DNA of 64,000 nt from Ostreibacterium oceani. GTDB taxonomy: Bacteria > Pseudomonadota > Gammaproteobacteria > Cardiobacteriales > Ostreibacteriaceae. Where the stretch lies: the NCBI RefSeq assembly GCF_009362845.1, contig NZ_WHNW01000003.1, forward strand, positions 1 through 64,000, given 5' to 3'. Below the pieces are notes generated by a model. The model ran no database searches, had not been told where the DNA came from, and saw only the letters and a list, made by a program, of their open reading frames with translations. How positions within the stretch are numbered: the stretch's first letter is position 1; each line of letters begins with the position of its first letter. Shown here one piece after another: positions 1 to 64,000 of this stretch. Position numbers and translations under genes: made by a program.

Positions 1-90
1 ATCGGTTACTCGCCATTGTCTGGTTTGATAAAGACGCCAAATCTCTTGGCGATCAAGCGGTGTTAAGCGTATTCGTTTGTGCATGTTCAT
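1..90 (-). CDS. Transposase N-terminal end, cut by window edge
   Basis: The minus strand reads an open frame from an ATG at 90 down to the window edge, 30 codons. It starts MNMHKRIRLTPLDRQEIW and looks like the N-terminal helix-turn-helix start of IS481/integrase-core transposases, which bind the element ends and carry a DDE catalytic domain further on. The catalytic part lies outside the window, so whether the gene is intact cannot be seen. The family call rests on resemblance of a short stretch only. It suggests an insertion sequence borders the window. Confidence 0.5.
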   Translation of the reverse strand, partial: MNMHKRIRLTPLDRQEIWRLYQTRQWRVTD

Positions 91-117
91 TACAGTATTC
101 TCTCAAAAAATACTGTA
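91..117. repeat. 8-bp inverted repeat upstream of the transposase start
   Basis: TACAGTAT and ATACTGTA face each other across an 11-bp spacer, directly next to the transposase start codon. It could be part of the terminal repeat of the insertion sequence or an operator for its promoter. The second end of the element is not in the window, so neither can be decided. Confidence 0.4.
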
Positions 118-156
118 AACAACCCGAAGAAATCTTACAGATAAGCCATCTAACCA

Positions 157-1056
157 TCAATTAACCCGCTGTTGAATATCAGCAGGGATGTCGATGCCTT
201 GGGACTGTGCCAGCTCGACAAAGCGCTTGTAGTTTTCGTTTGCTTTTGCGTTATCGCCTAGGGCCTCATAGCCGCGACCTAGGACAAAATACGCTTGGGT
301 GATACTGTTGTCAAAATTAACGACATTTGTCGCCACTAAAATCGCTTCGTTATGTAGTTGATAGCTCAATAACCACACCGCCATCTGTGTATATTGCTGT
401 ACCGTGTCGGCAGACATCGGGTATTTTTTTAGGTAAGCGGTATAGCGACCTATTCGGCTATAGTAGTAAGAGTTAGATTTTGCAGGGATGAAATCAGTAT
501 CATCGTATTTTGGATTTAATGGCATTAATATTTCATCGAGACTTCTCGTAATTTCATATGATTCTTGGCAAGTCTTAGATTCTGCTTTTTCGGCAAGATA
601 CTCAGAAAAAGGAGCTAGGTCAGTTTCATAACGGGTAACTTTATTGATAGTTAAAGGATGGTCTATTAGAACTTCACATGTTGTCAATAACCCATCAACG
701 TCATGCTGCTCATAACCCTCGTAACTCATTTTAACAATGTTAAGTGTAGCGGCATTAATAGTCATTGCCCCCCCACCCGGCGTTACAACCATATATAACG
801 ATTTCTTGCCAGATATTTGTTCAACATAACCTGGGCCGTGAAGATAGCCTCCAAGATAACCCTTTTGACCTGAGTCATTTTGGCATTCAACCAAAGCGGC
901 TCCTGCGTTTTTATAATCCGATTTGTTGAGTGACGGAAATTTTTCCTGAAACTGTTCATCGGTTATATTTTGTAAGTCTATTGCGCGACATTCGGCGGCC
1001 AGAAGATAGCCTGGAAAAAATAACAGGGTTAGTGTGATACCTTTTAAAATATTCAT
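157..1056 (-). CDS. Secreted protein with C-terminal TPR-like repeats, unknown function
   Basis: The 299-residue product begins with a Sec signal peptide (hydrophobic residues about 5-20, cleavage near AAE-C), so it is probably periplasmic or cell-surface. Residues about 30-190 belong to no family I recognise. Residues about 195-299 are helical, with alternating aromatic, Ala and Gly positions typical of tetratricopeptide repeats, suggesting a protein-binding tail. Several cysteines in the mature part may form disulfides. The gene stands alone between the truncated transposase and the exosortase pair, and about 240 bp upstream of its start I see nothing convincing. No function is assigned. 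Confidence 0.7.
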   Translation of the reverse strand: MNILKGITLTLLFFPGYLLAAECRAIDLQNITDEQFQEKFPSLNKSDYKNAGAALVECQNDSGQKGYLGGYLHGPGYVEQISGKKSLYMVVTPGGGAMTINAATLNIVKMSYEGYEQHDVDGLLTTCEVLIDHPLTINKVTRYETDLAPFSEYLAEKAESKTCQESYEITRSLDEILMPLNPKYDDTDFIPAKSNSYYYSRIGRYTAYLKKYPMSADTVQQYTQMAVWLLSYQLHNEAILVATNVVNFDNSITQAYFVLGRGYEALGDNAKANENYKRFVELAQSQGIDIPADIQQRVN

Positions 1057-1294
1057 TCAATGCCCCAATATTCTTTGATTTTATTAAATTTGCTTTTTCG
1101 ATTAGATAGTCCATTTGTACCACCATTGACCATAAACGATCGCTCAGAAAGACAAGCCGCTTCATTGGTTACGACTTCTTTTGCTGGATTTCTCACGTCT
1201 GACGGTTTGAAAATGAAGTCATCCCTTTTGTTTCAATTGCTGTGTTTTCTTTTTTAACTTTGATAAAATTGATGTTTTTCTTAGGCATGACGGC

Positions 1295-1933
1295 CTATTT
1301 TGATGAAATTTTGCGCCCAACTAACTGTTCAATATAAGCCACGTTAAACAATATCCATAGCACCAATGGTGTGACTGGGGGCAGCAACAGCGTCGCAATC
1401 TGATAGCTGACACCTAATACGTTCAAGTATTCGCTGACCAAAGGAAAATGACTGCTGATAGCAGGCGGCGAAAAATACACCAGTTGCATCAATGCTTGCG
1501 TGCTAATGCCAATCAGTTGTACGACTAAAAAGACCAAATATGCAATGCCAATCTCTCGCCATTTTTTGCCTTCGTCTTTGTTGGTGGCGAGTGTCAAGGC
1601 GGCAAATAGCGCCAGCCCATAACCATAAATCAGCGGCGTGGTAGCGGCAAATACAGGTTGGTCGCCAGGCGGCGGAATGCTGGTCATGATTTGAAATTGT
1701 TGGTTGATGACACGAAAACCTTCGGTAGCGCTGTAGTGCATTTTGACATCGGTAATGGTCCCTTGACTTAAGAAACCCAGCACCCATTCAGAGAGCCAAA
1801 TCAGTGGAATGTTTAAGACACGGGCGCAAACAAACCATGCGACAAAACAAATAATAGACCACATCAGTGTTTCGGCAAAAAAACGATAGATATTTTTGGT
1901 CGGTTGGTTGGCGTTTGACATATTGGTGTTCAT
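1295..1933 (-). CDS. Exosortase H-associated membrane protein
   Basis: This 212-residue integral membrane protein has about four hydrophobic segments (roughly residues 20-45, 100-118, 130-152 and 170-200). Its start overlaps the end of the exosortase gene by 4 bp (ATGA), so the two are translationally coupled. Its position and topology match the accessory membrane protein that accompanies exosortase H. The partner's exact role is not established; help in substrate recognition or sorting is inference. The family call depends mainly on the exosortase neighbour. Confidence 0.65.
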   Translation of the reverse strand: MNTNMSNANQPTKNIYRFFAETLMWSIICFVAWFVCARVLNIPLIWLSEWVLGFLSQGTITDVKMHYSATEGFRVINQQFQIMTSIPPPGDQPVFAATTPLIYGYGLALFAALTLATNKDEGKKWREIGIAYLVFLVVQLIGISTQALMQLVYFSPPAISSHFPLVSEYLNVLGVSYQIATLLLPPVTPLVLWILFNVAYIEQLVGRKISSK

Positions 1934-2634
1934 GATTGTTGTATGGCGGCCGTTGATGCGTTGTCTGCAGGTTGTCGGTTATTCGGTGGTTGGTCCGATG
2001 GCGGATTTTCATTAGGTAGTTTAGAGAGCCAAATTAAAAAGACAACCAAGGCATCCAAAATAATCAGCGCTTGCCATGCATAGTAATGCGCAAAATCAAA
2101 CAGGCCTTTATCCCATTGGCCTAAGTAAAACAAGCTAATGACGCGCACGACATTGAGTGCTTGGATGGCAATAAAACCAATCACGAGCCCCCATAGTTTT
2201 TGCCAGCCAATGGGGCAGTAAAACTGGGTCAGCAAAACAAAGGCAAAGGCAATAAGCGATTTGCCAAACCAAGCATCCCATCCGAGTGGAAATAGCATAA
2301 TGACAATAACACCTAAAACAACCCAGCGAAACCGCAAGTAGCTGTAGGGTGGAAATGCCATAATCGCAGCCACAAGGACTAACCAAGCCTCAATGCCATT
2401 GCAGCCTGCGACAATCTCAACCCCTGCGAAATTTTGGCTGTTTTGACTCGGGTCTGTGAGAATCTGCACGCCTGCGCTGGTTACGTCATCGTCGAATAAA
2501 TGGATGAGGCTTGCGCTAATTTTTGCCAGCAGCTCGGTCCAAGGTTGTGTTAGCGTTGCATAGACGGTTGCTTGAAAATGAAAAACAAATATCGCAATCG
2601 CGGATAAACTAAAAATAATTAAAAAGGATCGCAT
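1930..2634 (-). CDS. xrtH: Exosortase, XrtH type
   Basis: Exosortases are membrane cysteine transpeptidases that cut C-terminal PEP-CTERM-like signals and hand proteins on to the cell surface. The 234-residue product is strongly hydrophobic. The expected catalytic triad is visible in order: Cys in GCNGIEAW (about residue 79), Arg in NVVRVISLF (about 164) and His in FAHYYAWQ (about 183). Short length, no C-terminal extension and the coupled partner gene fit XrtH, which acts on IPTL-CTERM tails in this family's definition. No protein with such a tail is encoded here, so substrates must lie elsewhere. Confidence 0.8.
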   Translation of the reverse strand: MRSFLIIFSLSAIAIFVFHFQATVYATLTQPWTELLAKISASLIHLFDDDVTSAGVQILTDPSQNSQNFAGVEIVAGCNGIEAWLVLVAAIMAFPPYSYLRFRWVVLGVIVIMLFPLGWDAWFGKSLIAFAFVLLTQFYCPIGWQKLWGLVIGFIAIQALNVVRVISLFYLGQWDKGLFDFAHYYAWQALIILDALVVFLIWLSKLPNENPPSDQPPNNRQPADNASTAAIQQS

Positions 2635-2826
2635 CGCGAATTCTCCGTTATCGAATTGATAAGAGTTGATAAGAGTTGATAAAGATTAATAATTTAATTA
2701 CCCATCTCACTGTAAACTCGCACATATTTTAACACAAATTATAGAAAGTGGTTGGTTCGTCTCGTTTAAAAGGGATAAGAAGGCAGTCATGCGCTGGGTA
2801 TTTTTTATACTCAGCAAGACTTGTGC

Positions 2827-2854
2827 TTTACCTTGGGGCAATTTGCCGTATAAT
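2827..2854 (+). promoter_or_regulatory. Promoter of the SRP RNA gene
   Basis: A perfect -10 box TATAAT lies at 2849-2854, preceded after 16 bp by TTTACC (2827-2832), a four-of-six match to the sigma-70 -35 box. The predicted start, about seven bases after the -10 box, falls at the start of the SRP RNA. Confidence 0.6.
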
Positions 2855-2862
2855 AGTCAGTG

Positions 2863-2962
2863 GCTACACTGGTCCTTCGTGACAACCAACTGTGAACCCC
2901 GTCAGGCCCGGAAGGGAGCAGCGGCAGCAGCGACGTTGTGCACCGAAGTCCGCTGGTGTAGC
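2863..2962 (+). ncRNA. ffs: Signal recognition particle RNA, 4.5S small bacterial type
   Basis: This is the RNA scaffold that binds Ffh (SRP54) and guides ribosomes making membrane proteins to FtsY. The conserved apical domain is clear at about 2898-2930, with the GTCAGGCCCGGAAGGGAGCA core including the GGAA tetraloop and the symmetric loop. The ends pair: GCTACAC at 2863-2869 with GTGTAGC at 2956-2962. This gives a single long hairpin of about 100 nt with no Alu domain, as in gammaproteobacteria. A T-run follows at about 2965. It lies just upstream of dnaX, an order common in bacteria. Confidence 0.93.
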
Positions 2963-2979
2963 TTATTTTTTTTGCCACC

Positions 2980-3007
2980 AACGTGGCTTCTAACCCACGT
3001 TATTTTT
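2980..3007 (+). terminator. Possible terminator between SRP RNA and dnaX
   Basis: AACGTGG (2980-2986) and CCACGTT (2995-3001) form a 7-bp stem with an 8-nt loop, followed by ATTTTT. The T-run right after the SRP RNA may itself end transcription, making this a backup. The stem is short, so confidence is moderate. Confidence 0.45.
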
Positions 3008-3080
3008 AACTTATGCTGTGGATTGTTTTTTATCAGCGCTTGTCTTGTTGACCTTTCTTTTGTTTTGCTTTCTTTTGTCT

Positions 3081-3108
3081 TTGCGGCATCGGTAAAATCT
3101 TTTATAAT
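3081..3108 (+). promoter_or_regulatory. Possible dnaX promoter next to the start codon
   Basis: TATAAT at 3103-3108 ends six bases before the ATG at 3115, and TTGCGG lies 16 bp further upstream (3081-3086). Transcription from this site would begin at or next to the ATG, giving a leaderless dnaX message. No Shine-Dalgarno sequence is visible before the ATG, which fits. The -35 match is weak. Confidence 0.4.
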
Positions 3109-3114
3109 GCATTG

Positions 3115-5373
3115 ATGACTTATTGCGTCTTAGCCAGAAAATGGCGACCTCAAACTTTTCACGATTTGGTGGGCCAAGCTCACGTGGTGAAAGCCCTTGC
3201 CTATGCATTATCCCAAGATAAAGTTCATCATGCGTACTTGTTTACGGGGACGCGTGGCGTAGGGAAAACATCGATTGCTCGAATTTTTGCAAAATCACTT
3301 AACTGTGAGACCAACGGCGTGTCTCCTAATCCCTGTGGGACGTGCCAAAGCTGCCAAGAAATTGCCGATGGGCGTTTTGTTGACTTAATCGAAGTCGATG
3401 CCGCGTCACGCACCGGTGTTGATGAAACGCGTGAATTAATTGATAGTGTCGCGTATCTGCCGACCAAGGGGCGTTACAAAGTCTATTTGATTGATGAAGT
3501 TCACATGTTCTCTAAAAGTAGCTTTAATGCGCTACTCAAAACGCTAGAAGAGCCGCCGCCGCACGTTAAGTTTATTTTGGCGACAACAGACCCTGATAAA
3601 CTCCCGAATACGATTTTGTCACGGTGCATCCAGTTTAGCCTAAAATCACTGACCGATAGGCAAATTCAGCAGCATTTACACCATATTTGTGATAGTGAGC
3701 GCATTGGCTTTGAAGACAACGCATTATCAATTTTGGCAAAAGCAGGGCGCGGTAGTTTGCGCGATACGCTGAGTTTAACCGATCAAGCGATTACGTATGG
3801 TCAAGGCAAATTGACTGTGCAAGCGGTATCAGAGATTTTAGGGACAATTCATCCAGCAGATATTGAGGCGATTGTATTTGCCATCGCCACCAATAATGCG
3901 AATCAACTCAGCGCAGCGGTTCGGCGATTAGACCAATACGATATTGATGCAGTGACTTTTTTGACAGAATTAATGCAGCGCTTGCAGGCAATGGCTTGGG
4001 CAAAAGAAGGCATTGTTAATTCGCTTTCTGCTGCGCTATCAAGCACAGTGCACGATATCCCCAAGCCTTTGTTGCACCTTTGGTATGATATCGCCGATAA
4101 GTCCTTGACGCAATTGCACCAACATCATGATGCCAAACAGGTAATCGAAATGACCTTGTTGCGTATGCTGGCGTTTATTCCAGAGGATTGGGTGCCACGC
4201 CACCGCACACTACTAGCGGATACGTATTCTGATGACAGCGATTCAAATGAAGCGCTAGGTAAAGCAGAAGTTAGCGCAGATGCTGCCCTGAATACTGCCC
4301 CTGACGCACCAATAGAAAGCGCACCAATAGAAAGCGCACCAGACAATGGATTTGCCCAACACGTAAAATCCAGTCCAGTTGATGCGGCGGACAGTTTATT
4401 AGCGGCAGAATCTGAGTTTTTCGACCAAGCTGAACAAGCTGAACAAGTTGAACGCTGCGATACCCCAGAGACAGCCACCTCGTCGGCTACTCCAGGTGTG
4501 TCAGAGATAGGCGCGACAGAGATACAATCAAACTCAGCGGCACTGACGCTACCTGAAATAACGCAACATCCAGAAATTCCAGCTGCACCCGAACACACAG
4601 CGACTGAGTCGCACCCCTATAATTTATCAAACACGCCTGCAAATGATAATGACCCTACGCCCTCTATGGAGGCGGTACGCGCGGTGATGAAAAGTGCGCG
4701 CGACATAACCGCGCCAGCCGAAATGCCAGCCGAAATGCCAGCCGAAATGCCAGCCGAAATGCCAGCCGAAATGCCAGCCGAAATGCCAGCCGAAATGCCA
4801 GCCGAAATGCCAGTCGAGATGCCAGCCGAAATGCCGATTGAAAAAGACACCGAAGTGTTGTCAAACGATAGGATAGATAATAAGGTAGGTAATAGCGTAG
4901 ATGACGGCGGAAACAGCAGTGAAAACAACGAAAAAAATGATAGCGCAGATGGTGCTTTGCTATCGAAAATAGCGGTATTCGATTGGTTTGATGCCATCGA
5001 AAATTTGGGGCTATCTGATTTTACCTATCACTTTGTCAGCGCTGGCGTATTGCGTATTGAGGCGAATCAAGGCAGGGCTGATGCTATTTTGGATTTATTG
5101 CCGGCTAACGAAGTGCTCGTGACACCCGATAGTATGACAGAGCTGAGCGAGGCGCTGTCATGCTATTTTGCTCAGCCGATAAACGTGCGAGTCAACTATA
5201 CCGATATTCGTTGCGAAACCCCAGCGGAACGACAAAAAAAAGCGCAAGTCGATGCCGATCAAGCCGTCATCACGGCATTTACGCAACATCCTATTGTGCA
5301 GCAAGTGGTGAATGAATTTGAGGCAAGAATTTTGACAAATACCATTAAGAAAATGGACAAAAAACCGTCATAA
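3115..5373 (+). CDS. dnaX: DNA polymerase III subunits tau/gamma
   Basis: DnaX is the ATPase of the clamp loader that loads the beta sliding clamp and ties polymerase to helicase. Visible are the Walker A motif GTRGVGKTS (about residue 45), the four-Cys zinc module (CETNG..CGTCQSC, about 64-79), Walker B LIDEVH (about 126) and the SRC sensor motif (about 170). The AAA+ and collar domains end near residue 360, then comes a low-complexity linker of about 250 residues with an unusual four-residue repeat (PAEM). The tau-specific C-terminal domain follows. At 752 residues it is longer than the usual 550-650 because of the linker. ATG at 3115 is preferred over TTG at 3112. ybaB and recR follow. Confidence 0.96.
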   Translation: MTYCVLARKWRPQTFHDLVGQAHVVKALAYALSQDKVHHAYLFTGTRGVGKTSIARIFAKSLNCETNGVSPNPCGTCQSCQEIADGRFVDLIEVDAASRTGVDETRELIDSVAYLPTKGRYKVYLIDEVHMFSKSSFNALLKTLEEPPPHVKFILATTDPDKLPNTILSRCIQFSLKSLTDRQIQQHLHHICDSERIGFEDNALSILAKAGRGSLRDTLSLTDQAITYGQGKLTVQAVSEILGTIHPADIEAIVFAIATNNANQLSAAVRRLDQYDIDAVTFLTELMQRLQAMAWAKEGIVNSLSAALSSTVHDIPKPLLHLWYDIADKSLTQLHQHHDAKQVIEMTLLRMLAFIPEDWVPRHRTLLADTYSDDSDSNEALGKAEVSADAALNTAPDAPIESAPIESAPDNGFAQHVKSSPVDAADSLLAAESEFFDQAEQAEQVERCDTPETATSSATPGVSEIGATEIQSNSAALTLPEITQHPEIPAAPEHTATESHPYNLSNTPANDNDPTPSMEAVRAVMKSARDITAPAEMPAEMPAEMPAEMPAEMPAEMPAEMPAEMPVEMPAEMPIEKDTEVLSNDRIDNKVGNSVDDGGNSSENNEKNDSADGALLSKIAVFDWFDAIENLGLSDFTYHFVSAGVLRIEANQGRADAILDLLPANEVLVTPDSMTELSEALSCYFAQPINVRVNYTDIRCETPAERQKKAQVDADQAVITAFTQHPIVQQVVNEFEARILTNTIKKMDKKPS
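4714..4833 (+). repeat. 12-bp tandem repeat in dnaX coding for PAEM
   Basis: Ten consecutive 12-bp units spell Pro-Ala-Glu-Met; eight are uninterrupted, the ninth encodes PVEM and the tenth is again PAEM. A degenerate unit follows. The array lies in the flexible linker between the collar and the tau-specific end, where length changes in steps of four residues should be tolerated. Near identity at DNA level points to recent expansion by slippage. Confidence 0.95.
4932..4964 (+). promoter_or_regulatory. Candidate -1 frameshift site in dnaX
   Basis: Seven A residues followed by T (4931-4938) place the heptamer A AAA AAT in the reading frame at 4932-4938. A -1 slip would be followed at once by a TGA (4938-4940). 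An imperfect hairpin begins directly after (GATAGC 4939-4944 with GCTATC 4959-4964). The position just before the tau-specific domain is where a shortened gamma product would be made. The hairpin is closer than the usual 5-9 nt spacer and no strong upstream Shine-Dalgarno is seen. Confidence 0.5.
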
Positions 5374-5514
5374 TGTGCGTGCTGTGTATGAACATCATAC
5401 GGTTTTATTTTCATCGGTATTGGGTCGGCTGACTGGGCTGAGTAGGCTGGTTAGGCGCATAATGATAATCACAAGATTGACGAAAAATAAATGATAACGA
5501 GAGAGGTAACTAAT

Positions 5515-5841
5515 ATGTTTGGTGGAAATATGGGCGGTATGCTCAAGCAAGTGCAAAAAATGCAAGAAAACATGGAAAAAGCACAAAAAGAACTAGAAAA
5601 TATCGAAGTAGAGGGTGAGTCGGCAGGCGGTTTGGTCAAAATTACGGCCACGTGCAAAAATGTTGTCAAACGTGTGAATATTGACGAGACTTTGCTGAGT
5701 GAAGACCGCGATATGCTCGAAGATTTAGTCGCGGCAGCCCTCAATGATACGCTAAGAAAAGCCGAAGAAAAAGCCGCCGAACATATGTCAGAGCTGACCA
5801 ATGGCATGCAGCTGCCACCCGGTATGAAAATGCCCTTTTAA
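5515..5841 (+). CDS. ybaB: YbaB/EbfC nucleoid-associated protein
   Basis: YbaB proteins are small dimeric DNA-binding proteins that coat the nucleoid. The ATG at 5515 is chosen because GAGAGG lies 8 bp upstream and the product then starts MFGGNMGGMLKQVQKMQ, the typical family start. The frame is open further up to 5491, but without support. The 108-residue length is normal, with an N-terminal helix, a central sheet (GLVKITATCKNVVKRVNID) and a Met/Pro-rich end. It lies between dnaX and recR, the conserved order. Confidence 0.95.
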   Translation: MFGGNMGGMLKQVQKMQENMEKAQKELENIEVEGESAGGLVKITATCKNVVKRVNIDETLLSEDRDMLEDLVAAALNDTLRKAEEKAAEHMSELTNGMQLPPGMKMPF

Positions 5842-5914
5842 CCGAAATAGTTACTGTTAGCAATCATGCTAAAAATAGGCGATACACGCTTAATGCGGAG
5901 CAAATTATAACGCG

Positions 5915-6508
5915 ATGTTTTCTGAAAAAGTTGAGCACCTTATCCAAGCACTTAGTTTGATGCCTAGCGTGGGAAAAAAAACCGCACAGCGGTTAGCGAT
6001 TCATCTATTGCAGCATGACCGCGCTGCAGCGACGCAAATTGCCAATGCCATTAACGCTGCCGTAGGCAGTGTGGGTAGTTGTCAGCGTTGTCGCAATTTG
6101 AGTGAACATCCCATTTGTCATATTTGTCGTGATAGCCGCCGCAATGACAGCTTGATTTGTGTGGTTGAGGGGCCGATGGATGTGATTGCGATTGAACAAT
6201 CGACTAACTTCTCAGGCCGATATTTTGTCCTGATGGGACATTTGTCGCCGTTGGATGGGATTGGCCCCAATGAATTGGGGTTGGATATATTAGAGGCCAC
6301 GCTACAATCAGGTCAAACACAAGAGCTGATTCTAGCGACGAATGTTAATGCAGAGGGTGATGCAACGGCCTATTATTTGGCGGAACTCGCTAGAAAATAT
6401 GGCGTGTCGACCAGCCGTATTGCGTTTGGTGTGCCGATGGGTGGCGAATTAGAATACACAGACAGCTATACACTGGGTCACGCATTTGAAAGGCGAACAC
6501 AGTTTTAA
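5915..6508 (+). CDS. recR: Recombination protein RecR
   Basis: RecR works with RecO (and RecF) to load RecA on gapped, SSB-coated DNA during repair. The 197-residue product shows the N-terminal helix-hairpin-helix (LMPSVGKKTAQRLAIHLL), the four-Cys zinc finger (CQRC..CHIC, about residues 56-71), a Toprim domain opening VVEGPMDVIAIE (about 83) and the conserved C-terminal end with GVPMGGELEYTD. Length and motifs are standard. It follows ybaB by 73 bp and is likely co-transcribed. Confidence 0.96.
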   Translation: MFSEKVEHLIQALSLMPSVGKKTAQRLAIHLLQHDRAAATQIANAINAAVGSVGSCQRCRNLSEHPICHICRDSRRNDSLICVVEGPMDVIAIEQSTNFSGRYFVLMGHLSPLDGIGPNELGLDILEATLQSGQTQELILATNVNAEGDATAYYLAELARKYGVSTSRIAFGVPMGGELEYTDSYTLGHAFERRTQF

Positions 6509-6797
6509 TCGCAAGCTCAAACAATCAATCAAATAGCCAAATAGCTAAGTAGTCTTCGTATCCACTACCCAAAAAATGAATTATAACGCAACGCAACGAA
6601 ACGAAACGAAACGAAGGGAAGCGAATCACACTGAAACCATTTTGATTAGCCTAGCGTAAATAGACGTATAAACGACAAAGCCAGTCTAGTGATGAATCAT
6701 GCTGATAAATCATAGCTGATGAATTATCTGGTCTAGTATCTGGTCTAGTCAGAGCAACCTAAACACGCGAGTCCCTGAGTCACTTGATGAAAACGTT
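6509..6797. other. Intergenic stretch with simple repeats
   Basis: No gene is visible. Near 6586-6615 a pentameric repeat (AACGA/AACGC type) occurs, and phrases such as TCTGGTCTAGT recur around 6727-6750. No clear terminator or promoter could be identified. Confidence 0.4.
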
Positions 6798-7523
6798 ATG
6801 AAAGCACCGTCAAATCGTACACCGTCAAATCGTAAAAACCTGCTAAAAATCGCTGTTATCTCTGTGGTGATGATGGCGATTGTGGCGTTTTTTGCATTAG
6901 ACTTGTCGCAGTATATGCAGCTCGATTACATCCAGCAGCAACGCGCGGTGTTTGCCGCCTATTATGATGCCAATCGTCTGTTGGTGTTGTTGGGTTTCTT
7001 TTTGCTGTATGTGATAGCGACGGCGCTTTCATTGCCCATTGCGGCCATACTGACGTTATTAGCAGGCGCTTTGTTTGGCTTTTTGCTTGGGTTAGTCGTT
7101 GTCTCATTTGCGAGTAGCATCGGTGCGAGCCTCGCTTTTTTGTTTTCGCGGTTTATTTTTCGGGATACCGTTCAGCAAAAATATGGTCATTATTTGGAAA
7201 AAGTGAATCAAGGTATCAAAAAAGAAGGTGCATTTTACTTGTTTGCACTGCGCCTTGTGCCTGTGGTGCCTTTTTTCGTGGTGAATTTATTAATGGGGCT
7301 GATGCCAATTCGGTTGTGGGTTTTTTATGTGGTTAGTCAAATCGGCATGTTGGCAGGTACCGCCGTTTATGTCTATGCAGGGACGGAGCTGGGGCAAATC
7401 ACGGCATTATCGGATATTATGTCACCGACGCTGTGGATTGCTTTTGTTTTATTAGGGTTACTGCCGTTACTGTCGAAAAAAATATTGGCGGTGATGCGTA
7501 AAAGACACGCGACTAACGTATAA
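6798..7523 (+). CDS. TVP38/TMEM64 (DedA superfamily) membrane protein
   Basis: The 241-residue product has a short basic N-terminus, a membrane segment at about 15-32 and further ones at about 58-82, 88-120, 150-175, 185-205 and 212-230. Between them lies the glycine-rich re-entrant region typical of the VTT/SNARE-associated domain (ALSLPIAAILTLLAGALFG, then a second hairpin with LRLVPVVPFFVVNLLMG). Members are thought to move lipids or anions across the membrane. The flavoprotein gene 120 bp downstream is a frequent neighbour of this family, suggesting a joint job of unknown nature. Confidence 0.88.
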   Translation: MKAPSNRTPSNRKNLLKIAVISVVMMAIVAFFALDLSQYMQLDYIQQQRAVFAAYYDANRLLVLLGFFLLYVIATALSLPIAAILTLLAGALFGFLLGLVVVSFASSIGASLAFLFSRFIFRDTVQQKYGHYLEKVNQGIKKEGAFYLFALRLVPVVPFFVVNLLMGLMPIRLWVFYVVSQIGMLAGTAVYVYAGTELGQITALSDIMSPTLWIAFVLLGLLPLLSKKILAVMRKRHATNV

Positions 7524-7642
7524 CGCTAGCCATATAACCCCAACAGCACCAAGCTAACACTAAATAAACGTAACTAAATAAAAAAATGTATATTAATTCA
7601 AATAGAGATAAGCAAAAAAAGGCAACCGATGAGCGTTTTTGA

Positions 7643-9067
7643 ATGAAAAAATTTGACTATAATCTAATTGTGATTGGTGCAGGCGCAGCGGGTCTTGTGT
7701 CGAGTTATATCGCCGCCGCAACCAACGCCAAGGTCGCCTTAATCGAACAGCATAAAATGGGCGGTGATTGCCTCAATACCGGTTGTGTACCGAGTAAAGC
7801 GCTGATAAAAACGGCCAAAGTGCTGTCGCAAATCCAACAGGCCGAAGATTTTGGCTTAGGTCAAGCACATGTAGAATGGGACTTTCAGACGGTGATGCAG
7901 CGAGTACAACGGATTATTGCCACCATTGAACCACACGATTCGGTTGAACGCTATAGCCAACTGGGCGTTGATTGTATTGCAGGGCAAGCTAGCATTACGG
8001 GTGCGCACGAAGTGTTAGTCAACGGTAGCGCGCTGACGGCACGCGCAATTATTGTCGCAACGGGGGCTCGTCCACGCGTGCCAGATTTGCCTGGATTGGC
8101 TGATATTGCTTATTTGACCAGTGATAATTTGTGGCAACTGTCTGCATGCCCAGAACGTCTTGCCATCATTGGTGGTGGGCCGATTGGCGTGGAAATGGCG
8201 CAGGCTTTTGCACGATTAGGCGCAAATGTGACCATTATTGAGCGCTCACCGACGCTTATGTCCAGAGAAGATGCCAATGTCACTGATTTTATCGAAGCGC
8301 GATTACGTCAAGCGGATGTGACGGTGCTAACCCAACATGAAGTCGAGGGCTTTAGTCCAAAGACGGTCACTTGTCTGCATCAAGGAGAACGGGTTGACGT
8401 TGGATTTGACCAAGTGCTGATTGCATTAGGGCGCCAAGCCAATATTGAAGGTTTTGGCCTTGAAACACTGGGTGTTCAGCTAAATAAAACAGGCACGGTG
8501 GCAGCGAATGCGCTGATGCAGACGAATATTCCGAGCATTTATGTCTGCGGTGACGTGACTGGTCCGTATCAGTTTACGCATGCAGCGGCACATCAAGCAT
8601 GGTACGCCAGTATTAATGCGTTGTTTTCGCCGTTTAAACGATTTAAAGTCGATTATCGGGTGATTCCTTGGGTGACTTTTACTGATCCAGAGGTTGCCCG
8701 TGTCGGATTGAATGAAAAATCTGCACAAGCCGACGGCGTTGCCTATGAAGTATCGACGTATCATCTCAGTGATTTAGACCGCGCGATTACGGAATCCGAA
8801 GCGTATGGATTCATTAAGGTGCTGACTCGGCCAAAAAGTGATAAAATCCTTGGGGTAACGATTATCGGCGCGCATGCAGGTGAGTTGCTCGCGGAGTTTG
8901 TACTGGCGATGAAGCACGGCATTGGTTTAAATAAAATACTGGGTACCATTCATGCCTACCCCACCTTTACCGAGGCGAATAAATATGTGGCGGGGCAGTG
9001 GCGCCAAGCGCATAAGCCAAATTGGGCGATGCGTTTGTTGAGGCGGTTTCATACGTGGCGACGATGA
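7643..9067 (+). CDS. Pyridine nucleotide-disulfide oxidoreductase, mercuric-reductase-like
   Basis: A 474-residue FAD enzyme of the class I disulfide reductase family. It shows the FAD-binding GAGAAGLVSSY, the redox-active disulfide GGDCLNTGCVPSKA (Cys about 43 and 48), the NAD(P)H-binding IIGGGPIGVEMAQAFARLG, the second FAD motif VCGDVTGPYQFTH and the C-terminal dimer domain with HAYPTFTE carrying the catalytic His. There is no N-terminal metal-binding domain and no C-terminal Cys pair, so true mercuric reductase activity is unlikely. Dihydrolipoamide dehydrogenase is also unlikely given the context. Substrate unknown; it is paired with the TVP38 protein upstream. Confidence 0.85.
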   Translation: MKKFDYNLIVIGAGAAGLVSSYIAAATNAKVALIEQHKMGGDCLNTGCVPSKALIKTAKVLSQIQQAEDFGLGQAHVEWDFQTVMQRVQRIIATIEPHDSVERYSQLGVDCIAGQASITGAHEVLVNGSALTARAIIVATGARPRVPDLPGLADIAYLTSDNLWQLSACPERLAIIGGGPIGVEMAQAFARLGANVTIIERSPTLMSREDANVTDFIEARLRQADVTVLTQHEVEGFSPKTVTCLHQGERVDVGFDQVLIALGRQANIEGFGLETLGVQLNKTGTVAANALMQTNIPSIYVCGDVTGPYQFTHAAAHQAWYASINALFSPFKRFKVDYRVIPWVTFTDPEVARVGLNEKSAQADGVAYEVSTYHLSDLDRAITESEAYGFIKVLTRPKSDKILGVTIIGAHAGELLAEFVLAMKHGIGLNKILGTIHAYPTFTEANKYVAGQWRQAHKPNWAMRLLRRFHTWRR

Positions 9068-9182
9068 GGTTGTTGCCTAGGTGGTCGGTGGTCCGTTTTG
9101 TATCGTCTATTCATTATAGCCTATTTTTGCAATCCCAAACGCATCATTAATGCGTTGGTCATGATTAAAAGAGGAGAATTTT

Positions 9183-10142
9183 ATGGAACAACCCCGTTTC
9201 GCTGAGACGTTAGCATCGCACGGCATTGTATTAAAACGTGAACAGCTCAAAACATTACAAGTCAATATTGGTAAACGTTGCAACCAAGCTTGCCATCACT
9301 GCCACGTTGAGTCAGGGCCTAATCGCACGGAAAACATGACGCAAGCGACGGTTCAACGATTGATTGAACTGCTCAGTAAAGCGCCAAGTATTGATACCGT
9401 TGATATTACGGGTGGGGCACCTGAGTTAAATCCGCATTTTCGACCCTTTGTCAGCGCCATTCGAGCAATGGGTAAACAAGTGATTGATCGTTGCAATTTA
9501 ACGGTATTGTACGAACCAGGACAGACCGATACAGCCGAGTTTTTGGCCGAGCAAGAGGTGCAAATTGTGGCATCATTGCCATGCTATATGGAAGACAACG
9601 TTGATGCGCAACGGGGTAAAGGCGTTTTTGATAAAAGCGTTGCGGCACTGCGCAAACTCAATGCATTAGGCTATGGGCAGCCAGATAGCGGGCTTGAGTT
9701 GCATTTGGTCTATAACCCCGTCGGTGAGCATTTGCCGCCGCCACAGGCGTCGTTAGCAGCGGATTATCACAATCATTTGCAGACTATGTTTGGTATTGAA
9801 TTTAACCAATTGTTTACGATTACCAATATGCCAATCAAACGCTATGCGCATTGGTTGGCAAGATTGGGTAAGCTTGAATCGTATATGCAGTTACTGATTG
9901 ATAATTTTAATCCACAAGCCGCGCAAGCGGTCATGTGTCGCGATTTGATTTCGATTGGTTGGGATGGGCAAATTTATGATTGTGATTTTAATCAGATGCT
10001 GGACATTCCATTAAATGGAAAACCGCGTGATATTTGGCAGATTGACGATTTTTCAGCGATTGATTCGGGGGTTGCCGTTGCCGATCACTGTTATGGCTGT
10101 ACGGCAGGTTCGGGTAGTTCCTGCGGCGGCGCGTTGCTTTGA
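9183..10142 (+). CDS. arsS: Arsenosugar biosynthesis radical SAM protein ArsS
   Basis: ArsS-type enzymes use a 5'-deoxyadenosyl radical to attach that group to dimethylarsenite, an early step to arsenosugars. The 319-residue product has the radical SAM cluster motif CNQACHHCH (about residues 33-41), the SAM-binding TGGAPELN (about 79) and a Cys-rich C-terminal end (CDFN, CYGC, SSCGG). This architecture defines the TIGR04167 family. A strong ribosome site (GAGGAG) precedes the ATG. Some relatives carry selenocysteine; here no in-frame TGA appears. The two TIGR04282/04283 glycosyltransferase genes downstream support the call. No arsM methyltransferase is present in the window. Confidence 0.88.
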   Translation: MEQPRFAETLASHGIVLKREQLKTLQVNIGKRCNQACHHCHVESGPNRTENMTQATVQRLIELLSKAPSIDTVDITGGAPELNPHFRPFVSAIRAMGKQVIDRCNLTVLYEPGQTDTAEFLAEQEVQIVASLPCYMEDNVDAQRGKGVFDKSVAALRKLNALGYGQPDSGLELHLVYNPVGEHLPPPQASLAADYHNHLQTMFGIEFNQLFTITNMPIKRYAHWLARLGKLESYMQLLIDNFNPQAAQAVMCRDLISIGWDGQIYDCDFNQMLDIPLNGKPRDIWQIDDFSAIDSGVAVADHCYGCTAGSGSSCGGALL

Positions 10143-10157
10143 TGGAGGTGTTTAATC

Positions 10158-11018
10158 GTGACGAGTGAAATAGTGTGGCGATTAGGGGTGTTTTTTGCTG
10201 TATTGCTTGCTGTTGCATTGGCTGAGCACTGGCGACCTAAGCGGCAACTGACATTTGCCAAATCAAAACGCTGGACGAGGAATTTGGCTTTGGTTGTTGC
10301 GAATACGTTAGCATTGCGGCTGTTTGTGCCTTTTACGGCGGCAAGCGTTGCCATCTATGCAACGCAGCAAGACATCGGGCTATTTAATTGGCTCAATTTG
10401 CCCTTTTATTGGCAAGTCATCCTCTCGGTTATCGTGTTGGATTTGATTATTTATGGGCAGCATGTGGTTTTTCATTACGTCCCTTGGTTGTGGCGGTTGC
10501 ACAAAGTGCATCACATTGATCAAGACATTGACGTCACCACGGGGTTGCGTTTTCATCCCTTGGAAATTATCATTTCTGCGCTAATAAAATGTAGTGCTGT
10601 GTGGTTATTGGGTGTGCCGTTTTTGGCGGTGGTGTTGTTTGAAATCTTGTTAAATGCGACTGCGCTGTTTAATCATGGCAACCTACGCCTACCGCACAAC
10701 GTGGATCGTGTGCTGCGTAAACTATTGGTGACCCCCGATATGCATCGCGTCCATCATTCGACACGAGTAATAGAAACCAACAGTAACTTTGGATTTAATT
10801 TGTCGTGCTGGGATTATCTCTTTAAAACCTATCGAGCACAGCCAAAAGCAGGCCACCAAGCCATGAAAATTGGGCTATCGGCCTATCCCGATGCACAAAA
10901 AACAGGCTTTTGGTGGTTGTTGGTATTGCCATTTAAGCGGCAAGCAACGCGTAATCCGAGTACCGCGAATAACACGACACAGTCCGACCAGCCCGATCAG
11001 TCCGGCCAGCCAAAGTAA
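10158..11018 (+). CDS. Sterol desaturase / fatty acid hydroxylase family protein
   Basis: A 286-residue membrane-bound di-iron enzyme. Histidine boxes are visible as HVVFHYV (about 104), HKVHHIDQ (about 115), HPLEI (about 134), HGNLRLPHN (about 174) and HRVHHS (about 196), with four membrane segments around them. The family hydroxylates or desaturates lipid-like substrates; the substrate here is unknown. GTG at 10158 is the likely start, with GGAGG nine bases upstream, only 15 bp after arsS, so the two genes are probably co-transcribed. A link to the arsenosugar pathway (for example making a lipid partner) is speculation. Confidence 0.82.
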   Translation: MTSEIVWRLGVFFAVLLAVALAEHWRPKRQLTFAKSKRWTRNLALVVANTLALRLFVPFTAASVAIYATQQDIGLFNWLNLPFYWQVILSVIVLDLIIYGQHVVFHYVPWLWRLHKVHHIDQDIDVTTGLRFHPLEIIISALIKCSAVWLLGVPFLAVVLFEILLNATALFNHGNLRLPHNVDRVLRKLLVTPDMHRVHHSTRVIETNSNFGFNLSCWDYLFKTYRAQPKAGHQAMKIGLSAYPDAQKTGFWWLLVLPFKRQATRNPSTANNTTQSDQPDQSGQPK

Positions 11019-11043
11019 ATCATCGATTATCAGAGGAGTTAAT

Positions 11044-11889
11044 ATGTTAGCAATTATTGGCGGCACAGGGCTGTATCAATTACCTGGATTGAATGTTATT
11101 GATAAAATTAAAATCGACACACCGTTTGGTCAGCCTTCGGCGCCGATTGTCAAGGCGGAGTGCTTAGGGCACACGCTGTTATTTTTACCGCGCCACGGTG
11201 AGCAGCATCAATTGATGCCGCATGAAATTAACTACCGTGCCAATATTTTTGCCTTAAAACAATTGGGCGCGCGGCAGTTATTGGGGGTTTCTGCGACGGG
11301 TAGCCTACGTGAATCCATTCATCCAGGGGCGTTTATTTTGCCAACCCAATACCTAGATTTGATTCGTGGTAATCGCGATAAAACGTTTTTTGGTCAAGGG
11401 GTTGTGGCACACGTTTCTACGGCAATGCCTGTTTGTCCCAACTTGACAGCGTGGGTGGCGGCACAGGCAAAACAACAAGGCATGACACTGCACCAAGACA
11501 AAGTCTATGCCTGCGTTGACGGGCCGCGCTTGGGGACAAAAGCGGAAAGTCATTTTTTACGGATGGTCGGGTGTGATGTCGTGGGGATGACAAATGTTCC
11601 GGAGGTGTTTTTGGCTCGCGAAGCGCAACTATGCTATGCCACGCTATGTATCGCAACCGACTATGATTGCTGGCAAGATGATCCCGCGCAGCATGTGACG
11701 GTCGCAGAGGTCATTGCACGCTATGGGCAGTCGCTTGAGCAAGCCAAGGCATTATTAACCGCATTGCTAGCGACACCGTTGCCGCCTATCGATGAGACGT
11801 ATCGGCGAGCGTTAGATCAAGCCATTTTGACGCCAGACTCCGCGATAACTAACACACAACGCCGTTGGTTGAACGTGTTGATGCAATGA
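11044..11889 (+). CDS. S-methyl-5'-thioinosine / methylthioadenosine phosphorylase family protein
   Basis: A 281-residue enzyme of the PNP/MTAP family, which splits 5'-modified nucleosides with phosphate into a base and a 5-modified ribose 1-phosphate. Visible are IIGGTGLYQLPG (phosphate site), FLPRHGEQHQLMPHEINYRANIF, GVSATGSLRE, DGPRLGTKAE and VGMTNVPEVFLARE. The sequence is closest in feel to the Pseudomonas methylthioinosine phosphorylase. ATG at 11044 is chosen for GAGGAG six bases before it. Standing in an ArsS cluster, it could remove adenine from the arsenic-bearing 5'-deoxyadenosine; this is inference. Methionine salvage is the alternative. Confidence 0.85.
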   Translation: MLAIIGGTGLYQLPGLNVIDKIKIDTPFGQPSAPIVKAECLGHTLLFLPRHGEQHQLMPHEINYRANIFALKQLGARQLLGVSATGSLRESIHPGAFILPTQYLDLIRGNRDKTFFGQGVVAHVSTAMPVCPNLTAWVAAQAKQQGMTLHQDKVYACVDGPRLGTKAESHFLRMVGCDVVGMTNVPEVFLAREAQLCYATLCIATDYDCWQDDPAQHVTVAEVIARYGQSLEQAKALLTALLATPLPPIDETYRRALDQAILTPDSAITNTQRRWLNVLMQ

Positions 11890-11930
11890 TTAGCATGAGA
11901 CGACAGTGGGCTATAGGGAGCGCGTTAAGC

Positions 11931-11990
11931 CACATTAAGCCAGCGCACATTAAGCTAGCGCACATTAAGCTAGCGCACATTAAGCCAGTC
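11931..11990. repeat. 15-bp tandem repeat in an intergenic region
   Basis: Four consecutive 15-bp units of the type CACATTAAGCTAGCG lie between the phosphorylase and the first glycosyltransferase. A second simple stretch with GTTGATGTTGGC units follows at about 12017-12050. Both lie outside genes. Confidence 0.92.
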
Positions 11991-12073
11991 CACCTTAGCG
12001 TTGATGGAGTTAGTATTGATGCTGGCGTTGATGTTGGCGTTGATGTTGGCATTGAGACATCAATAAGCGCCGT

Positions 12074-12889
12074 ATGAAGACACAGAGGCTGAGTTTGCCC
12101 CCCGTCACATTGTCGATTATTGTGCCCTTAGCCGATAATGAGACCGCTTGGCAGTTATTATTGTCACAGTTGACAAGGTTATTGCTAACGAAGACATCCA
12201 CGGCTTATCGCGTACTTGATATCGTATTGGTTACCAGTCTGTCGGCTAACGATTTGTTTGCGCGGTTACAAGCCGATACGGCGACACAATCGCTACCTGA
12301 AGGTGGACAGTTGATAATCAAGCAAGCACCTGCTGGCCGGGCATCCCAGATGAATGCGGGCGCCGCCGTTGCCAACGGTGATTTTTTGTGGTTTTTACAT
12401 GCCGATACCGTGTTGTCGGATAACAGTTTTGATGCGTTGGCGGATTCGATTAGCCAACACCCAACGCGATTGCATTATTTTGATTTGGCATTTTTAAAAG
12501 ATGCGACGGCCTTAATGCGGCTTAATCAAATGGGTGTCAAACTACGTTCTCGGCTGGCACACACGCCATTTGGCGACCAAGGATTTTGTCTTGGTGCCGA
12601 CTTATTTGAACAGCTTGGTGGATACCCAGAACAGGCCGCCTATGGTGAGGATCACCTGCTCGTGTGGCGGGCGCGGCAACAGGGGATTTGCTTGCAACCC
12701 GTTGGCAGCTGGTTATGGACCAGCGCACGGAAATATCAACACCAAGGCTGGCTAAGGACAACCATTCGACATCAAATATTGTGGTTGCGGCAAGCATGGC
12801 CTGAATGGCGCCAATTACGTCGATTGCGCCGATTGCGGCAACAACAACGGCAACACAAAATACAAAAACCGTTAGGCGATAGAAAATAA
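12074..12889 (+). CDS. TIGR04283-type arsenosugar glycosyltransferase
   Basis: A 271-residue GT-A fold glycosyltransferase (family 2). It begins with the strand LSIIVPLADNE, carries GRASQMNAGAAVANGDFLWFLHADT (about residues 89-113, with the metal-binding HAD replacing DXD) and FGDQGFCLG further on (about 168). These are the marks of the rSAM/selenodomain-associated transferase 2 family, which occurs with ArsS. It probably transfers a sugar or acts on ribose 1-phosphate-derived arsenosugar intermediates; the precise reaction is not established. It lies 184 bp after the phosphorylase. Confidence 0.82.
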   Translation: MKTQRLSLPPVTLSIIVPLADNETAWQLLLSQLTRLLLTKTSTAYRVLDIVLVTSLSANDLFARLQADTATQSLPEGGQLIIKQAPAGRASQMNAGAAVANGDFLWFLHADTVLSDNSFDALADSISQHPTRLHYFDLAFLKDATALMRLNQMGVKLRSRLAHTPFGDQGFCLGADLFEQLGGYPEQAAYGEDHLLVWRARQQGICLQPVGSWLWTSARKYQHQGWLRTTIRHQILWLRQAWPEWRQLRRLRRLRQQQRQHKIQKPLGDRK

Positions 12890-12991
12890 TATGATGGATA
12901 CAACGCAAGAGACGAAACAATCGGCAAAAAACGGCCTAAGACAAGCGCGATGCGTCACAGCGAATGCGTCACAGCGAATGCGTAGCGGCAA

Positions 12992-13810
12992 ATGAGTAAT
13001 CAGCAGGCGACCCATCGCGTCGCGCTGGCGATTTTCGCCAAAACCATTGGCTTGAGCCCTGTCAAAACGCGGTTGGCAGAGACAATAGGCGAAAAAAAAG
13101 CCACTGAATTTTACGCCAAAAGCCTCGCGGCGGTCGCGCAGGTCGTGCAAGAGGCCGTGCAAATAGTCGCCCAGCCAGCAGCTCAGACAGCAGCTCAGAA
13201 AATAACCGCCCGTGGTCAGATTGAGGCCATCGTGCCTTATTGGGCGGTTGCCGAAGCGGAGGCCGTTAAACCGTATAATCAAACAGTGTCTGCCGAAAAG
13301 CCACCGTACTGGGTTTATGCGCGTGATAATTTGGCGACCAATTTTGCGGCGCTATGGACAGGAAATGGGGATTTAGGGCAGCGTTTGGCACAGGTTTATC
13401 AAGCCTTGCAACCGCATTATGATGCGGTGATAATGATAGGCACCGATAGCCCGCAGCTTATACCAGATCAGATATTACAAGCCCATGATAAATTAAAGCA
13501 ACAGCATAATAACTTTGTCGTTGGCCCAGCTTATGATGGGGGGTTTTACTTGTTTGGCGCAGCGCAACCGATAGCGCCATCCGTCTGGACGGCGGTTAAT
13601 TACAGTGTCGCTGAAACATGTCAAATGTTGTGTGCCCAGTTGTTAAAAAAAGGGCTTGCAAAGACCGTTCTGCCAGTAGCGGGCGATGTGGATGTCTTTG
13701 CTGATTTACTACGATTGCGCGATGAGCTCTCACAACTGCCACGGAAAAATACGGCACAGCAGGCCTTGTTTGCTTGGTTATGTGATGAGCTACCTGATTT
13801 CATTATCTGA
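12992..13810 (+). CDS. TIGR04282-type arsenosugar glycosyltransferase (DUF2064)
   Basis: A 272-residue protein of the nucleotide-diphospho-sugar transferase fold. The family start LAIFAKTIGLSPVKTRLAE is clear (about residues 11-29), as are IGTDSPQLIPDQI (about 149) and GPAYDGGFYLFG (about 176). This is the rSAM/selenodomain-associated transferase 1 family, a partner of the previous gene in arsenosugar clusters. An Ala/Gln-rich insert at about 55-70 comes from near-repeated DNA. The gene ends about 45 bp before the end of folC, which is read from the other strand. Confidence 0.82.
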   Translation: MSNQQATHRVALAIFAKTIGLSPVKTRLAETIGEKKATEFYAKSLAAVAQVVQEAVQIVAQPAAQTAAQKITARGQIEAIVPYWAVAEAEAVKPYNQTVSAEKPPYWVYARDNLATNFAALWTGNGDLGQRLAQVYQALQPHYDAVIMIGTDSPQLIPDQILQAHDKLKQQHNNFVVGPAYDGGFYLFGAAQPIAPSVWTAVNYSVAETCQMLCAQLLKKGLAKTVLPVAGDVDVFADLLRLRDELSQLPRKNTAQQALFAWLCDELPDFII

Positions 13811-13854
13811 TTTCGTTAGCAAGGTTGATTAAAACGAAGGATTAGGGCGAGGAA

Positions 13855-15198
13855 TTAGGGCGAGGAGGAATTAGGGCAAGCGTCAGGATGACCCATCAAA
13901 GCTGAAGCCACCGTGAATGAACCAAACGCATAAATCACATCATCAGGTGTTGCCATGGCTTTGGCGGCAGCCAACGCCGCTGTCAAGTCTGTATAAGAGG
14001 CCATTGGACACGTTAAGTAAGGCGCTGCAATGGCAGCCAGTGCTTTTGCCGATAGTCCTCTGGTACCAGGCGTATCACCCAAAAAAACACGGTCAAAACA
14101 GCCGTCAAGTGCGGCAAACACCTGTGCATGGTCTTTATCAGCTAGCATCCCAATAACGGCATAGCACTGTGAGTAGCGGTGGCGGTGTTGTGCAATGATA
14201 CGGCGAAGATTGTTGGCGGCATCTGCATTATGGGCCACGTCAATAATAATATCGGGTGCTTGGGCGATTTTTTGTAGCCGTCCTGCGAGCGCAAACTGGG
14301 CTAAGGCGTCTGTATAATCCTCAGGTAAATAGCCAATCCAGTCCAATAAGGTAATAACCGCTGCTGCATTGTCGATTTGTTTTGCACCCAACTCGGCTAG
14401 ATTGGCAGGAATTGGGTAGGATTTATTAGGTAGGTGCACGGCTTGATTCAGCGTTTGGTTCGTAATTTGGTTCGTGATTTGGTTCGTGATTTGGTTCGTA
14501 ATTTGGTAGTCAATTCCGTTGGCTTTTAATGGGATAGCTTGTTTTTGAGTGTATTCGATTAATTCGGGGTAAATGTCGGTTTGCGCAAAGACCAAAGGAC
14601 GGTTAGGGCGACACACGCCAGCTTTTTCTAGGGCAATGCCAACCACGTTTTCGCCTAAATACTCGGCGTGGTCAACGCCGATACTGGTGATGATGACGGC
14701 ATCCGCATCAATAATATTGACGGCATCGAGGCGGCCACCGAGCCCAACCTCTAGAATAGCGCACTCGACTTGTTCAAAAAAGAAGACCAATAATGCCGCC
14801 AATGTGGTGGCTTCGAAATAGCTCAGCGTAATGTCGCCGCGTGCAGATTCAATGCGTTGAAACTGCTCGATAATTAATTGGTCGCTGACAGGATTGTTAT
14901 TGATTTGAATCCGTTCATTAAATACAGTGATGTGCGGGGATGTGTATTTACCGACTTGGTTGAGTTGTCCTGCAAAGCAGTCAGCCAACATCTGACAGGT
15001 GGAGCCTTTGCCGTTGGTGCCTGCAACTGTGATGATGCACTGGGTCGCGATACGCTCGATATGGTGGCGTTGACGGAGTGTTTGCCAGACTTTTGCGGTG
15101 CGGTCTAGCCCCATATCAATGCCAACAGGATGCAGCTTTTCATAAAAAGAAAGCCAGTCGGATAAATGCCAGCTGGTGGTGTCAATAGGGCGATGCAT
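13855..15198 (-). CDS. folC: Dihydrofolate/folylpolyglutamate synthase
   Basis: FolC adds glutamate to dihydropteroate and to tetrahydrofolate, making usable folates. The 447-residue product shows the ATP-binding loop VAGTNGKGSTCQ (about residue 63), the omega loop with TSPHI (about 89), GLGGRLDAVN (about 151), GVDHAEYLG (about 172) and DVAHNADAA (about 319). Residues about 231-250 hold a run of QITN units from a 12-bp tandem repeat, an insertion not typical of the family. It follows accD on the same strand, the standard gammaproteobacterial order. Confidence 0.95.
   Translation of the reverse strand: MHRPIDTTSWHLSDWLSFYEKLHPVGIDMGLDRTAKVWQTLRQRHHIERIATQCIITVAGTNGKGSTCQMLADCFAGQLNQVGKYTSPHITVFNERIQINNNPVSDQLIIEQFQRIESARGDITLSYFEATTLAALLVFFFEQVECAILEVGLGGRLDAVNIIDADAVIITSIGVDHAEYLGENVVGIALEKAGVCRPNRPLVFAQTDIYPELIEYTQKQAIPLKANGIDYQITNQITNQITNQITNQTLNQAVHLPNKSYPIPANLAELGAKQIDNAAAVITLLDWIGYLPEDYTDALAQFALAGRLQKIAQAPDIIIDVAHNADAANNLRRIIAQHRHRYSQCYAVIGMLADKDHAQVFAALDGCFDRVFLGDTPGTRGLSAKALAAIAAPYLTCPMASYTDLTAALAAAKAMATPDDVIYAFGSFTVASALMGHPDACPNSSSP
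14455..14508 (-). repeat. 12-bp tandem repeat in folC coding for QITN
   Basis: Four nearly identical 12-bp units (TTGGTTCGTGAT on the plus strand) plus a partial unit encode QITN repeats in FolC. They differ at one position only, which suggests recent expansion. The reading frame is kept. Confidence 0.93.
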
Positions 15199-15292
15199 TG
15201 TTGGGTTGGCTGAGGGTTAGTTAAACATTCAGCGAGAAAGCCAGCGAGAAAAACAGTTAAAGCACGCGTTAGAAAAGCGGTGAGAGCACAGG

Positions 15293-16330
15293 TTATTGTT
15301 TTTCATGCGTTGTCGTGTCTGATGGGTTATCGCTTGAGTTATCGCTTGAGTCGTTGCCTGAGTGGTTACTTGGGCTGTCGCTGTTGTTTTCTTGTGTCGG
15401 TGTTTTTTCAGGCGCGTTGTCTGCTTTGTTGTCTGCCTTGTGATGCGCTGCGTCAGTTCGCGCTGACACAGGCGCATTGCCCGTTTTATGATGCATTAGC
15501 GCATTGAGTAAACTGGCTAATTCGTCGCGTAGTGCTCTGCGATCAATAATTCTATCAATGGCGCCTTTTTCAAGCAAAAATTCGCTACGCTGAAACCCTT
15601 CGGGTAGGGTTTCTCTAACGGTCTGCTCGATAACACGCGGGCCTGCAAACCCGATTAAGGCTTTGGGCTCTGCGATAATTAAGTCGCCTAGCATCGCAAA
15701 ACTAGCCGAAACGCCACCCATGGTTGGGTCGGTTAGTACCGAAATAAATGGTAAGCGGGCATCGCTTAGTTTGGTGAGTGCAGCAGACGTTTTTGCCATT
15801 TGCATTAACGAAGTGAGACCTTCTTGCATTCTGGCGCCGCCAGACGCTGAAAAACAGACAAACGGACACTGCGCCGCAATAGCGGCTTCGACAGCTTGAA
15901 CAAATTTCTCACCGACGACAGAGCCCATTGAGCCGCCCATAAACGTAAACTCAAACGCCGCAACAACAATAGGCGCATCATGCAAACGACCAGAAAAGGC
16001 AACCAATGCATCGTTTTCTTGGGTTTGTTTTTGCGCGGCTACCAAACGGTCTTTGTATTTTTTAGCGTCGCGAAATTTTAGCTTGTCTATGGGTTTTAGC
16101 TGGGTGCCAATTTCGACTAGGCTGTCTTTGTCTAGTAGTTTTTCAACGCGTTGTCTCGCGGGTATGCGCATGTGGTGGTCACATTTGGGGCAAACACGCT
16201 GGTTTTCAACCAGCTCAGCCGTATAAATCGTGGCGCCACAAGCATCGCATTTAGACCATAGTCCATCTGGCACCTGACGTTTGTCGTTGGTGCGAATTTT
16301 CGAGGGAACAAGTTTTTCAAACCAATTCAT
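15293..16330 (-). CDS. accD: Acetyl-CoA carboxylase carboxyltransferase subunit beta
   Basis: AccD with AccA transfers the carboxyl group from biotin to acetyl-CoA, the first step of fatty acid synthesis. The N-terminal zinc ribbon is present (CDACG..CPKC, about residues 28-50), followed by the crotonase-like core with [23 protein letters not shown] and [12 protein letters not shown]. The core ends near residue 285. The remaining 60 residues are a Ser/Asn/Asp-rich low-complexity tail, longer than in most relatives and built from degenerate short DNA repeats. It sits between trpA and folC, as in Pseudomonas-like gene orders. Confidence 0.95.
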
Positions 16331-16429
16331 ATCAAAGCCCTTAGGTTAATTGTCTTTATTTATTGTCTGCATTGTCGTTTCCACTGTCGCCTGCATCATT
16401 GCCTGCATTATTGCTTCATCATCAATAAG

Positions 16430-17248
16430 TCAGTCATCAATCGCGTGGCGCAGGGTTTGCATAAATGCGGTCGCGGTTGCCAAAACATTTTCATTATTTT
16501 GCTGTGCATTATACAGTTTTTTTACCAATGCGGAACCAACAACGATGCCATCGGCATATTGTGCGAGTTTTTTGGCAGTATCACCGTCCGATATGCCAAA
16601 TCCGACGCAGATAGGCAGCGTCGATTTTTCTCGGATCGCAGTGATGGCGGCTTCAATCTCTTGATTATCTAGCGCTTTATTTGCGCCAGTAATGCCGCGC
16701 ATAGAGACGTAATAGACAAACCCTGTGGCGCTTTTGAGTATTTTCCCTAGCCTTGTTTTGCTGGTGGTTGGTGCGATTAGGTTTATTAAATCAATATCTT
16801 GTGATTTTATTGATTTTCGGTATTCGGCACCTGATTCATACGATAAATCGACGAGAATTAGCCCGTCAGCACCCGCTGATTTCGCTGATTCGACATAGCC
16901 TGTAAAGCCTGATTGATGGATTTCTGCTGGATTTAAATAACCCATTAATACCACGGGCGTGGTTTGGTTTTTTTTGCGAAAGGCCTGGACAGCAGCAAAG
17001 GTATCCTCGTAGCTGACACCGTTTTCAATCGCACGTTCACTGGCGTGCTGGATGGTCTCGCCGTCTGCGGCAGGGTCTGAAAAGGGGACGCCTAATTCGA
17101 TGATGTCAGCGCCGCCAGACACTAACGCGTGCATGAGTTCGGTGATATCAACTCCTGCTGGATCGCCTGTCGTGATAAAAGGGACTAGGGCTTTTTTATT
17201 GGCTGATTTAAGCTCAGCAAAGCGTGTTTCAATTCGGTTCATGGTCAT
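16430..17248 (-). CDS. trpA: Tryptophan synthase alpha chain
   Basis: TrpA splits indole-3-glycerol phosphate and passes indole through a tunnel to TrpB. The 272-residue product shows ALVPFITTGDP (about 20), ELGVPFSDPAADG with the catalytic Glu and Asp (about 50-62), LMGYLNP (about 103), LIAPTTS (about 157) and the phosphate-binding VGFGISDG (about 214). It begins 12 bp after the end of trpB and the pair is surely co-transcribed. Confidence 0.96.
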   Translation of the reverse strand: MTMNRIETRFAELKSANKKALVPFITTGDPAGVDITELMHALVSGGADIIELGVPFSDPAADGETIQHASERAIENGVSYEDTFAAVQAFRKKNQTTPVVLMGYLNPAEIHQSGFTGYVESAKSAGADGLILVDLSYESGAEYRKSIKSQDIDLINLIAPTTSKTRLGKILKSATGFVYYVSMRGITGANKALDNQEIEAAITAIREKSTLPICVGFGISDGDTAKKLAQYADGIVVGSALVKKLYNAQQNNENVLATATAFMQTLRHAIDD

Positions 17249-17260
17249 TCCTCGCTGCGA

Positions 17261-18481
17261 TTAGGATAAATCAACGCCGTCGATTTTGGCGATGGTGTTC
17301 ATGTCTTTATCACCGCGACCCGACAGGTTAAGGATGATTTGTTCAGATTTATCCATTTGCTTGGCTAGTTGAAGGGTATAGGCGAGTGCATGCGATGATT
17401 CCAATGCTGGAATAATGCCTTCTACGGTCGAAAGTAGCCTAAAGGCAGCCAGTGCCTCTTCGTCATTAATGCCAACATACGTCGCGCGCGCCGTGTCTTT
17501 TAAAAAGGCGTGTTCTGGTCCCACTCCAGGGTAATCAAGCCCTGCAGAAATTGAATAAGGCTCGGTAATTTGACCATGTGAGTCGCACATGACGTAGGTT
17601 TTATTGCCGTGCAGCACGCCAATTTTGCCACGCTGTAAAGCCATCGCGTGTTCTGTGGTGTCGACCCCTTTGCCTGCTGCTTCTACACCGTAGATTTTAA
17701 CGCTGCGGTCATTTAAAAAGGGGTGGAATAGCCCCATCGCGTTAGAGCCACCGCCGACACACGCAACGAGGGCATCGGGTAAGCGTCCTGTTTGAGCGAG
17801 GATTTGTTGTTTGGCTTCGCGACCAATGACCGAATTAAAATCGCGCACCATTTCTGGGTAAGGGTGTGGCCCTGCAACCGTGCCAATGACATAAAAGGTA
17901 TCGTCAACGTTCGCAACCCAATCACGTAGGGCTTCGTTTAATGCATCTTTGAGGGTTTTAGAACCCGATTTGGCAGGGATAACAGTCGCGCCCATTAGTT
18001 TCATTCGATACACGTTAGGTGCTTGTCTTGCAATGTCTTTTTCGCCCATGTAGACAACGCATTCTAACCCCAGTCTGGCGGCAATGGTTGCGGTGGCGAC
18101 CCCATGCTGCCCTGCGCCTGTTTCAGCGATAATCCGTTTTTTGCCGATTTTTTTGGCGAGTAGTGCTTGCCCGACCGTGTTGTTGATTTTGTGTGCGCCT
18201 GTATGATTTAAATCTTCGCGTTTTAGGTAGATTTTGGCGCCACCATTTTCTTCTGATAAGCGTTTGGCGAAATATAAAGGGCTTGGCCGACCAACGTAGT
18301 GGGTTAAGTCAGCATCGAATTCGTCCCAAAAGGCTTTGCTTTTCTTTGCTTTATTGTAGTGATGCGATAAATCCAGTACCGCTTGCATCAGCGTTTCAGA
18401 AATAAATTGACCGCCAAATTCATTGAAAAACCCTTTTTCATCAGGGTATTGATAAAAGTTATCGATGTCGCTTTGTTGCAT
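17261..18481 (-). CDS. trpB: Tryptophan synthase beta chain
   Basis: The PLP-dependent beta chain joins indole and serine to tryptophan. The 406-residue product has the PLP lysine in the HTGAHKINN motif (about residue 92), [13 protein letters not shown] (about 116) and the PLP phosphate loop GGGSNAMG (about 240). Length is normal. GGAG precedes the ATG. It is the first gene of a trpB-trpA pair followed by accD and folC. No leader peptide or attenuator could be recognised upstream. Confidence 0.96.
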
Positions 18482-18855
18482 TTGATTTTCTCCAATATGG
18501 GGGTGGTAAGCTGTCTATAATCAGCTGGCTATAATCAGCAGACTAGCCGTTTGATTGAGGGGTGCTCAGTTGGTAGAAGATCAATAGATTACGGGTTGGC
18601 TAAAATCGTCTTTTTAATCAAGACGTTTTTGATTTTGTTGTAGGGTTTTGGTCGTAGCTGCTTCATGGGGATATTTTTATCACAGGTATGCAATAATTGC
18701 AAGGATATTTGCAAGGACATTCGCAAGAACCTTTGCAAGAACCTTTGTAAGGATTAATTGTTTGTGACGTATTGGGATTGACTCGTGGATTTTACTCGCA
18801 CATCCTTGTGCGGGTAAAGTCAATCGCTGCGGAATTTAGCGTGTGCTTAAATTTG
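18482..18855. other. Intergenic stretch between trpB and the YhcB-like gene
   Basis: No gene is visible. Near 18693-18755 the phrase GCAAGAACCTTT and variants recur. A direct repeat of AATCAGC lies close upstream of trpB (18514-18540), which may be part of its promoter region. No RNA gene was recognised. Confidence 0.4.
18791..18818 (-). terminator. Hairpin downstream of the YhcB-like gene
   Basis: TTTACTCGCACA (18791-18802) pairs over twelve positions, one of them a G-U wobble, with the stretch at 18807-18818 across a 4-nt loop. It lies 40 bp past the stop codon of the YhcB-like gene. No T-run follows on that strand, so it may be an mRNA end-stabilising hairpin rather than a strong terminator. 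Confidence 0.35.
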
Positions 18856-19551
18856 CTATTTGCTGTGTTTTGTTTGGCTATTGTCGTCGCTTTTATCGTT
18901 GTTTTTATCGTCGTTTCTGTCGGCATTTTTTGGTTCATTATTTGACGCAGTGTTTGTGCCGTCAATTTTGGTGTTGCGCGTATCCGGGGCTGCCTTGTTT
19001 GAATGCGCCTTGTCTGAATTTGCCTTGTCTGAATTTGCCTTGTCTGAATTTGCCTTGTCTGAAGGCGTCTTATCCAAGGGCATCGCGTCCAAATCACTTT
19101 CAGATTTAGGTTGCTGCTTGGTGTTATTCACTACTTTGTCGGCAGTTGCTGCCCCTGATGCTGCCCCTGCTGCTGGTGAAGATGCAGGTGTTGCGTGATC
19201 TGATTGGCTATTGCTTGGTGGTTGTTTTTGCGAGTTTGGTTGGTAGCTTAGGGTGATGGTTTTGCTGGCGCGGGATGCAATGTGCGTGTTAACTTCGTCT
19301 TCGTTGAGCAGGGTGTGGGCGCTTTCTCCCAGGTGGTCAAAGACTTTTTTGTAGCTTTGAGTCAGGTCATCAATCAAATCTGCCGTTTTGCCAAAATGTT
19401 CGCTGACTGCTTTTTGGTAGGCTTCTAATTCTTCTTGTGCTTTTTGTGTGGCGGGGTTGTTTTTTGACTTGCTGCCTACCATCTTGCCGATAATAAAGCC
19501 GATGATGAGGGCAACAGCGGCGACTAATGCCAGTAATAATTCTTGGTTCAT
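18856..19551 (-). CDS. YhcB/ZapG-like inner membrane protein (DUF1043)
   Basis: A 231-residue protein with one N-terminal membrane helix (LLLALVAAVALIIGFIIGKM, residues about 5-24), then a coiled-coil region with QEELEAYQKAVSEHFGKTADLIDDL (about 40-64), the core of the DUF1043 family. In E. coli, YhcB/ZapG links envelope synthesis and cell division. After about residue 95 the sequence is low-complexity, with a five-residue repeat (SDKAN) at about 160-190 from a 15-bp DNA repeat, making it far longer than the usual 130 residues. The tail is likely disordered. Confidence 0.8.
   Translation of the reverse strand: MNQELLLALVAAVALIIGFIIGKMVGSKSKNNPATQKAQEELEAYQKAVSEHFGKTADLIDDLTQSYKKVFDHLGESAHTLLNEDEVNTHIASRASKTITLSYQPNSQKQPPSNSQSDHATPASSPAAGAASGAATADKVVNNTKQQPKSESDLDAMPLDKTPSDKANSDKANSDKANSDKAHSNKAAPDTRNTKIDGTNTASNNEPKNADRNDDKNNDKSDDNSQTKHSK
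18992..19066 (-). repeat. 15-bp tandem repeat in the YhcB-like gene
   Basis: Five 15-bp units (GCCTTGTCTGAATTT on the plus strand) encode repeated Ser-Asp-Lys-Ala-Asn in the C-terminal tail. The inner units are identical. Confidence 0.93.
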
Positions 19552-19674
19552 GGGAGCTCCTTTGCGGGTTGTTTAGTGATTGTCGTTTAGTTGTTATTAA
19601 TTGTCATGGTACTTGTTTTAATGGTACAAATCATCACAAATTTATGACGTGATTAAGATGTGATTATGGCGTCA

Positions 19675-21090
19675 TTAAGATGTCGTTTGGCAGCCAAACA
19701 AACCGTTGTTGGTGATCATTTCTGCAACCCCTTCGGGTAGAGCGGCTTGCCAATCGTTATCCCCGTTTTTAATCGATTTAATGATCTCTCTAGAATAAAT
19801 ATCCAACAAGGCCGTGTCACTGCAATCAATGCTGCAAATAAAGTGGTTTGCTTTTAGGTGCTGGTACAAATGATTGATGTCGTCTGCTAAGGTTAAGTTG
19901 TCAGCAGTGATGAGATCGTCTGCGTTTTTTTCTGGATAGACGTATAGCCTAGTATTATCTGGGAATAGTTTGCCAAACCCCTCTAGCATGCCGCCTTCGA
20001 TACCACGGTAAAAGGCATGGTCAAAGATTTGTCGGATATTGATGATGCCTAAAACAATCCCAATTTGCATTTGCGTGTACTGACGAAAATAGGCGCGTAA
20101 TGAAAAGTAACGGGTATAGTCAGAAATCATCACATGGTAACCGAGATGCGTCAATAGCTGAACGCGTTCGATAATATCGGATTCGGTGGCGCCGTGATCG
20201 TTACCTAGCGAGTCATTTAAACTAATCTCTGCGATAGCAATCGTGTTGTCATCATCCACGTCTGCCGTTTTGCGAAAGGCGTGCATGCCTTGTTCAATCA
20301 TATCAACGTTGAGTTTGGTGACAGGGCGAAACGAGCCTCGAATCGCAAGGACATTCTTTTTATACAACATCTCAGCGGGTACAGCGACAGAGCCATCTGA
20401 ATAAAACATGACGGCTCGCGTTTTCCAGCTGCGAATGAGGTGTAAGTTAATGCCAAGGTTGTCGATTTCTTCAAAGTAGGGGCCGTTAAATTCAATCGAA
20501 TCGATTTCTAGTCGGTCAGGCTCTAGGTTATCTGTCAGTGAATCAATGATTTTTCTGGGGTTGTCGCTGTAGTAGTAAGCGCCATAGATAATATTGACGC
20601 CGAGTACGCCTAGGGCCTCTTGTTGCTGCTCGGCGGTTTTATCTAGCATCCGAGCGTGGACAATAATGTCCGAAGGCGCGGCGCCAGGGTACATCTGCAA
20701 GCGGACACCGCACCACGCATGGCATTCGTTGTCACGGTTCCAACTTTTGGCAGCAACGGTGGCTGCGTAGGCAAAAAAGCGAGAATTCTTTGAGCGTGTT
20801 TTGGCAACGCGTTCGATGACAAGGTCAAATTCCTTTTCCATCATGGCTTTGGCGCGTGCTTTACTGACATAACGCCCCCCTGTTTGCACGCCGTAAATGG
20901 CATCCGAAAATTGCATGTCGTAGGCTGACATGGTTTTGGCGATGGAGCCTGCAGCCGCGCCAGCACGAAAGAATTGGCGGGCAACTTCTTGTCCTGCGCC
21001 AATCTCTACGATAGTGCCGTATTTCTTTTCATCCAAATTGATACGCAATGCTTTTTTCTTAGTAGAGCGGCTGCTAACGGTTTGTTTCAT
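19675..21090 (-). CDS. Conserved cytosolic protein of unknown function
   Basis: A 471-residue soluble protein without a signal peptide or membrane segment. It opens with a stretch containing YGTIVEIGAGQEVARQFFRAG and SAYDMQFSDAIYG, a highly conserved start in a family found in proteobacteria and Bacteroidetes. From memory such proteins are often labelled TonB-dependent receptor or nicotinamide nucleotide adenylyltransferase in databases; neither label fits a protein with no signal peptide, beta-barrel or HxGH motif. Later conserved pieces are HARMLDKTAEQQQEALGVLG and EGGMLEGFGKLF. Function unknown. It stands alone, transcribed in the same direction as its neighbours. Confidence 0.8.
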   Translation of the reverse strand: MKQTVSSRSTKKKALRINLDEKKYGTIVEIGAGQEVARQFFRAGAAAGSIAKTMSAYDMQFSDAIYGVQTGGRYVSKARAKAMMEKEFDLVIERVAKTRSKNSRFFAYAATVAAKSWNRDNECHAWCGVRLQMYPGAAPSDIIVHARMLDKTAEQQQEALGVLGVNIIYGAYYYSDNPRKIIDSLTDNLEPDRLEIDSIEFNGPYFEEIDNLGINLHLIRSWKTRAVMFYSDGSVAVPAEMLYKKNVLAIRGSFRPVTKLNVDMIEQGMHAFRKTADVDDDNTIAIAEISLNDSLGNDHGATESDIIERVQLLTHLGYHVMISDYTRYFSLRAYFRQYTQMQIGIVLGIINIRQIFDHAFYRGIEGGMLEGFGKLFPDNTRLYVYPEKNADDLITADNLTLADDINHLYQHLKANHFICSIDCSDTALLDIYSREIIKSIKNGDNDWQAALPEGVAEMITNNGLFGCQTTS

Positions 21091-21197
21091 GTCTGCCTCT
21101 GATGGTTGTTTTGTCGGGTGGTTGCTTTGTCGGGTAGTGTTAGGTTATCTTTGTTGTTTTAGTCATTTTGGTCATTAATACGACCTTAATGCTGCCA

Positions 21198-22085
21198 TTA
21201 TACGTCATCTTGGATGCGATGAAAAACGGCGGGCTGGCCCTCAATAGTCAGTGTTGTTTGCATGCGATCAAATGGCATCAAGCCTAGGCAAATCGTTTGC
21301 GCACCGATGATTTGGGTTTCGATGATTTGACCAATGTCTCTGCCTTCATGCTGGATAGTTGCATTGACCGCTAAGGTGAGCGGTGCATCAATGGTGGCGA
21401 CGGCAAAGCCTTTTTTAACTTGGCCCAAATATTTGTTACGAGCGATGATTTCTTGGCCGACATAGCAGCCTTTTTGATAGTTAATGCTACCCCAATTATC
21501 CAAAGGCGTCTGCTGGGGTAACCATTTTTCAATGCCGTCAGGCTGGATGTTAAAATGTCCACCAGCCAAGCGCAGTGCATTTACTGCGGGGGTGTTTTCT
21601 TGGTCAGGGTGCGTTTGGTCAAACCAATGCGCTAGCGGTGAATCGGCACTAAGGCGAATTTCATAAAAGTGCTTCGGTAGCGCACAGATTGACAATCCAT
21701 CTTGAGTGATTGCCTCAAAGTCAGCCGTAGGCAGCGTGATGCCTTGTGCCTCGCAAAAGGCTGCTGCCATTGCCTTGTCACAGCCAATGTGGGTGTCGCT
21801 GAGTGCTTCAAAAGTGACTTTGGCGCGCAAAACGAACATTTTTAAGCGGTTAACAACGGGCTGTTCGCTGGATTCGATAATGCGTAAATAGAAAGTATCA
21901 TTCAGTTTGTTTAGTAAAAACACGCCAAACATGCGGCCTTTGTGCGAACAGAATGCGCCGTATTGACAGTGGTTTTCGCTTATCTGATTAACGTCCTGCG
22001 TGAGTTGCCCTTGTAAAAAGCTGGTGGTGTCGTGACCGCTGACGGCATAGCTTTTATATGGTAATTTTGCCCAAATGTTATGCAT
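21198..22085 (-). CDS. ygfZ: YgfZ, folate-binding Fe-S cluster maintenance protein
   Basis: YgfZ is a GcvT-like folate protein that helps MiaB and other Fe-S enzymes. The 295-residue product carries the family signature KGCYVGQEIIAR (about residues 203-214) with the essential Cys, and an N-terminal half typical of the family (SGHDTTSFLQGQLTQDVNQI, about 16-35). Length is normal. It starts 50 bp from the divergent DUF1674 gene, so a shared promoter region is likely between 22086 and 22138. Confidence 0.92.
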   Translation of the reverse strand: MHNIWAKLPYKSYAVSGHDTTSFLQGQLTQDVNQISENHCQYGAFCSHKGRMFGVFLLNKLNDTFYLRIIESSEQPVVNRLKMFVLRAKVTFEALSDTHIGCDKAMAAAFCEAQGITLPTADFEAITQDGLSICALPKHFYEIRLSADSPLAHWFDQTHPDQENTPAVNALRLAGGHFNIQPDGIEKWLPQQTPLDNWGSINYQKGCYVGQEIIARNKYLGQVKKGFAVATIDAPLTLAVNATIQHEGRDIGQIIETQIIGAQTICLGLMPFDRMQTTLTIEGQPAVFHRIQDDV

Positions 22086-22138
22086 TTTGTTATACTCAAT
22101 TTATTAAGATAGTTTATTATACGATAGGAGTTTACCAG

Positions 22139-22387
22139 ATGACAGATGCCGTGAAAATCTATAGACCAAAAAAAAATGCCAAACAACCTAATCCCGTAGC
22201 GCCATCAGAGAAGCCAGCAGACTTAGAAAGTGCTGGCATGCAGGTCAATCAAGCCAATCAGGCCAATGCGAACTCGCCAGTGTCCGAAAATATGCCCAAA
22301 GAATACGGCGGTCGCAAGCCAGAAAAAGGGCTAGAGCCAACGCGCTATGGCGATTGGGAATTCAAAGGGCGGTGTATTGATTTTTAA
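22139..22387 (+). CDS. DUF1674 / SDHAF4-like small protein
   Basis: An 82-residue protein ending in the conserved block YGGRKPEKGLEPTRYGDWEF followed by KGRCIDF, the DUF1674 signature shared with succinate dehydrogenase assembly factor 4. SDHAF4 helps insert the flavinylated subunit into succinate dehydrogenase; the bacterial members are thought to do likewise. The ATG at 22139 is chosen for AGGAG ten bases upstream. The N-terminal half is Asn/Gln/Ala-rich and probably disordered. Confidence 0.85.
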   Translation: MTDAVKIYRPKKNAKQPNPVAPSEKPADLESAGMQVNQANQANANSPVSENMPKEYGGRKPEKGLEPTRYGDWEFKGRCIDF

Positions 22388-22721
22388 TACCATGTGATGC
22401 CACGCCGCTTAATGCTGTGCCGCTTAATGCCGCTTTTTTGCTTGGATTTCGATGTTTTTTAGCGTGAGCTGGCGGTAATGAGGCGGTAATGAGGCGGTAA
22501 TAAGGTGGCAATAAGGCGGTAATGAGGCGGTAATAAGGTGGCAATAAGGCGAGCTACCGCCGATTTGAAACCATTTTTATTTTTTATTTATTCATAGAGA
22601 TAAATGTTTTTTTGGCAAAAAGGCATGATTGCCCCGCTTAAAAAGCAATAAAAAGGCGATAAAAAATTAACAAAAAAACTAGCCAAGTCGTCATAAATCT
22701 GTAAAATACGCAACACCTATC
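22388..22721. other. Intergenic stretch with an 11-bp repeat, leading into tRNAs
   Basis: Holds the 11-bp repeat array at 22471-22547, an AT-rich stretch at 22560-22680 and a possible -10 box TAAAAT at 22702-22707 that would serve the tRNA pair. No -35 box is convincing. No gene is visible. Confidence 0.5.
22471..22547. repeat. 11-bp tandem repeat, noncoding
   Basis: Seven units of 11 bp with the form GGCGGTAATGA. Two variants alternate in a higher order (GGCGGTAATAA followed by GGTGGCAATAA occurs twice), so a 33-bp block was itself copied. The period is not a multiple of three, as expected for noncoding DNA. Confidence 0.95.
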
Positions 22722-22797
22722 GGGTGCTTAGCTCAGTTGGTAGAGCATCGCCCTTACAAGGCGAGGGTCAGGGGTTCAAGTCCCTTAGCACCCACCA
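22722..22797 (+). tRNA. tRNA-Val (anticodon TAC)
   Basis: A complete 76-nt cloverleaf with encoded CCA. The acceptor GGGTGCT pairs with AGCACCC, the anticodon stem TCGCC/GGCGA encloses loop CTTACAA with TAC at 22755-22757, and the T-arm has GGTTCAAGTCC. It is followed six bases later by tRNA-Asp. Confidence 0.97.
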
Positions 22798-22803
22798 GTT
22801 ATT

Positions 22804-22880
22804 GGAGCGGTAGTTCAGCTGGTTAGAATACCTGCCTGTCACGCAGGGGGTCGCGGGTTCGAATCCCGTCCGTTCCGCCA
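22804..22880 (+). tRNA. tRNA-Asp (anticodon GTC)
   Basis: A complete 77-nt cloverleaf with encoded CCA. The acceptor GGAGCGG pairs with CCGTTCC with one G-U pair, and the anticodon loop is CTGTCAC with GTC. The T-arm GGTTCGAATCC is canonical. The accessory Rhs island begins immediately downstream. Confidence 0.97.
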
Positions 22881-22885
22881 AATAC

Positions 22886-22915
22886 AGCACGTAGTGAAAA
22901 CTACGTGCTTTTTTT
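22886..22915 (+). terminator. Rho-independent terminator of the tRNA operon
   Basis: AGCACGTAG (22886-22894) and CTACGTGCT (22901-22909) form a perfect 9-bp stem with a 6-nt loop, followed by a run of T. It ends transcription of the tRNA-Val/tRNA-Asp pair. Confidence 0.92.
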
Positions 22916-22953
22916 ATTTCCGTTGTCTTATAGAAAGTGAGAAATAAGTTGAA

Positions 22954-23283
22954 ATGCAAAAACCAAAATGCAAAAGCTGCAATAAAAAAATCAAATTACT
23001 AATTTTTATTCTTTATCCTTTGTTAGGCTATAAATGTAAGCATTGCAAAATTTATCATGGTGTTAGCTTTGGTAGAAGGATTTGGGTATTTCTTTATTAT
23101 CCTTTCGGTTATATTAATGGAATGTTCCTTGGGCGGGGCTTGAATATTAGCCATGATAAAATAATTAGTTATGTCGCTTATATTTTTTTAGTGATATGTG
23201 CTCTGTTGGTTCTCGATTTGCTTTTATATTGGCTAGTGGCATTGTTTAAAAAGTTTTTTCTTGATTATTCAAAGTCAAATTAA
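22954..23283 (+). CDS. AT-rich small membrane protein with Cys pairs, island gene
   Basis: A 109-residue protein with two Cys pairs near the N-terminus (CKSC, CKHC, residues about 6-31), a zinc-ribbon-like layout broken by a hydrophobic segment (LLIFILYPLLG), and a second membrane segment at about 70-97. Base composition is much lower in G+C than the neighbouring core genes. The gene ends exactly where a Rhs fragment begins. By position it may be an immunity gene left from an earlier Rhs tip; that is inference. No known family recognised. Confidence 0.55.
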   Translation: MQKPKCKSCNKKIKLLIFILYPLLGYKCKHCKIYHGVSFGRRIWVFLYYPFGYINGMFLGRGLNISHDKIISYVAYIFLVICALLVLDLLLYWLVALFKKFFLDYSKSN

Positions 23284-23286
23284 TGA

Positions 23287-23622
23287 TACGCCTACGACGT
23301 GCGCCAGCGCCTGACGGCGGAGTTTGACGAGCGGGGTGAGTTTATTCAGGGGTATTTGTACGAGCCAAGCAGCCCCTACACCACCAATCCATTGGTCAAA
23401 ATCGACAAAGCAGGGGATAGCTTAAGCTACAGCTATTACCAAAACGACCATCTAGGTACGCCACAGCTACTCACCGACAAATCCGCGAATGTGGTGTGGC
23501 AAGGCTTTTATCAAGCTTTCGGTGACATACAAATCACCACCGAGACGGTGAAAAACCCGTTGCGTTTCCTGGGTCACAAAACGACAGGAACACGTTTTGA
23601 ATCGCGGCGGATTACTGCGTAA
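23287..23622 (+). pseudogene. Rhs fragment A, core region, broken
   Basis: The frame from 23287 reads YDVRQRL directly joined to TAEFDERGEFIQGYLYEPSS, then YYQNDHLGTPQLLTDKSA, VVWQGFYQAFGD and LRFLG. These are typical Rhs/YD-repeat core pieces. A TGA (23284-23286) precedes it and no credible start exists. Compared with fragment D, 48 codons are missing between RQRL and TAEF. At about 23576 an inserted stretch interrupts the core and brings a stop codon. Full Rhs proteins form large shells around a toxic C-terminal tip; this piece is not functional by itself. Confidence 0.85.
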
Positions 23623-23697
23623 GCCAACGCGAGTCCGCAGTGCGCTTTTGCCTTAGCAAGCGCACAAGGATAAAACCCACGGATGGGTTTTATAGAT
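23577..23697. mobile_element. About 120-bp hairpin-rich insertion in Rhs fragment A
   Basis: Fragment B shows that the Rhs core normally runs straight from LRFPGQ to HDEEINLYQNYH. In fragment A about 120 bp separate these parts. The inserted DNA contains a hairpin with arms GTGCGCTT/AAGCGCAC (23640-23665), one with arms ATAAAACCCA/TGGGTTTTAT (23670-23693) and overlapping inverted repeats (ACTGCG 23614-23619 with CGCAGT 23636-23641). TCA flanks both ends, a possible 3-bp target duplication. It may be a miniature transposable or REP-like element. Confidence 0.5.
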
Positions 23698-23698
23698 T

Positions 23699-24139
23699 CA
23701 CGACGAAGAAATTAACCTTTACCAAAACTACCACAGGGATTATAATCCTAATTTAGGCCGCTATATGCAAACCGACCCGATTGGGTTAGCAGGTGGCATT
23801 AATACGTATGGGTATGCAGGGCAAAGTCCGTTGGTGTTTGTGGATGTTTATGGGCTGGAACCATCTTGCCAAGCTTTGGAGAATGCAGGACTGGGGCATT
23901 GGTGTGAACCAAAACCAAAACCAAAACCAAAACCCGATCCAGAAGCATGCGAGAAATGCAAAAAAGCCTGTATAGAAATGGATAGTAGTCATTGTGACAG
24001 AAATAGGCCTCACCGAGTACGGAGGCCTGTCTTGGGTGAGCAATGGGTTTGTGAGACAGCGCATGGGCTTAACATTAAAGCTTGTCTTAAAGTTTGTGAA
24101 GGGACGGATTTTTGCGCTGAACCATGCGAAAATAGTTAA
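23699..24139 (+). pseudogene. Rhs C-terminal core end with Cys-rich tip 1
   Basis: Downstream of the insertion the frame resumes as HDEEINLYQNYHRDYNPNLG, then the Rhs end motif DPIGLAGGINTYGYAGQSPL and a final GLE. After this junction comes a variable tip of about 93 residues with roughly a dozen Cys (CEKCKKAC, CETAHG, CLKVC, CAEPC) and a Lys/Pro repeat (PKPKPKP). I know no toxin family with this pattern. The longest possible start inside is ATG at 23765, so the tip could only be made from an internal start. As a Rhs tip it would be a candidate secreted toxin or a leftover cassette. Confidence 0.7.
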
Positions 24140-24157
24140 CCGAATAATAATTAGATT

Positions 24158-24676
24158 GTGAATGAAATGAACTATTTAGATGTAGTGAAAATCTTCGTAA
24201 GATTAAATCTTATTTATTTGCTTTATAAATTTATCATAGACATAGTTTTAGTTTATCAGGGAATTGGCACTATGCCTGGAATATTAATAGAGCAGGATTC
24301 ATTAATCATGCACACCTCTGTTTTTTTGCTAGTTTACGCAACAATCTTCTTTTTATTGATGGCCCTTTTTTGGATTTATGGGAGCACAATTACGTGTTTC
24401 GGAAGAGCAGATATGGAGGGACGATATGCGCTAACTAATTTAATAATCATAATTTTCTCTTATTTTAATTTATTTTTGTACACACCTGATATACTATCGA
24501 TAACTTACGCCTACAGAATGGAAACTCTATTAATTAATAGTGAATTTTCTTCGTTATCTGATTACAATTACTCAGTGTTAGAACAAGTTAATTGGCAAAA
24601 TGTTGTTATGGCATCTTTTTGGTTCTTTGTGATTATTAAAAGTCAGGGGATTATTCGATTGCTCACAAGAAAATAA
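24158..24676 (+). CDS. AT-rich membrane protein after tip 1, candidate immunity protein
   Basis: A 172-residue protein with four hydrophobic segments (about 16-36, 55-80, 95-118 and 145-165). The start may be GTG at 24158 or ATG at 24167; neither has a strong ribosome site. Base composition is AT-rich. It lies 18 bp after the Cys-rich tip 1, the position in which Rhs immunity genes normally sit. No family recognised. A membrane immunity protein would suggest a toxin acting at the inner membrane; this is inference. Confidence 0.55.
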   Translation: MNEMNYLDVVKIFVRLNLIYLLYKFIIDIVLVYQGIGTMPGILIEQDSLIMHTSVFLLVYATIFFLLMALFWIYGSTITCFGRADMEGRYALTNLIIIIFSYFNLFLYTPDILSITYAYRMETLLINSEFSSLSDYNYSVLEQVNWQNVVMASFWFFVIIKSQGIIRLLTRK

Positions 24677-24731
24677 TTACTCATTTGCCGTAGCTTATTC
24701 TTAAAATTAAAACATTAGCATCATGGATACT

Positions 24732-24754
24732 ATAAAACCCACGATGGATTTTAT
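24732..24754. repeat. Second copy of the ATAAAACCCA hairpin
   Basis: ATAAAACCCA (24732-24741) faces TGGATTTTAT (24745-24754), a near-perfect palindrome one base from the hairpin inside the insertion at 23670-23693. Both copies lie next to Rhs core junctions. Flanking DNA is not otherwise shared in the same order. Confidence 0.6.
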
Positions 24755-24786
24755 CGTATTACGATAGCGAAATCAGTTAGTGATTA

Positions 24787-25416
24787 ATGGGTCATAAACG
24801 GACTTGCGCCAAACTACTCACCGACAAATCCGCGAATATCGTCTGGCAAGGCTTTTATCAGGCTTTCGGTGAAGTGCAAATCACCACCGAGACGGTGAAA
24901 AATAACCTGCGTTTTCCAGGGCAGGTACACGACGAAGAAATTAACCTTTACCAAAACTATCATCGAGATTATAATCCTAACCTAGGTCGCTACTTGCAAA
25001 CCGACCCGATTGGGTTAGCAGGTGGCATTAATACGTATGGGTATGCAGGACAAAGTCCACTGATGTTTGTGGATGAATTGGGATTGAAAGGATATTGTAG
25101 TTCTCTGGGGGAATGCCCTGAGCCCTCACCGCCACCTATTTGCAATGGAACATGGTATCAATTTGGTAGTAGTTTGCCTTTCAATGTTCTTGGGTTTTGC
25201 TTATGCTATTGGGAATGTATTCCTTGTGGCAATGATGTAGGATTCAGAGCGCCAGGGAATGATAATGCGCACCTGCCTTCAGCGGATGCTGTGACAGTCG
25301 GTGGTGCTTCAGTAAGTCCTGACGGACCCATTGATACACCTGCTTATTGTAATTGTGCTCGACCTGAAAATGAATTTCCTTGTCCTGAGCCTGATTGTAA
25401 AAAAATGAATAAATAA
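24787..25416 (+). CDS. Orphan Rhs C-terminal fragment with Cys-rich tip 2
   Basis: The 209-residue frame starts with a short unrelated leader, then Rhs core LLTDKSANIVWQGFYQAFGE, HDEEINLYQNYHRDYNPNLG, DPIGLAGGINTYGYAGQSPL and the boundary DELGL. The tip that follows (about 110 residues) is rich in Cys (GYCSSLGEC, CLCYWECIPC, CNC, CPEPDC) and Pro, and belongs to no family I know. It differs wholly from tip 1. No signal peptide and no strong ribosome site are present, so it is probably a silent orphan cassette that could be moved onto a full Rhs gene by recombination through the shared core. Confidence 0.65.
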   Translation: MGHKRTCAKLLTDKSANIVWQGFYQAFGEVQITTETVKNNLRFPGQVHDEEINLYQNYHRDYNPNLGRYLQTDPIGLAGGINTYGYAGQSPLMFVDELGLKGYCSSLGECPEPSPPPICNGTWYQFGSSLPFNVLGFCLCYWECIPCGNDVGFRAPGNDNAHLPSADAVTVGGASVSPDGPIDTPAYCNCARPENEFPCPEPDCKKMNK

Positions 25417-25886
25417 TGAAGATACTCATACTGATGACTGTTTTTGTCGGCCTAAATTTTTTGTTAGTCGGAATTGGTAACCGCCCTGCTATAGACAAGA
25501 ATCTTATTCCGTCTGAAGCCTTAAATTTACACATTATAAATGAACTATCGGCAGTGCAGTATGTTTATCAGCTCCCTGCAGACTACCCTATTGATGAAAA
25601 GGCAGTTGAGCTGAAAAACATTTGGTTAAATAGCGGCTATATGCAATGTCGCGGTCACGGTTATAATCAATGGGAAACCTTTTCTGCTTATGACAATCGC
25701 CAGCAAAAAAGTGTCGAAATAAATCGTATCATACATTACTTTTACCACCCTATTGAAAAACGGAAGGTCTTTTTTGTTGCGTCGCAAAATCCCGAAGATA
25801 GCTATGATATTTTTTATCGGGATATACAAATAAACACAGCGCAGCACAGTATTTTAAAGCTGTTTTTGAAGCTGCAGTGCGACTAG
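25416..25886 (+). CDS. Candidate immunity protein, overlapping tip 2
   Basis: The ATG shares its A with the stop codon of the tip 2 gene (TAATG), which indicates translational coupling. The 156-residue product begins with a hydrophobic N-terminus (MKILILMTVFVGLNFLLVGIG), a signal peptide or anchor, followed by a soluble domain with two Cys far apart (about 69 and near the end). Such direct coupling after a variable Rhs tip is the usual place of the cognate immunity gene. A periplasm-facing immunity protein would suit a toxin acting in or from the periplasm. No family recognised. Confidence 0.55.
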   Translation: MKILILMTVFVGLNFLLVGIGNRPAIDKNLIPSEALNLHIINELSAVQYVYQLPADYPIDEKAVELKNIWLNSGYMQCRGHGYNQWETFSAYDNRQQKSVEINRIIHYFYHPIEKRKVFFVASQNPEDSYDIFYRDIQINTAQHSILKLFLKLQCD

Positions 25887-25901
25887 GGAGAAAATAATAA
25901 A

Positions 25902-26309
25902 ATGGCTATTCATTTATTTAAGAATAATGTTTCATTAAGCCGAGCAATCTTATTGACCAGCCTTATTGTTTCAAGCCTTTGTATTTTATCTGTGGCATTA
26001 TTTATCCCAATTGCATCCCAATTGCTATTGGGTAGCAATCCCCCAATTGCAACTCTAGAGCGCGGTTTAGTAGGCTATATCTTAATCTTATTAGTTAGTA
26101 TTTTTTTGGTGAATTTCACGTTAGGTTATCTCTATTTAGCTTTACTTAAACGATTCAATTTATTGAATTATTGGGCTTCTGGCATTTGTGGCTTGCTCAT
26201 CGCTTATTTTATGCTAGGTCCTATTTATGTCTATTATTCACATGTTATCATTAATTTTTTATTGCCAATCTATTTCATGCACAGAATCAAAGGGATCAGG
26301 GTCGAGTGA
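25902..26309 (+). CDS. AT-rich four-helix membrane protein, island gene
   Basis: A 135-residue protein with four membrane segments (about 16-42, 58-82, 92-112 and 115-130) and AGGGAGA before the ATG. It starts 15 bp after the previous gene and may be a second immunity factor for tip 2 or the immunity gene of a lost tip. Its last codons overlap the first bases of Rhs fragment D. Composition is AT-rich. No family recognised. Confidence 0.5.
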   Translation: MAIHLFKNNVSLSRAILLTSLIVSSLCILSVALFIPIASQLLLGSNPPIATLERGLVGYILILLVSIFLVNFTLGYLYLALLKRFNLLNYWASGICGLLIAYFMLGPIYVYYSHVIINFLLPIYFMHRIKGIRVE

Positions 26310-26833
26310 TTCAAACCAATCCCCCGACTTTGGATAACGAGACGTATTCGTATGACGAGGTGGGTAATCGCTTAAGCGAATTACTGGGCGACAACAATAC
26401 GGGCAATAATACGAATACTGGGCAGTGGCAATACAACGCCCGTGACCAGCTGATTAACACACCGTTTAATAATTTTCAATACGATACCCGATGCATTCTC
26501 AATAGTAATACCAGCCAGTTGGTCGGGACCGCGAGCAATCTCACCACCGATTATGCGTATGACGTGCGTCAGCGACTGGTGAGTGTTACTCGCGGTGGGC
26601 AAGAAGGGCAACAATTCGTCCAACAAAATGCTTATGACTTAGAAAATCGCCGTGTTAAGAAAACCGTGCAAAAAGCTGGTAATAGCCAGACCACCTATTA
26701 CTTCTACACGCACAACGGACTGACGGCGGAGTTTGACGAGCGGGGTGAGTTTATTCAGGGGTATTTGTACGAACCGAGTTCACCGTATACCACCATCCAT
26801 TGGTCAAAATCGACAAAACAGGGGATAGCTTAA
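26306..26833 (+). pseudogene. Rhs fragment D, middle of the core
   Basis: The 175-codon frame reads PTLDNETYSYDEVGNRLSEL, YNARDQLINT, TTDYAYDVRQRLVSV, AYDLENRRVKKTVQ and TAEFDERGEFIQGYLYEPSS. These are YD-repeats of the Rhs shell. Near YEPSSPYTT the frame is lost by a small deletion relative to fragments A and E. Rhs homology goes on in other frames to about 26960 (LLTDKSA, then a degraded FYQA block). No start of its own. Confidence 0.85.
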
Positions 26834-26965
26834 GCTACAGCTATTACCAAAATGACCATCCCCAGCAATAAACAATTTTACACCACAGCTACTCACCGAC
26901 AAATCCGCGAATGTCGCCCCGTAAATGTTATCTATCAGGGCTTTTATCAGGCACTCGGCAAGCTG
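26834..26965 (+). pseudogene. Degraded Rhs tail of fragment D
   Basis: Pieces of the next Rhs motifs remain, such as the DNA for SYSYYQND, LLTDKSANV and GFYQA, but with about 20 bp of foreign DNA (CCCAGCAATAAACAATTTTA at about 26859) and several frame changes. It shows that this copy has been decaying for some time. The higA-like gene begins to be read just beyond, from the other strand. Confidence 0.65.
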
Positions 26966-27000
26966 TGACAGCAAATTGTATCGGTGGTGACCAACTGGAT

Positions 27001-27330
27001 TTAGTCTGTACACTGACTGACCTGATGATTTTCCTGTGCGTGATTTTTTTGAGCGATCATGACTAATCCACACGCATTCATTATGTTGATAATATTTGAA
27101 AATAAGGGCGCGCGCTCTCCCGAGAGCGTTTTGTATAAACTGGGGCGACTCACGCCGATATCTTTTGCGACATCGCTGATTCTTAGACCTCTTGCGGCAA
27201 TAATATGCTTGAGTGCTGTGGCAATAATTTTAGGGTCGCCATCAGCAAGTGCTTCGTTAATTACTGACAGAATAACCTCATCGTTACGCAATAGTAGCGA
27301 TGGATCATAGGGTTTTGTTTTAATATTCAT
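27001..27330 (-). CDS. Antitoxin of a HigBA-like module (HI1420 type)
   Basis: A 109-residue protein with a Cro/C1-type helix-turn-helix (LRISDVAKDIGVSRPSLYKTL, about residues 52-72) and the conserved N-terminal part of the addiction module antidote family TIGR02684 (YDPSLLLRNDEVILSVINEA). It neutralises the toxin and represses the operon. It is the second gene, overlapping the toxin end by 11 bp, the toxin-first order of higBA systems. It sits in the decayed Rhs area, a typical place for mobile stabilising modules. Confidence 0.88.
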   Translation of the reverse strand: MNIKTKPYDPSLLLRNDEVILSVINEALADGDPKIIATALKHIIAARGLRISDVAKDIGVSRPSLYKTLSGERAPLFSNIINIMNACGLVMIAQKNHAQENHQVSQCTD

Positions 27331-27631
27331 CGGGTTGCTCCTTTTGTTTTATGATTTGTTTGGCAGTTTTTATATCTTTTGCTTGCGTGTCTTTATGGCC
27401 TCCACAAAGCATTACGATAACCGTACAGTCTTGCACCGTAAAATACAAGCGATAGCCTTTACCGACAAAAATCCGTGCTTCACTGACTTGACCTCCAACC
27501 GACTTTACGTCACCAAACTGACCATTTTCAAATCGAATTAGACGAGACGCAATTGCAGACAGTGCTTGCACATCCTTGATTTTGCGCACCCATTGGTCAA
27601 ATCTTTCAGTGGTTTTTATCGTGTATCTCAT
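27320..27631 (-). CDS. RelE/ParE-superfamily toxin of a HigBA-like module (HI1419 type)
   Basis: The toxin frame extends to an ATG at 27658, but MRYTIKTTERFDQWVRKI from ATG at 27631 is the normal family start, giving 103 residues. Motifs FDQWVRKIKD, EARIFVGKGYRLYF and VIVMLCGGHKDTQAKDI fit the TIGR02683 toxin family, thought to cut mRNA on the ribosome. Conserved Arg and the GGxK segment near the C-terminus are present, so it looks intact. It is the first gene of the pair, with palindromic DNA upstream. Confidence 0.88.
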   Translation of the reverse strand: MRYTIKTTERFDQWVRKIKDVQALSAIASRLIRFENGQFGDVKSVGGQVSEARIFVGKGYRLYFTVQDCTVIVMLCGGHKDTQAKDIKTAKQIIKQKEQPDEY

Positions 27632-27640
27632 CTCCCTATT

Positions 27641-27679
27641 GTATCCATTGGGATACATCGTGTCAATGCATCAATTGAC
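27641..27679 (-). promoter_or_regulatory. Palindromes upstream of the toxin-antitoxin operon
   Basis: GTATCC-ATTG-GGATAC (27641-27656) and GTCAAT-N6-ATTGAC (27662-27679) lie one after the other just before the toxin start. Helix-turn-helix antitoxins of this type repress their own operon by binding such palindromes. Which of the two is the operator cannot be told from sequence. Confidence 0.5.
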
Positions 27680-27775
27680 TGGCTTTTTTATGAATATTCG
27701 ATGTATTGGGTAATGTTGCCTCAAAGCTAACGAAAAATAAACATTAATTTATTAGGAGGTAGGCTGGATAGCGAC

Positions 27776-27893
27776 TACGACCTACACCACCAATCCATTG
27801 GTCAAAACTGATGAAAATCGACAAAGCAGGGGGCGCGAATAATCCCGCCCTAACATACAGCTATTACCAAAACGACCGCTTAGATATCCCTTT
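27776..27893 (+). pseudogene. Rhs fragment E, short remnant
   Basis: DNA for YTTNPLVK, then KIDKAG and TYSYYQNDRL is recognisable, matching fragments A and D, but split by a small frame change near 27808. It marks the right edge of the Rhs island, 46 bp before the end of nhaA. Confidence 0.7.
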
Positions 27894-27938
27894 ATGCTCC
27901 TTTTATAACCCTTTGTACTCCTTTGATTCTGCCAATTG

Positions 27939-29324
27939 TCAGCTTGATGCCTGCGCCGCCTGCGGCTTGCCTAAAACATACAGCCAGATAAAGCCTGCAA
28001 GTCCGGCAAACAAAGACGCAAAAAGAATACCCGTTTTTGCTAATAGCAGTAATTCTTCATTTCCTTTAAAACCGAGTTGGGCAACAAAAATCGACATGGT
28101 AAATCCGATACCTGCCAATAGGGAAACTCCCGCAATTTGCCCAAGACTCGTATCTTTTGGCAGTATCGCAACACCCATCTTCAGTAACACAAAGCAAACG
28201 CCCGTAATACCAATAAATTTGCCAAGCACCAGACCACAAAACACACCCAGAAAAACCGGGTGACTAAACGTCTGTCCAAGCGCTCCAAACTCCATAGGAA
28301 TACCCGCATTGGCTAAAGCGAAAATCGGAATAACCAAATAGGCCACTGGTATGTGCCAGGCGTGCTCTAATCTTTGCAGTGGTGCTTGCACACTGTGCAC
28401 ACCATTTTCAAGTGTCTGCACAACAGCACGCAACTCATCATTCGTTAGAATGCTCTTGCCAGGCTCATGGTTTTCATCAAAACGCTTCATCAAATCTCTG
28501 ACATAGTCGCTAAATAGCTGTGGTTTGTATTTAGGAATGGCCGGCACAGACATCGCGCCAAGCACGCCGGCAAGTGTTGCATGAACACCTGAAAGTAGTA
28601 ATGCATACCATAATAAAACGGCGATGATAAAATAGGGAATTGTTTTTCGTACACCAGCCATGTTAAAGGCTATCAGCACGCCAAATAATGCAAATGCAGC
28701 ACCTAATGGAACTAACGCTATCGTGTCTGTGTAAAACAATGCGATAACCATAACTGCACCCAAATCATCGACAATGGCTAATGCCACCAAAAACGTAATC
28801 AATGCTTTAGGTACACGACTTGCAAGCAAGGCCACGGCGCCAATTGCAAACGCAATATCCGTTGCCATCGGGATGCCCCAGCCAATAGCAGGCTCACCGG
28901 ATGGATTAATCGCAAAATACACCAATGCCGGCACTACCATGCCGCCTATTGCGGCGCCTATTGGTAACACGGCATTACGCGGGCTTGCCAACTCACCCAC
29001 TAAAAATTCACGCTTAAGCTCAAGGCCCACAACAAAAAAGAATAACGCCATCAACGCGTCATTAATCCAGTGGTGCAGCGTCATTTTTATCTGCCATTGT
29101 CCAAAACCAACAGTGGCATAAGTATGAATAAAATGCTCATAGGCTTCGGCCAATGGTCCGTTTGCAAGTAATAGCGCAATCACGGCCATGCACATTAACA
29201 ATATACCACTGGTTGTTTGGCGATGAATAAACTCTTCAAACGGGGTAAATATTTTTTTAAAACTTTGCTCCCAAGGGGCATGATAAACGCCGCTTTTGAA
29301 TTTGAAATTAATTTTTTTCACCAT
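27939..29324 (-). CDS. nhaA: Na+/H+ antiporter NhaA
   Basis: NhaA exchanges internal sodium for external protons in salt and pH homeostasis. The 461-residue product has about twelve membrane segments. The paired aspartates of the ion site are in ALAIVDDLGAVMVIALFY (about residues 181-198) and the MATDIAFAIGAVALL block (about 152-166) is present. It is about 70 residues longer than E. coli NhaA, partly from an N-terminal extension and a loop with NDELRAVVQTLENGVH, a form common in other bacteria. Intact despite standing next to Rhs debris. Confidence 0.95.
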   Translation of the reverse strand: MVKKINFKFKSGVYHAPWEQSFKKIFTPFEEFIHRQTTSGILLMCMAVIALLLANGPLAEAYEHFIHTYATVGFGQWQIKMTLHHWINDALMALFFFVVGLELKREFLVGELASPRNAVLPIGAAIGGMVVPALVYFAINPSGEPAIGWGIPMATDIAFAIGAVALLASRVPKALITFLVALAIVDDLGAVMVIALFYTDTIALVPLGAAFALFGVLIAFNMAGVRKTIPYFIIAVLLWYALLLSGVHATLAGVLGAMSVPAIPKYKPQLFSDYVRDLMKRFDENHEPGKSILTNDELRAVVQTLENGVHSVQAPLQRLEHAWHIPVAYLVIPIFALANAGIPMEFGALGQTFSHPVFLGVFCGLVLGKFIGITGVCFVLLKMGVAILPKDTSLGQIAGVSLLAGIGFTMSIFVAQLGFKGNEELLLLAKTGILFASLFAGLAGFIWLYVLGKPQAAQASS

Positions 29325-29695
29325 CTGTAACCTAGTTCTGAATTCATCGCTAGAATAAACGACCTACACGATAATATCAACCAACATATCGATTGTTTCT
29401 CTATTTAAAGCTGCAAATTTAAGTTTGAAGTACAACGTTTTAGAAACAGGGAAATCAAAGGGGGTAGGTCCCTTTTTTTTGATTCCCCACCGAGGCGGTG
29501 AGAAGCTCGTTGCGGTGGTTATGTCCGTACAGGTGTATGACGCATTAGAAGCCCTTAAGCTGTCTTTGTCGCGGCTAGGCACGGTGTATCAGCTAAAAAA
29601 TAATGACTTTTAGCCGATTTTAACGACTTTTGCCGGCTTTTAGCCACTGTTACCGATTTTTACCGATTTTTCTGTCTTTGTTGTACGTGCGGTGA
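29325..29695. other. Intergenic stretch between nhaA and speB
   Basis: Apart from the small uncertain ORF at 29425-29613, it holds T-rich degenerate repeats (TTTTAGCC and TACCGATTTT types) at 29600-29670. No clear terminator. Nothing else is seen. Confidence 0.4.
29425..29613 (+). CDS. Small ORF, unknown, possibly an antitoxin remnant
   Basis: A 62-residue frame with no recognised family. The stretch EKLVAVVMSVQVYDALEALK resembles faintly the segment of Phd/YefM antitoxins that follows their N-terminal strand. The N-terminal half looks unrelated and there is no ribosome site. It may be a remnant or chance. Confidence 0.2.
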   Translation: MKYNVLETGKSKGVGPFFLIPHRGGEKLVAVVMSVQVYDALEALKLSLSRLGTVYQLKNNDF

Positions 29696-30589
29696 TTAAT
29701 TGTTAGGTTGACGCTGGCGCTGAATGATACCCATGATTTTATACACCAGCTGTGCGCCGATAAAATCATAAGCATGCAAATTTTCAATCGGCGCAAGTTC
29801 AACCACATCAAAGCCAATGATGCGCCGCTGCGCGGCGATGCTGTTGATTAATGCCAGTGCTTGATACCACCCAAAGCCCCCAGCTACCGGGGTGCCCGTT
29901 GCCGGCATCACATACGGATCAAAGCCATCGACATCAAAGCTGATAAATACATTTTCAGGGAAATCATCTGGCAGCTCAAATTGATTTATGTTTTTAGGAA
30001 CTAACACATCCGCATCAATATAACCGACTTGAAATTCCTTGCGCGCTTGCATTTCTTCTTCACAAAACGCACGCACACCAAGTTGATAAAGCGGTACACC
30101 CATTTCAACCACGCGCTTCATGACCGAAGCATGGCTATATAAATTGTCTTCATAAGCATGACGTAAATCCGCATGCGCATCAAACTGCACTACGCCAAAA
30201 TCCGTCATGCCGCCTTTTTTTAAGCCACGAATAACACCGCTACTGATGGTGTGTTCACCGCCTAATATGGCCGGTACCGCACCGACACGCACAATTTGCG
30301 CAGTAGCCTCTTCAATGGCATTTAGAACTTGTTCGGTTGGGACTGAGCAATCAATGGCGGGTAAGGTATGGATATGCGCATCACAAGGTCGTGATTTGCC
30401 ATCGAACACCTCAAGTTGCCACGATGCATTTAAAATGGCGCTTGGCCCTTTCGCCGTGCCGCCGCCATACGATACCGACTCTTCATACGGTACTGGCAGC
30501 ACATGAAAGAGGGCTTGCTCTTGAGTTGCCTGCGCAATTTCTGAGCCAAGAAAATGTGGGTAGCTTAAAGCGGTATTGGTTGTGCTCAT
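29696..30589 (-). CDS. speB: Agmatinase family ureohydrolase
   Basis: The family cuts agmatine to putrescine and urea with two manganese ions. The 297-residue product carries GGEHTISSG (about residue 96), FDAHADLR (about 120), YSHASVMKR (about 137) and SFDVDGFDP (about 217), the His and Asp residues that hold the metals. Length is typical. It follows nspC by 26 bp on the same strand. Together they point to polyamine synthesis through agmatine and putrescine to spermidine via carboxyspermidine. Arginase or guanidinobutyrase activity cannot be excluded by eye. Confidence 0.85.
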   Translation of the reverse strand: MSTTNTALSYPHFLGSEIAQATQEQALFHVLPVPYEESVSYGGGTAKGPSAILNASWQLEVFDGKSRPCDAHIHTLPAIDCSVPTEQVLNAIEEATAQIVRVGAVPAILGGEHTISSGVIRGLKKGGMTDFGVVQFDAHADLRHAYEDNLYSHASVMKRVVEMGVPLYQLGVRAFCEEEMQARKEFQVGYIDADVLVPKNINQFELPDDFPENVFISFDVDGFDPYVMPATGTPVAGGFGWYQALALINSIAAQRRIIGFDVVELAPIENLHAYDFIGAQLVYKIMGIIQRQRQPNN

Positions 30590-30615
30590 AGAAATACTCT
30601 TATGAAAAATACAAA

Positions 30616-31776
30616 TTACGAAAGGCGAGTCTTAAAATCATCATACCCGAATTCACGAATAATCTGAAGGGTGTCCGTATCCGAATTCCAAACGGCAATC
30701 GCCGGCAAACGGGTGCCATTAAAAGTAGTGGTTTTAACCATTGTATAATGCGCCATGTCTAAAAACGCCAAGCGTTGACCAATGTGTAATGGCTCGGTAA
30801 AACTATAATCGCCAATCACATCACCGGCTAAACAGGTTAAACCGCCCAAACGATAGGTATGCGCGTGTTGATTTGCTTCTCCTGCGTACAAAATATCCGC
30901 CCGATAGGGCATTTCAAGCGTATCGGGCATGTGGCAGGTGGCCGACGTATCTAAAATCGCCTGTGGCAGGGCATTATAGGTAATGTCCAGAACTTGCGTC
31001 GATAAAATCCCCGTTCCAATGGCCATCGCTTCACCTGGCTCTAAATAAACGTCTAAATTGTATTTGGCCTTGAATTCTTGAACGCGTTTCACTAAGCCCG
31101 AAGTGTCATACCCCGGCGCCGTGATATGATGGCCACCACCAAAATTAATCCATTTGATTTTATCAAAATACGGCGCGAATTTTTCTTCCACTACACGTAA
31201 AGTACGATCTAAGGGCGCAAATCCTTGCTCACATAACGTATGAAAATGAAGGCCACTTATGCCCTCAAAATCAACCGTTTCTAATTGGGCTAAAGTCATG
31301 CCCAAACGCGAACCGGGCGCACACGGATCATAAATCGGCACCGCCCCTTCGGAATGCTCGGGATTGATTCGCAAGCCAAAATCCAAATCAGCGCGTGAGT
31401 GCGACAGGCAAAGTGCTTTAAAACGCTGCCACTGGCTCGGTGAATTAAAGACAACATGATTGGCAAAGCCTAAAATATCACGTAAATCCGCCTCACTATA
31501 CGCCGCCGAAAATACATGCACCTCACCGCCATAGGCCTCCTTACCCAAACGCGCCTCATGCAAACCACTGGCACAAATGCCATGCAAATACTGCGAAGTT
31601 AAGGCGCCGAAATGCCACATCGAAAACGCCTTTAACGCCCCCAACACCTTCGCGCCACTTTGCACAGACACATCCTGTAAAATCTGCAAATTACGTACAA
31701 GCGCCACCTCATCCACCACAAAACACGGCGATGGCAAACGCGACAAATCAAGTTTCGAAAAATCCGTAAACTGCAT
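30616..31776 (-). CDS. nspC: Carboxynorspermidine decarboxylase
   Basis: NspC is a PLP enzyme of the alanine racemase-fold decarboxylases that removes CO2 from carboxy(nor)spermidine, the last step of the alternative spermidine route. The 386-residue product shows the PLP lysine in GALKAFSMWHFG (about residues 45-56), INFGGGHHIT (about 209) and LEPGEAMAIGTG (about 244). Length is typical. The partner carboxynorspermidine dehydrogenase is not in the window. The gene is the first of a pair with the agmatinase. Confidence 0.92.
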   Translation of the reverse strand: MQFTDFSKLDLSRLPSPCFVVDEVALVRNLQILQDVSVQSGAKVLGALKAFSMWHFGALTSQYLHGICASGLHEARLGKEAYGGEVHVFSAAYSEADLRDILGFANHVVFNSPSQWQRFKALCLSHSRADLDFGLRINPEHSEGAVPIYDPCAPGSRLGMTLAQLETVDFEGISGLHFHTLCEQGFAPLDRTLRVVEEKFAPYFDKIKWINFGGGHHITAPGYDTSGLVKRVQEFKAKYNLDVYLEPGEAMAIGTGILSTQVLDITYNALPQAILDTSATCHMPDTLEMPYRADILYAGEANQHAHTYRLGGLTCLAGDVIGDYSFTEPLHIGQRLAFLDMAHYTMVKTTTFNGTRLPAIAVWNSDTDTLQIIREFGYDDFKTRLS

Positions 31777-32084
31777 CTAATAAGCACTCAAAACAATTGG
31801 AAAATAGAGGACTATTTTAACGGTTTAGTGTGAAAAACACGAATGATATTTTTGGGGGTTAGTGCAAAAGCGGTTTCGTCGACTGCGGGTTGTTATTTGG
31901 TGGATTTATTTGTAAGATTTATTCGAAGTTATTTATTCGAATTTATTCACGGCTAAATAGAAAATAGCAGAAGAAATCAGAAAAATAGCAGAAAAAAGCA
32001 GAATAAATAACGCCAACGCCTATCAAATTGAAATAGATGGTTGGCACACTGGGACGAAATCTAACGAAATTATGTTAGGATAAA
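31777..32084. other. Intergenic stretch before the copper operon
   Basis: An AT-rich region between two divergent operons. It contains short recurring phrases (TTATTCGAA, AAATAGCAGAA). It must hold the promoters of nspC and of the sco operon, but no box pair is good enough to call. No gene seen. Confidence 0.4.
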
Positions 32085-32948
32085 GTGCGGTGGTGTTTTC
32101 TTGTGGCGTTTTCGATGTGGCGTTTTCTTGTGGTGTTTTGGATACTGACAAATAGTGATAATAAAATGGCGAAAAGGGTAAAGAGAGTGGGTGATGTGAC
32201 AAATTTCGTAGTACTATTTGTTGCCTTGGGGCTTGCTAAGTGGGCTGGGTTGGCTAAGTGGGCTAAATCAGTTAAATCGGTTAAATCGGTTAAATCGGTT
32301 AAGTCGCTAAAGCCGTGGTCAATGACTTTTGTGCGGCAGCTGGGTGTGCTGTCATTGGGCGCGTTGTCATTGGGTGCGCTGTCATTGGGCGCGTTGCCAT
32401 TAGCGTTTGCTCAGGCGGCACCGCTGACGTTTTCGCTAACGCAATTAACGGATGGAAAAGCCACGCTCGTGACTGAAAAATCATTTCCCAACAAGCACCT
32501 ATTGATTGCGGTTGGCTTTACAGGCTGTCCTGATATTTGCCCAACGACCTTGCTTGATATAAAAAATATGCTGGCGATTTTGGATGCGGAGTCTGCGTCG
32601 CAGGCCGCACAAATTCAGCCGTTGTTTGTCACCATAGATCCAGCACGTGACAGCGTGGACGATGTGAGCCGTTATGCGGCGTATTTTGATTCGCGGATTA
32701 TTGGATTGCGCGCGCCAGATTGGGATACGCTGGATGCACTGGTGAAACAGTTGCGTGCAACGTATGGCTATCAAGTTGATGGCAAGGCCGTTTATCCACC
32801 TGATTTGCCTGAGCATTATACCGTTTACCATAGCACCCATTTCTATTTGTATGGACCCGATAGGCAATTGCTAACTGTTTATCCTTATAATTTAGGGGGC
32901 GCTAGATTGGCAGCGCAAATCCAACAAGCAATCCCTGTTTCGCAATGA
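32085..32948 (+). CDS. SCO1/SenC/PrrC family copper chaperone
   Basis: SCO proteins deliver copper to the CuA site of cytochrome c oxidase. The thioredoxin-fold core has the copper-binding CPDICP pair (about residues 148-153), VTIDPARDSVDD (about 182) and the distal His in YHSTHFYLYG (about 249). The N-terminus is uncertain: GTG at 32085 gives 287 residues, ATG at 32166 has no ribosome site, and ATG at 32322 gives a classical signal peptide and family-typical length. The region before it carries a 9-bp repeat (KSV) and a 15-bp repeat (LSLGA) within the signal segment. The next gene overlaps by 4 bp. Confidence 0.88.
   Translation: MRWCFLVAFSMWRFLVVFWILTNSDNKMAKRVKRVGDVTNFVVLFVALGLAKWAGLAKWAKSVKSVKSVKSVKSLKPWSMTFVRQLGVLSLGALSLGALSLGALPLAFAQAAPLTFSLTQLTDGKATLVTEKSFPNKHLLIAVGFTGCPDICPTTLLDIKNMLAILDAESASQAAQIQPLFVTIDPARDSVDDVSRYAAYFDSRIIGLRAPDWDTLDALVKQLRATYGYQVDGKAVYPPDLPEHYTVYHSTHFYLYGPDRQLLTVYPYNLGGARLAAQIQQAIPVSQ
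32262..32306 (+). repeat. 9-bp tandem repeat in the SCO gene start region
   Basis: Five 9-bp units of the form GTTAAATCG, reading Lys-Ser-Val. A related 15-bp repeat (GCGCGTTGTCATTGG type, about 32346-32402) follows within the likely signal peptide. Confidence 0.9.
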
Positions 32949-33652
32949 ACGTTGCTGCGTGGTGTAATTTAGTATTTAGGTTAAGTGGGGCATTCATACT
33001 GACGGTCGCATCCATCAGTGTGACGCTGGCCCAATCATCGAAAGAACAAGCAGCGCCAGCCCAATCATCGCCAGGGCAAGCAGCGCTGGGTTGTGAAATA
33101 CCTGCGCCATTTGAGGCGATTACCGAGCCAGATACCTATGCGCGTTATCAATTAACCAATGTTGCCACAGTGGCTGATGTGCCCCAGCTCACAGCAATGA
33201 TTGCACCAGAAACACAATCTGCAACGGCATCTGCAACACAATCTACAACGGCATCGAAAAATCCCGCCGTCATCTTGCTCAATATGTGGGCGTCTTGGTG
33301 TCCATCGTGTCGCGAAGAACTGCCCGAACTGGCCGCCATCGCGTCAGCGTTTTCAGCGGGAATGTCAGCGGGAATGTCAGCGGAGGTTTCAGCGGATATG
33401 TCAGGTTATATCATTGCCGCGAATGTCGGTGATACGCCAGCAGTCGTCGCGGAAATTAGCGCGCCGTTGCACGCATCTCTTGCGGTACCAATCGTTGATA
33501 ACCCCTCTGTGTTAGCCGATTTAGATTTGGCTGGACTGCCCGCAACGCTAGTCTGGCAAACGCGTCAAGGCAAAATTTATTTGGGAATGGGGCGATTGCC
33601 CGAGCCTGCGTTACTCAAAGCTTGGTTGGTTTGTTTGGCATCACAGGAATAA
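32945..33652 (+). CDS. TlpA-like periplasmic thioredoxin
   Basis: A 235-residue secreted protein (signal peptide about 1-29) with a thioredoxin fold. The active site is ASWCPSCREELPEL (about residues 117-130), preceded by the strand VILLNMW. TlpA-type proteins keep cysteines of SCO or CuA reduced, which fits its place between sco and the PCuAC gene. A 12-bp repeat (SAGM/SAEV/SADM units) expands a loop at about 137-152. The gene is coupled to sco by an ATGA overlap. Confidence 0.87.
   Translation: MNVAAWCNLVFRLSGAFILTVASISVTLAQSSKEQAAPAQSSPGQAALGCEIPAPFEAITEPDTYARYQLTNVATVADVPQLTAMIAPETQSATASATQSTTASKNPAVILLNMWASWCPSCREELPELAAIASAFSAGMSAGMSAEVSADMSGYIIAANVGDTPAVVAEISAPLHASLAVPIVDNPSVLADLDLAGLPATLVWQTRQGKIYLGMGRLPEPALLKAWLVCLASQE
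33353..33400 (+). repeat. 12-bp tandem repeat in the TlpA-like gene
   Basis: Four 12-bp units of the form TCAGCGGGAATG in frame, placed in a loop just after the active-site helix of the thioredoxin domain. Copy-number change would lengthen this loop by four residues. Confidence 0.88.
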
Positions 33653-33707
33653 TCGTAAGTAAAGCGTAAACGAAAATTAAACGAGAATTAAACGGAGCGG
33701 CGCACGC

Positions 33708-34283
33708 ATGATAGATAAATGCAATAGAGGTAGATGTAATGGATTTGTAATCAATGGATTATGGCTTGATAAATCGGGGTTTAATAGATTTGGGTGGGCA
33801 GTCAAATTATCGCTGGCTCTGATACTGCAGGTAGGCGCTTTTTCTGGCTTGCACGCGCAGGAACACTCAGAATCACAACGGGCGACTAAGCAAAGTGCGA
33901 TTAAGCAACGTGCGATTCACCTCAGCGGTTGCATTATTCAAGCCCCTATCCCCGGTGCTAAAGCAACGGGTGCGTATGTGACGATTAATTATCAAGGGTC
34001 GGCAACGATTGCCTTAGTGGGTGCAGCATTTGCTGACTTGGCCGCGCGGGTGGAAATCCACGAAATGACCATGAAAAATGGCACCATGTCGATGCAGGCG
34101 ATAGACAAACTGACCTTAAATAGCGGCGATACGCAGCTTAAAAAGGGCGGGTATCATGTGATGATAATGGGGCTGCAACAGGAATTGCTACCAAATGAAA
34201 CCTATACCATGACGTTGATGTTTGACCAGCATCCGCCCGCAACTTGCGAAGCGGTGGTTAAATCGGTTGCAGATATACATTAG
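33708..34283 (+). CDS. Periplasmic copper chaperone PCu(A)C
   Basis: PCuAC proteins hold Cu(I) and pass it to the CuA centre with SCO. The 191-residue product has a signal peptide region (about 28-46, after a long N-terminal part) and the Met/His binding set: HEMTMKNGTMSM (about 116-127) and GGYHVMIMGL (about 147-156). GGAG lies upstream of the ATG. A shorter start within the first 25 residues is possible. It is the third gene of the copper operon. Confidence 0.88.
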   Translation: MIDKCNRGRCNGFVINGLWLDKSGFNRFGWAVKLSLALILQVGAFSGLHAQEHSESQRATKQSAIKQRAIHLSGCIIQAPIPGAKATGAYVTINYQGSATIALVGAAFADLAARVEIHEMTMKNGTMSMQAIDKLTLNSGDTQLKKGGYHVMIMGLQQELLPNETYTMTLMFDQHPPATCEAVVKSVADIH

Positions 34284-34299
34284 TTGGGGGCAGCATAGA

Positions 34300-35541
34300 G
34301 TGGCACATAGGCTGATAAAACAATTGCAAGATTATCGTTATTATGCGCTGGGATTGTTGGTTTTGGGCTTGTTTGGTCTGGCGTTTTATGCGCAAAAAAC
34401 ATGGCTGCCAACGCAGCTGCGTGAAGTACAGGCAAGCCTTAATCTGCCAACGCGTTATGCCTTTATTGCTGATTTAGATGCCCCACAGCTGGCGGTTTAT
34501 GATACCTACGAAGATAAACTGACCGAAATAATTGCGCTCAAGGCGCCTGCTCAGCTAATCAGTGTGAGCCGCATTGGTGGCGTGCTTGCCTACGGCGAAC
34601 GAAATCGCCGCGTCATTTATGTGCTTGATTTAAGCTCGCGCCAGCAACAAGCCATTGATTTAGAAAACGGTGTCACAGCACTCAGTATGCATAGCGGCGG
34701 TCGCTGGATTGCCTACAGTACCGCCAATGCGGTGGTTATTTATGACCGCAATCAACAAAGCCGCCAGCGTATCGCGATTAGTGGCGAAGTGGGCTTGACT
34801 TACAGCGCCGATGGGCAGTATTTGTTTGTCGCGGAAATGGCGCAGGGCATTGTCCACCAAGTCAGACTTAATCAAGCGACGTCTCGTTCGTTTAGCGTCA
34901 ATCAACCGATTTCTGCTGTGAGTGTATCGCCGATAACGCAGGCGGTTTATTTTACCAGTGATACACACTTATACCGCTATGACAGCCACGGTAATGATGG
35001 TGACGATGGTAGCGATGGTGGCGATGAGCAAGCGCTCAATCAGTTGCCAATATCAGCCCAGCGCCATCGTCCGTATCTAAGCAGTGATGGACGTAATTTA
35101 TTTGTCTTCGATAGCATGGCTGATAGCATGGGTCAATCAATCGGGCAATCAATCGCCTGGGTTGATCCGCATACATTGGTTGTCAAGCAACGCATACCCT
35201 TCACACAAACCGCTACCCAGTCTCCCGCTCAAACCCCTGAGCGTATCAACGAAATGCACACAGGCTGGTTAGCGCAAGTCTTGGTTATGAATGTGGGCAA
35301 TCAATTGATTAGCGTTGATTTTGTTAATGCACCTGATCGTATTCAGCAAACACCACTCGGCGCACCAATTCACCGCGCGATTGTATTAGCAGACAGTAAA
35401 ACGTATTTGGCAACCATACCAGATGCCCAGATGCTGCTGCGCTTTGATTTGCGCACGCAGACGTTGCAACCGATGATGGCATTGCCGTTAGAACGCCCAG
35501 GGGCTATCGTCATGGGTGAGACCAATACGCTGTGTCATTGA
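34300..35541 (+). CDS. Membrane-anchored beta-propeller protein of the copper operon
   Basis: GTG at 34300 is preferred over the longer frame that would overlap the previous gene; it lies 16 bp past that gene's stop with GGGGG before it. The 413-residue product has one membrane segment (about 15-32) and then repeats of the YVTN/WD type (ALSMHSGGRWIAYSTANAV, LTYSADGQYLFVAE, VSVSPITQAVYFTSD) forming a beta-propeller in the periplasm. Function unknown; its place after three copper-delivery genes suggests oxidase assembly or copper sensing. A low-complexity Asn/Asp/Gly stretch (about 230-245) is repeat-derived. Confidence 0.75.
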   Translation: MAHRLIKQLQDYRYYALGLLVLGLFGLAFYAQKTWLPTQLREVQASLNLPTRYAFIADLDAPQLAVYDTYEDKLTEIIALKAPAQLISVSRIGGVLAYGERNRRVIYVLDLSSRQQQAIDLENGVTALSMHSGGRWIAYSTANAVVIYDRNQQSRQRIAISGEVGLTYSADGQYLFVAEMAQGIVHQVRLNQATSRSFSVNQPISAVSVSPITQAVYFTSDTHLYRYDSHGNDGDDGSDGGDEQALNQLPISAQRHRPYLSSDGRNLFVFDSMADSMGQSIGQSIAWVDPHTLVVKQRIPFTQTATQSPAQTPERINEMHTGWLAQVLVMNVGNQLISVDFVNAPDRIQQTPLGAPIHRAIVLADSKTYLATIPDAQMLLRFDLRTQTLQPMMALPLERPGAIVMGETNTLCH

Positions 35542-35591
35542 TGGATTACTGTTGGCGGCTGCGATTGAAGGGCTACGATTGAGGGGCTGCG

Positions 35592-36005
35592 TTAACGCGT
35601 TTGAATGGTTGATATTTTTAGTGTTGGCAGTAGGCGTTGTTTGACTGCGCGTCTGGTGTAATAGCCAGTGGCGCAGGCGCTAGTCAACGCCACCAAAAAC
35701 CCCCAGCCTTCGCCAACCCAAACGCTACTGAATATACCAATTAGAAACGCAAGTAGCGGTGCACCTAGCATCAATCCGATGCTATTTAACAACAGATAAC
35801 GTGGGAATTGAATGCTCAGTTGCTGGTTAATCTGATAACCTGCGTTAGGCACGGCAATCGGTTGGTTGCCATATAGCCATTGATAAAGAGAAAATGATTG
35901 GCATCCTTTGCCCTGCTGGCATTGCTCGCATTGTTGTTGGCGACTGTCTGTTAAGAGTAGGTGGGCGCTATTGCCAGTAATCGCCGTGACGGTAGCCTGT
36001 AGCAT
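35592..36005 (-). CDS. rseC: RseC/MucC-type protein, SoxR-reducing system partner
   Basis: RseC works with the Rsx (Rnf) complex to keep SoxR reduced, and in E. coli also touches sigma-E control. The 137-residue product has the Cys cluster CEQCQQGKGC (about residues 26-35), a strand-rich N-terminal part and two membrane helices (about 74-95 and 98-118). This matches the family. Rnf genes lie at 54-60 kb in the same genome, consistent with a joint function. Confidence 0.82.
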   Translation of the reverse strand: MLQATVTAITGNSAHLLLTDSRQQQCEQCQQGKGCQSFSLYQWLYGNQPIAVPNAGYQINQQLSIQFPRYLLLNSIGLMLGAPLLAFLIGIFSSVWVGEGWGFLVALTSACATGYYTRRAVKQRLLPTLKISTIQTR

Positions 36006-36008
36006 GGG

Positions 36009-36072
36009 GTTAGTAACTTGAGGTTAGTAGTTTGAAGTTAGTAGTTTGAAGTTAGTAGTTTGAAGTTAGTAG
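36009..36072. repeat. 14-bp tandem repeat at the end of the lipoprotein gene
   Basis: Four 14-bp units of the form GTTAGTAGTTTGAA plus a partial unit. The array lies between rseC and the lipoprotein gene, ends at the latter's stop codon and does not have a period of three. Confidence 0.93.
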
Positions 36073-36380
36073 CGAAATTGAATGTTCGAGGTATTATAAC
36101 GCTTGATGATGCCTTGGGATTTGTCTTTGCTTTTTTGCAGATGGGTTTTGGCACGGGGATAATCGCCTTGTTGCATGGCGGCTTCAGCGTTGGATAGTGA
36201 GGTTTTAGCGGCGTCGAAGTCGATTTCATCCGTGGGGGTTTTGACGTATTGCGCCGCACTTTGTAGGATTTGCTTAGTATCACTCATTGCTTGGTAAGGT
36301 ACCGTTGTTGCACAAGCAGATAATCCAAGTATGGTTAGCATCAATAGACAGACGGTAAAGGTGCGGTATAATGGCTTCAT
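36066..36380 (-). CDS. DUF4398-type lipoprotein
   Basis: The frame is open further upstream, but ATG at 36380 gives a clean lipoprotein signal (MKPLYRTFTVCLLMLTILGL, then lipobox LSAC). The mature part of about 80 residues is helical and contains KTSLSNAEAAMQQGDYPRAKTHLQKS, the DUF4398 pattern of short helical repeats. Location is the outer or inner membrane leaflet. Role unknown. It starts only 23 bp from the divergent arsC. Confidence 0.75.
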   Translation of the reverse strand: MKPLYRTFTVCLLMLTILGLSACATTVPYQAMSDTKQILQSAAQYVKTPTDEIDFDAAKTSLSNAEAAMQQGDYPRAKTHLQKSKDKSQGIIKRYNTSNIQFRY

Positions 36381-36403
36381 AGAATAACAAACTAAAAAAA
36401 ACA

Positions 36404-36757
36404 ATGACCGCCATAGTATATCACAATCCGCGCTGTTCGAAATCCCGACAAACGATTCAAATGTTGACCGAGCAGGGTATTCCCTACGACTGTGTGTTGT
36501 ACTTAGACGACGGGCTGTCACTGGCTACGTTGCAATCGTTATTGGTGGCGCTGGGTTTTACCTCAGTCCGCGATATGATGCGCAGCAAAGAGCCGCTTTA
36601 CAAAGCGCTAGGGCTAGATAACGAAGGCGATGAAGCGGTTTTGTTACAAGCATTGGTAAATCACCCCAAATTATTAGAAAGACCGATTGTCGTGTATGAT
36701 AACCGTGCACAAATCGGTCGGCCGCCCGAAGCGGTCATGCGTTTATTTTCAATCTAG
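36404..36757 (+). CDS. arsC: Arsenate reductase, glutaredoxin-coupled type
   Basis: ArsC reduces arsenate to arsenite through an active-site Cys and glutathione/glutaredoxin. The 117-residue product begins with the classical YHNPRCSKSRQTI (Cys at 11) and contains RPIVVYDNRAQIGRPPE near the end, with the three Arg expected for oxyanion binding (two in this end segment and one near 60). Length is typical. It is not beside the ars-type cluster at 9-13.8 kb, but both concern arsenic. The DUF2069 gene follows 8 bp later. Confidence 0.9.
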   Translation: MTAIVYHNPRCSKSRQTIQMLTEQGIPYDCVLYLDDGLSLATLQSLLVALGFTSVRDMMRSKEPLYKALGLDNEGDEAVLLQALVNHPKLLERPIVVYDNRAQIGRPPEAVMRLFSI

Positions 36758-36764
36758 GTTAGCG

Positions 36765-37211
36765 ATGACAAGACAAACTAAATCACCCCAAAAAAACAAA
36801 CAAAAATCGCAAAAAAAGCAAAAAAAATCAACAGACAAATCTGCGCCTGGCATGTGGTCGTTGGGTTTTTATCGGTTTTTAGCGCTGATTAGCTTATGTC
36901 TGTTGCTGGTGTGCTTTTTTATCTACGGTGTGACGCGCGCGCCTGAGCAGCGAACGCTAGCCCTACTCATCTTTGCCTTGCCATTGGCGTTGCCGATTCG
37001 TGGCACGTTATTGGGGCGGGCGTATACCTTTGGCTATGGGTCGCTGATGGCGAGTGTGTATTTTTTGTTGGCATCGAGTTTGTATATATTTCATCTCGAT
37101 TGGGCGCGGTATGTGATGTTGGTGGCGGCAACGGCGGCCTTGTTATGGTTTTTTGCCTGTTTAGTCCATAATAAAAAAATCAAAACAGCACGCCGCCAAT
37201 CAAGTAAATAA
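36765..37211 (+). CDS. DUF2069 membrane protein
   Basis: A 148-residue protein with a Lys/Gln-rich N-terminus (about 35 residues) and four membrane segments. The family pattern is visible in LPLALPIRGTLLGRAYTFGY and the following SLMASVYFLLASSLYIFH. ATG at 36765 is chosen because it directly follows arsC and the family starts near here. Function unknown. Confidence 0.8.
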   Translation: MTRQTKSPQKNKQKSQKKQKKSTDKSAPGMWSLGFYRFLALISLCLLLVCFFIYGVTRAPEQRTLALLIFALPLALPIRGTLLGRAYTFGYGSLMASVYFLLASSLYIFHLDWARYVMLVAATAALLWFFACLVHNKKIKTARRQSSK

Positions 37212-37298
37212 CGGCCAAATAACGGCCAAATAACAGGCGATACGATTTCTATTTCACGGTTTTTATTTTACGGTTTTTATTTTTGTTAATACAGCGCT

Positions 37299-40200
37299 AT
37301 GTCAACTAAACCGAAGCGTACCAAGGCGATGATTGAAGTCGCCGCTCAGGTAGCGCCGCCGACGGATACGCAGCTTGCGTTTGATGCAGGGGCGGTGACA
37401 ACCGTTGATGTGCCAAAGCTTTCGGCGTTGTTGCAAAAAATCCATCACCGAACGAATAAAAAACAACCGACCGATCAGCTGATAGCACAGTTTTCTCGGC
37501 AATTACAGCAATCGCAACAGCGCGTGCAGAAAAACCGTAGCGTCTTACCAACGCCGCAAAAAGCAGACGATTTGCCCGTTACGCAACGTTGGGATGAGAT
37601 TGCAACGACAATTGCTAACAACCAAGTCACGATTGTGTGTGGACACACGGGCTCGGGCAAGACAACCAAGTTGCCGCAGATATGTTTGGCTGTTGGATTA
37701 GGTGCGCGCGGGAAAATCGCGCATACACAACCACGGCGTTTGGCCGCGCGTTCGGTCTCTGCGCGTATTGCCGAAGAGCTTAATGTGCCATTGGGCGATG
37801 CCGTCGGTTACAAAGTACGGTTCGATGAAAAGCGATCAAGTCGAACTCAAGTGCTATTGCAAACGGACGGCATGTTACTGGCTGAAATTCAACAAGACAA
37901 AACCCTCAGCTGTTACGAAGTCATTATTGTTGATGAAGCCCATGAGCGTAGCCTCAATATTGATTTTTTATTGGGTTTTTTAAAGCAATTATTGCCCAAA
38001 CGCCCTGATTTGAAGGTTATCATCACCTCAGCGACGATAGACCCAAAGCGATTCGCTACCCACTTTAATCAAGCCCCGATTGTGATGGTTGAGGGCAAGG
38101 CTTACCCAGTAGAGACGTGCTATATGCCGCCGTCTGAACAAGCCGCTGGTGAGCTTAGCGAAGCCGTTTGTCAAGCAATCACTGCGATTGATGAAATACA
38201 GTATGGGGATACGTTGGTGTTTTTGCCAACCGAACGCGATATTCGTGATACCGCAGACGCATTGGCTAAGTTGCGCCTTAAAAATACGCAAGTGCTATCG
38301 CTGTTTTCACGGCAAAGCCCTGCCGAACAAAATGCGATTTTTCATCCAAAATCTAAACGCCGTATTATTTTAGCGACTAACGTCGCGGAGACGTCCGTCA
38401 CAGTACCGAGAATTATTAATGTGATCGACACGGGCTTGGCGCGAATGTCGCGGTATTCACACCGCAGCAAAATTCAGCGATTACCGATAGAGCCAATTTC
38501 TCAGGCCTCTGCTGACCAGCGCAAAGGCCGCTGTGGACGCATCGCGCCGGGTGTGTGTCTGCGGTTGTATGACGAAGCGGATTTTAATCAGCGCCCACCG
38601 TTTACAGATCCTGAAATTAAACGCACGTCTTTGGCATCCGTCATTTTGCAAATGACCGCGCTAGGGCTGGGCGATATTCGCCATTTTCCGTTTGTCGAAC
38701 CGCCCGAACATAAAATGATTCGCGATGGTTATAAATTGCTGCATGAATTAACCGCGGTTGATCAGGCGCACCAGATTACGGATTGTGGTAAGCAAATGGC
38801 AAAACTGTCAATCGATCCACGTTTTGCGAGGGTATTGCTCTATGCCAAACAGCATGCGGCACTAGCCGAATGCTTGCCGATTATCGGCGGGCTTGCGGTT
38901 GGCGATATTAAGTTACGGCCGATGGGCGAAGAGGCCCAAGCCGATCAAATACACCGCTATCTCACGCATAACCAGTCTGATTTTTTGTTTTTTGTCAGTG
39001 TGTTTAATACCCTTTACCCCATTTATCAGCAATCTAAAAACAAAGCGCGTCAATGGATGAAAAAACATTATTTGTCGGTGGTACGTTGCCGCGAGTGGTT
39101 ATCGCTTTGCGAACAATTGGCCAGTGATTTGGATTATCAAATAACGCTAACAAACCCCACCGAAAACAAAGAAGCGCACCCCGTTGCGCACCCCGTTGAA
39201 ATGGATATGGGGCAATATCGCGCCACGCACAGCGCGTTATTAACGGGGTTTTTAGACCATTTAGGCAGCTACCAAACCGAAACGCAACAGTATCTAGGCG
39301 CACGCAATAAACAGTTTGCCATTTTTCCAGGCTCGCGCTTGTTTAAAAAACGCTACCCACAAATTATGGCCGCTGAAATTGTTGAAAGCAGCCGTGTTTA
39401 TGCGCGTCAAGTCGCTAAAATTGACTTTGCTTGGGCAGCGCCGCTGGCTAAACACCTAACCAAATCTCAAGTCGCTGATCCGTATTGGCGCAAAAAACAG
39501 GGTAATGTCATGGCAAAAAAAACCATATTGCTTTATGGTTTGCCGTTGGTAAAAGACCTGTTGGTGGCTTATGGACGCACGCATCCAGAGGCGGCGCGGG
39601 ATATTTTTATTCGTCATGCACTGGTGGAAAACGCAATCAATACACGCGTTCCTGCGATTCAAGCAAACCGTGACACCTATGACAAATTACTCGCATTAGA
39701 GGACAAGTCGCGTAGCCGTGATATTGTGATTGATGAGTCGCAATTTGCGGCGCTGTATGAAGCGGTTATCCCAGCGGAGGTTTATGCAACTTCAGGGTTG
39801 GAGGCGTGGTATTCACAATTGCCTGATAAACACCGTTTGGTGTTTCCTGAGCGTGATTTTCGTTTGACACAAGCGCAGCCAATTGCTGAGCAAGCCTACC
39901 CCAATACCTTGTCAATTCGTGGGCAACGGCTAAAATTAACGTATGAATTTAGCCCAGGCAGCGAACGCGATGGCGTAACAATCGCGTTACCGTTAGCGAG
40001 TTTAAATAGTTTTTCAAGCCATGACTTTGATTATTTAGTTCCTGCTATGCTTGCTGAGAAAGTCACCGCATTAATCAAAAGCCTACCCAAACAATACCGT
40101 CGCCAATTCGTGCCAGTGAACCCGTTCGTTGAGCGTATTTTGCAGGCGCTTGAGACACTCGCGCCGATGGAATGCCCACCGATGGAACGCCCGCCGATGG

Positions 40201-41279
40201 AACGCCCGCCGATAATTGAATTCATCATGGCGCAATTAAGCCAATTGACCTCGATTCAATTACAGCCATCACTTTTTGCCTTGGATAAACTCGCGCCGCA
40301 TCATTTTATGAATATTGCCATCGTGGATAAACAGGGTAATGTGATTGAAGAAAGCCGAAATTTCAACGAATTACAGACACGTTATCAACAAAAGGCGAGT
40401 GCGGATTTTAAAGCACGAAGTGCGTCCGTGTTTACCGAAATATTTACCCAAACTTTCCCCAGTCAAATCCCTACAACCTATGCGCTGAATGAAAAAAAAG
40501 TCGTGGCGTATCCTGCTTTGATTGAGACGGAAGCAGGGTTTAAGATTCAGCTGATTGATAATGAGCAAATGGCCGAAACAGCGCACGAACAAGGCGTAAA
40601 AGCGTTCTTAAAAAAGCAATTAAACAAAGAGATTGTGTATCTGAAAAAACGGGTTTTTAACGATACCCAGCTGGCGCTTGGTTATCGGGCGGTGGGTGAG
40701 GGGGCTACCCTGACCGAAGACATGGTTAATGCACTGCTCGGGCAATATTTATCGGCGCAAAATTTGCCGCGTAATCGCCGTGATTTTGATTCGCTACAAA
40801 CCCATATTTCAGCGAATTTAGTAGCTGATGCCTCACGCTTGTTAGCAACCGTTCAAGGCATTATCCACGCTTACCAAACTGCGCTCGGTGAGTTAAATCA
40901 GGATTTGGTCTGTTATGATCCGGTCAAGACACAACTGGCGCGTTTGGTTTTCCCTGGGTTTATTGCGGCGACAGCGCCGACACGATTGCCCGATATAGCG
41001 CGCTATGTCAAAGGCGCGGTGGTCAGGCTAAATAAATGTCGGCTTGACCCGCGTCGAGATAACGCATGGCAGCAGCGGCTTGACCCGTATTTGTCGCGAC
41101 TTGCAGCGCAGTTAAGCGACAATCGAATTGCGCAAACATTGCCGCCTGCGGTGCAAGATTTTGCCTACTTAATCGAAGAATTTCGGTTGTCACTTTTTGC
41201 CCAAGGTGATGTGCCAGTAGTCGGTAAAGTCAGTGAAAAACGGCTAACACAATCCCAAGCTCAGCTAGACAAGCCATGA
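37299..41279 (+). CDS. hrpA: ATP-dependent RNA helicase HrpA
   Basis: HrpA is a DEAH-box helicase that acts on mRNA and stalled ribosomes. The 1326-residue product shows GHTGSGKTTKLPQ (Walker A, about residue 112), DEAHERS (about 209), SATID (about 239), NVAETSVTVP (about 362) and QRKGRCGR (about 407), then the helicase-associated domains and the long C-terminal part with the DUF3418 block near the end. Two small repeat-made inserts are present, AHPVAHPV (about 626) and three units of PPMER type (about 956-970). Length is normal. Confidence 0.95.
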   Translation: MSTKPKRTKAMIEVAAQVAPPTDTQLAFDAGAVTTVDVPKLSALLQKIHHRTNKKQPTDQLIAQFSRQLQQSQQRVQKNRSVLPTPQKADDLPVTQRWDEIATTIANNQVTIVCGHTGSGKTTKLPQICLAVGLGARGKIAHTQPRRLAARSVSARIAEELNVPLGDAVGYKVRFDEKRSSRTQVLLQTDGMLLAEIQQDKTLSCYEVIIVDEAHERSLNIDFLLGFLKQLLPKRPDLKVIITSATIDPKRFATHFNQAPIVMVEGKAYPVETCYMPPSEQAAGELSEAVCQAITAIDEIQYGDTLVFLPTERDIRDTADALAKLRLKNTQVLSLFSRQSPAEQNAIFHPKSKRRIILATNVAETSVTVPRIINVIDTGLARMSRYSHRSKIQRLPIEPISQASADQRKGRCGRIAPGVCLRLYDEADFNQRPPFTDPEIKRTSLASVILQMTALGLGDIRHFPFVEPPEHKMIRDGYKLLHELTAVDQAHQITDCGKQMAKLSIDPRFARVLLYAKQHAALAECLPIIGGLAVGDIKLRPMGEEAQADQIHRYLTHNQSDFLFFVSVFNTLYPIYQQSKNKARQWMKKHYLSVVRCREWLSLCEQLASDLDYQITLTNPTENKEAHPVAHPVEMDMGQYRATHSALLTGFLDHLGSYQTETQQYLGARNKQFAIFPGSRLFKKRYPQIMAAEIVESSRVYARQVAKIDFAWAAPLAKHLTKSQVADPYWRKKQGNVMAKKTILLYGLPLVKDLLVAYGRTHPEAARDIFIRHALVENAINTRVPAIQANRDTYDKLLALEDKSRSRDIVIDESQFAALYEAVIPAEVYATSGLEAWYSQLPDKHRLVFPERDFRLTQAQPIAEQAYPNTLSIRGQRLKLTYEFSPGSERDGVTIALPLASLNSFSSHDFDYLVPAMLAEKVTALIKSLPKQYRRQFVPVNPFVERILQALETLAPMECPPMERPPMERPPIIEFIMAQLSQLTSIQLQPSLFALDKLAPHHFMNIAIVDKQGNVIEESRNFNELQTRYQQKASADFKARSASVFTEIFTQTFPSQIPTTYALNEKKVVAYPALIETEAGFKIQLIDNEQMAETAHEQGVKAFLKKQLNKEIVYLKKRVFNDTQLALGYRAVGEGATLTEDMVNALLGQYLSAQNLPRNRRDFDSLQTHISANLVADASRLLATVQGIIHAYQTALGELNQDLVCYDPVKTQLARLVFPGFIAATAPTRLPDIARYVKGAVVRLNKCRLDPRRDNAWQQRLDPYLSRLAAQLSDNRIAQTLPPAVQDFAYLIEEFRLSLFAQGDVPVVGKVSEKRLTQSQAQLDKP
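40164..40208 (+). repeat. 15-bp tandem repeat in hrpA
   Basis: Three 15-bp units of the form CCGATGGAACGCCCG read Pro-Met-Glu-Arg-Pro in frame. They lie between conserved C-terminal domains of HrpA. Confidence 0.88.
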
Positions 41280-41297
41280 TGTGTGGTAAACCATTAA

Positions 41298-42146
41298 GTG
41301 CAGAGCGACACCAAGCGGTTATCTACAAGTCAGATAGAAACAAAGCAAGAGGCGCTATTGTCTACAGAGCATAAACCCAAATTGACACGACCGACGAAAA
41401 AGCAATGGTTTTGGGCATTGTTCGGTCTATTAGGTTTGGGTTTTTGTTTTTTGGTGGTGTGGCCTGAGTATTGGTTTGCTTTGTTGATTTTGTTTAAAAG
41501 CGTGATTAAGAAACTGGTCTTTGGTGTATGGCATAAACTACTGACGTTTTTTTTGAGTTTGTCGGCGGCAAAAGCCATGAATCTTGCGGTGAAACGCTTT
41601 GTCATCGATCATATTGTGACGAAAAATATGCGCCACTTTATTCGCCCAGTGATGGTACCAATAAGGCGGATTTGGCGTCACTGGAAAAAGAAAACACTAT
41701 TGTGGTTGCCAGCGCCTTTAATCACTTCGTTGGTTGCTTTTTGGCTGGGAATTGACAAAGTGCTCGCGATACTTTTACAAAAAAGCTTGATTATTGCCTT
41801 TTTCAAATGGCTTTGGACGTTGCCGTTTTTGCTGTGGCGTTTTATCAATGGGCGCTTTATCCGCCCCGTATTGGAGTTAATCGCAGTCAACTGGCTATTC
41901 AATCGGGTGTTGAAAAGGTTTCCCAGATTGATTGCTTTTTTTCAGCCCGTTACGGCTGCTTTGCTTCGGTTTTTTGGCGTTATAGACGAGCGAATTCAAA
42001 AGCCTACGCAAAAAATTCTAGATAAGAGTGGGCAAAAAGTCGGTGAGCGATTGCATACCATCGCTGATAAAATAGAGCAACGAGCGAAAAAAAGTGTGAA
42101 AAAAATGGTAGATACTGATAATAACAGCTCGTCAAATGACCGTTGA
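41298..42146 (+). CDS. Membrane protein of unknown function after hrpA
   Basis: A 282-residue, very basic protein. GTG at 41298 is the start on offer, 18 bp after hrpA. Hydrophobic segments lie at about 37-55, 58-90, 135-165 and 170-190, separated by Arg/Lys-rich stretches, with a charged helical C-terminal end (about 225-282). No family is recognised. The high Trp and Phe content in the central part is notable. It is probably the last gene of the hrpA transcript, which ends at the terminator just behind it. Confidence 0.6.
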   Translation: MQSDTKRLSTSQIETKQEALLSTEHKPKLTRPTKKQWFWALFGLLGLGFCFLVVWPEYWFALLILFKSVIKKLVFGVWHKLLTFFLSLSAAKAMNLAVKRFVIDHIVTKNMRHFIRPVMVPIRRIWRHWKKKTLLWLPAPLITSLVAFWLGIDKVLAILLQKSLIIAFFKWLWTLPFLLWRFINGRFIRPVLELIAVNWLFNRVLKRFPRLIAFFQPVTAALLRFFGVIDERIQKPTQKILDKSGQKVGERLHTIADKIEQRAKKSVKKMVDTDNNSSSNDR

Positions 42147-42152
42147 AAAAAT

Positions 42153-42194
42153 AAGCGACTAAGGCACGTTTTTACGTATCCTAGTCGCTTTTTT
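42153..42194. terminator. Bidirectional terminator
   Basis: AAGCGACTAAGG (42153-42164) and CCTAGTCGCTT (42180-42190) form a stem with one unpaired base, followed by TTTT on the plus strand and preceded by A residues. It can end both the hrpA operon and the phoD gene read from the other strand. Confidence 0.88.
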
Positions 42195-42247
42195 CTTGGC
42201 AGCTACTCCTTGGCAGCTTAGCCAATTAGCTCCGCTGAACGGCAGTG

Positions 42248-43801
42248 TTATAATTTTGCTGGTATGTCTTGACTAAAAACCATTTCTCCGTTTAAGTCTT
42301 TTAAATTCACGGTCATGGTTTTTGATTTGTTATCTATATTGACTTCCCCAAAAAATTGTAACCCTGCGTAGGGGGACAAATTTGATTGTCCTTTGGGTGG
42401 TGCTTTTTCAAATATAGTTTGTATGCCGAATGTAGCGTCTTTGCTATTTGGGCCAAAAGAACCCGCATTTAATGGACCAGCGACGAACTCCCAAAAACCA
42501 TTAAAATTTTTACTGGCTGCTTTCATTGGTTCGTAATAATGGGCAGCCGCATAATGCACGTCCGCTGTAAGCCACACGACATTTTCAACTTGATTGTTTT
42601 TTAGTTCTGAAAAAAGTTTTTCAAATTCAAGCTCTCTACCAAGGGCAACCCCATCATTATTATTGGCAACCGCTTCCCAACGCTGTGGCGGATTATTGTC
42701 ATAATCATCACTGACATTTAGCCCAATAGGCATGTCAGAAGCAATGACTTTCCAAACGGCGTCTGAGTTGTTCAGGCTGTCACTTAGCCAAGACAGCTGC
42801 TTTTGCCCTAATAAGGCGGTCTCAGGGCTTGAAGTTTTTTGCAAGTTGTTTGTATTCGGTCCACGATAGCTGCGCATATCAATGACAAAAACATCCAGTA
42901 ATGGTCCATAGCTAATTTTTCGATATACGCGACTAGGTTCTCCCGAGCTATTGGGTCGCTTAGGGCTATACTCATGGAATGCTGCGGCCGCTCTCGCGGT
43001 TAATAAAGGAACGTCTTTGACTTGGTAACGTGTATCATTGCTTAGGTCTTTTGCATCAGACCAGTTATTAACCACTTCATGGTCATCCCATTGCCAAATT
43101 TGTGGTACTTCTGCATTGAATGCTTGCACATTTTTATCCATTAAATTGTATTGATAACGCCCTCTAAACTCATCGAGGCTTTCAGCTACTTTATCAACGC
43201 CATGTGCGACTAGATTGGTCCAGGTTTTTCCTTCTTCTGCTTCTTTTTCTAAAGCAATTGGCCCATCAGCATAAATAATATCGCCACTGTGTATAAAAAA
43301 ATGTGGTTCTGTTCGTCGCATGGCATCATAGATTTTCATGCCGCCAAATTCTTCGTTAATACCATAGCCTTGACCGGCTGTATCACCACCCCAGACAAAG
43401 CGAATATTTGTTTGGTCATCCAGGGTGTCAAATTCGCCTGTGACGACATTGCTTTTTGCACGGTCATTGGTCAGGCCTTCGTACCAAACCTTAACGTATA
43501 CTTTTTTTCCTAGGGGTAGGTCAGAGATTTCTTTTTTTGTGGTGAAATCATTTTTTGATAGTGCAAAAGGACCGCTAACCAAGGTAGCATTTGTAAATTC
43601 TTTGTTATCCGCGTACTCAATCATCATTTTGGCAGGGCTGTCTGACCGACTCCACACCATTACACTATCATGCTGTAAATCACCAAATTGAATCCCATGT
43701 TCAATATTAGGGGCGTTTTGTGCGTAACTCGGTGTTAATATGCATAGCCCAATTGGGATAAAAAGGCGAACTAAATGTTGTTGTTTTAAATTGATTTTCA
43801 T
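42248..43801 (-). CDS. phoD: PhoD-like alkaline phosphatase
   Basis: PhoD enzymes are secreted phosphodi/monoesterases using Ca and Fe. The 517-residue product has a signal peptide (about 1-27), an N-terminal strand-rich domain with HGIQFGDLQHDSVMVWSRSD and the metallophosphatase core. This has FVWGGDTAGQG (about 134), FFIHSGDIIYADG (about 166), QWDDHEVVNNW (about 237) and WLTADVHYAAAHYY (about 416). A Pho-box-like site stands upstream. It is a single gene between the hrpA terminator and the DUF1338 gene. Confidence 0.9.
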   Translation of the reverse strand: MKINLKQQHLVRLFIPIGLCILTPSYAQNAPNIEHGIQFGDLQHDSVMVWSRSDSPAKMMIEYADNKEFTNATLVSGPFALSKNDFTTKKEISDLPLGKKVYVKVWYEGLTNDRAKSNVVTGEFDTLDDQTNIRFVWGGDTAGQGYGINEEFGGMKIYDAMRRTEPHFFIHSGDIIYADGPIALEKEAEEGKTWTNLVAHGVDKVAESLDEFRGRYQYNLMDKNVQAFNAEVPQIWQWDDHEVVNNWSDAKDLSNDTRYQVKDVPLLTARAAAAFHEYSPKRPNSSGEPSRVYRKISYGPLLDVFVIDMRSYRGPNTNNLQKTSSPETALLGQKQLSWLSDSLNNSDAVWKVIASDMPIGLNVSDDYDNNPPQRWEAVANNNDGVALGRELEFEKLFSELKNNQVENVVWLTADVHYAAAHYYEPMKAASKNFNGFWEFVAGPLNAGSFGPNSKDATFGIQTIFEKAPPKGQSNLSPYAGLQFFGEVNIDNKSKTMTVNLKDLNGEMVFSQDIPAKL

Positions 43802-43832
43802 GGCGTTCTCTCCGAGAGTTGTTTGGAATTTT

Positions 43833-43866
43833 AGTATGTCTGATGAACGTGACAGTAAGTTGACGG
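43833..43866 (-). promoter_or_regulatory. Pho-box-like site and -10 box upstream of phoD
   Basis: On the minus strand CCGTCAA-CTTA-CTGTCAC (43849-43866) matches the PhoB consensus of two CTGTCAT-like halves separated by four bases. Ten bases downstream lies CATACT (43833-43838), a four-of-six -10 box. This is the usual geometry of PhoB-activated promoters, where the Pho box replaces the -35 element. Confidence 0.6.
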
Positions 43867-44050
43867 TTTTGTTTAACTTTTATGTCAAATTGGGTGGCGC
43901 TCTCTATATAAATGGTTTAACATAATTGCTAATATAAAAAAGACGAGCTTGGTACCGTATCGGTTATAAGATATTTTCTTAAATAAATATTAAAATTAAT
44001 GTATTAGCCAATAAGTCGGCGTCTACATCTACACCTAAGCGAGGAAAGAT

Positions 44051-45412
44051 ATGCAAACAAATTTTGTGAGTCCAAATGAAATCCGCGCGCAATTCGCGCG
44101 GGCGATGTCGGTGATGTATAGCCAAGAAGTCCCTGCGTATTCGACGTTGGTGACGATGGTCAAATCCATTAATGATGAGGTATTGAAACACGATGACGTG
44201 CTACGGCAACAGCTGACGAACGCTGATAATTTGGCGAGAATTTCCGAAGAGCGTCACGGTGCAATTCGCTTAGGGACAGAAAAAGAGCTATTTAATATCA
44301 GGCGCTTATTTGCAGTGATGGGAATGCAACCTGTCAGTTATTATGACTTGTCGGTGGCGGGTATCCCTGTGCATTCGACTGCATTTCGGCCAGTTTCTCG
44401 CGCCGATTTGGCAGCCAATCCATTTCGTGTCTTTACCTCATTATTGCGGCTAGAATTAGTCGAGGATAATGCGCTACGCGAAGCCGCTAATGCGATGTTA
44501 GCGAAGCGTGAGATTTTCACCCCTGAGGCATTGCAATTAATCGAGTCATTTGAGCAGCGTGGTGGATTAACAGCGGCTGAAGCCGATGCGTTTATTGCGG
44601 CGGCTTTAGAGACTTTTCGTTGGCATCAGAATGCAACGGTCACGACAGCGCTTTACGAGCAATTGCACGAGACGCATCGATTGGTTGCTGACGTGGTTTC
44701 ATTCAAAGGGCCGCATATTAACCACTTAACGCCGCGCACATTAGATATTGATTTGGCGCACCGACAAATGGCTGCGCACGGTATGCAAGCAAAAGCCACT
44801 ATCGAAGGGCCGCCCCGTCGCCAATGCCCGATTTTGCTACGACAAACTTCGTTTAAAGCCATCGAAGAAGCCGTTAATTTTGCCGATGATAAGGGGCATT
44901 ATGTGGCAGGGGCGCATACCGCACGGTTTGGCGAGATTGAGCAACGTGGCATCGCCCTGACACCCAAAGGACGCGCGCTGTACGACCAATTAATCCATCA
45001 AACGCGCGAATTGGCAAGCCAAGCCGCAGATTTGACTTATGAGGCGGCATTAGAACAGGTCTTTGTCGATTTCCCTGATGATTATTTGACGCTGCACAAT
45101 GACGGGTTGGCATACTTTGAATACCATCGAGCTGCTGTTGCGATTGATGCGGCTGTGACAAAAGAAACGTTGCCACAGCAATTAGAAAATGGTCAAGTCG
45201 AGCTGGTGCCCATTACTTACGAAGACTTTTTGCCCGTGTCAGCCGCAGGCATTTTTCAGTCTAATTTAGGGCATGAATCGGCACAAAACTTTAGTGCTCA
45301 GGGTAACCAAGCGGTATTTGAGTCGGCGTTGGGGTGTCATGTGCTAGACGAATTCGCCTTGTATGCAGACATGTCTGAAGCCTCATTAAACCGATTGCTG
45401 TTACGAAGCTGA
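44051..45412 (+). CDS. DUF1338 protein, 2-oxoadipate dioxygenase/decarboxylase family
   Basis: The family (E. coli YdcJ, Pseudomonas HglS) holds non-haem iron in a vicinal oxygen chelate fold; HglS turns 2-oxoadipate into 2-hydroxyglutarate during lysine breakdown. The 453-residue product shows [10 protein letters not shown] (about residue 107), [17 protein letters not shown] (about 218) with a metal-binding His, [16 protein letters not shown] (about 254) and [21 protein letters not shown] (about 279). No other lysine catabolism gene is near, so the true substrate is open. Its end overlaps the convergent lipB by 12 bp. Confidence 0.83.
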
Positions 45413-46051
45413 ATTGCCCGTGTCTTGCAGTGCATGCATTAATCGCGTTGCGAGGGCATTGCTCACGGCGCTCGTGTCTAGCTGATGATGGCTAAAAGTC
45501 GTGTAATGACGTAATTGTGTGACTTGCATGCCGTGGTAGCCACAGGGGTTGATTTGCTGAAATGGCGATAAATCCATATCGACATTGAGGGCGAGTCCGT
45601 GGTAAGTACGCCCGTTTTTAACGCGCAGCCCAAGCGATGCAATCTTTTGTGGGGTTTCTTGGTGGTCGATATAAACCCCTGGTGCGTCAGATTTGGCATA
45701 GCCTGTGATATCGAATTCGGCAAGGTATTCAATGGTGCTGTTTTCAATTAGGCTGACGAGTTGACGGATGCCAATACTGGCGCGTTTGATATCAATGAGT
45801 AAATAAATAACCGATTGCCCAGGACCATGATAGGTGATTTGTCCGCCACGGTCGCTTTGTACGACAGGGATGGATTGCTGGGTGACCAATAAATGCTCGG
45901 GTTTGCCCGCTTGCCCTTGGGTAAAGACGGGAAAGTGTTCGGTTAACCAAATTTCATCGGGTGTGTCGGGCTCTCGTGCGAGCGTAAATTCACGCATGGC
46001 GTTTAGCGTGTCAACGTATTCGGTTAAGCCTAAATCGCGAATGCGTATCAT
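45401..46051 (-). CDS. lipB: Octanoyl-ACP:protein N-octanoyltransferase
   Basis: LipB moves octanoate from acyl carrier protein to lipoyl domains, the first step of lipoate attachment. The 216-residue product shows the signature [20 protein letters not shown] (about residues 69-88), the catalytic Lys in [21 protein letters not shown] (about 131-151) and the Cys in INPCGYHGM (about 167). ybeD follows on the same strand about 710 bp upstream of nothing else in between but noncoding DNA, the common gammaproteobacterial neighbourhood. Confidence 0.94.
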
Positions 46052-46169
46052 GTGGTTCGCTTAATAGTTAATGGTTGTTAGTGATTGTTGATGATTGTTG
46101 ACGGCTGTTGTTGTGCTTTGTGAGCAAAGACGATAATCACTGTCAGATTTTGTGGTAACGTCACCACCG

Positions 46170-46457
46170 CTACAGTGCCATGGTGACGTGTTCGCAATCT
46201 GTCAAATCCATATAAATGGCATCGAGCTGTTGCTGGCTTTGCGCTACCACGGTAATGGTGATGGCACAATAATTACCGCCTTTGCTCGGTTGTTCTCGCC
46301 ATTCGATAATATGAATCGTCTCAACGTGCAACTCGATAATTTGCGTGACCGCGTTTTTAAACCTGTCGTGGTGCTCGCCAAATGCTTTTATCGGAAAATG
46401 CGTTGGGAACTCAATCAGTGGTTTTTCACTTGTGGACTGATTTACGGGCTGATTCAT
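46170..46457 (-). CDS. ybeD: YbeD family protein (DUF493)
   Basis: A 95-residue member of the YbeD family, a small ACT-like alpha/beta protein of unknown function commonly located next to lipB. Family marks are LIEFPTHFPIKAFGEH (about 14-29) and the final part with YMDLTDCEHVTMAL. It lies 118 bp upstream of lipB and 39 bp downstream of ahcY on the same strand. Confidence 0.85.
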   Translation of the reverse strand: MNQPVNQSTSEKPLIEFPTHFPIKAFGEHHDRFKNAVTQIIELHVETIHIIEWREQPSKGGNYCAITITVVAQSQQQLDAIYMDLTDCEHVTMAL

Positions 46458-46496
46458 GGGGATATTTATAGCGATTTAATAGCGATTAATATCGAC

Positions 46497-47915
46497 TTAG
46501 TAGCGATAATGCGATGGTTTATAAGGGCCGTTAACGTCCACGTCAATATAGGCGGCTTGTTCGGCGGTTAGTTGAGTCAGCGTTGCACCCACGCGTCCCA
46601 AGTGTAGTTTGGCGACTTTTTCATCGAGGTGCTTAGGCAAGACGTAGACTTGGTTTTGATACTGGTCATGGTTGGCAAATAACTCAATTTGCGCGAGGAC
46701 TTGGTTGCTAAATGAATTCGACATAACAAAGCTAGGATGCCCCGTGCCGCAGCCTAAGTTGATTAGACGACCTTCTGCTAGTAAAATCAGCCGTTTGCCA
46801 TCAGGGAAAATAACATGATCGACTTGCGGTTTGATATTGTCCCACGGGTATTGACGCAAAGCAGTCACATCAATTTCGTTATCAAAGTGTCCAATGTTGC
46901 AGACAATCGCTTGGTGCTTCATTTGCTTCATGTGTTCGTGCGTAATGACATGGTAGTTGCCTGTTGCTGTGACAAAAATATCAGCTTGGCTTGCGACATC
47001 ATCCATAGTGACCACACGATACCCTTCCATAGCGGCTTGCAGTGCGCAAATCGGATCGATTTCGGTTACCCAGACCGTTGCGCCTAACCCGCGTAACGAC
47101 TGTGCGGAGCCTTTGCCGACATCACCATAGCCACAAACGACTGCGATTTTACCGGCAATCATGACATCAGTAGCGCGCTTAATTCCATCGACTAAGGACT
47201 CGCGGCAGCCGTATAAGTTGTCAAATTTGGATTTAGTGACCGAATCATTGACGTTAAATGCAGGGAAGGGCAGTGTGCCGTTGCGTTGCATTTGGTAGAG
47301 GCGATTAACGCCTGTTGTGGTCTCTTCAGTGACGCCCAAAATCGAATCTAAATGGCGCTGATAAAATCCAGGGTCAATCGCGAGCTGATTGGCGATGGCT
47401 TTGAATAAACTGCTTTCTTCTTCGTTGCTGGGGTTTTGTATGAGTTGCGCGTCATTGGCGGCTTTTGCCCCTAGCATTAACAATAGTGTCGCATCACCGC
47501 CATCGTCTAGAATCATATTGGTGGTTGCGCCATCTTGCCAGTTGAAAATTTGGTGGGTGTATTCCCAGTACTCATCGAGTGTTTCGCCCTTGTACGCAAA
47601 CACAGGGATGTTTTGGTCTGCAATCGCGGCAGCGGCGTGGTCTTGGGTAGAAAAGACATTGCACGATGCCCAGCGCACTTCAGCGCCTAGTGCGACTAAC
47701 GTCTCAATCAGCACCGCCGTTTGAATCGTCATATGCAACGAGCCTGAAATTCGTGCGCCTGCGAGTGGTTTTTGCGCTTGGTATTCTTCGGTGATGGCCA
47801 TCAGTCCTGGCATTTCTGTCCGCGCAATGGCGATTTCTTTGTGCCCCCAGTCGGCTAAGTTAATGTCTTTGATGAGATAAGGGGTGTCTGTGTGATTATT
47901 CATTAGTGTGCTCAT
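46497..47915 (-). CDS. ahcY: Adenosylhomocysteinase
   Basis: AhcY splits S-adenosylhomocysteine into adenosine and homocysteine using bound NAD. The 472-residue product shows [17 protein letters not shown] (about 57), [15 protein letters not shown] (about 84), [20 protein letters not shown] (about 221), [20 protein letters not shown] (about 258-277) and [12 protein letters not shown] (about 401). It ends with the characteristic PYKPSHYRY. It carries the usual bacterial insert of about 40 residues. I looked for a SAH riboswitch upstream and could not recognise one. Confidence 0.97.
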
Positions 47916-48051
47916 GGTTATCTTTAGTCATTACAATTAATTGGGTGGTGAGTTGCTAGCCCGATAAAAGGAAATGCCAAAGAATTGAATTTTTGTTGGG
48001 TATCTACCCATGCTATTATAGCGGTTTTATAACGCTTTTAAAGGAAAAATC

Positions 48052-49065
48052 ATGCAAAACGGTCAGGGTGTTTGGCTAATCGGGGTTAGTTTACTGGTTT
48101 TGGTGATGGTTTTGGTGCTGCTTAATCGATTTTTAGCCAGCCAAACGAATACGACCATTCGTCGTTATAGCGCTTGGTATTACGGTGGCGTTATTTTTGT
48201 GGGTTTGGCGTTTATTTTTGCTTTTTTACCGATTGCAGGTGAGGCCAAAAATAGCGTGTTTAGTTTAATTGCGCTATTAGTGACCGCAGTCATTGCTATT
48301 TCTTCTACTACGTTTGCATCAAATATGATGGCGGGGTTTATGCTGCGCGTCATAAAAAATTTCAAACCAGGGGATTTTATTGAGATTGGCGAGCATTTTG
48401 GTCGTGTTTCGGACATGGGGTTGCTGCATACTGAAATTCAAACACGAGACAGAAGCCTGACAACGCTACCGAACCTATTTGTTATTACGCATCCGTTGAC
48501 CGTTATCCCTAGCGATAAAGCCATTGTTTCAGCAACGGTTTCTATTGGTTATGATGTGTCGCATCACCAAGTCTGTCAAATTTTGGAAGCCGCTGCCGCC
48601 AAAACAGGATTACTCGATGCGTTTTCGCAGGTTATTGATTTGGGAGATTTTTCTGTGAACTACCGCGTGGCAGGTTTTTTGGGTAATCCTAAGCTATTAC
48701 TGGGCGCGCGGTCTAACCTGCGCAAACAAATAATCGACTCGTTGCACGAGGGTGGTGTTGAAATTGTCTCTCCAACCTTTATGAATCAACGTCAATACCG
48801 CAGCGATGAGATGTTTATGGCTGAGGTTAAAGCCTACCAACGATATCAAAATAACAAAAGCAAAGAGGCTGATGTGTTTGATAAAGCAGAAGAAGCCGAA
48901 GCTGTGCAGGCGCTAAAAGAAAAGCTGCATGCTATTGATGCTGCGCTAAAAAACGCAAAAGACGAAGCACAAACAGCCGCAACCACTGAGCATTTAGAAG
49001 CCCAGCGAACCAATACAATCAGCCAAATCGAGTTAATGGAAGAAAAAACCAAGCAAGAAAGTTAA
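48052..49065 (+). CDS. Small-conductance mechanosensitive channel family protein
   Basis: MscS-type channels open when the membrane is stretched and save cells from osmotic burst. The 337-residue product has membrane segments at about 7-25, 45-62 and 72-100, the last being the pore helix leading to MLRVIKNFKPGDFIEIGEHF (about 98-117), the beta domain typical of MscS. The mixed C-terminal domain follows and then a Lys/Glu/Ala-rich coiled coil (about 265-335), which is unusual in length. Intact. Confidence 0.88.
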   Translation: MQNGQGVWLIGVSLLVLVMVLVLLNRFLASQTNTTIRRYSAWYYGGVIFVGLAFIFAFLPIAGEAKNSVFSLIALLVTAVIAISSTTFASNMMAGFMLRVIKNFKPGDFIEIGEHFGRVSDMGLLHTEIQTRDRSLTTLPNLFVITHPLTVIPSDKAIVSATVSIGYDVSHHQVCQILEAAAAKTGLLDAFSQVIDLGDFSVNYRVAGFLGNPKLLLGARSNLRKQIIDSLHEGGVEIVSPTFMNQRQYRSDEMFMAEVKAYQRYQNNKSKEADVFDKAEEAEAVQALKEKLHAIDAALKNAKDEAQTAATTEHLEAQRTNTISQIELMEEKTKQES

Positions 49066-49119
49066 CTGAAAATCTAAGTTAGTCAGTGTGCTGTGAAACG
49101 ATAATTAAAAGTTAAGCGC

Positions 49120-49563
49120 ATGAAAAATATAAACATACATAGGAATATTATCCTGAGTTTAATAATTAGCCGAACTGTTGTTGTCCTTTCTCCACCGATT
49201 TTAGGTGCTCATATGATGTATGAGTATAATATTTCATATATGAATTTTTTTATGAATTGGATGAGAGCTGATGCAGTGACTACTGGTTTTGTTCTTCTTT
49301 TCTCTGTTATTTTCTTTATTACGATGAAAAGACAAAGGGTTTTGTTTTTTGTTGCGTTGGCAAATGTTATCTTGTGGTTTATTTTATATTTCGTTTGGTG
49401 GGATGTAAACTTACATGACCTTATAAATACAGTCACTTTAAATGTAAAAGAGATGCATGTTGGTCTTTTAGGCGTTTATATTTTAGCTATCGATTTGCTT
49501 TTATTAATATTGGCTACAATTGTAATAGTTGTTGAATCTATTAGTGGTGGAGGTTCACTTTGA
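49120..49563 (+). CDS. AT-rich membrane protein, second Rhs island
   Basis: A 147-residue protein with four hydrophobic segments (about 10-30, 52-72, 76-98 and 115-138). Base composition is far more AT-rich than the MscS gene before it. It overlaps the next gene by 4 bp (ATGA-type overlap at 49560). No family recognised. Its position just upstream of Rhs debris suggests a leftover immunity gene. Confidence 0.5.
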   Translation: MKNINIHRNIILSLIISRTVVVLSPPILGAHMMYEYNISYMNFFMNWMRADAVTTGFVLLFSVIFFITMKRQRVLFFVALANVILWFILYFVWWDVNLHDLINTVTLNVKEMHVGLLGVYILAIDLLLLILATIVIVVESISGGGSL

Positions 49564-50069
49564 CAAAGCCCCCTAAGTTATTTGTTAAAATAATTATTTT
49601 ATTTATTATTGCTTTAGTAATATTGCCTGTCTTGGGTTTTTTATTATGGACTTTACAACCTTACTATAGAAATACGGTTGGTATAATCAATTCAAATTAT
49701 TTAATTCATACAAGTTGGGACGGAGAAGTTGGAATCTATAAGTACAATGATTGTAAAAACTCGATGCCATCTATTTTAAATGTTGAGTTTAATAGTTCCT
49801 ACATTGCGACAATAGACAATCATTACTTATTTGTTCAAAATAACTATGTGCATCGTCCTGAAAATAAGCAAGAATATAGCACTCCAGGTTATTTCATTTT
49901 TGATTTAAAATTATCACAATTTAAAAAAGTAAGCTTAAATGATTTTAAAGATGAAATTTATAAGGTCGAGAATTTAGGGGAAAAAGTTAGGTTTCAGAAG
50001 CCTAAAAAATTCCTCTCAGTTACACAACATCAATTTTCGAAAATGGATAATATCGAACTTTGTTTATGA
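49560..50069 (+). CDS. AT-rich single-span protein, second Rhs island
   Basis: A 169-residue protein with one membrane helix near the start (VKIIILFIIALVILPVLGFL, about 9-28) and a periplasmic domain with two Cys (about 63 and 168). It has no recognised family. It is coupled to the previous gene by a 4-bp overlap, and its stop codon coincides with the start of the Rhs fragment. As in the first island, a helper or immunity role is inferred from position only. The stretch from the membrane helix to a Cys-bearing soluble domain resembles the layout of the 156-residue gene after tip 2. Confidence 0.5.
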   Translation: MTKPPKLFVKIIILFIIALVILPVLGFLLWTLQPYYRNTVGIINSNYLIHTSWDGEVGIYKYNDCKNSMPSILNVEFNSSYIATIDNHYLFVQNNYVHRPENKQEYSTPGYFIFDLKLSQFKKVSLNDFKDEIYKVENLGEKVRFQKPKKFLSVTQHQFSKMDNIELCL

Positions 50070-50560
50070 AATTTTCTGCTGGCGTATTGACACAGGCGAC
50101 GACGTTTTACGATGCGGCAGGTGCTGAGTTATTTAGCCACTCGGTGGGTTATGGTTATACGCCTGCGTATCGCTTGATTCAAGCCAATCATCCGACACTG
50201 GATAACGAGACGTATTCGTATGACAAGGTGGGTAATCGCTTGAGTGAATTGCTGGGCGACATCAATACGGGCAATAATACGAATACTGACAGTGGAACTA
50301 CAACGCCCGTGACCAGCTGATTAACACGCCGCTTAACAATTTCCAATACGACACCCAATGCATTATCAATAGTAACACCAGCCAGTTGGTCGAGACCGCC
50401 AGCAATCTCACCACCGATTATGCGTATGACGTGCGTTAGCGACTGGTGAGCGTTACTCGCGGTGGGCAAGAAGGGCAACAATTCGTCCAGCAAAACGCCT
50501 ACGACCTAGAAAATCGCCGTATTAAGAAAACGGTGAATGACCTAACCACAAAAGCGCTCA
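50068..50560 (+). pseudogene. Rhs fragment F with frameshift and stop
   Basis: The frame reads GVLTQATTFYDAAGAELFSH, NHPTLDNETYSYDKVGNRLS, then loses frame near 50290 through a 1-bp change compared with fragment D. It continues as YNARDQLINT, LTTDYAYDVR, then meets an in-frame TAG (near 50437, where fragment D has a Gln codon), and goes on to AYDLENRRIKKTV before ending about 50540. Clearly dead. Nearly the same stretch as fragment D (26306-26740), so the two islands share a common Rhs ancestor. Confidence 0.88.
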
Positions 50561-50581
50561 GAAACGCTCATAAAAATCCAT

Positions 50582-50610
50582 AAAAAAGCCCACAAAAAAG
50601 TGGGCTTTTT
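50582..50610 (-). terminator. Terminator of the lipoprotein gene
   Basis: AAAAGCCCAC (50584-50593) and GTGGGCTTTT (50600-50609) make a perfect 10-bp stem with a 6-nt loop; on the minus strand T residues follow. It lies 23 bp past the stop codon of the Lpp-like gene. Confidence 0.93.
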
Positions 50611-50632
50611 GACTCGAAAACGAGCGGGTCGC

Positions 50633-50869
50633 TTATTTGCGCTGTGAGCGACTAAACGCACGGTTGACTTTTTCGTCAGTTTTGACTGCCATAGCTTTGG
50701 CGTCTTGGGCATTTAGGTTTGCTTGTTGTGCGGCTTGGTAAGCACGATCAGAAGACTCTTTCGCAGCAGCGACGTCAGCACGTAGTGCGTCTAAGTCTGC
50801 CTGAGAAATGCTAGAACAGCCGGTTGCAAATAGGGCGGCAGTTGACATAATAAGTACTATTTTTTTCAT
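50633..50869 (-). CDS. Lpp/OprI-like major outer membrane lipoprotein
   Basis: A 78-residue lipoprotein with signal peptide and lipobox (ALFATGCSS, Cys at about 18). The mature part is an alanine-zipper helix with seven-residue rhythm (LDALRADVAAAKESSDRAYQ, AAQQANLNAQDAKAMAVKT) and ends in Arg-Lys. OprI and Lpp are abundant trimeric lipoproteins; a C-terminal Lys can be joined to peptidoglycan. Own promoter and terminator fit a strongly expressed single gene. Confidence 0.85.
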   Translation of the reverse strand: MKKIVLIMSTAALFATGCSSISQADLDALRADVAAAKESSDRAYQAAQQANLNAQDAKAMAVKTDEKVNRAFSRSQRK

Positions 50870-50923
50870 GTTGAACCTCGTTAAGATAGTTTAGTGGTGA
50901 TTAAAATGGACAAAACTAGGATA

Positions 50924-50952
50924 ATTATAGCATACGAAAAAAAACACGTCAG
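50924..50952 (-). promoter_or_regulatory. Promoter of the Lpp-like gene
   Basis: On the minus strand a perfect TATAAT (50924-50929) lies 17 bp after CTGACG (50947-50952), a four-of-six -35 box. The start of transcription would be about 45 bp before the ATG. A ribosome site CGAGG precedes the ATG. Confidence 0.65.
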
Positions 50953-51095
50953 CCATGATGTGCGTTTGTTTGAATTAAATTTAATTCATTTGATTGAAAG
51001 TTCTGTCTTATAGGCGCACGACCAAATGCATGACCAGACGCACGACCAGACGCATTGACAGGCACGGTTTTAAAAACTTACAGCTAGTAATTGAA

Positions 51096-52103
51096 CTAGT
51101 TTGTTAGTAAGGTTTCACACGCGGTAGGGAGCTGTTTGGGTGCTTTTTTGCGTGTTGGTTTGGGGCTCGGTTTGATTTTGCCTGTGACAATGTCGCTTTG
51201 TTCATTGACCCAATTGACTAAATCATCATCGCAGCCATCACCAGCAGGGATTGGTGCCTGAGACTCACAGCTGGCTACGTGAGCAGGGCATGCCAACCGC
51301 ACATGAAAATGTGAATCATGACCCCACCATGGACGTAATTTTTGTAGCCAGCGGGTATCTGTTTCTTGTTGGCAAAGCGCCAGTTTAATAACGGGATTGA
51401 CAAAGATGCGCTCAACGCGATCATACGTTGCCGAAAAATAAAGGGCATCACGCATTGCGGGTGTTAACCCACCAGCAATCACTGTGCCAGCGGCTTTGTC
51501 AACAATAGAGCGCATGTCACGATTGGGGTGAGCGGGTTCATCGGGGAAGACACTTTGCAACCAAATATCGACATCCAGCCCCGTTTGGTGGCTGCTATGT
51601 CCATAGTTCATTGGGCCGCCACGCACTTGAGATAAATCGCCAATCAACAGGCGTTGCTCGTGCTTTGCGTCCATGAACACTCCAGCTTGCTCAACAAAAC
51701 GGATTAATTCAGGCTGCCCATAATAGCGATTGCGGTGTCGTCGCATGCTTTGATAGCCTGTGCCCGTTTCAGGCAAGACACTTGCGCCTTGCATACAGCC
51801 ATTGGCATAGCTGCCAATCGGCTCGGAAGGCCCCAGTGCAGGGCTAGATAAGACGCTCCAAGCATTGTCTGGTTTGTTTTCTGGCTGGTAGGTATGGCTA
51901 ATGGCGAGGGCATTTGTTTGGTTGCTCGATTGTACCGACTGTGCCGATTGTGCCTTAACCCAAGCGCTGTCAAAGGCACTGATGGAAACAACCAGTATCA
52001 TTGCGGGCAATAATTGCCGCCATTTGCCTTTGGCTGTGACTTTGGTTGTGCGTTTCATTGCTGCGTGTTTTATCATGCGACGTTTGAATGGTGTGTTAAG
52101 CAA
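51096..52103 (-). CDS. mepA: Penicillin-insensitive murein endopeptidase
   Basis: MepA is a LAS-family zinc peptidase that cuts D-Ala-DAP cross-links in peptidoglycan. The 335-residue product has a signal segment near 27-52 (the ATG at 52059 may be the true start), then GPSEPIGSYANGCMQGA (about 91), the metal-binding GPMNYGHSSHQTGLDVDIWL (about 162-181) with His and Asp, and HDSHFHVRLACP (about 266-277) with the catalytic and metal His. Cys residues match the family's disulfides. It is a single gene. Confidence 0.92.
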   Translation of the reverse strand: MLNTPFKRRMIKHAAMKRTTKVTAKGKWRQLLPAMILVVSISAFDSAWVKAQSAQSVQSSNQTNALAISHTYQPENKPDNAWSVLSSPALGPSEPIGSYANGCMQGASVLPETGTGYQSMRRHRNRYYGQPELIRFVEQAGVFMDAKHEQRLLIGDLSQVRGGPMNYGHSSHQTGLDVDIWLQSVFPDEPAHPNRDMRSIVDKAAGTVIAGGLTPAMRDALYFSATYDRVERIFVNPVIKLALCQQETDTRWLQKLRPWWGHDSHFHVRLACPAHVASCESQAPIPAGDGCDDDLVNWVNEQSDIVTGKIKPSPKPTRKKAPKQLPTACETLLTN

Positions 52104-52161
52104 TCCGCTAAGGCGAAAAGCATCGGCGTTAGTTCGACATTAGCGGCGTATTTGCAAGGAC

Positions 52162-53229
52162 TTACGCGCGTTTCCAGTACTGCTTGAGCAATTGGTCTGC
52201 ATTTTTTAGCATGGATTCGGTGGTTTCCCAACTCACGCAGCCATCGGTTACCGACACGCCGTATTCAAGCTGTGACAAATCAGCAGGGATTTTTTGATTG
52301 CCTTCTTTGAGGTGTGATTCAATCATTAGCCCCAAAATTGAGGTGTTACCTTCGGTGATTTGGTGAATGCAATTTTCCATGACCAGTGGTTGTAGCATCG
52401 GGTTTTTGTTTGAGTTGGCGTGTGCGCAATCGATAACGATGCTTTGTGGTAACTCGGCCTTAGCTAGGGCTTGTTCGGTTAATTTAACACTAACGCTGTC
52501 GTAGTTTGGGCCATTACGTCCACCACGCAGCACGACGTGTGAGTAAGGGTTTCCTGTGGAATGGGTAATTGCGTTTTTTCCCTCAAAATCAATACCTAAA
52601 AAGCTGTGCGGCAAAGACGCCGACTGGATGGCGTTAATACACGTATCCAAGTTACCATCGGTGCCGTTTTTAAAGCCCACCGGGGTAGAGAGGCCTGACG
52701 ACATTTCACGGTGTGTTTGTGATTCAGACGTTCTTGCGCCAATCGCGGTCCAGCTAATTAAGTCACCGATAAATTGCGGAGTAACTGGGTCTAGCGCTTC
52801 GGTGGCGGTTGGGATGCCCATTTCGGCTAAATCAAGTAGTAATTTTCTAGCGACATGTAGTCCTTTGTTAATGTTGAATGAATCATTGAGGTCAGGGTCG
52901 TTAATTAGGCCTTTCCAGCCCACGGTTGTTCGTGGTTTTTCAAAATAAACGCGCATAACGACATAAATCGTATCAGAGACTTCAGCGGCGAGTGCTTTGA
53001 TTTTTTTGGCATAATCCATCGCGCAATCAACATCGTGGATAGAGCAAGGGCCCGCGACGACAAAAATTCGCTGGTCTTTGCCATCTAGTATGTCTTGAAT
53101 AGCTTGGCGGCCGGCGAGGACAGTTTTGCTGGCAGCAGGCGTGACGGGAATAGCTTCGCAGAGTGCACGCGGGCTGATTAATTCATCTTGGGACACGATA
53201 TGTACATTACGTAAAGTTGATTTTTCCAT
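52162..53229 (-). CDS. aroG: 3-deoxy-7-phosphoheptulonate synthase, class I
   Basis: The enzyme joins phosphoenolpyruvate and erythrose 4-phosphate, the first step to aromatic amino acids. The 355-residue product shows VVAGPCSIHD (about 58), MRVYFEKPRTTVGWKGLIND (about 92-111), GARTSESQTHREMSSGLSTPVG FKNGTDG split over about 168-196, and VIDCAHANSNK (about 267). It belongs to the feedback-controlled AroF/G/H group; which amino acid inhibits it cannot be told by eye, and the symbol aroG stands for the group. Confidence 0.93.
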   Translation of the reverse strand: MEKSTLRNVHIVSQDELISPRALCEAIPVTPAASKTVLAGRQAIQDILDGKDQRIFVVAGPCSIHDVDCAMDYAKKIKALAAEVSDTIYVVMRVYFEKPRTTVGWKGLINDPDLNDSFNINKGLHVARKLLLDLAEMGIPTATEALDPVTPQFIGDLISWTAIGARTSESQTHREMSSGLSTPVGFKNGTDGNLDTCINAIQSASLPHSFLGIDFEGKNAITHSTGNPYSHVVLRGGRNGPNYDSVSVKLTEQALAKAELPQSIVIDCAHANSNKNPMLQPLVMENCIHQITEGNTSILGLMIESHLKEGNQKIPADLSQLEYGVSVTDGCVSWETTESMLKNADQLLKQYWKRA

Positions 53230-53371
53230 TTGTGGTACCTTGCTAATAAAAATTGGGCTAACTAATCCTACATAGTACGTTCTTGGACGTAAAAAGCAAG
53301 TGTTGTCTAGTAGGTATGGCGGATTTTATCACGTGAGGCGTTATTTTTGTGTAATTCTTGATAAAATCTAT

Positions 53372-53400
53372 TTGACAAAGTGCAGGGGACATCATATTAT
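53372..53400 (+). promoter_or_regulatory. Promoter of tRNA-Leu
   Basis: A perfect TTGACA (53372-53377), a 17-bp spacer and TATTAT (53395-53400, five of six). The predicted start lies about 15 bp before the tRNA. Confidence 0.85.
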
Positions 53401-53422
53401 GCCACTCTTCATTTAGCAACCC

Positions 53423-53509
53423 GCCCGGGTGGCGAAATTGGTAGACGCAAGGGATTTAAAATCCCTCGGTGGCAACACCGTGCCGGTTCGAGTCCGGCCC
53501 TGGGCACCA
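53423..53509 (+). tRNA. tRNA-Leu (anticodon TAA)
   Basis: A complete 87-nt class II tRNA with encoded CCA. Acceptor GCCCGGG pairs with CCTGGGC with one wobble; the anticodon stem AGGGA/TCCCT encloses TTTAAAA with TAA at 53457-53459. The long variable arm (TCGGTGGCAACACCG) marks a leucine tRNA. Confidence 0.97.
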
Positions 53510-53813
53510 TCAAGATGTTTCAATACCCCTCAGTTATAGCAATCAACATCCTTCAAATTTGTTTCTTTATTTTTTTAAATTAATCAGTCTGTTGATGGTT
53601 TTTTGCTCGTGCGGCACGCACTTATCAGTAAAAGCCCTATCGGTAAAGCCCTATCGGCGCGATTGATTTTTTTCACTGGACGAATTGACGTATCCTCGTT
53701 ATGCTGATTAGACGAGTTAAAAATAGTTCGCAGTTCGCGCATCACGAAGATATAAAGTCACGCAACACAAAGTCACGCAACACAAAATCACGCAACACAA
53801 AAAAGGAGAAACC
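53510..53813. other. Intergenic stretch before dps
   Basis: No gene is visible. A 15-bp repeat (GTCACGCAACACAAA, three units at 53757-53801) lies directly before the dps ribosome site. AATTGACG near 53682 could be part of a -35 box for dps. No clear terminator for the tRNA is seen. Confidence 0.45.
53757..53801. repeat. 15-bp tandem repeat in the dps leader
   Basis: Three 15-bp units, the first two identical and the third with one change, placed just before the AAGGAG of dps. Copy number would alter the 5' leader length of the dps message. Confidence 0.9.
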
Positions 53814-54281
53814 ATGAAAGTCGATATCGGCATTAATGAACAAGACAGACAAACCATTGCAGGCGGTCTATCCAAACTATTAGCAGATAGTTATACGCTG
53901 TACCTCATGACGCACAACTTTCACTGGAACGTAACGGGACCACAGTTTCGTGAGCTGCATTTGATGTTTGAGGAGCATTATACTGAGCTTGCCACTGCCG
54001 TGGACGATATTGCAGAGCGCATTCGTACCTTAGGCGTGTTTGCACCAGGGACTTATCAGACCTTTCAACAACTGACGCAGATTGAATCGGTTGAAGGGGT
54101 GCCTAGCGCCCCAGAAATGATAAAGCACTTAACGGTTGCCCACGAACAAGTCATCAAAACCTGTCGTGCAGCATTAATCCCTGCTCAACAAGCTGGTGAT
54201 GAGTCTAGTGTGTCGTTGATTTCTGATCGGATGGTTATCCATGAGAAAACAGCGTGGATGTTACGCGCGATGGCCGCCTAA
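53814..54281 (+). CDS. dps: DNA protection during starvation protein Dps
   Basis: Dps forms twelve-subunit shells that oxidise and store iron and shield DNA. The 155-residue product has the ferroxidase motif [20 protein letters not shown] (about residues 36-55) and the next metal residues in [20 protein letters not shown] (about 57-76). AAGGAG precedes the ATG. No lysine-rich N-terminal tail, so DNA binding may be weak. Confidence 0.95.
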
Positions 54282-54376
54282 ATCATCTGATTGTCCTTTG
54301 ATTGCCTGTCTGATTAATCCTGAATCCTGATTAGCCTGAATCCTAATTAGCGTGGCAAAGATTTGTTAGGGGTTTG

Positions 54377-55096
54377 TTAGCGGTGGGTCGCTTTTGTTGG
54401 TTGGGGGTTGTTTTTGGTGTGGCTTTTTATGCGCGGCTTAGCGCGAAGGCTGGCATTAATACGCGCGTTAATTTTTTGTTGTATCGCCAACAGCAAACCA
54501 AACAGAATAAATGCCCCTGCGGGCATTCCCGCCAGTACCAATAGCTGAGGCGAAGTGATGTAGACCGTTAAATCACCTATCCAGTTACTTAGCCAGCCGC
54601 CCAGTATATTGTTAAAACCTGAGAAAAGCGTGCCCTTGACCAGTATTTCACGCACAGCTCCCAGTACCAGCAAAACCCAAGTAAATCCAATGCCCATCAT
54701 TAATGCATCAAGGCAAGCATGACGCCATGATACTTTAGAAAATACCATTTCTGCCCGACCGATAATTAAGCAGTTGGTGACGATTAGTGGAATAAAAATA
54801 CCCAACTCAATGTATAAATCATAGGCAATGACTTGTAGCAGTAATTCGGATAGTGTTACCGTGCTGGCAATGATTAGCATGAAAATGGGCAGTCGCACCA
54901 CGTGGTCAATCCATTGCTTGACACTGGCGACAATCAGCGCGGTGATAACCAAGACAAATATCGTCATTATCCCCATAACGAGGGCATTAACGACGCTGGT
55001 GCTCGTGGCTAACAAGGGGCACAGCCCAAGTAGCTGAATCATTGCTGGGTTATTTTTCCATAATCCAGTGTGCGGTTGCGGTGTGCTATTCATCAT
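54377..55096 (-). CDS. rnfE: Electron transport complex subunit RnfE
   Basis: RnfE is one of the membrane subunits of the Rnf complex, which couples electron transfer between NADH and ferredoxin to ion movement; as Rsx it reduces SoxR. The 239-residue product has six membrane segments and the family stretch WKNNPAMIQLLGLCPLLATS (about 13-32) with the conserved Cys, and LGIFIPLIVTNCLIIGRAE (about 95-113). The last gene of rnfABCDGE. Confidence 0.94.
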   Translation of the reverse strand: MMNSTPQPHTGLWKNNPAMIQLLGLCPLLATSTSVVNALVMGIMTIFVLVITALIVASVKQWIDHVVRLPIFMLIIASTVTLSELLLQVIAYDLYIELGIFIPLIVTNCLIIGRAEMVFSKVSWRHACLDALMMGIGFTWVLLVLGAVREILVKGTLFSGFNNILGGWLSNWIGDLTVYITSPQLLVLAGMPAGAFILFGLLLAIQQKINARINASLRAKPRIKSHTKNNPQPTKATHR

Positions 55097-55138
55097 GGTT
55101 CATTATGGTTCATCATGGTTGATAATGGTGTCTATCGG

Positions 55139-55804
55139 TTAGTGTGTATTGTCGCTGAGTGTTAATTGTTGCTGATTGTACTTTGGTCCTTGTCTTTTGG
55201 TGCAGTCTGGCGTGGGCAAAGGGTGCTGGTTGAGGGTTTTAATCGTTTGCTGCATGACGTGACTAATCGCGTGTGATGTGATGGTAGCGCCTGTGATAGC
55301 ATCAATCCGGCCGCCTTTATGGCGTAATGCAACGTGCGTGCTCGGTGTGGTTATTTTTCCCGCAAACTGTTGCAACCAATCAGATTTGTCGACATCAATC
55401 TGGTCACCCAAGCCGGGTGTTTCTTGGTGAAATAACGGGCGAATTTGCGTGATGGATTGGCTTTGATGGTTAATGGCAACAAGTAATTCAATACGACCGT
55501 TATAGGCTTTTTCTGTCGCGATTTCAAGTAGGGTAAACGCAATACCTGCCTCGGTACAGGCATGGTAAGTGATAAAATCGGGGGTTTGCTGTCGGCTCAG
55601 CAAAATATCGTCATAGCGGCCTGCTGGCAGTAGCTGGACTAATTGTTGTGATAAATAGCGTTGTCGACTCTCTTCGATGCGGGATTGGCTGAGTTGGTAG
55701 GCAAGGAAAACGCCGCCCAAGCTAACCGTTGTTATTATGACAAGGCGCAATAAAATGCGGCTTGCGCTGTTTGCCCTAGGGGTTGTTGGTTGATTGTTTT
55801 GCAT
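55139..55804 (-). CDS. rnfG: Electron transport complex subunit RnfG
   Basis: RnfG is anchored by one N-terminal helix (about 16-38) and carries FMN bound by a phosphoester to Thr. The attachment motif TGATITSHAI is seen at about residues 174-183. The product has 221 residues, a normal length. It overlaps the end of rnfD by 29 bp, so translation is coupled. Confidence 0.93.
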   Translation of the reverse strand: MQNNQPTTPRANSASRILLRLVIITTVSLGGVFLAYQLSQSRIEESRQRYLSQQLVQLLPAGRYDDILLSRQQTPDFITYHACTEAGIAFTLLEIATEKAYNGRIELLVAINHQSQSITQIRPLFHQETPGLGDQIDVDKSDWLQQFAGKITTPSTHVALRHKGGRIDAITGATITSHAISHVMQQTIKTLNQHPLPTPDCTKRQGPKYNQQQLTLSDNTH

Positions 55805-56960
55805 AAATGGGTTTGGTGTATTCGTCGATCAGTGGCACGCACAGGTTGCCAAATAAAATAGCAAAAGCAAAACCATCAGGTAGATTACTGTAGTTGCGGA
55901 TTAACACGGCAACGGTCGCGACAATGATGGCATAAATGAAACGACCTTGGCGGCTAGTCGCTGCAGTCGTTGGGTCGGTGATGATAAAACAAGCGGTGAA
56001 AATTAATGAGCCATGAAAGAAGTGTGTCGATAAGCTAAGCCGCGTTTGGGTGCTGTTGTCTGTCGGAGAACCTATTGAATTTCCTATTGAATTTACTACT
56101 GAAGTGTCTATTGAAGTGCCAGTTGACAGCAACCAAAGTAACCAAAGCAACCCGACAAAGACAACCATTAAGGTGATACTAAGTCGCCAATCGGCAATTT
56201 GGCGATACCATAAGTAAATACCGCCAATTAGCCAAGCGGCAGCCATGGCGATGGCATGAGTAGCCGGTATGTGAATGCCTGTGTTAGTTGCATGGGTTAG
56301 CATTAGGCTATCGGCCTTGTACGCGCCTAACACGGTGGCGCCTGCAATCGTATCAGGGGCATTGGATGTTGTGAAAATATGGCGTAGGCTGTCGCTGATT
56401 GATAGCGGGTAAGCTGAAGCGGTTGATATCATGGCATTAAAATCAAGTGGATTAGTGCCAGTCAGTGTGCCAGTCAGTGTGCCGCTGAGAGGCCATAAAG
56501 CGATAGCCTGTGGAAAGCTGAGTGCCACCACGCAAAAGCCCAGCATAGCAGGGTTAAAGATATTCATCCCAACGCCACCAAAGACGTGTTTGCCAATGAC
56601 AATAGCAAAACAAACGCCCACCACTACCACATACCAAGGTGCAATCGCAGGCAGCGCGAGTGCCAATAAAACCGCACTGAGAAGACCTGTTTGCCATTCT
56701 AGCGCGTTTAATGGTCTGGCACGGCATTTTGCCATGCTCCATTCACAAACGGTTGCGGTACAAAGCGCAAGGAGTAGTTGGATGATGACACAAAAACCCA
56801 GCAAATACCATTGCAACATGATGCCTGGGAGCAAGGCAATCAAGACGTGCTGCATCATTTGGGTCGCGCTGAGCCTATTTTGCTTAACGCGCGGAAAATG
56901 AACACGGGGTTGTTGCTGAGATTTACCGTTTGATTGCCTGTAGGGTTTTCTGTGCGTCAT
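55776..56960 (-). CDS. rnfD: Electron transport complex subunit RnfD
   Basis: A 394-residue membrane subunit of the NqrB/RnfD family with about nine segments and YGGLG-like GGVGMNIFNPAMLGF (about 127-141) and ILFGNLCVPLIDEYTKP near the end. In relatives FMN is bound to Thr within an SxAT motif. The aligned place reads ISTASAYPLSI (about 179-189), with Ser where Thr is expected. An insert rich in Ser, Thr and Asn (about 279-307) and a doubled LTGT stretch (about 162-170) come from short repeats. Otherwise intact. Confidence 0.92.
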   Translation of the reverse strand: MTHRKPYRQSNGKSQQQPRVHFPRVKQNRLSATQMMQHVLIALLPGIMLQWYLLGFCVIIQLLLALCTATVCEWSMAKCRARPLNALEWQTGLLSAVLLALALPAIAPWYVVVVGVCFAIVIGKHVFGGVGMNIFNPAMLGFCVVALSFPQAIALWPLSGTLTGTLTGTNPLDFNAMISTASAYPLSISDSLRHIFTTSNAPDTIAGATVLGAYKADSLMLTHATNTGIHIPATHAIAMAAAWLIGGIYLWYRQIADWRLSITLMVVFVGLLWLLWLLSTGTSIDTSVVNSIGNSIGSPTDNSTQTRLSLSTHFFHGSLIFTACFIITDPTTAATSRQGRFIYAIIVATVAVLIRNYSNLPDGFAFAILFGNLCVPLIDEYTKPIYAKQSTNNP

Positions 56961-58969
56961 GTCGACTCGTCACCCTGCGTTTTGGCATCATCAGCGTCGG
57001 TTTGAGAGGGTTGTTTGTGTTTTGGGTCATGTGCCGCTTGTTGGTTTTTTCTTGTCTGCGTGCGTTGTAGTGCCTCTGCGATGAGGGTTTGATAAGGGTG
57101 ATAAGGGTTATCTGTGTTTGCGGTCATGCTATCTGATGAGTTATCTGCTAAGTTTTCTGCTAAGTTTTCTGCTGTAGCGCTAGGCGTGGTTGTTTGTTGG
57201 GGGTGTTGTTGTTTTTTGGCTTGTGATTTTTCTTGTAATCTCGCTTGTGATCTCGCTATAGCGCCAGCAATCAAGTCAGCGGTTTGGGCTTGATTGAGAC
57301 TAGACTGTGTATTTGGCTGTGTCTTGGTTTCTGTGTTAGGGGTTGTGTTAGATTGATCGTCAGCATGGATAGTAAGTTGTTTGGCGAGTTGTTTGGTGAG
57401 TTTTTCCTCGCGTTCGGCGGCTTGCTTTTCTAGTCGTGTTAATCGTGCTTCATGGCGTATTTTTGCCTGTTCGGCAAGCGCCTTTTCAGCGGTGTTTAAA
57501 CGATGGACGGCTTTGGCGTCTTGAATGATTTCTACCAATGGAATATCGCTAGGGCAGACATAACTGCAAAGCCCACATTCAATGCAATCAGTCAGTCGAT
57601 ACGCGAGGGCTTTTTCAGGGGCGCTTTTGGCGTAGTATTGTAATTGTTGGGGTAATAGATTCACAGGGCAGACATCCGCGCAGACACCACAGCGAATACA
57701 ACGTTGCGTTTGTGGTTGTTTAGGCATTGCCTCGATAAAAGCAAATATCCCCGTGGTTTCTTTTTTGATAGTGGTGCTGTCGTTGCAGTGTATAACGTCT
57801 CCCATCATGACGCCGCCTGATAAAACCACGGCGGTGTTTTTGGTCATGCCTACGTGCGTTGATAATGCGCTAAGCGGTGCACCAATCTTGCAGCGATAAA
57901 CGCCAGGCTGGGTGATGGCATCGCCGCCGAATGTCACCAGACGTTCGGTTAATGGACTGCCTAGTATCACCGCATCGTAAACGGATTTTGCTGTCGCCAC
58001 ATTGTGGCAGATAAAGCCAAAATGGTGGGCGCGAACGCCAACGGGCGTTTTTTTGCCGAGTAAGTATTCTGCGATTTGATAACGGCTGCCAATTGGGTAC
58101 AGTGCGGGTAGCGCTTCAATTTGCATGGGAATGACAGGTGGTGCTGGCGGCATGTTTGTCGTTGTTTTGTCTGTTGCTGCGGCCTTTGTCGCTGTCGTTT
58201 CTATTGTCGTTTCTATTGCCGTGTCTATTGCCGTGTCTATTGCAGCCTTCATTGTCGCTAGGGCTTGGTTTTTTTCGGCATTAACACCGATGAGGATTTG
58301 CTTTGCCTTGACGATGTGTCCGATGATTTGCGCACCAGTGATGATTTGTTCGGCATGACACTGCATTAGCGCCTCATCGCTGTGTAAATAGGGGTCAGAC
58401 TCAGCACCATTAATAATAAGCGTATCAATCGGTGTTGGCGTTTTGCTCAGGTTGAGTTTTTTTTCGGTGGCAAAGCCTGCACCACCCATTCCTGCGACGC
58501 CGCACTGTTGGATGCGTTGCAGTAAGTCACGCTCGTCCCATAACCAATAATCACGCATGGGGGGCAGGTTAGGCGCGTGTTGTGCTTTGTTATCGGCAAT
58601 AATGTCTAGTGCTTGGCAGCCGCCTTGCAACGGGTTGGCGGCGTTTTCTATCGGGATTTGGATAACCGTGCCTGAGGTGGGCGCATGTATGTACAGCCCG
58701 ATATCACTGACGGGTCTTGCAATGACGGCACCAGCTAACACATAATCTCCGTGATTGACCGTGGGAATGGCCAGTTCGCCGTTGCGTTGGCGCAACGAGA
58801 GTCGATAACGACCATCAATCGGTGGTGATTGTATGGGTAACGTTGGAAATGCATCAGATGTGCCATGCGCACTGATGTTAAGCCCTTTGGGTTGGCGTTT
58901 TGTTTGCGCTATCCACCAATCCTTTAGAGGCTTTACACTAGGCATTGTTGCCGTCCGTGTTGGTTTCAT
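56957..58969 (-). CDS. rnfC: Electron transport complex subunit RnfC
   Basis: RnfC takes electrons from NADH through FMN and two [4Fe-4S] clusters. The 670-residue product shows the flavin/NADH region GVAGMGGAGFATEKKLNLS (about 156-174) and the cluster motifs CIRCGVCADVCP (about 419) and CIECGLCSYVCP (about 458). A repeat-made insert (TAID/TAIE/TTIE units, about 240-260) and a long charged C-terminal extension, typical of the gammaproteobacterial form, are present. It overlaps rnfD by 4 bp and rnfB by 32 bp. Confidence 0.94.
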   Translation of the reverse strand: MKPTRTATMPSVKPLKDWWIAQTKRQPKGLNISAHGTSDAFPTLPIQSPPIDGRYRLSLRQRNGELAIPTVNHGDYVLAGAVIARPVSDIGLYIHAPTSGTVIQIPIENAANPLQGGCQALDIIADNKAQHAPNLPPMRDYWLWDERDLLQRIQQCGVAGMGGAGFATEKKLNLSKTPTPIDTLIINGAESDPYLHSDEALMQCHAEQIITGAQIIGHIVKAKQILIGVNAEKNQALATMKAAIDTAIDTAIETTIETTATKAAATDKTTTNMPPAPPVIPMQIEALPALYPIGSRYQIAEYLLGKKTPVGVRAHHFGFICHNVATAKSVYDAVILGSPLTERLVTFGGDAITQPGVYRCKIGAPLSALSTHVGMTKNTAVVLSGGVMMGDVIHCNDSTTIKKETTGIFAFIEAMPKQPQTQRCIRCGVCADVCPVNLLPQQLQYYAKSAPEKALAYRLTDCIECGLCSYVCPSDIPLVEIIQDAKAVHRLNTAEKALAEQAKIRHEARLTRLEKQAAEREEKLTKQLAKQLTIHADDQSNTTPNTETKTQPNTQSSLNQAQTADLIAGAIARSQARLQEKSQAKKQQHPQQTTTPSATAENLAENLADNSSDSMTANTDNPYHPYQTLIAEALQRTQTRKNQQAAHDPKHKQPSQTDADDAKTQGDEST
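58194..58253 (-). repeat. 12-bp tandem repeat in rnfC
   Basis: Five 12-bp units (GTCGTTTCTATT and GCCGTGTCTATT on the plus strand) encode Thr-Ala-Ile-Asp/Glu repeats within a loop of RnfC. Frame is kept. Confidence 0.9.
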
Positions 58970-59516
58970 TGTGACGTCGAATGGGGATGCCGTTAGTCAG
59001 CGCTATCTCGATATGCGTTTGGGTGGTTTTGGGCTTCATAATAATGCAATCAACAGGGCAGACGGGTAAACAAAGTTCGCAGCCAGTGCATTCGTCGGCA
59101 ATAATGGTGTGCATTTGTTTGGATGCCCCCAAAATGGCATCAACTGGACAAGCGTCAATACAGAGTGTGCAGCCGATGCAGTCCTGTTCAACGATTTCAG
59201 CTAATTCGGGGGCGGGTTTGACTGGGCCAAATGCTTCGTCAATTGGTAGGCTGTCGATATTGAGCAAAGCCGCTAGCGCATCAACGCCTGCTTGTCCCCC
59301 AGGTGGGCATTGGTTAATGGCGGCTTCGCCACGAACAATGGCTTCGGCGTAAGGGCGACATCCCGGGTAATGGCACTGCGCGCATTGTGTCTGTGGCAAT
59401 AGGGCGTTGACTTGTGCGACTAAACTATCTTCGCTAGTATGTAGACGGCGATGCAGGTAAACCATCAGCCCACCAAGGATTGCCACAATCAAGATAAAGT
59501 AAAATAGGCCTAGCAT
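58938..59516 (-). CDS. rnfB: Electron transport complex subunit RnfB
   Basis: RnfB is the ferredoxin-like subunit. The 192-residue product has a membrane helix (about 2-20), a four-Cys motif CAQCHYPGCRPYAEA..CPPGG (about 42-73) and two ferredoxin [4Fe-4S] motifs CIGCTLCIDACP (about 115) and CTGCELCLPVCP (about 145). Length is typical. rnfA lies 119 bp upstream. Confidence 0.95.
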   Translation of the reverse strand: MLGLFYFILIVAILGGLMVYLHRRLHTSEDSLVAQVNALLPQTQCAQCHYPGCRPYAEAIVRGEAAINQCPPGGQAGVDALAALLNIDSLPIDEAFGPVKPAPELAEIVEQDCIGCTLCIDACPVDAILGASKQMHTIIADECTGCELCLPVCPVDCIIMKPKTTQTHIEIALTNGIPIRRHNETNTDGNNA

Positions 59517-59635
59517 TAAAATCGTCTATTCTGTGAATATGTCATAACAATCAGGTTAATGGGTTAGTTAATGGATCAGGTTAATGGGTTGGGCGTGTTG
59601 GGTTTTGTTGCTTCTTATTTTTCGTTTTTCGCGTA

Positions 59636-60223
59636 TCACATGCCATGAAATCCCATAAATGCAATCGCCATAATGCCCGCGGTAATCATTGCAATGGGCG
59701 CACCAACAAAAGGCTGGGGAATGTCAGCTGCGAGTAAGCGTTCACGAATAGCGGCGAACAAAACCAGCACAAGACTAAACCCAACCGCACCCCCCAAACC
59801 AAACAAGGCCGCATCAAACAAGCTAGGTTGCTCGCGTGTGCTAATGAGCATGACACCTAAGACCGCACAGTTACTCGTAATGAGTGGTAAGTAAATGCCG
59901 AGAATACGGTGCAACAAAGGGGAAACATGGCGTATACCTATCTCTGTTAAGCCCACCAAAATGGCGACTATCGTAATATAGGTAATCGTGCGCAAATAAC
60001 CCAAATCATAGGGGATGAGCAAAAACGTATTGAGCATATAAGCGGCACTTGTGGATAACGTCAAAACAAACGCAGTGGCAATTCCCATGCCAACGGCTGT
60101 TTGCATTTTATTTGAAACACCTAAAAAAGGACACAGCCCCAAAAACTGCGTCAAAATGAGGTTTTGTATAAATATGGCGCTGATGAGTAAATACAAAGAG
60201 TCGGTGAACACGTCGTTAGCCAC
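59636..60223 (-). CDS. rnfA: Electron transport complex subunit RnfA
   Basis: RnfA, a 195-residue protein with six membrane segments, is paired with RnfE across the membrane. The family pattern NLILTQFLGLCPFLGVSNKM (about 21-40) with the conserved Cys, and YLPLITSNCAVLGVMLIS (about 111-128), are clear. These Cys pairs are thought to hold an Fe-S cluster between RnfA and RnfE. First gene of the operon. Confidence 0.95.
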   Translation of the reverse strand: MANDVFTDSLYLLISAIFIQNLILTQFLGLCPFLGVSNKMQTAVGMGIATAFVLTLSTSAAYMLNTFLLIPYDLGYLRTITYITIVAILVGLTEIGIRHVSPLLHRILGIYLPLITSNCAVLGVMLISTREQPSLFDAALFGLGGAVGFSLVLVLFAAIRERLLAADIPQPFVGAPIAMITAGIMAIAFMGFHGM

Positions 60224-60533
60224 GAGAATTAAATAGTGGCTTATTTTATCATAAAAAATGACTGAGAAATAATTGGAAAAGGGTTGTTAGACGATAATGC
60301 TCAGGCGAGTGACTTAGGTGAGCAATCTAGGCGAATGACCTAGGCGATAACCGCCGTGCTCAATCAATAATCACCAATCACCATAAAAAAATACCAATAA
60401 AACCCACCGATTAATTTTGCGGGTTTTATTGGTATTGGGTTGTTGCAGTCCATTGCAGTCCCCATTGTAGTCCATTGTTTTTAAAAATTAACAGCTTATG
60501 CCGCTAGCGTATTTGGCGATTTATCCCAATTAA
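60224..60533. other. Intergenic stretch upstream of rnfA
   Basis: Holds a perfect inverted repeat terminator (60390-60436) for the BCCT gene, short degenerate repeats around 60300-60350 (GGCGAATGACCTA type) and the rnfA promoter region. GATAAAATAAG on the minus strand near 60245 is a possible -10 area. No gene seen. Confidence 0.45.
60390..60436 (-). terminator. Terminator of the BCCT transporter gene
   Basis: AATACCAATAAAACCC (60390-60405) and GGGTTTTATTGGTATT (60421-60436) form a perfect 16-bp stem with a 15-nt loop; about 100 bp past the BCCT stop codon. Runs of A at 60385-60390 give T residues on the minus strand. Confidence 0.75.
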
Positions 60534-62210
60534 TTAGGCTCTAGCGGGAATAAGTCCGCGTTTTTTTTCGTCAAATAACGCCATTGTTAGTCCCACGCAC
60601 ATCAACAATAGAATCACCAAAAACGGCAATCCAATCGTAATGGCTGCGGCTTGCAGCGCATTTAAAGCCTTGTCACCACCGACCCATAGCAAGACCGATG
60701 CCACCGCGCCAATGCTGATGCCCCAAAAAATGCGGGCGCCTCTAGGCGGTTGGTCGCTACCTGCCGATAGCATAGTGGTCACCACGAGCGTGCCTGAGTC
60801 TGCCGAGGTGATAAAGTACGTGGCAATCAAAATCGTGACTAAAAAGGTGGCGATGAGCTTAATAACCGAGCTCCAGTCCAACGCCTCGATGAGGGCATAC
60901 GTCGATGATGAGCTTGCGCCAATGGCAACGTCGCGTACGCTGGTGTACTCTGTGCCGCCAGCCGTAAAGGCAAAATCAGCGTAGCCACGAAGCTCATTGA
61001 TTAACGCGGTCTCACCAAATACCGTTAACCAGAACGCCCCAAGCAAAGTGGGCACAAACAGTACACCAATAATAAATTCACGAATGGTACGGCCACGAGA
61101 AATACGTGCGATAAACATCCCGACAAAGGGTGACCAAGCAATCCACCAAGCCCAATAAAAAATAGTCCAACCAGATAACCAGCCATAACCACCCGCTTGT
61201 TTGCTAGAATCAGATTCGAGACTCATGGGGATAAATTCGACAACATAGTTGAATAAGTTTCTAAAGTAAGCAACCATGATATCGAAAAAGAACCCCGTGA
61301 AGACAAGAAAAACAACCAAAATAATCGCAGAGAGTATCATGTTGAGCTCTGATAGTATTTTAACGCCTTTACCGACACCTGAGACAGCCGACACGGTTGC
61401 AATTAGGGTAATAATGACAATGAGTAGTATTTGTACGGGGGTGCTGACAGATAGCGCCCCGTTTGTCAGCGCCTCTAGGCCAGCGTTTAGCTGTGCAACC
61501 CCTAACCCTAACGAGGTCGCTACACCAAATATAGTGCCGAAAATAGCAACCAAATCGATGATATTACCAAACCAACCAAAGACATTGTCACCAACGATGG
61601 GGTAAAGCGCCGAGCGTACCGTCAGTGGTAACCCACGACGATAAGAAAAGTAAGCCAACGAGAGCGCAATGACGACATAGACGGTCCAAGCATGGATGCC
61701 CCAGTGGAAAAAGGTGACGGTCATGGACTGTCTGGCGATGGCTTCTTTATCGCCCTGATTCCAAGCTTCGTCCCAACCTAGCCCCCATGCCTCGGGCATA
61801 AATACATTGCCTGTTGTATGGTAGAGCGGTTCAGCAACCGACCAGTAAAGCAAGCCAATCCCCATCCCAGCACTAAATAGCATGGCAAACCACGACCAGC
61901 GAGAAAATTCAGGTTTTTCATCGTCTTTGCCGAGGCGAATGCGACCAAATGGTGATACGGCAAGGGTCAAAGAAAAAATAATCATGGCAAAGATGCCATA
62001 GACAAACAAAGGCGTACTAGAATTAGTGACCCAGTTTTTTGCTACGTTATAGACCTCTAAGGATTTTTCAGACCCCATGGTGAGCGAGACGATGAGGAAA
62101 ATGAGAATTAAATGTAGAGACAGCATTCCCATATCAAAATGCGACCCCCGGAATAGACCACTATTGGCGACTTTTAACTCTCGATTGGTGACATATTCAT
62201 GATCACTCAT
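60534..62210 (-). CDS. BCCT family betaine/choline/carnitine transporter
   Basis: BCCT carriers take up glycine betaine and relatives with sodium or protons for osmotic protection. The 558-residue product has twelve membrane segments, the family mark GMGIGLLYWSVAEPLYH (about residues 115-131), FFHWGIHAWTVYVVI (about 168) and the Trp-rich IFYWAWWIAWSPFVGMFIARISRGR (about 353-377, shown in part: WAWWIAWSPFVGMF). No long C-terminal osmosensing tail is seen. GGAGG lies before the ATG. The substrate cannot be set by eye. Confidence 0.92.
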   Translation of the reverse strand: MSDHEYVTNRELKVANSGLFRGSHFDMGMLSLHLILIFLIVSLTMGSEKSLEVYNVAKNWVTNSSTPLFVYGIFAMIIFSLTLAVSPFGRIRLGKDDEKPEFSRWSWFAMLFSAGMGIGLLYWSVAEPLYHTTGNVFMPEAWGLGWDEAWNQGDKEAIARQSMTVTFFHWGIHAWTVYVVIALSLAYFSYRRGLPLTVRSALYPIVGDNVFGWFGNIIDLVAIFGTIFGVATSLGLGVAQLNAGLEALTNGALSVSTPVQILLIVIITLIATVSAVSGVGKGVKILSELNMILSAIILVVFLVFTGFFFDIMVAYFRNLFNYVVEFIPMSLESDSSKQAGGYGWLSGWTIFYWAWWIAWSPFVGMFIARISRGRTIREFIIGVLFVPTLLGAFWLTVFGETALINELRGYADFAFTAGGTEYTSVRDVAIGASSSSTYALIEALDWSSVIKLIATFLVTILIATYFITSADSGTLVVTTMLSAGSDQPPRGARIFWGISIGAVASVLLWVGGDKALNALQAAAITIGLPFLVILLLMCVGLTMALFDEKKRGLIPARA

Positions 62211-62396
62211 ACAGACTTTCCTCCTCAGTTATGTTGTTATTACGTTGTTATTGTGTTGTTATTATGTTGTTATTGTTATAAATTTGATTGTTATTTGAAT
62301 AATAATTTTTACATTTTTTGCGTGTCAGTCTCTTGGCTGCTAGTCTATTGGCTGCTAGTCTCTTGATTGTTGGTCATCAAGGGGTCGCCAAGCTGA

Positions 62397-62672
62397 TTAT
62401 TTCTTTATTTCATGCAGTAGTTTGTCCATTTCGCCATTGGCGACTTTGGCTTGGTCAGATAGCGTTTCTAATTCTTGCATTAATTCACAAGTGACGCGCA
62501 GCGCACCCATTGTCATTAGTCTTTCGGATGCAACGCTTGGGTGGTCGCGACGAAACGCCTTAAGGTGTTGGTTTAAATAGTCTGCACCCTTGATCAGGCG
62601 GTCTTTTTCATCGATTTCACAGGCTAAGTGGTAGTCTGTGTCCATGATTCTAACGGTGACATTGGTTTTCAT
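62397..62672 (-). CDS. zapA: Cell division protein ZapA
   Basis: ZapA binds FtsZ and bundles its filaments at midcell. The 91-residue product has the N-terminal sheet (VTVRIMDTDYHLACEIDE, about 4-21) and the coiled-coil end expected, with GADYLNQHLKAFR and MGALRVTCELMQELETL. Its start overlaps the upstream coiled-coil gene by 4 bp (ATGA). No 6S RNA gene was recognised downstream, where it often lies in gammaproteobacteria. Confidence 0.92.
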   Translation of the reverse strand: MKTNVTVRIMDTDYHLACEIDEKDRLIKGADYLNQHLKAFRRDHPSVASERLMTMGALRVTCELMQELETLSDQAKVANGEMDKLLHEIKK

Positions 62673-63085
62673 GATTCAATCCCTCGGATGCGGTTAATCA
62701 TTTGCTGGTTGCTGTAGGTGAGTTGCTCGCTTTTCGCGCTCAATTCGTGGTTAATCGAGGTGAGTTCATCCATTTCGTGTTGATGCGTTTCGGCGAGAGT
62801 TTGTTGTAGGTTCGCTAATTCAGCGGCGTTTTCTTCGGCGAGCTGTGAAATTTTGGCCTCGTATGTTGCCGTTAATTTGTCGATTGCCTGTTGATTGGCT
62901 TGTGTTAGTGAGGTGATTTTGGCTTCGTATTCTGATTGGGTGTTTTTTGCGGTTTGGTTGGCGTCATCGCGTTTTTTTTCAGCTTCTGCCAGTGATTTTT
63001 CAAGCGTTTTAATCTGCATGTTGGCGTTTTTTAACGCATCAATCAGCGTTCGAAGTTTAGATAAATTGATGGATTCTGTTATCAT
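62669..63085 (-). CDS. Coiled-coil protein coupled to zapA (TIGR02449/ZapB-like)
   Basis: A 138-residue protein that is almost all coiled coil (about 5-130) with heptads rich in Ala, Glu, Lys and Gln. The final part (YSNQQMINRIRGIE) matches the end of the short TIGR02449 proteins that precede zapA in many gammaproteobacteria, usually about 70 residues. Here the coil is about twice as long, probably by internal repeat growth. It may bridge ZapA rings to other parts, as ZapB does; that is inference. Confidence 0.75.
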   Translation of the reverse strand: MITESINLSKLRTLIDALKNANMQIKTLEKSLAEAEKKRDDANQTAKNTQSEYEAKITSLTQANQQAIDKLTATYEAKISQLAEENAAELANLQQTLAETHQHEMDELTSINHELSAKSEQLTYSNQQMINRIRGIES

Positions 63086-63265
63086 AGTGGTGTCTTTTTT
63101 GATGTGAATTGATATTAAAAGGGATTTATATGTGCCCGTTGGTTTGTGCTTATGTATCCTAATGTATCCTAGTGTAACTTTAGTGATGATGTTATAGGTA
63201 CAATGATACGGGTTTTTGTTTTTGTTTCAACCTTTGTTTCGACTGCGATGCGAGTAAAATGATTT

Positions 63266-63931
63266 ATGATAACTGATTATGTGAATTTTCAACATTGGTT
63301 GACCGATGCAGGGATTGAGTTTTCACCGAGTTTTGTGCAGGGTGTGCTGAGTGCTTATTGCTGTAAGACATATAGCGGCATTGGTTGGTCAGCCTTGCTA
63401 TGGCATCAATCATCTGGTGCTGATAAACCAAGCACTGATAAACCAAGCACCACAACGCCAAGCGCCGCAGCGTCAAGTACCAATGCCATAAACGACATCA
63501 ATGCGATTGACGTGATGGCGCAGCAATCAACCCAGCAGCAATCAACCCAGCAGCAATCAACCCAGCAGCAATCAATCGGCGCGAGGCAAGACAGCACCCA
63601 GACCTTAGCGAATTATCAAGATAAGCTAAAGGCACAACTAGACGACCCTGACTGTGACTACCAACTGCTATTGCCTACTGACGACAATGCACACCAGCTG
63701 GCGTTAGCGATACGTGAATGGGCCAGTGGCTTTTGGTTAGGGTTGCAGCAAAGCCATTTAATCAACAACTTAACCGATTCGCATAGTAAAGAATATCTTT
63801 CTGATTTACAACGCATTAGCGCGATGCCGTTGCCCGATGAAGCAGATAGTGAGAGTCTGGCGGATATTGCAGAGATACAAGAGTATTGCCGAATGGGCGC
63901 AATTAGTTTATATTTGTCTTCTTGGCGATGA
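63266..63931 (+). CDS. UPF0149 family protein (YgfB-like)
   Basis: A 221-residue protein. The N-terminal SPSFVQGVLSAYCC (about 20-33) and the C-terminal REWASGFWLGLQQSH (about 151-165) and EIQEYCRMGAISLYLS (about 203-218) are marks of the YgfB/UPF0149 family, which usually stands upstream of pepP. The middle (about 50-110) is a low-complexity insert with QQSTQ units from a 15-bp repeat and a doubled DKPST, making it longer than the usual 190 residues. The divergent coiled-coil gene begins 180 bp away. Confidence 0.85.
   Translation: MITDYVNFQHWLTDAGIEFSPSFVQGVLSAYCCKTYSGIGWSALLWHQSSGADKPSTDKPSTTTPSAAASSTNAINDINAIDVMAQQSTQQQSTQQQSTQQQSIGARQDSTQTLANYQDKLKAQLDDPDCDYQLLLPTDDNAHQLALAIREWASGFWLGLQQSHLINNLTDSHSKEYLSDLQRISAMPLPDEADSESLADIAEIQEYCRMGAISLYLSSWR
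63521..63576 (+). repeat. 15-bp tandem repeat in the UPF0149 gene
   Basis: Nearly four units of CAGCAGCAATCAACC encode Gln-Gln-Ser-Thr-Gln repeats in frame. A second, shorter repeat (GATAAACCAAGCACT) stands at about 63422-63450. Confidence 0.92.
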
Positions 63932-64000
63932 TTTGGCGATAATTGTGCCGAGTTAGATTAAGGGCATGTATTTTTAATGTTTTTATATTGATTCACAAAC

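Follow-up and report, generated by a model that had tools for sequence, protein, structure and literature searches.

An ArsS gene cluster of Ostreibacterium oceani with a candidate phosphorylase for arsenosugar synthesis

The window analysed here, a stretch of 64,000 nucleotides of contig NZ_WHNW01000003.1 of Ostreibacterium oceani, carries a run of seven genes, all on one strand (+), spanning positions 6798-13810:

6798..7523, + strand: TVP38/TMEM64 (VTT domain) membrane protein of the TVP38/DedA type (PF09335, 82 bits)
7643..9067, + strand: FAD-dependent pyridine nucleotide-disulphide oxidoreductase, MerA/lipoamide dehydrogenase-like (PF07992/PF02852)
9183..10142, + strand: ArsS, radical SAM enzyme with CX3CX2C and DUF3641 (TIGR04167, 456 bits; PF12345, 186.5 bits)
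10158..11018, + strand: fatty acid hydroxylase/sterol desaturase family protein (PF04116, 95 bits)
11044..11889, + strand: MTAP-family nucleoside phosphorylase of an arsenosugar-linked clade (TIGR01694, 287.1 bits)
12074..12889, + strand: family 2 glycosyltransferase, TIGR04283-like (168.8 bits; PF00535)
12992..13810, + strand: TIGR04282/DUF2064-like protein (128 bits; PF09837)

The two genes upstream of arsS count as members of the cluster. That of the TVP38 protein, frequently fused to the next gene, adjoins at other loci too either ArsS or altRS, our label for a second, unnamed radical SAM family of about 310 residues. The oxidoreductase falls under the cut-off of all NCBIfam models among the matches listed. 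The hydroxylase gene, between those of ArsS and the phosphorylase, was absent from an earlier note on this DNA; of 119 ArsS neighbourhoods, our own included, 27 contain a relative. In an alphaproteobacterial MAG its slot is occupied by ArsM. The phosphorylase probably starts at the ATG at 11044, just after an AGGAG. Because an uncultured Burkholderiaceae MAG (L211) repeats the seven genes in identical order and strand, the arrangement is not due to chance. Scans for promoters and terminators across the cluster gave sites no more numerous than in shuffled sequences; the limits of the operon are therefore set by spacing only.

The identification of an ArsS-type radical SAM protein, already made in the earlier note, is borne out: the TIGR04167 score exceeds the curated threshold, 300 bits, cysteines C33, C37 and C40 are invariant in an alignment of five ArsS proteins, and the C-terminal DUF3641 part is present. 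The function of ArsS in the arsenosugar pathway is known for other members of the family (relevant parts of PMC8552651 and PMC12159101), and family membership predicts that the protein studied here adenosylates dimethylarsenite. The same note had arsenic methylation depend on a distant arsM. No such gene was found anywhere in the genome with the NF008823 profile (E<=1e-25), and we reject that idea. The weak matches to this profile were UbiE, which scores 378 bits against a UbiE model, and two of 19 bits.

The two transferases that the earlier note named TIGR04282 and TIGR04283 are present, yet both stay just under the NCBI cut-offs (134 bits for the former, 182 for the latter) and are best called relatives of these families. 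They are fused in four proteins. The structure model of the TIGR04282-like protein (pLDDT 89.7) resembles 3cgx (Z 24.7, rmsd 2.4 over 223), 2i5e (Z 20.6, rmsd 2.1 over 198) and 7p97 (Z 18.9). At E<=1, a profile built from 39 of its relatives retrieves six PDB sequences; five are named nucleotidyltransferases or proteins of unknown function with that fold, and the sixth is 3cgx again. As modelled, the protein has a sugar-phosphate/CofC nucleotidyltransferase fold, a reason to rethink the 'glycosyltransferase' name of the TIGR04282 family. Its gene is the second one downstream of the phosphorylase gene, and an enzyme with such a fold could in principle take a sugar 1-phosphate as substrate.

The phosphorylase passes the equivalog cut-off of TIGR01694 (274.85 bits) and, narrowly, that of the MTIP model NF006599 as well (228.1 bits, cut-off 223). 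It has the adenine-type motif TDYDCW, in which the two aspartates presumably confer this specificity, and which is kept in 58/58 rows of its clade (Y/F/W and C/S/A being allowed at two positions). The solved MTIP relative 3ozb, aligned at this position, lacks it. The genome's other copy (L206), next to a phosphoribosyltransferase-like gene, is an inosine-type MTIP with 289 bits to NF006599 and the motif TNVNTG. That the cluster enzyme might itself be the MTIP of the genome was considered and rejected, since a separate MTIP exists and the motif differs. The motif supports an enzyme of adenine type, not of methylthioinosine type; the strict preference for methylthioinosine once named as fatal to a role beside ArsS is contrary to what this suggests. 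Residues R162, L163, G164, F189, Q195, D213, an inserted P214 and H217 are typical of the clade and rare in other MTAPs. Some of these changes fall at positions of the base and 5' pockets, going by the human MTAP residues F177, S178, D220, D222, V231, V233 and V236. As the MTIP is the only other PNP_UDP_1 protein of the genome, with no further adenine-type member of the superfamily found there, and as a profile search of the genome gave no Amidohydro_1 deaminase (PF01979), the cell may, in addition, depend on the cluster enzyme alone to process methylthioadenosine and 5'-deoxyadenosine.

In a tree of loci chosen by similarity to the phosphorylase, not by context, the enzyme belongs to a clade of 58 of the 91 rows (SH-aLRT 96). 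With one duplicate removed, ArsS, altRS or the transferases lie within 6-7 kb at 36 of the 57 clade loci, against a single one of the 27 outside (Fisher P 7e-8); a radical SAM partner is nearby at 28/57 and 0/27, respectively. Linkage to ArsS or altRS thus recurs in many genomes, contrary to the other observation that the earlier note would have held against its proposal. In Gammaproteobacteria, however, the clade is present in only 4 of the 182 ArsS-bearing genomes sampled, so that it is a lineage-restricted version of the ArsS pathway, other ArsS clusters managing without it. In all four, our own included, the phosphorylase is within one gene of ArsS. A tblastn search of 119 ArsS neighbourhoods, a sample which left out three genomes where ArsS and MTAP adjoin (G108, G225, G324), met an MTAP/MTIP relative at our own locus only (0/118 others).

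With moderate confidence, we read the seven genes as an operon for arsenosugar synthesis and assign its MTAP-family enzyme a dedicated step of that pathway. ArsS would couple the 5'-deoxyadenosyl radical to dimethylated arsenic, a reaction taken from the literature; because no arsM was found, the dimethylarsenic would come from outside the cell. The phosphorylase, proposed to be a 5'-deoxy-5'-dimethylarsinoyl-adenosine phosphorylase (its presumed substrate being DDMAA), would use phosphate to split the 5'-arsinoyl-5'-deoxyadenosine into adenine and 5-deoxy-5-dimethylarsinoyl-ribose 1-phosphate. The TIGR04282-like protein would then convert this sugar phosphate into an NDP-sugar (NDP-arsenoribose), from which the TIGR04283-like glycosyltransferase would pass arsenoribose to an acceptor, for example glycerol or a glycerolipid. 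Gene content, clade, linkage, adenine-type motif and the fold of the TIGR04282-like protein together support this route. In the literature searched, we found no enzyme replacing the adenine of the ArsS product on the way to arsenosugars, and the clade supplies a candidate for its removal. The earlier idea that a phosphorylase would fill this gap is supported for the clade, with its ties to ArsS/altRS and the transferases, and fails as a general rule for ArsS clusters.

The same linkage might have another origin. A phosphorylase could accompany ArsS or altRS in order to clear 5'-deoxyadenosine, which is inhibitory and arises when radical SAM turnover is uncoupled, without acting on the arsenic nucleoside. 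Enzymes of the MtnP type reportedly turn 5'-deoxyadenosine into 5-deoxyribose 1-phosphate (in the relevant part of PMC8102628), the motif would suit this substrate, and at three loci (L197, L198, L199) ArsS and MTAP stand together without transferases. Yet a scavenger of this kind would be expected beside many sorts of radical SAM enzyme, whereas the strong radical SAM neighbours of the clade within 10 kb are only ArsS and altRS (two further ones score 40 and 52 bits), and the transferases are also present at 19 of the 28 radical-SAM-linked loci. We consider this explanation unlikely. Less probable still is that the organism's ordinary methylthioadenosine phosphorylase came into the cluster by chance or horizontal transfer: it would account for the equivalog score, for the want of another adenine-type enzyme in the genome and for the 21/57 clade loci with no partner gene, but hardly for a linkage conserved over many lineages, a seven-gene order found again in another lineage, or residues so rare in other MTAPs. 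On these sequence comparisons, the enzyme is not a stray housekeeping copy.

The dedicated role that we favour for the phosphorylase may extend beyond ArsS. At 19 of the 28 radical-SAM-linked clade loci the partner is altRS, not ArsS; the two never occur together in the genomes compared, and ArsM-like genes often adjoin altRS. AltRS is not a member of the ArsS family: four proteins scanned gave no PF12345 match at E<=1 and passed no NCBIfam cut-off among the best 25 families listed for each, and the alignment of the altRS and ArsS profiles is confined to the radical SAM core. Compared by length only, BgArsL is larger, with 428 residues (relevant part of PMC8552651). Tentatively, and with slightly less than even confidence, we suggest that altRS is a non-orthologous replacement of ArsS, likewise an adenosylating enzyme for methylated arsenic (or for a similar element), and that the phosphorylases of the MTAP clade are dedicated to serving either of the two. 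With the TIGR04282-like and TIGR04283-like proteins, the route would then be complete, leading from arsenite to activated arsenoribose and on to glycosides of it. If so, the set of genomes regarded as organoarsenic producers would grow, because a search for ArsS does not pick up those with altRS.

Among known systems, the closest is the cyanobacterial ArsM/ArsS pathway of Synechocystis. ArsS is of the same family, TIGR04167, in both. The cluster here also has relatives of the two transferases to which NCBI gives the label arsenosugar biosynthesis; it differs by the added phosphorylase and fatty acid hydroxylase and by a genome where no arsM was found. The phosphorylase shares sequence family and TDYDCW motif with MtnP/MTAP, but not its clade-typical residues and genomic context; with MTIP it shares the superfamily, but not the motif. 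The TIGR04282-like protein matches CofC/FbiD and 3-phosphoglycerate guanylyltransferases in fold and profile, at only about 13-17% identity. HpnG, which we take to be a PNP_UDP_1 superfamily protein, offers a precedent for the phosphorylase step. In hopanoid synthesis, radical SAM adenosylation by HpnH is followed by adenine removal by the putative phosphorylase HpnG, the acceptor being a hydrocarbon, not arsenic (relevant part of PMC12583986). The arsenosugar route would then share its chemical logic with hopanoid side-chain synthesis.

Seven genes on one strand, separated by gaps of 15–184 bases and bounded by recR and a convergent folC-like gene, make up the cluster in the window:

6798-7523, forward strand: TVP38
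7643-9067, forward strand: FAD-dependent oxidoreductase
9183-10142, forward strand: ArsS (456 bits, cut-off 300)
10158-11018, forward strand: fatty acid hydroxylase
11044-11889, forward strand: MTAP-family phosphorylase (287 bits, cut-off 274.85)
12074-12889, forward strand: TIGR04283-like glycosyltransferase (slightly below the family cut-off)
12992-13810, forward strand: TIGR04282-like protein (slightly below the family cut-off)

With this arrangement, and with ArsS and the phosphorylase above their cut-offs, the arsenosugar cluster recognized in the earlier note is real. AGGAG precedes the phosphorylase ATG at 11044, at normal spacing. Near ArsS, TVP38 and the FAD oxidoreductase also occur as a single fused protein of about 710–735 residues (L132:9989-12115, loci L037, L144 and others).

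The phosphorylase was proposed to fill a gap in the pathway by cleaving the ArsS product. Comparative genomics supports this step, and makes it rather probable that the enzyme serves the arsenosugar pathway, albeit as a lineage-restricted variant in a genome where no arsM was found. Against 369 genomes of the window's class (Gammaproteobacteria), the phosphorylase has four relatives at 55–59% identity, while the remainder crowd at 48% or below. These five proteins were aligned and the alignment was used to scan genome contigs, the best 80 loci being picked on MTAP similarity alone; alpha-, beta- and gammaproteobacteria are among the genomes. A tree of 91 rows, built by a quick maximum-likelihood method (SH-aLRT support, no bootstrap), places 58 rows, the window's among them, in one clade (SH-aLRT 96). 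Every one of the 10 ArsS-linked rows falls in it, as do all 19 linked to a second radical SAM family, here termed altRS, and 8 of the 9 linked to transferases only. After removal of one duplicate genome, and taking the 27 outside rows with computed context, an ArsS, altRS or transferase partner accompanies 36 of 57 clade members versus 1 of 27 outside (Fisher P 7e-8), and a radical SAM partner 28 of 57 versus none of 27 (P 1e-6), values that overstate independence because the rows are related. Apart from ArsS and altRS, no strong radical SAM match lies within 10 kb of an MTAP gene of the clade. The linkage label changes six times for ArsS and eight for altRS on the tree; partners have therefore been swapped or lost repeatedly.

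ArsS itself is common, being present in 182 of the 369 class genomes; ArsM (NF008823, E ≤ 1e-25) is found in 132 of these 182 versus 26 of the remaining 187. Some genomes have two ArsS matches apiece (G101, G164, G213, G331, G411, G421). We read 119 ArsS neighbourhoods, the window's and 118 others, a non-random set limited to the top-scoring sites whose contigs were usable: a TIGR04282-like gene occurs in 69, a TIGR04283-like gene in 68 and both in 57, and the window alone has a relative of its MTAP near ArsS. Queries with MTIP, outside MTAP and MtnN-like proteins brought no further phosphorylase in these neighbourhoods. A relative of the fatty acid hydroxylase lies near ArsS in 27 of the 119, the window's counted, a recurrence that hints at a lipid end product. 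In three of the four genomes with a 55–59% relative (G108, G225, G324, all left out of this set), that phosphorylase gene is immediately 3' of ArsS; in the fourth, G139, which is without ArsS, it comes after a different radical SAM gene, with ArsM-like, TIGR04282-like, DUF547 and glycosyltransferase genes as neighbours.

All seven genes recur in identical order in an uncultured Burkholderiaceae MAG (L211), with identities of 57% (TVP38), 66% (oxidoreductase), 75% (ArsS), 67% (hydroxylase), 68% (phosphorylase), 53% (TIGR04283-like) and 41% (TIGR04282-like). In an alphaproteobacterial MAG (L217) ArsM occupies the hydroxylase's slot, and another locus (L210) reads ArsS-ArsM-MTAP-GT-GT. ArsS is missing from all 31 other genomes of the order to which the window belongs, as is any phosphorylase above the MTAP cut-off, so acquisition of the cluster by transfer is probable.

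The supposition that arsM lies elsewhere in the genome was not borne out: NF008823 found no ArsM there, its top match being UbiE. The organism's ArsS would therefore depend on externally supplied dimethylarsenic or on an ArsM that has diverged beyond recognition. Among the 54 clade-carrying genomes, 17 have an ArsM match (E ≤ 1e-25).

The altRS proteins, radical SAM partners in 19 clade loci (L200:10019-10945 and 18 others; also in G133, G140, G202, G221, G323 and G368), are roughly 310 residues long and carry a CX3CX2C motif as well as a set of cysteines conserved in the C-terminal part. Their neighbours include ArsM-like, transferase, TVP38 and oxidoreductase genes. On the comparisons made, they are not ArsS: the four scanned lack DUF3641, and alignment with ArsS is limited to the core. 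Radical SAM enzymes resembling the predicted model include SkfB, BlsE and SuiB. ArsS is absent from all 19 altRS-linked clade genomes versus present in 18 of 35 other clade genomes (chance 5e-5), and from all seven altRS genomes of the class sample of 369 (chance 0.008). Five of these seven have an ArsM-like gene within 1.5 kb of altRS, whereas G202 and G221 show no ArsM match at E ≤ 1e-25; in three loci, L312-L314, altRS is flanked by the ArsM-like gene on one side and by TVP38 and the oxidoreductase on the other. Never found with ArsS in the genomes compared, and having such genes nearby, altRS seems to take its place.

The window's genome encodes two PNP_UDP_1 proteins, the cluster enzyme and an MTIP (NF006599, 289 bits; G000:C1:189610-190305, L206:9611-10342); a search for an Amidohydro_1 deaminase able to feed the latter found none. 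The MTIP gene adjoins a phosphoribosyltransferase-like gene, named by eye. Where the MTIP has TNVNTG, the cluster enzyme has TDYDCW, the motif whose two aspartates hold adenine in human MTAP; it is kept across the 58 clade rows, with Y/F/W and C/S/A at two variable positions. The clade is marked by columns that are at least 90% fixed within it and share their residue with no more than 25% of outside rows: Y103, S125, V158, R162, L163, G164, V180, F189, Q195, D213 and H217 (residue 1 being the M encoded at 11044). Most members also have a proline insertion at 214. L163/G164 take the positions of human MTAP F177/S178, and H217 adjoins the valines lining the 5' pocket. These changes, present in partner-linked and unlinked members alike, fit a changed 5' substituent without proving one. 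The main rival, that the enzyme salvages 5'-deoxyadenosine, is a lesser possibility of some weight because MTAP-type enzymes accept that compound too (PMC8102628).

A role in arsenosugar synthesis would also suit the downstream genes. TIGR04282 is named a glycosyltransferase family by NCBI; six PDB sequences match the protein's profile at E ≤ 1, of which two are guanylyltransferases, two are cytidylyltransferases, and the others are 3cgx and the CofC-like 2i5e. Its predicted model (pLDDT 89.7) is closest to 3cgx (Z 24.7), 2i5e (20.6) and the 3-phosphoglycerate guanylyltransferase 7p97 (18.9), lower-ranked matches being mostly IspD, TarI and GlmU. The modelled fold is thus of nucleotidyltransferase type, a fold that alone does not establish function. 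The TIGR04282-like and TIGR04283-like enzymes are fused in four proteins (L055, L087, L105, L236). The sugar phosphate that a nucleotidyltransferase requires would be the product of a phosphorylase but not of a hydrolase. Our literature search, covering parts of open-licence papers, found no enzyme assigned to the adenine-removal step of this pathway. In the hopanoid pathway (PMC12583986), HpnH attaches the 5'-deoxyadenosyl radical, after which adenine is removed by HpnG, a putative phosphorylase: the order of events is the same as in the proposed route from ArsS to the phosphorylase.

Follow-up and report, generated by a model that had tools for sequence, protein, structure and literature searches.

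In the window, a stretch of 64,000 nucleotides from Ostreibacterium oceani, several broken Rhs pieces follow one another directly after the tRNA-Val and tRNA-Asp genes (22722-22880). A piece with stop codons (23272-23577) lies upstream of a second piece that carries a tip, here called tip 1 (23693-24139, core part 23693-23854), and is followed by the ORF of tip 2 on the plus strand (24787-25416, 209 aa), which joins an Rhs core piece to the tip studied here. Behind tip 2 lie, likewise on the plus strand, a gene for a 156-aa protein (25416..25886), a gene for a 135-aa membrane protein (25902..26309) and the next Rhs core fragment, which has no tip (26321..26968). This fragment is 84% identical to the core of the lineage over 207 residues and contains two in-frame stops, a TGA and a TAA. 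The tip 2 module thus has broken pieces of one and the same Rhs core on either side. Between tRNA-Asp and the first Rhs fragment, an ORF of 109 aa (22954-23283) with a C-terminal hydrophobic segment and CxxC motifs gave no Pfam match and is possibly an orphan immunity gene. On the minus strand, within the Rhs debris at 27001-27658, genes for an antidote-like protein (PF21716, E 1.5e-17) and a Gp49-like partner (PF05973, E 6e-4, below the cut-off) form a probable type II toxin-antitoxin pair.

Residues 24-100 of the tip 2 ORF matched the Rhs_assc_core model TIGR03696 in a profile search (E 7.4e-25). The core fragment upstream of the tip (24807..25086) comprises only about 75 residues, shows about 91% DNA identity to the core piece before tip 1 and ends with ...DPIGLAGG...SPLMFVDELGL. 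Rhs proteins have their tips cut free at a DPxGL region. Compared with the motif PxxxxDPxGL, the junction PLMFVDELGL keeps the fixed positions except the second P (DE for DP), and an intact DPIGL is present upstream of it. The tip proper, a candidate toxin domain, follows ...VDELGL at 25087-25413 (25087..25416 with the stop codon) and comprises 109 residues with 11 Cys (10.1%) and 16 Pro, which agrees with the first-pass annotation of a Cys- and Pro-rich tip of about 110 residues. The same annotation had seen no similarity between tip 2 and tip 1 (93 aa, 11 Cys), and sequence comparison bears this out (z = -0.3; 596 of 1000 shuffles were as good). Non-homologous tips are thus borne on near-identical Rhs cores. 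The naming of the feature as an Rhs tip holds in so far as a real tip sits on an Rhs core, but this core is an orphan fragment of a decayed family and not a working Rhs protein. The Rhs homology starts at about 24807 and does not include the ATG at 24787; no ribosome-binding site is visible at this codon and the ORF has no convincing start of its own. Promoter-like sites for the module were no more numerous than expected by chance.

The start codon of the 156-codon ORF begins at the last base of the tip 2 stop codon (25416, TAATG overlap). The encoded candidate immunity protein has a single hydrophobic segment (residues 3-21), a putative N-terminal membrane anchor, and the 135-aa gene with its three hydrophobic segments begins 15 bases after it. 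The start within the stop codon, the signal-anchored 156-residue protein and the membrane gene next in line had all been recognised correctly in the first reading of the DNA.

A homology search of the tip with its neighbours, proposed by that reading as a check, revealed a second orphan Rhs module with a homologous tip and partner in the same order. It is located on contig C7 of the same genome, and its tip is clearly related to tip 2 (z = 10, 0 of 1000 shuffles; BLASTP E 3e-7 in a single comparison). Eight Cys are common to the two tips, both contain the pattern CxGxWxQxGxS...CxCxWxCIxC...CxCxxPxxExPC, and a profile of the two gave a strong score in this genome for these two tips only. The gene after the C7 tip encodes a protein of 153 residues that starts with a short signal-peptide-like stretch, and Rhs debris comes directly after this gene; the module lies at the contig end and adjoins what we take, from reading the sequence, to be the end of a 5S rRNA gene. 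Among the immunity candidates compared, the 153-aa and the 156-aa protein formed the best-scoring match (z = 3.8; 27/5000 for the mature parts alone), and both contain GYxxCxG and a Cys near the C-terminus. This similarity is weak when taken alone (19% identity, E 0.015 in one comparison) and becomes convincing because it occurs in an identical gene order, tip then partner, after a clearly homologous tip. The 153-aa protein is probably a divergent homologue of the 156-aa protein. The frames of tip and partner are fully open at both loci.

Furthermore, contig C13 carries an intact 156-residue gene without a tip, a 92% identical copy of the partner of tip 2. The duplicated DNA (94.7% identity over 647 bases) spans from the last tip 2 codons to inside the 135-codon gene, the C13 copy of which is cut short and runs into an Rhs fragment. 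The locus is situated between a yceI-like and a priA-like gene, names given by reading and not by profile search. The two 156-aa genes differ by 22 substitutions, 8 synonymous and 14 non-synonymous, with about 6.3 synonymous expected at random (P 0.27), so that dN/dS between them is uninformative and selection could not be demonstrated. By its sequence, the C13 copy has the form expected of an orphan immunity gene. Finding the 156-residue gene unlinked to any polymorphic toxin had been named beforehand as an observation that would speak against a pair; such a gene was found once, on C13, and it is still bordered by Rhs sequence, as an orphan immunity gene would be.

Relatives of the 156-aa protein were sought in genome_contigs, viral contigs, plasmids and phages as well as in 96 related genomes and 398 from the phylum; outside this genome, nothing came to light beyond one weak, stop-interrupted match. 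For tip 2, plasmids, phages, genome_contigs and viral contigs, together with 32 genomes from the order and 369 from the class, gave only weak matches, which are mostly interrupted by stops and were taken as chance. Both searches covered a sample of genomes with weak profiles built from two or three sequences, and this genome was the only one of its family among those searched for relatives. Plasmid Rhs proteins that could be aligned into tip 2 have tips with 1-3 Cys, which look unrelated. Tip and partner gave no meaningful match in Pfam, NCBIfam, PADLOC or PHROGs, matches of the ORF being confined to the Rhs core, and profile searches of tip 2 detected no nuclease or zinc-finger family. Structure models of the tip and the 156-aa protein were of low confidence, and the PDB comparisons of both were empty.

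Other pieces of the lineage are found on contigs C4, C7, C15 and C13 (a 64-base remnant) and in the window at 50175-50535. Most of its cores carry stops or insertions, and a full-length Rhs gene of this lineage was not found in the genome. At 49120-50535 of the window, a tipless Rhs fragment of the same lineage is directly preceded by two small genes, the products of which (147 and 169 aa) are membrane or anchored proteins; these are possibly further orphan immunity genes. The sole long Rhs-like gene that we saw, on contig C10, has 2864 codons and is of another type, with matches to teneurin-like TTR, YD-shell and NHL models. Its product (L049 2025-10619, G000:C10; 2864 aa) has a signal-peptide-like start and resembles a teneurin-like toxin; its gene is followed by a small one that is a candidate for immunity. 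Two short Rhs proteins of 448 and 322 aa are encoded on the minus strand of C7 (L047 4684-7914, G000:C7); they share an identical signal-peptide-like start, and with it an export signal of their own, and differ in their ends. The type VI secretion system (T6SS) sheath protein VipB (PF05943) had no match in the assembly, which is rated 100% complete, while an E. coli control genome was matched. A T6SS is therefore unlikely, as judged by this one marker. A 24-base near-palindrome, ATAAAACCCACGGATGGGTTTTAT, occurs at 23670-23693 of the window, at C7:156610-156633 and at C4:282760-282783, only in Rhs fragments of this lineage. We considered it as a recombination site that could have made the tip 2 module and rejected this, since it sits inside a core insertion of about 110 bp shared by several fragments and only a degraded copy (24732-24754) precedes tip 2.

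The richness in Cys is common to the lineage. Its six tips all contain between 5.6 and 11.8% Cys, compared with 1.1-2.4% in four tips that belong to other Rhs lineages of this genome and a mean of 1.2% in the long ORFs of the window. In four cases, the gene immediately following the tip has a product with a hydrophobic segment (172, 156, 151 and 110 aa), the 172-aa and 151-aa products being membrane proteins encoded after tip 1 and after the C4 tip, respectively; of the remaining two products, that of 153 aa starts like a signal peptide and that of 119 aa shows neither feature. This suggests that the whole Rhs lineage may have delivered envelope-acting toxins. It may be speculated, tentatively, that the lineage was specialised in small Cys-rich tips, mostly with exported or membrane immunity proteins, as an arsenal of disulfide-rich envelope toxins delivered without a T6SS, and that tip 2 and the 156-aa protein are its first family with two divergent members. 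The C15 tip (L046 5737-6324) and the tip of a second C7 module (L048 6066-6539) show weak similarity to each other (z = 3.0, 12 of 1000 shuffles) and are possibly a second family, one of Cys-containing hydrophobic tips.

We consider it quite likely that tip 2 and the 156-aa gene belong together as an orphan Rhs-CT/RhsI module, probably a silent one, and represent a toxin-immunity family that is new to description. This reading is supported because a second, divergent tip with its partner exists on C7 and an intact lone partner on C13. The first-pass annotation had proposed a toxin-immunity pair of an unknown class, a proposal strengthened by the divergent C7 pair in the same order and by the fact that no known family was matched. 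Five observations weigh against it: no known toxin domain or fold was recognised in the tip, the two partners by themselves resemble each other only weakly, the relatives of both proteins come from one genome, the changes between the two 156-aa copies gave no sign of selection, and the cleavage motif reads DELGL in place of DPxGL. In an intact Rhs parent, the tip would have been enclosed by the Rhs shell and released by cleavage at the DPxGL region. Tip 2 would then fold by means of its eight conserved Cys, disulfides being likelier than zinc, and may attack a rival at its periplasm or inner membrane. The 156-aa protein would sit in the inner membrane by its N-terminal anchor and expose a periplasmic body that binds and blocks the tip. 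We infer such a disulfide-folded toxin of the periplasm or inner membrane from the exported or anchored appearance of both partners and from the many conserved Cys of the tip; an envelope target has about an even chance of being correct. The toxin half is probably silent and not delivered, because its core spans only some 75 residues, it lacks a start signal of its own and no full-length Rhs of its lineage was found. The tip 2 pair is probably a leftover of bacterial warfare, of which the immunity gene may still protect against kin with an intact toxin.

Orphan rhs-CT/rhsI and cdiA-CT/cdiI modules encode working toxin/immunity pairs (Poole et al. 2011, PMC3150448), and the displacement of old tips by incoming ones has been given as the explanation for fragments with dissociated Rhs tips (Jackson et al. 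2009, PMC2935791). Like these modules, the tip 2 module consists of a short core fragment with a variable tip, here after a region that resembles PxxxxDPxGL but reads DELGL at its end, is followed directly by a small candidate immunity gene, lacks its own start and stands in tandem with more fragments of one core lineage. Known orphan modules usually lie downstream of a full-length rhs or cdiA gene, whereas here the pieces of the lineage are scattered over several loci and none is full-length; unlike the known modules, tip 2 and its partner match no family. A 156-aa gene kept without a tip, as on C13, resembles orphan immunity genes and arrays (Kirchberger et al. 2017, PMC5361080), including a Serratia orphan immunity protein that protects against the Rhs toxin of a rival (PMC10539506). 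Those genes belong to T6SS loci, whereas no VipB was found here and immunity is a candidate function. A comparison in mode of action, with no homology claimed, is offered by the teneurin-like toxin BiTLP, the short tip of which (about 92 aa) is cut free inside the Rhs/YD shell, inhibits E. coli only with a signal peptide and permeabilises the membrane (PMC13018210). Unlike BiTLP, the fragments of the tip 2 lineage have no teneurin-like part, whereas the C10 Rhs-like gene does.

Other readings of the locus differ in how much of the pair they retain. Tip 2 could be a zinc-binding cytoplasmic domain, acting for example on nucleic acid, and still belong to a toxin-immunity pair; its CxCxWxCxxC...CxC pattern could hold zinc, but both partners look exported or anchored, which fits an envelope target, and no nuclease or zinc-finger family was matched, so that we regard this as unlikely. 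Another possibility is that the 135-aa multi-pass membrane protein is the cognate immunity protein, either alone, with the 156-aa gene as an accessory, or together with the 156-aa protein. The distance of 15 bases and the membrane proteins encoded after tip 1 and the C4 tip would fit such a role, which appears improbable in view of the homologous C7 tip, where a 156-like partner is followed directly by Rhs debris. On C13, too, the 156-aa gene is found intact beside a truncated 135-aa gene, which argues that the 135-residue protein is not needed. Since it is truncated in one copy and absent after the C7 pair, the 135-aa gene is probably not part of the toxin-immunity pair; perhaps it is an older orphan immunity gene.

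A further reading concerns present use and agrees on origin with the orphan-module interpretation: tip and partner could be drifting pieces of a dead Rhs family, neither toxic nor protective today. The stops and insertions in most cores of the lineage, the lack of a clear start signal for the tip and the substitution pattern of the 156-aa gene, in which selection is not shown (8 synonymous, 14 non-synonymous, P 0.27), would all be expected from such decay. We nevertheless consider it rather improbable, as the frames of tip and partner are open at both pair loci and the C13 partner has remained open after 22 substitutions. That tip and 156-aa gene are chance ORFs beside an Rhs fragment, functionally unlinked, could be argued from the many small ORFs of the region and its locally lower GC, but the homologous C7 tip with its matching partner makes chance very unlikely, and with the intact 92% identical copy on C13 this explanation is hardly credible.

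Orphan Rhs modules are already a known kind of locus, which limits the surprise of finding the tip 2 module. If the favoured interpretation as an orphan Rhs-CT/RhsI module is correct, it would add an undescribed toxin/immunity family to the polymorphic toxins, represented by two divergent pairs together with a lone copy of the immunity gene. The tips of the lineage are alike in their Cys-richness and exported partners and not in sequence; an Rhs lineage would thereby be tied to the compartment that its toxins attack.
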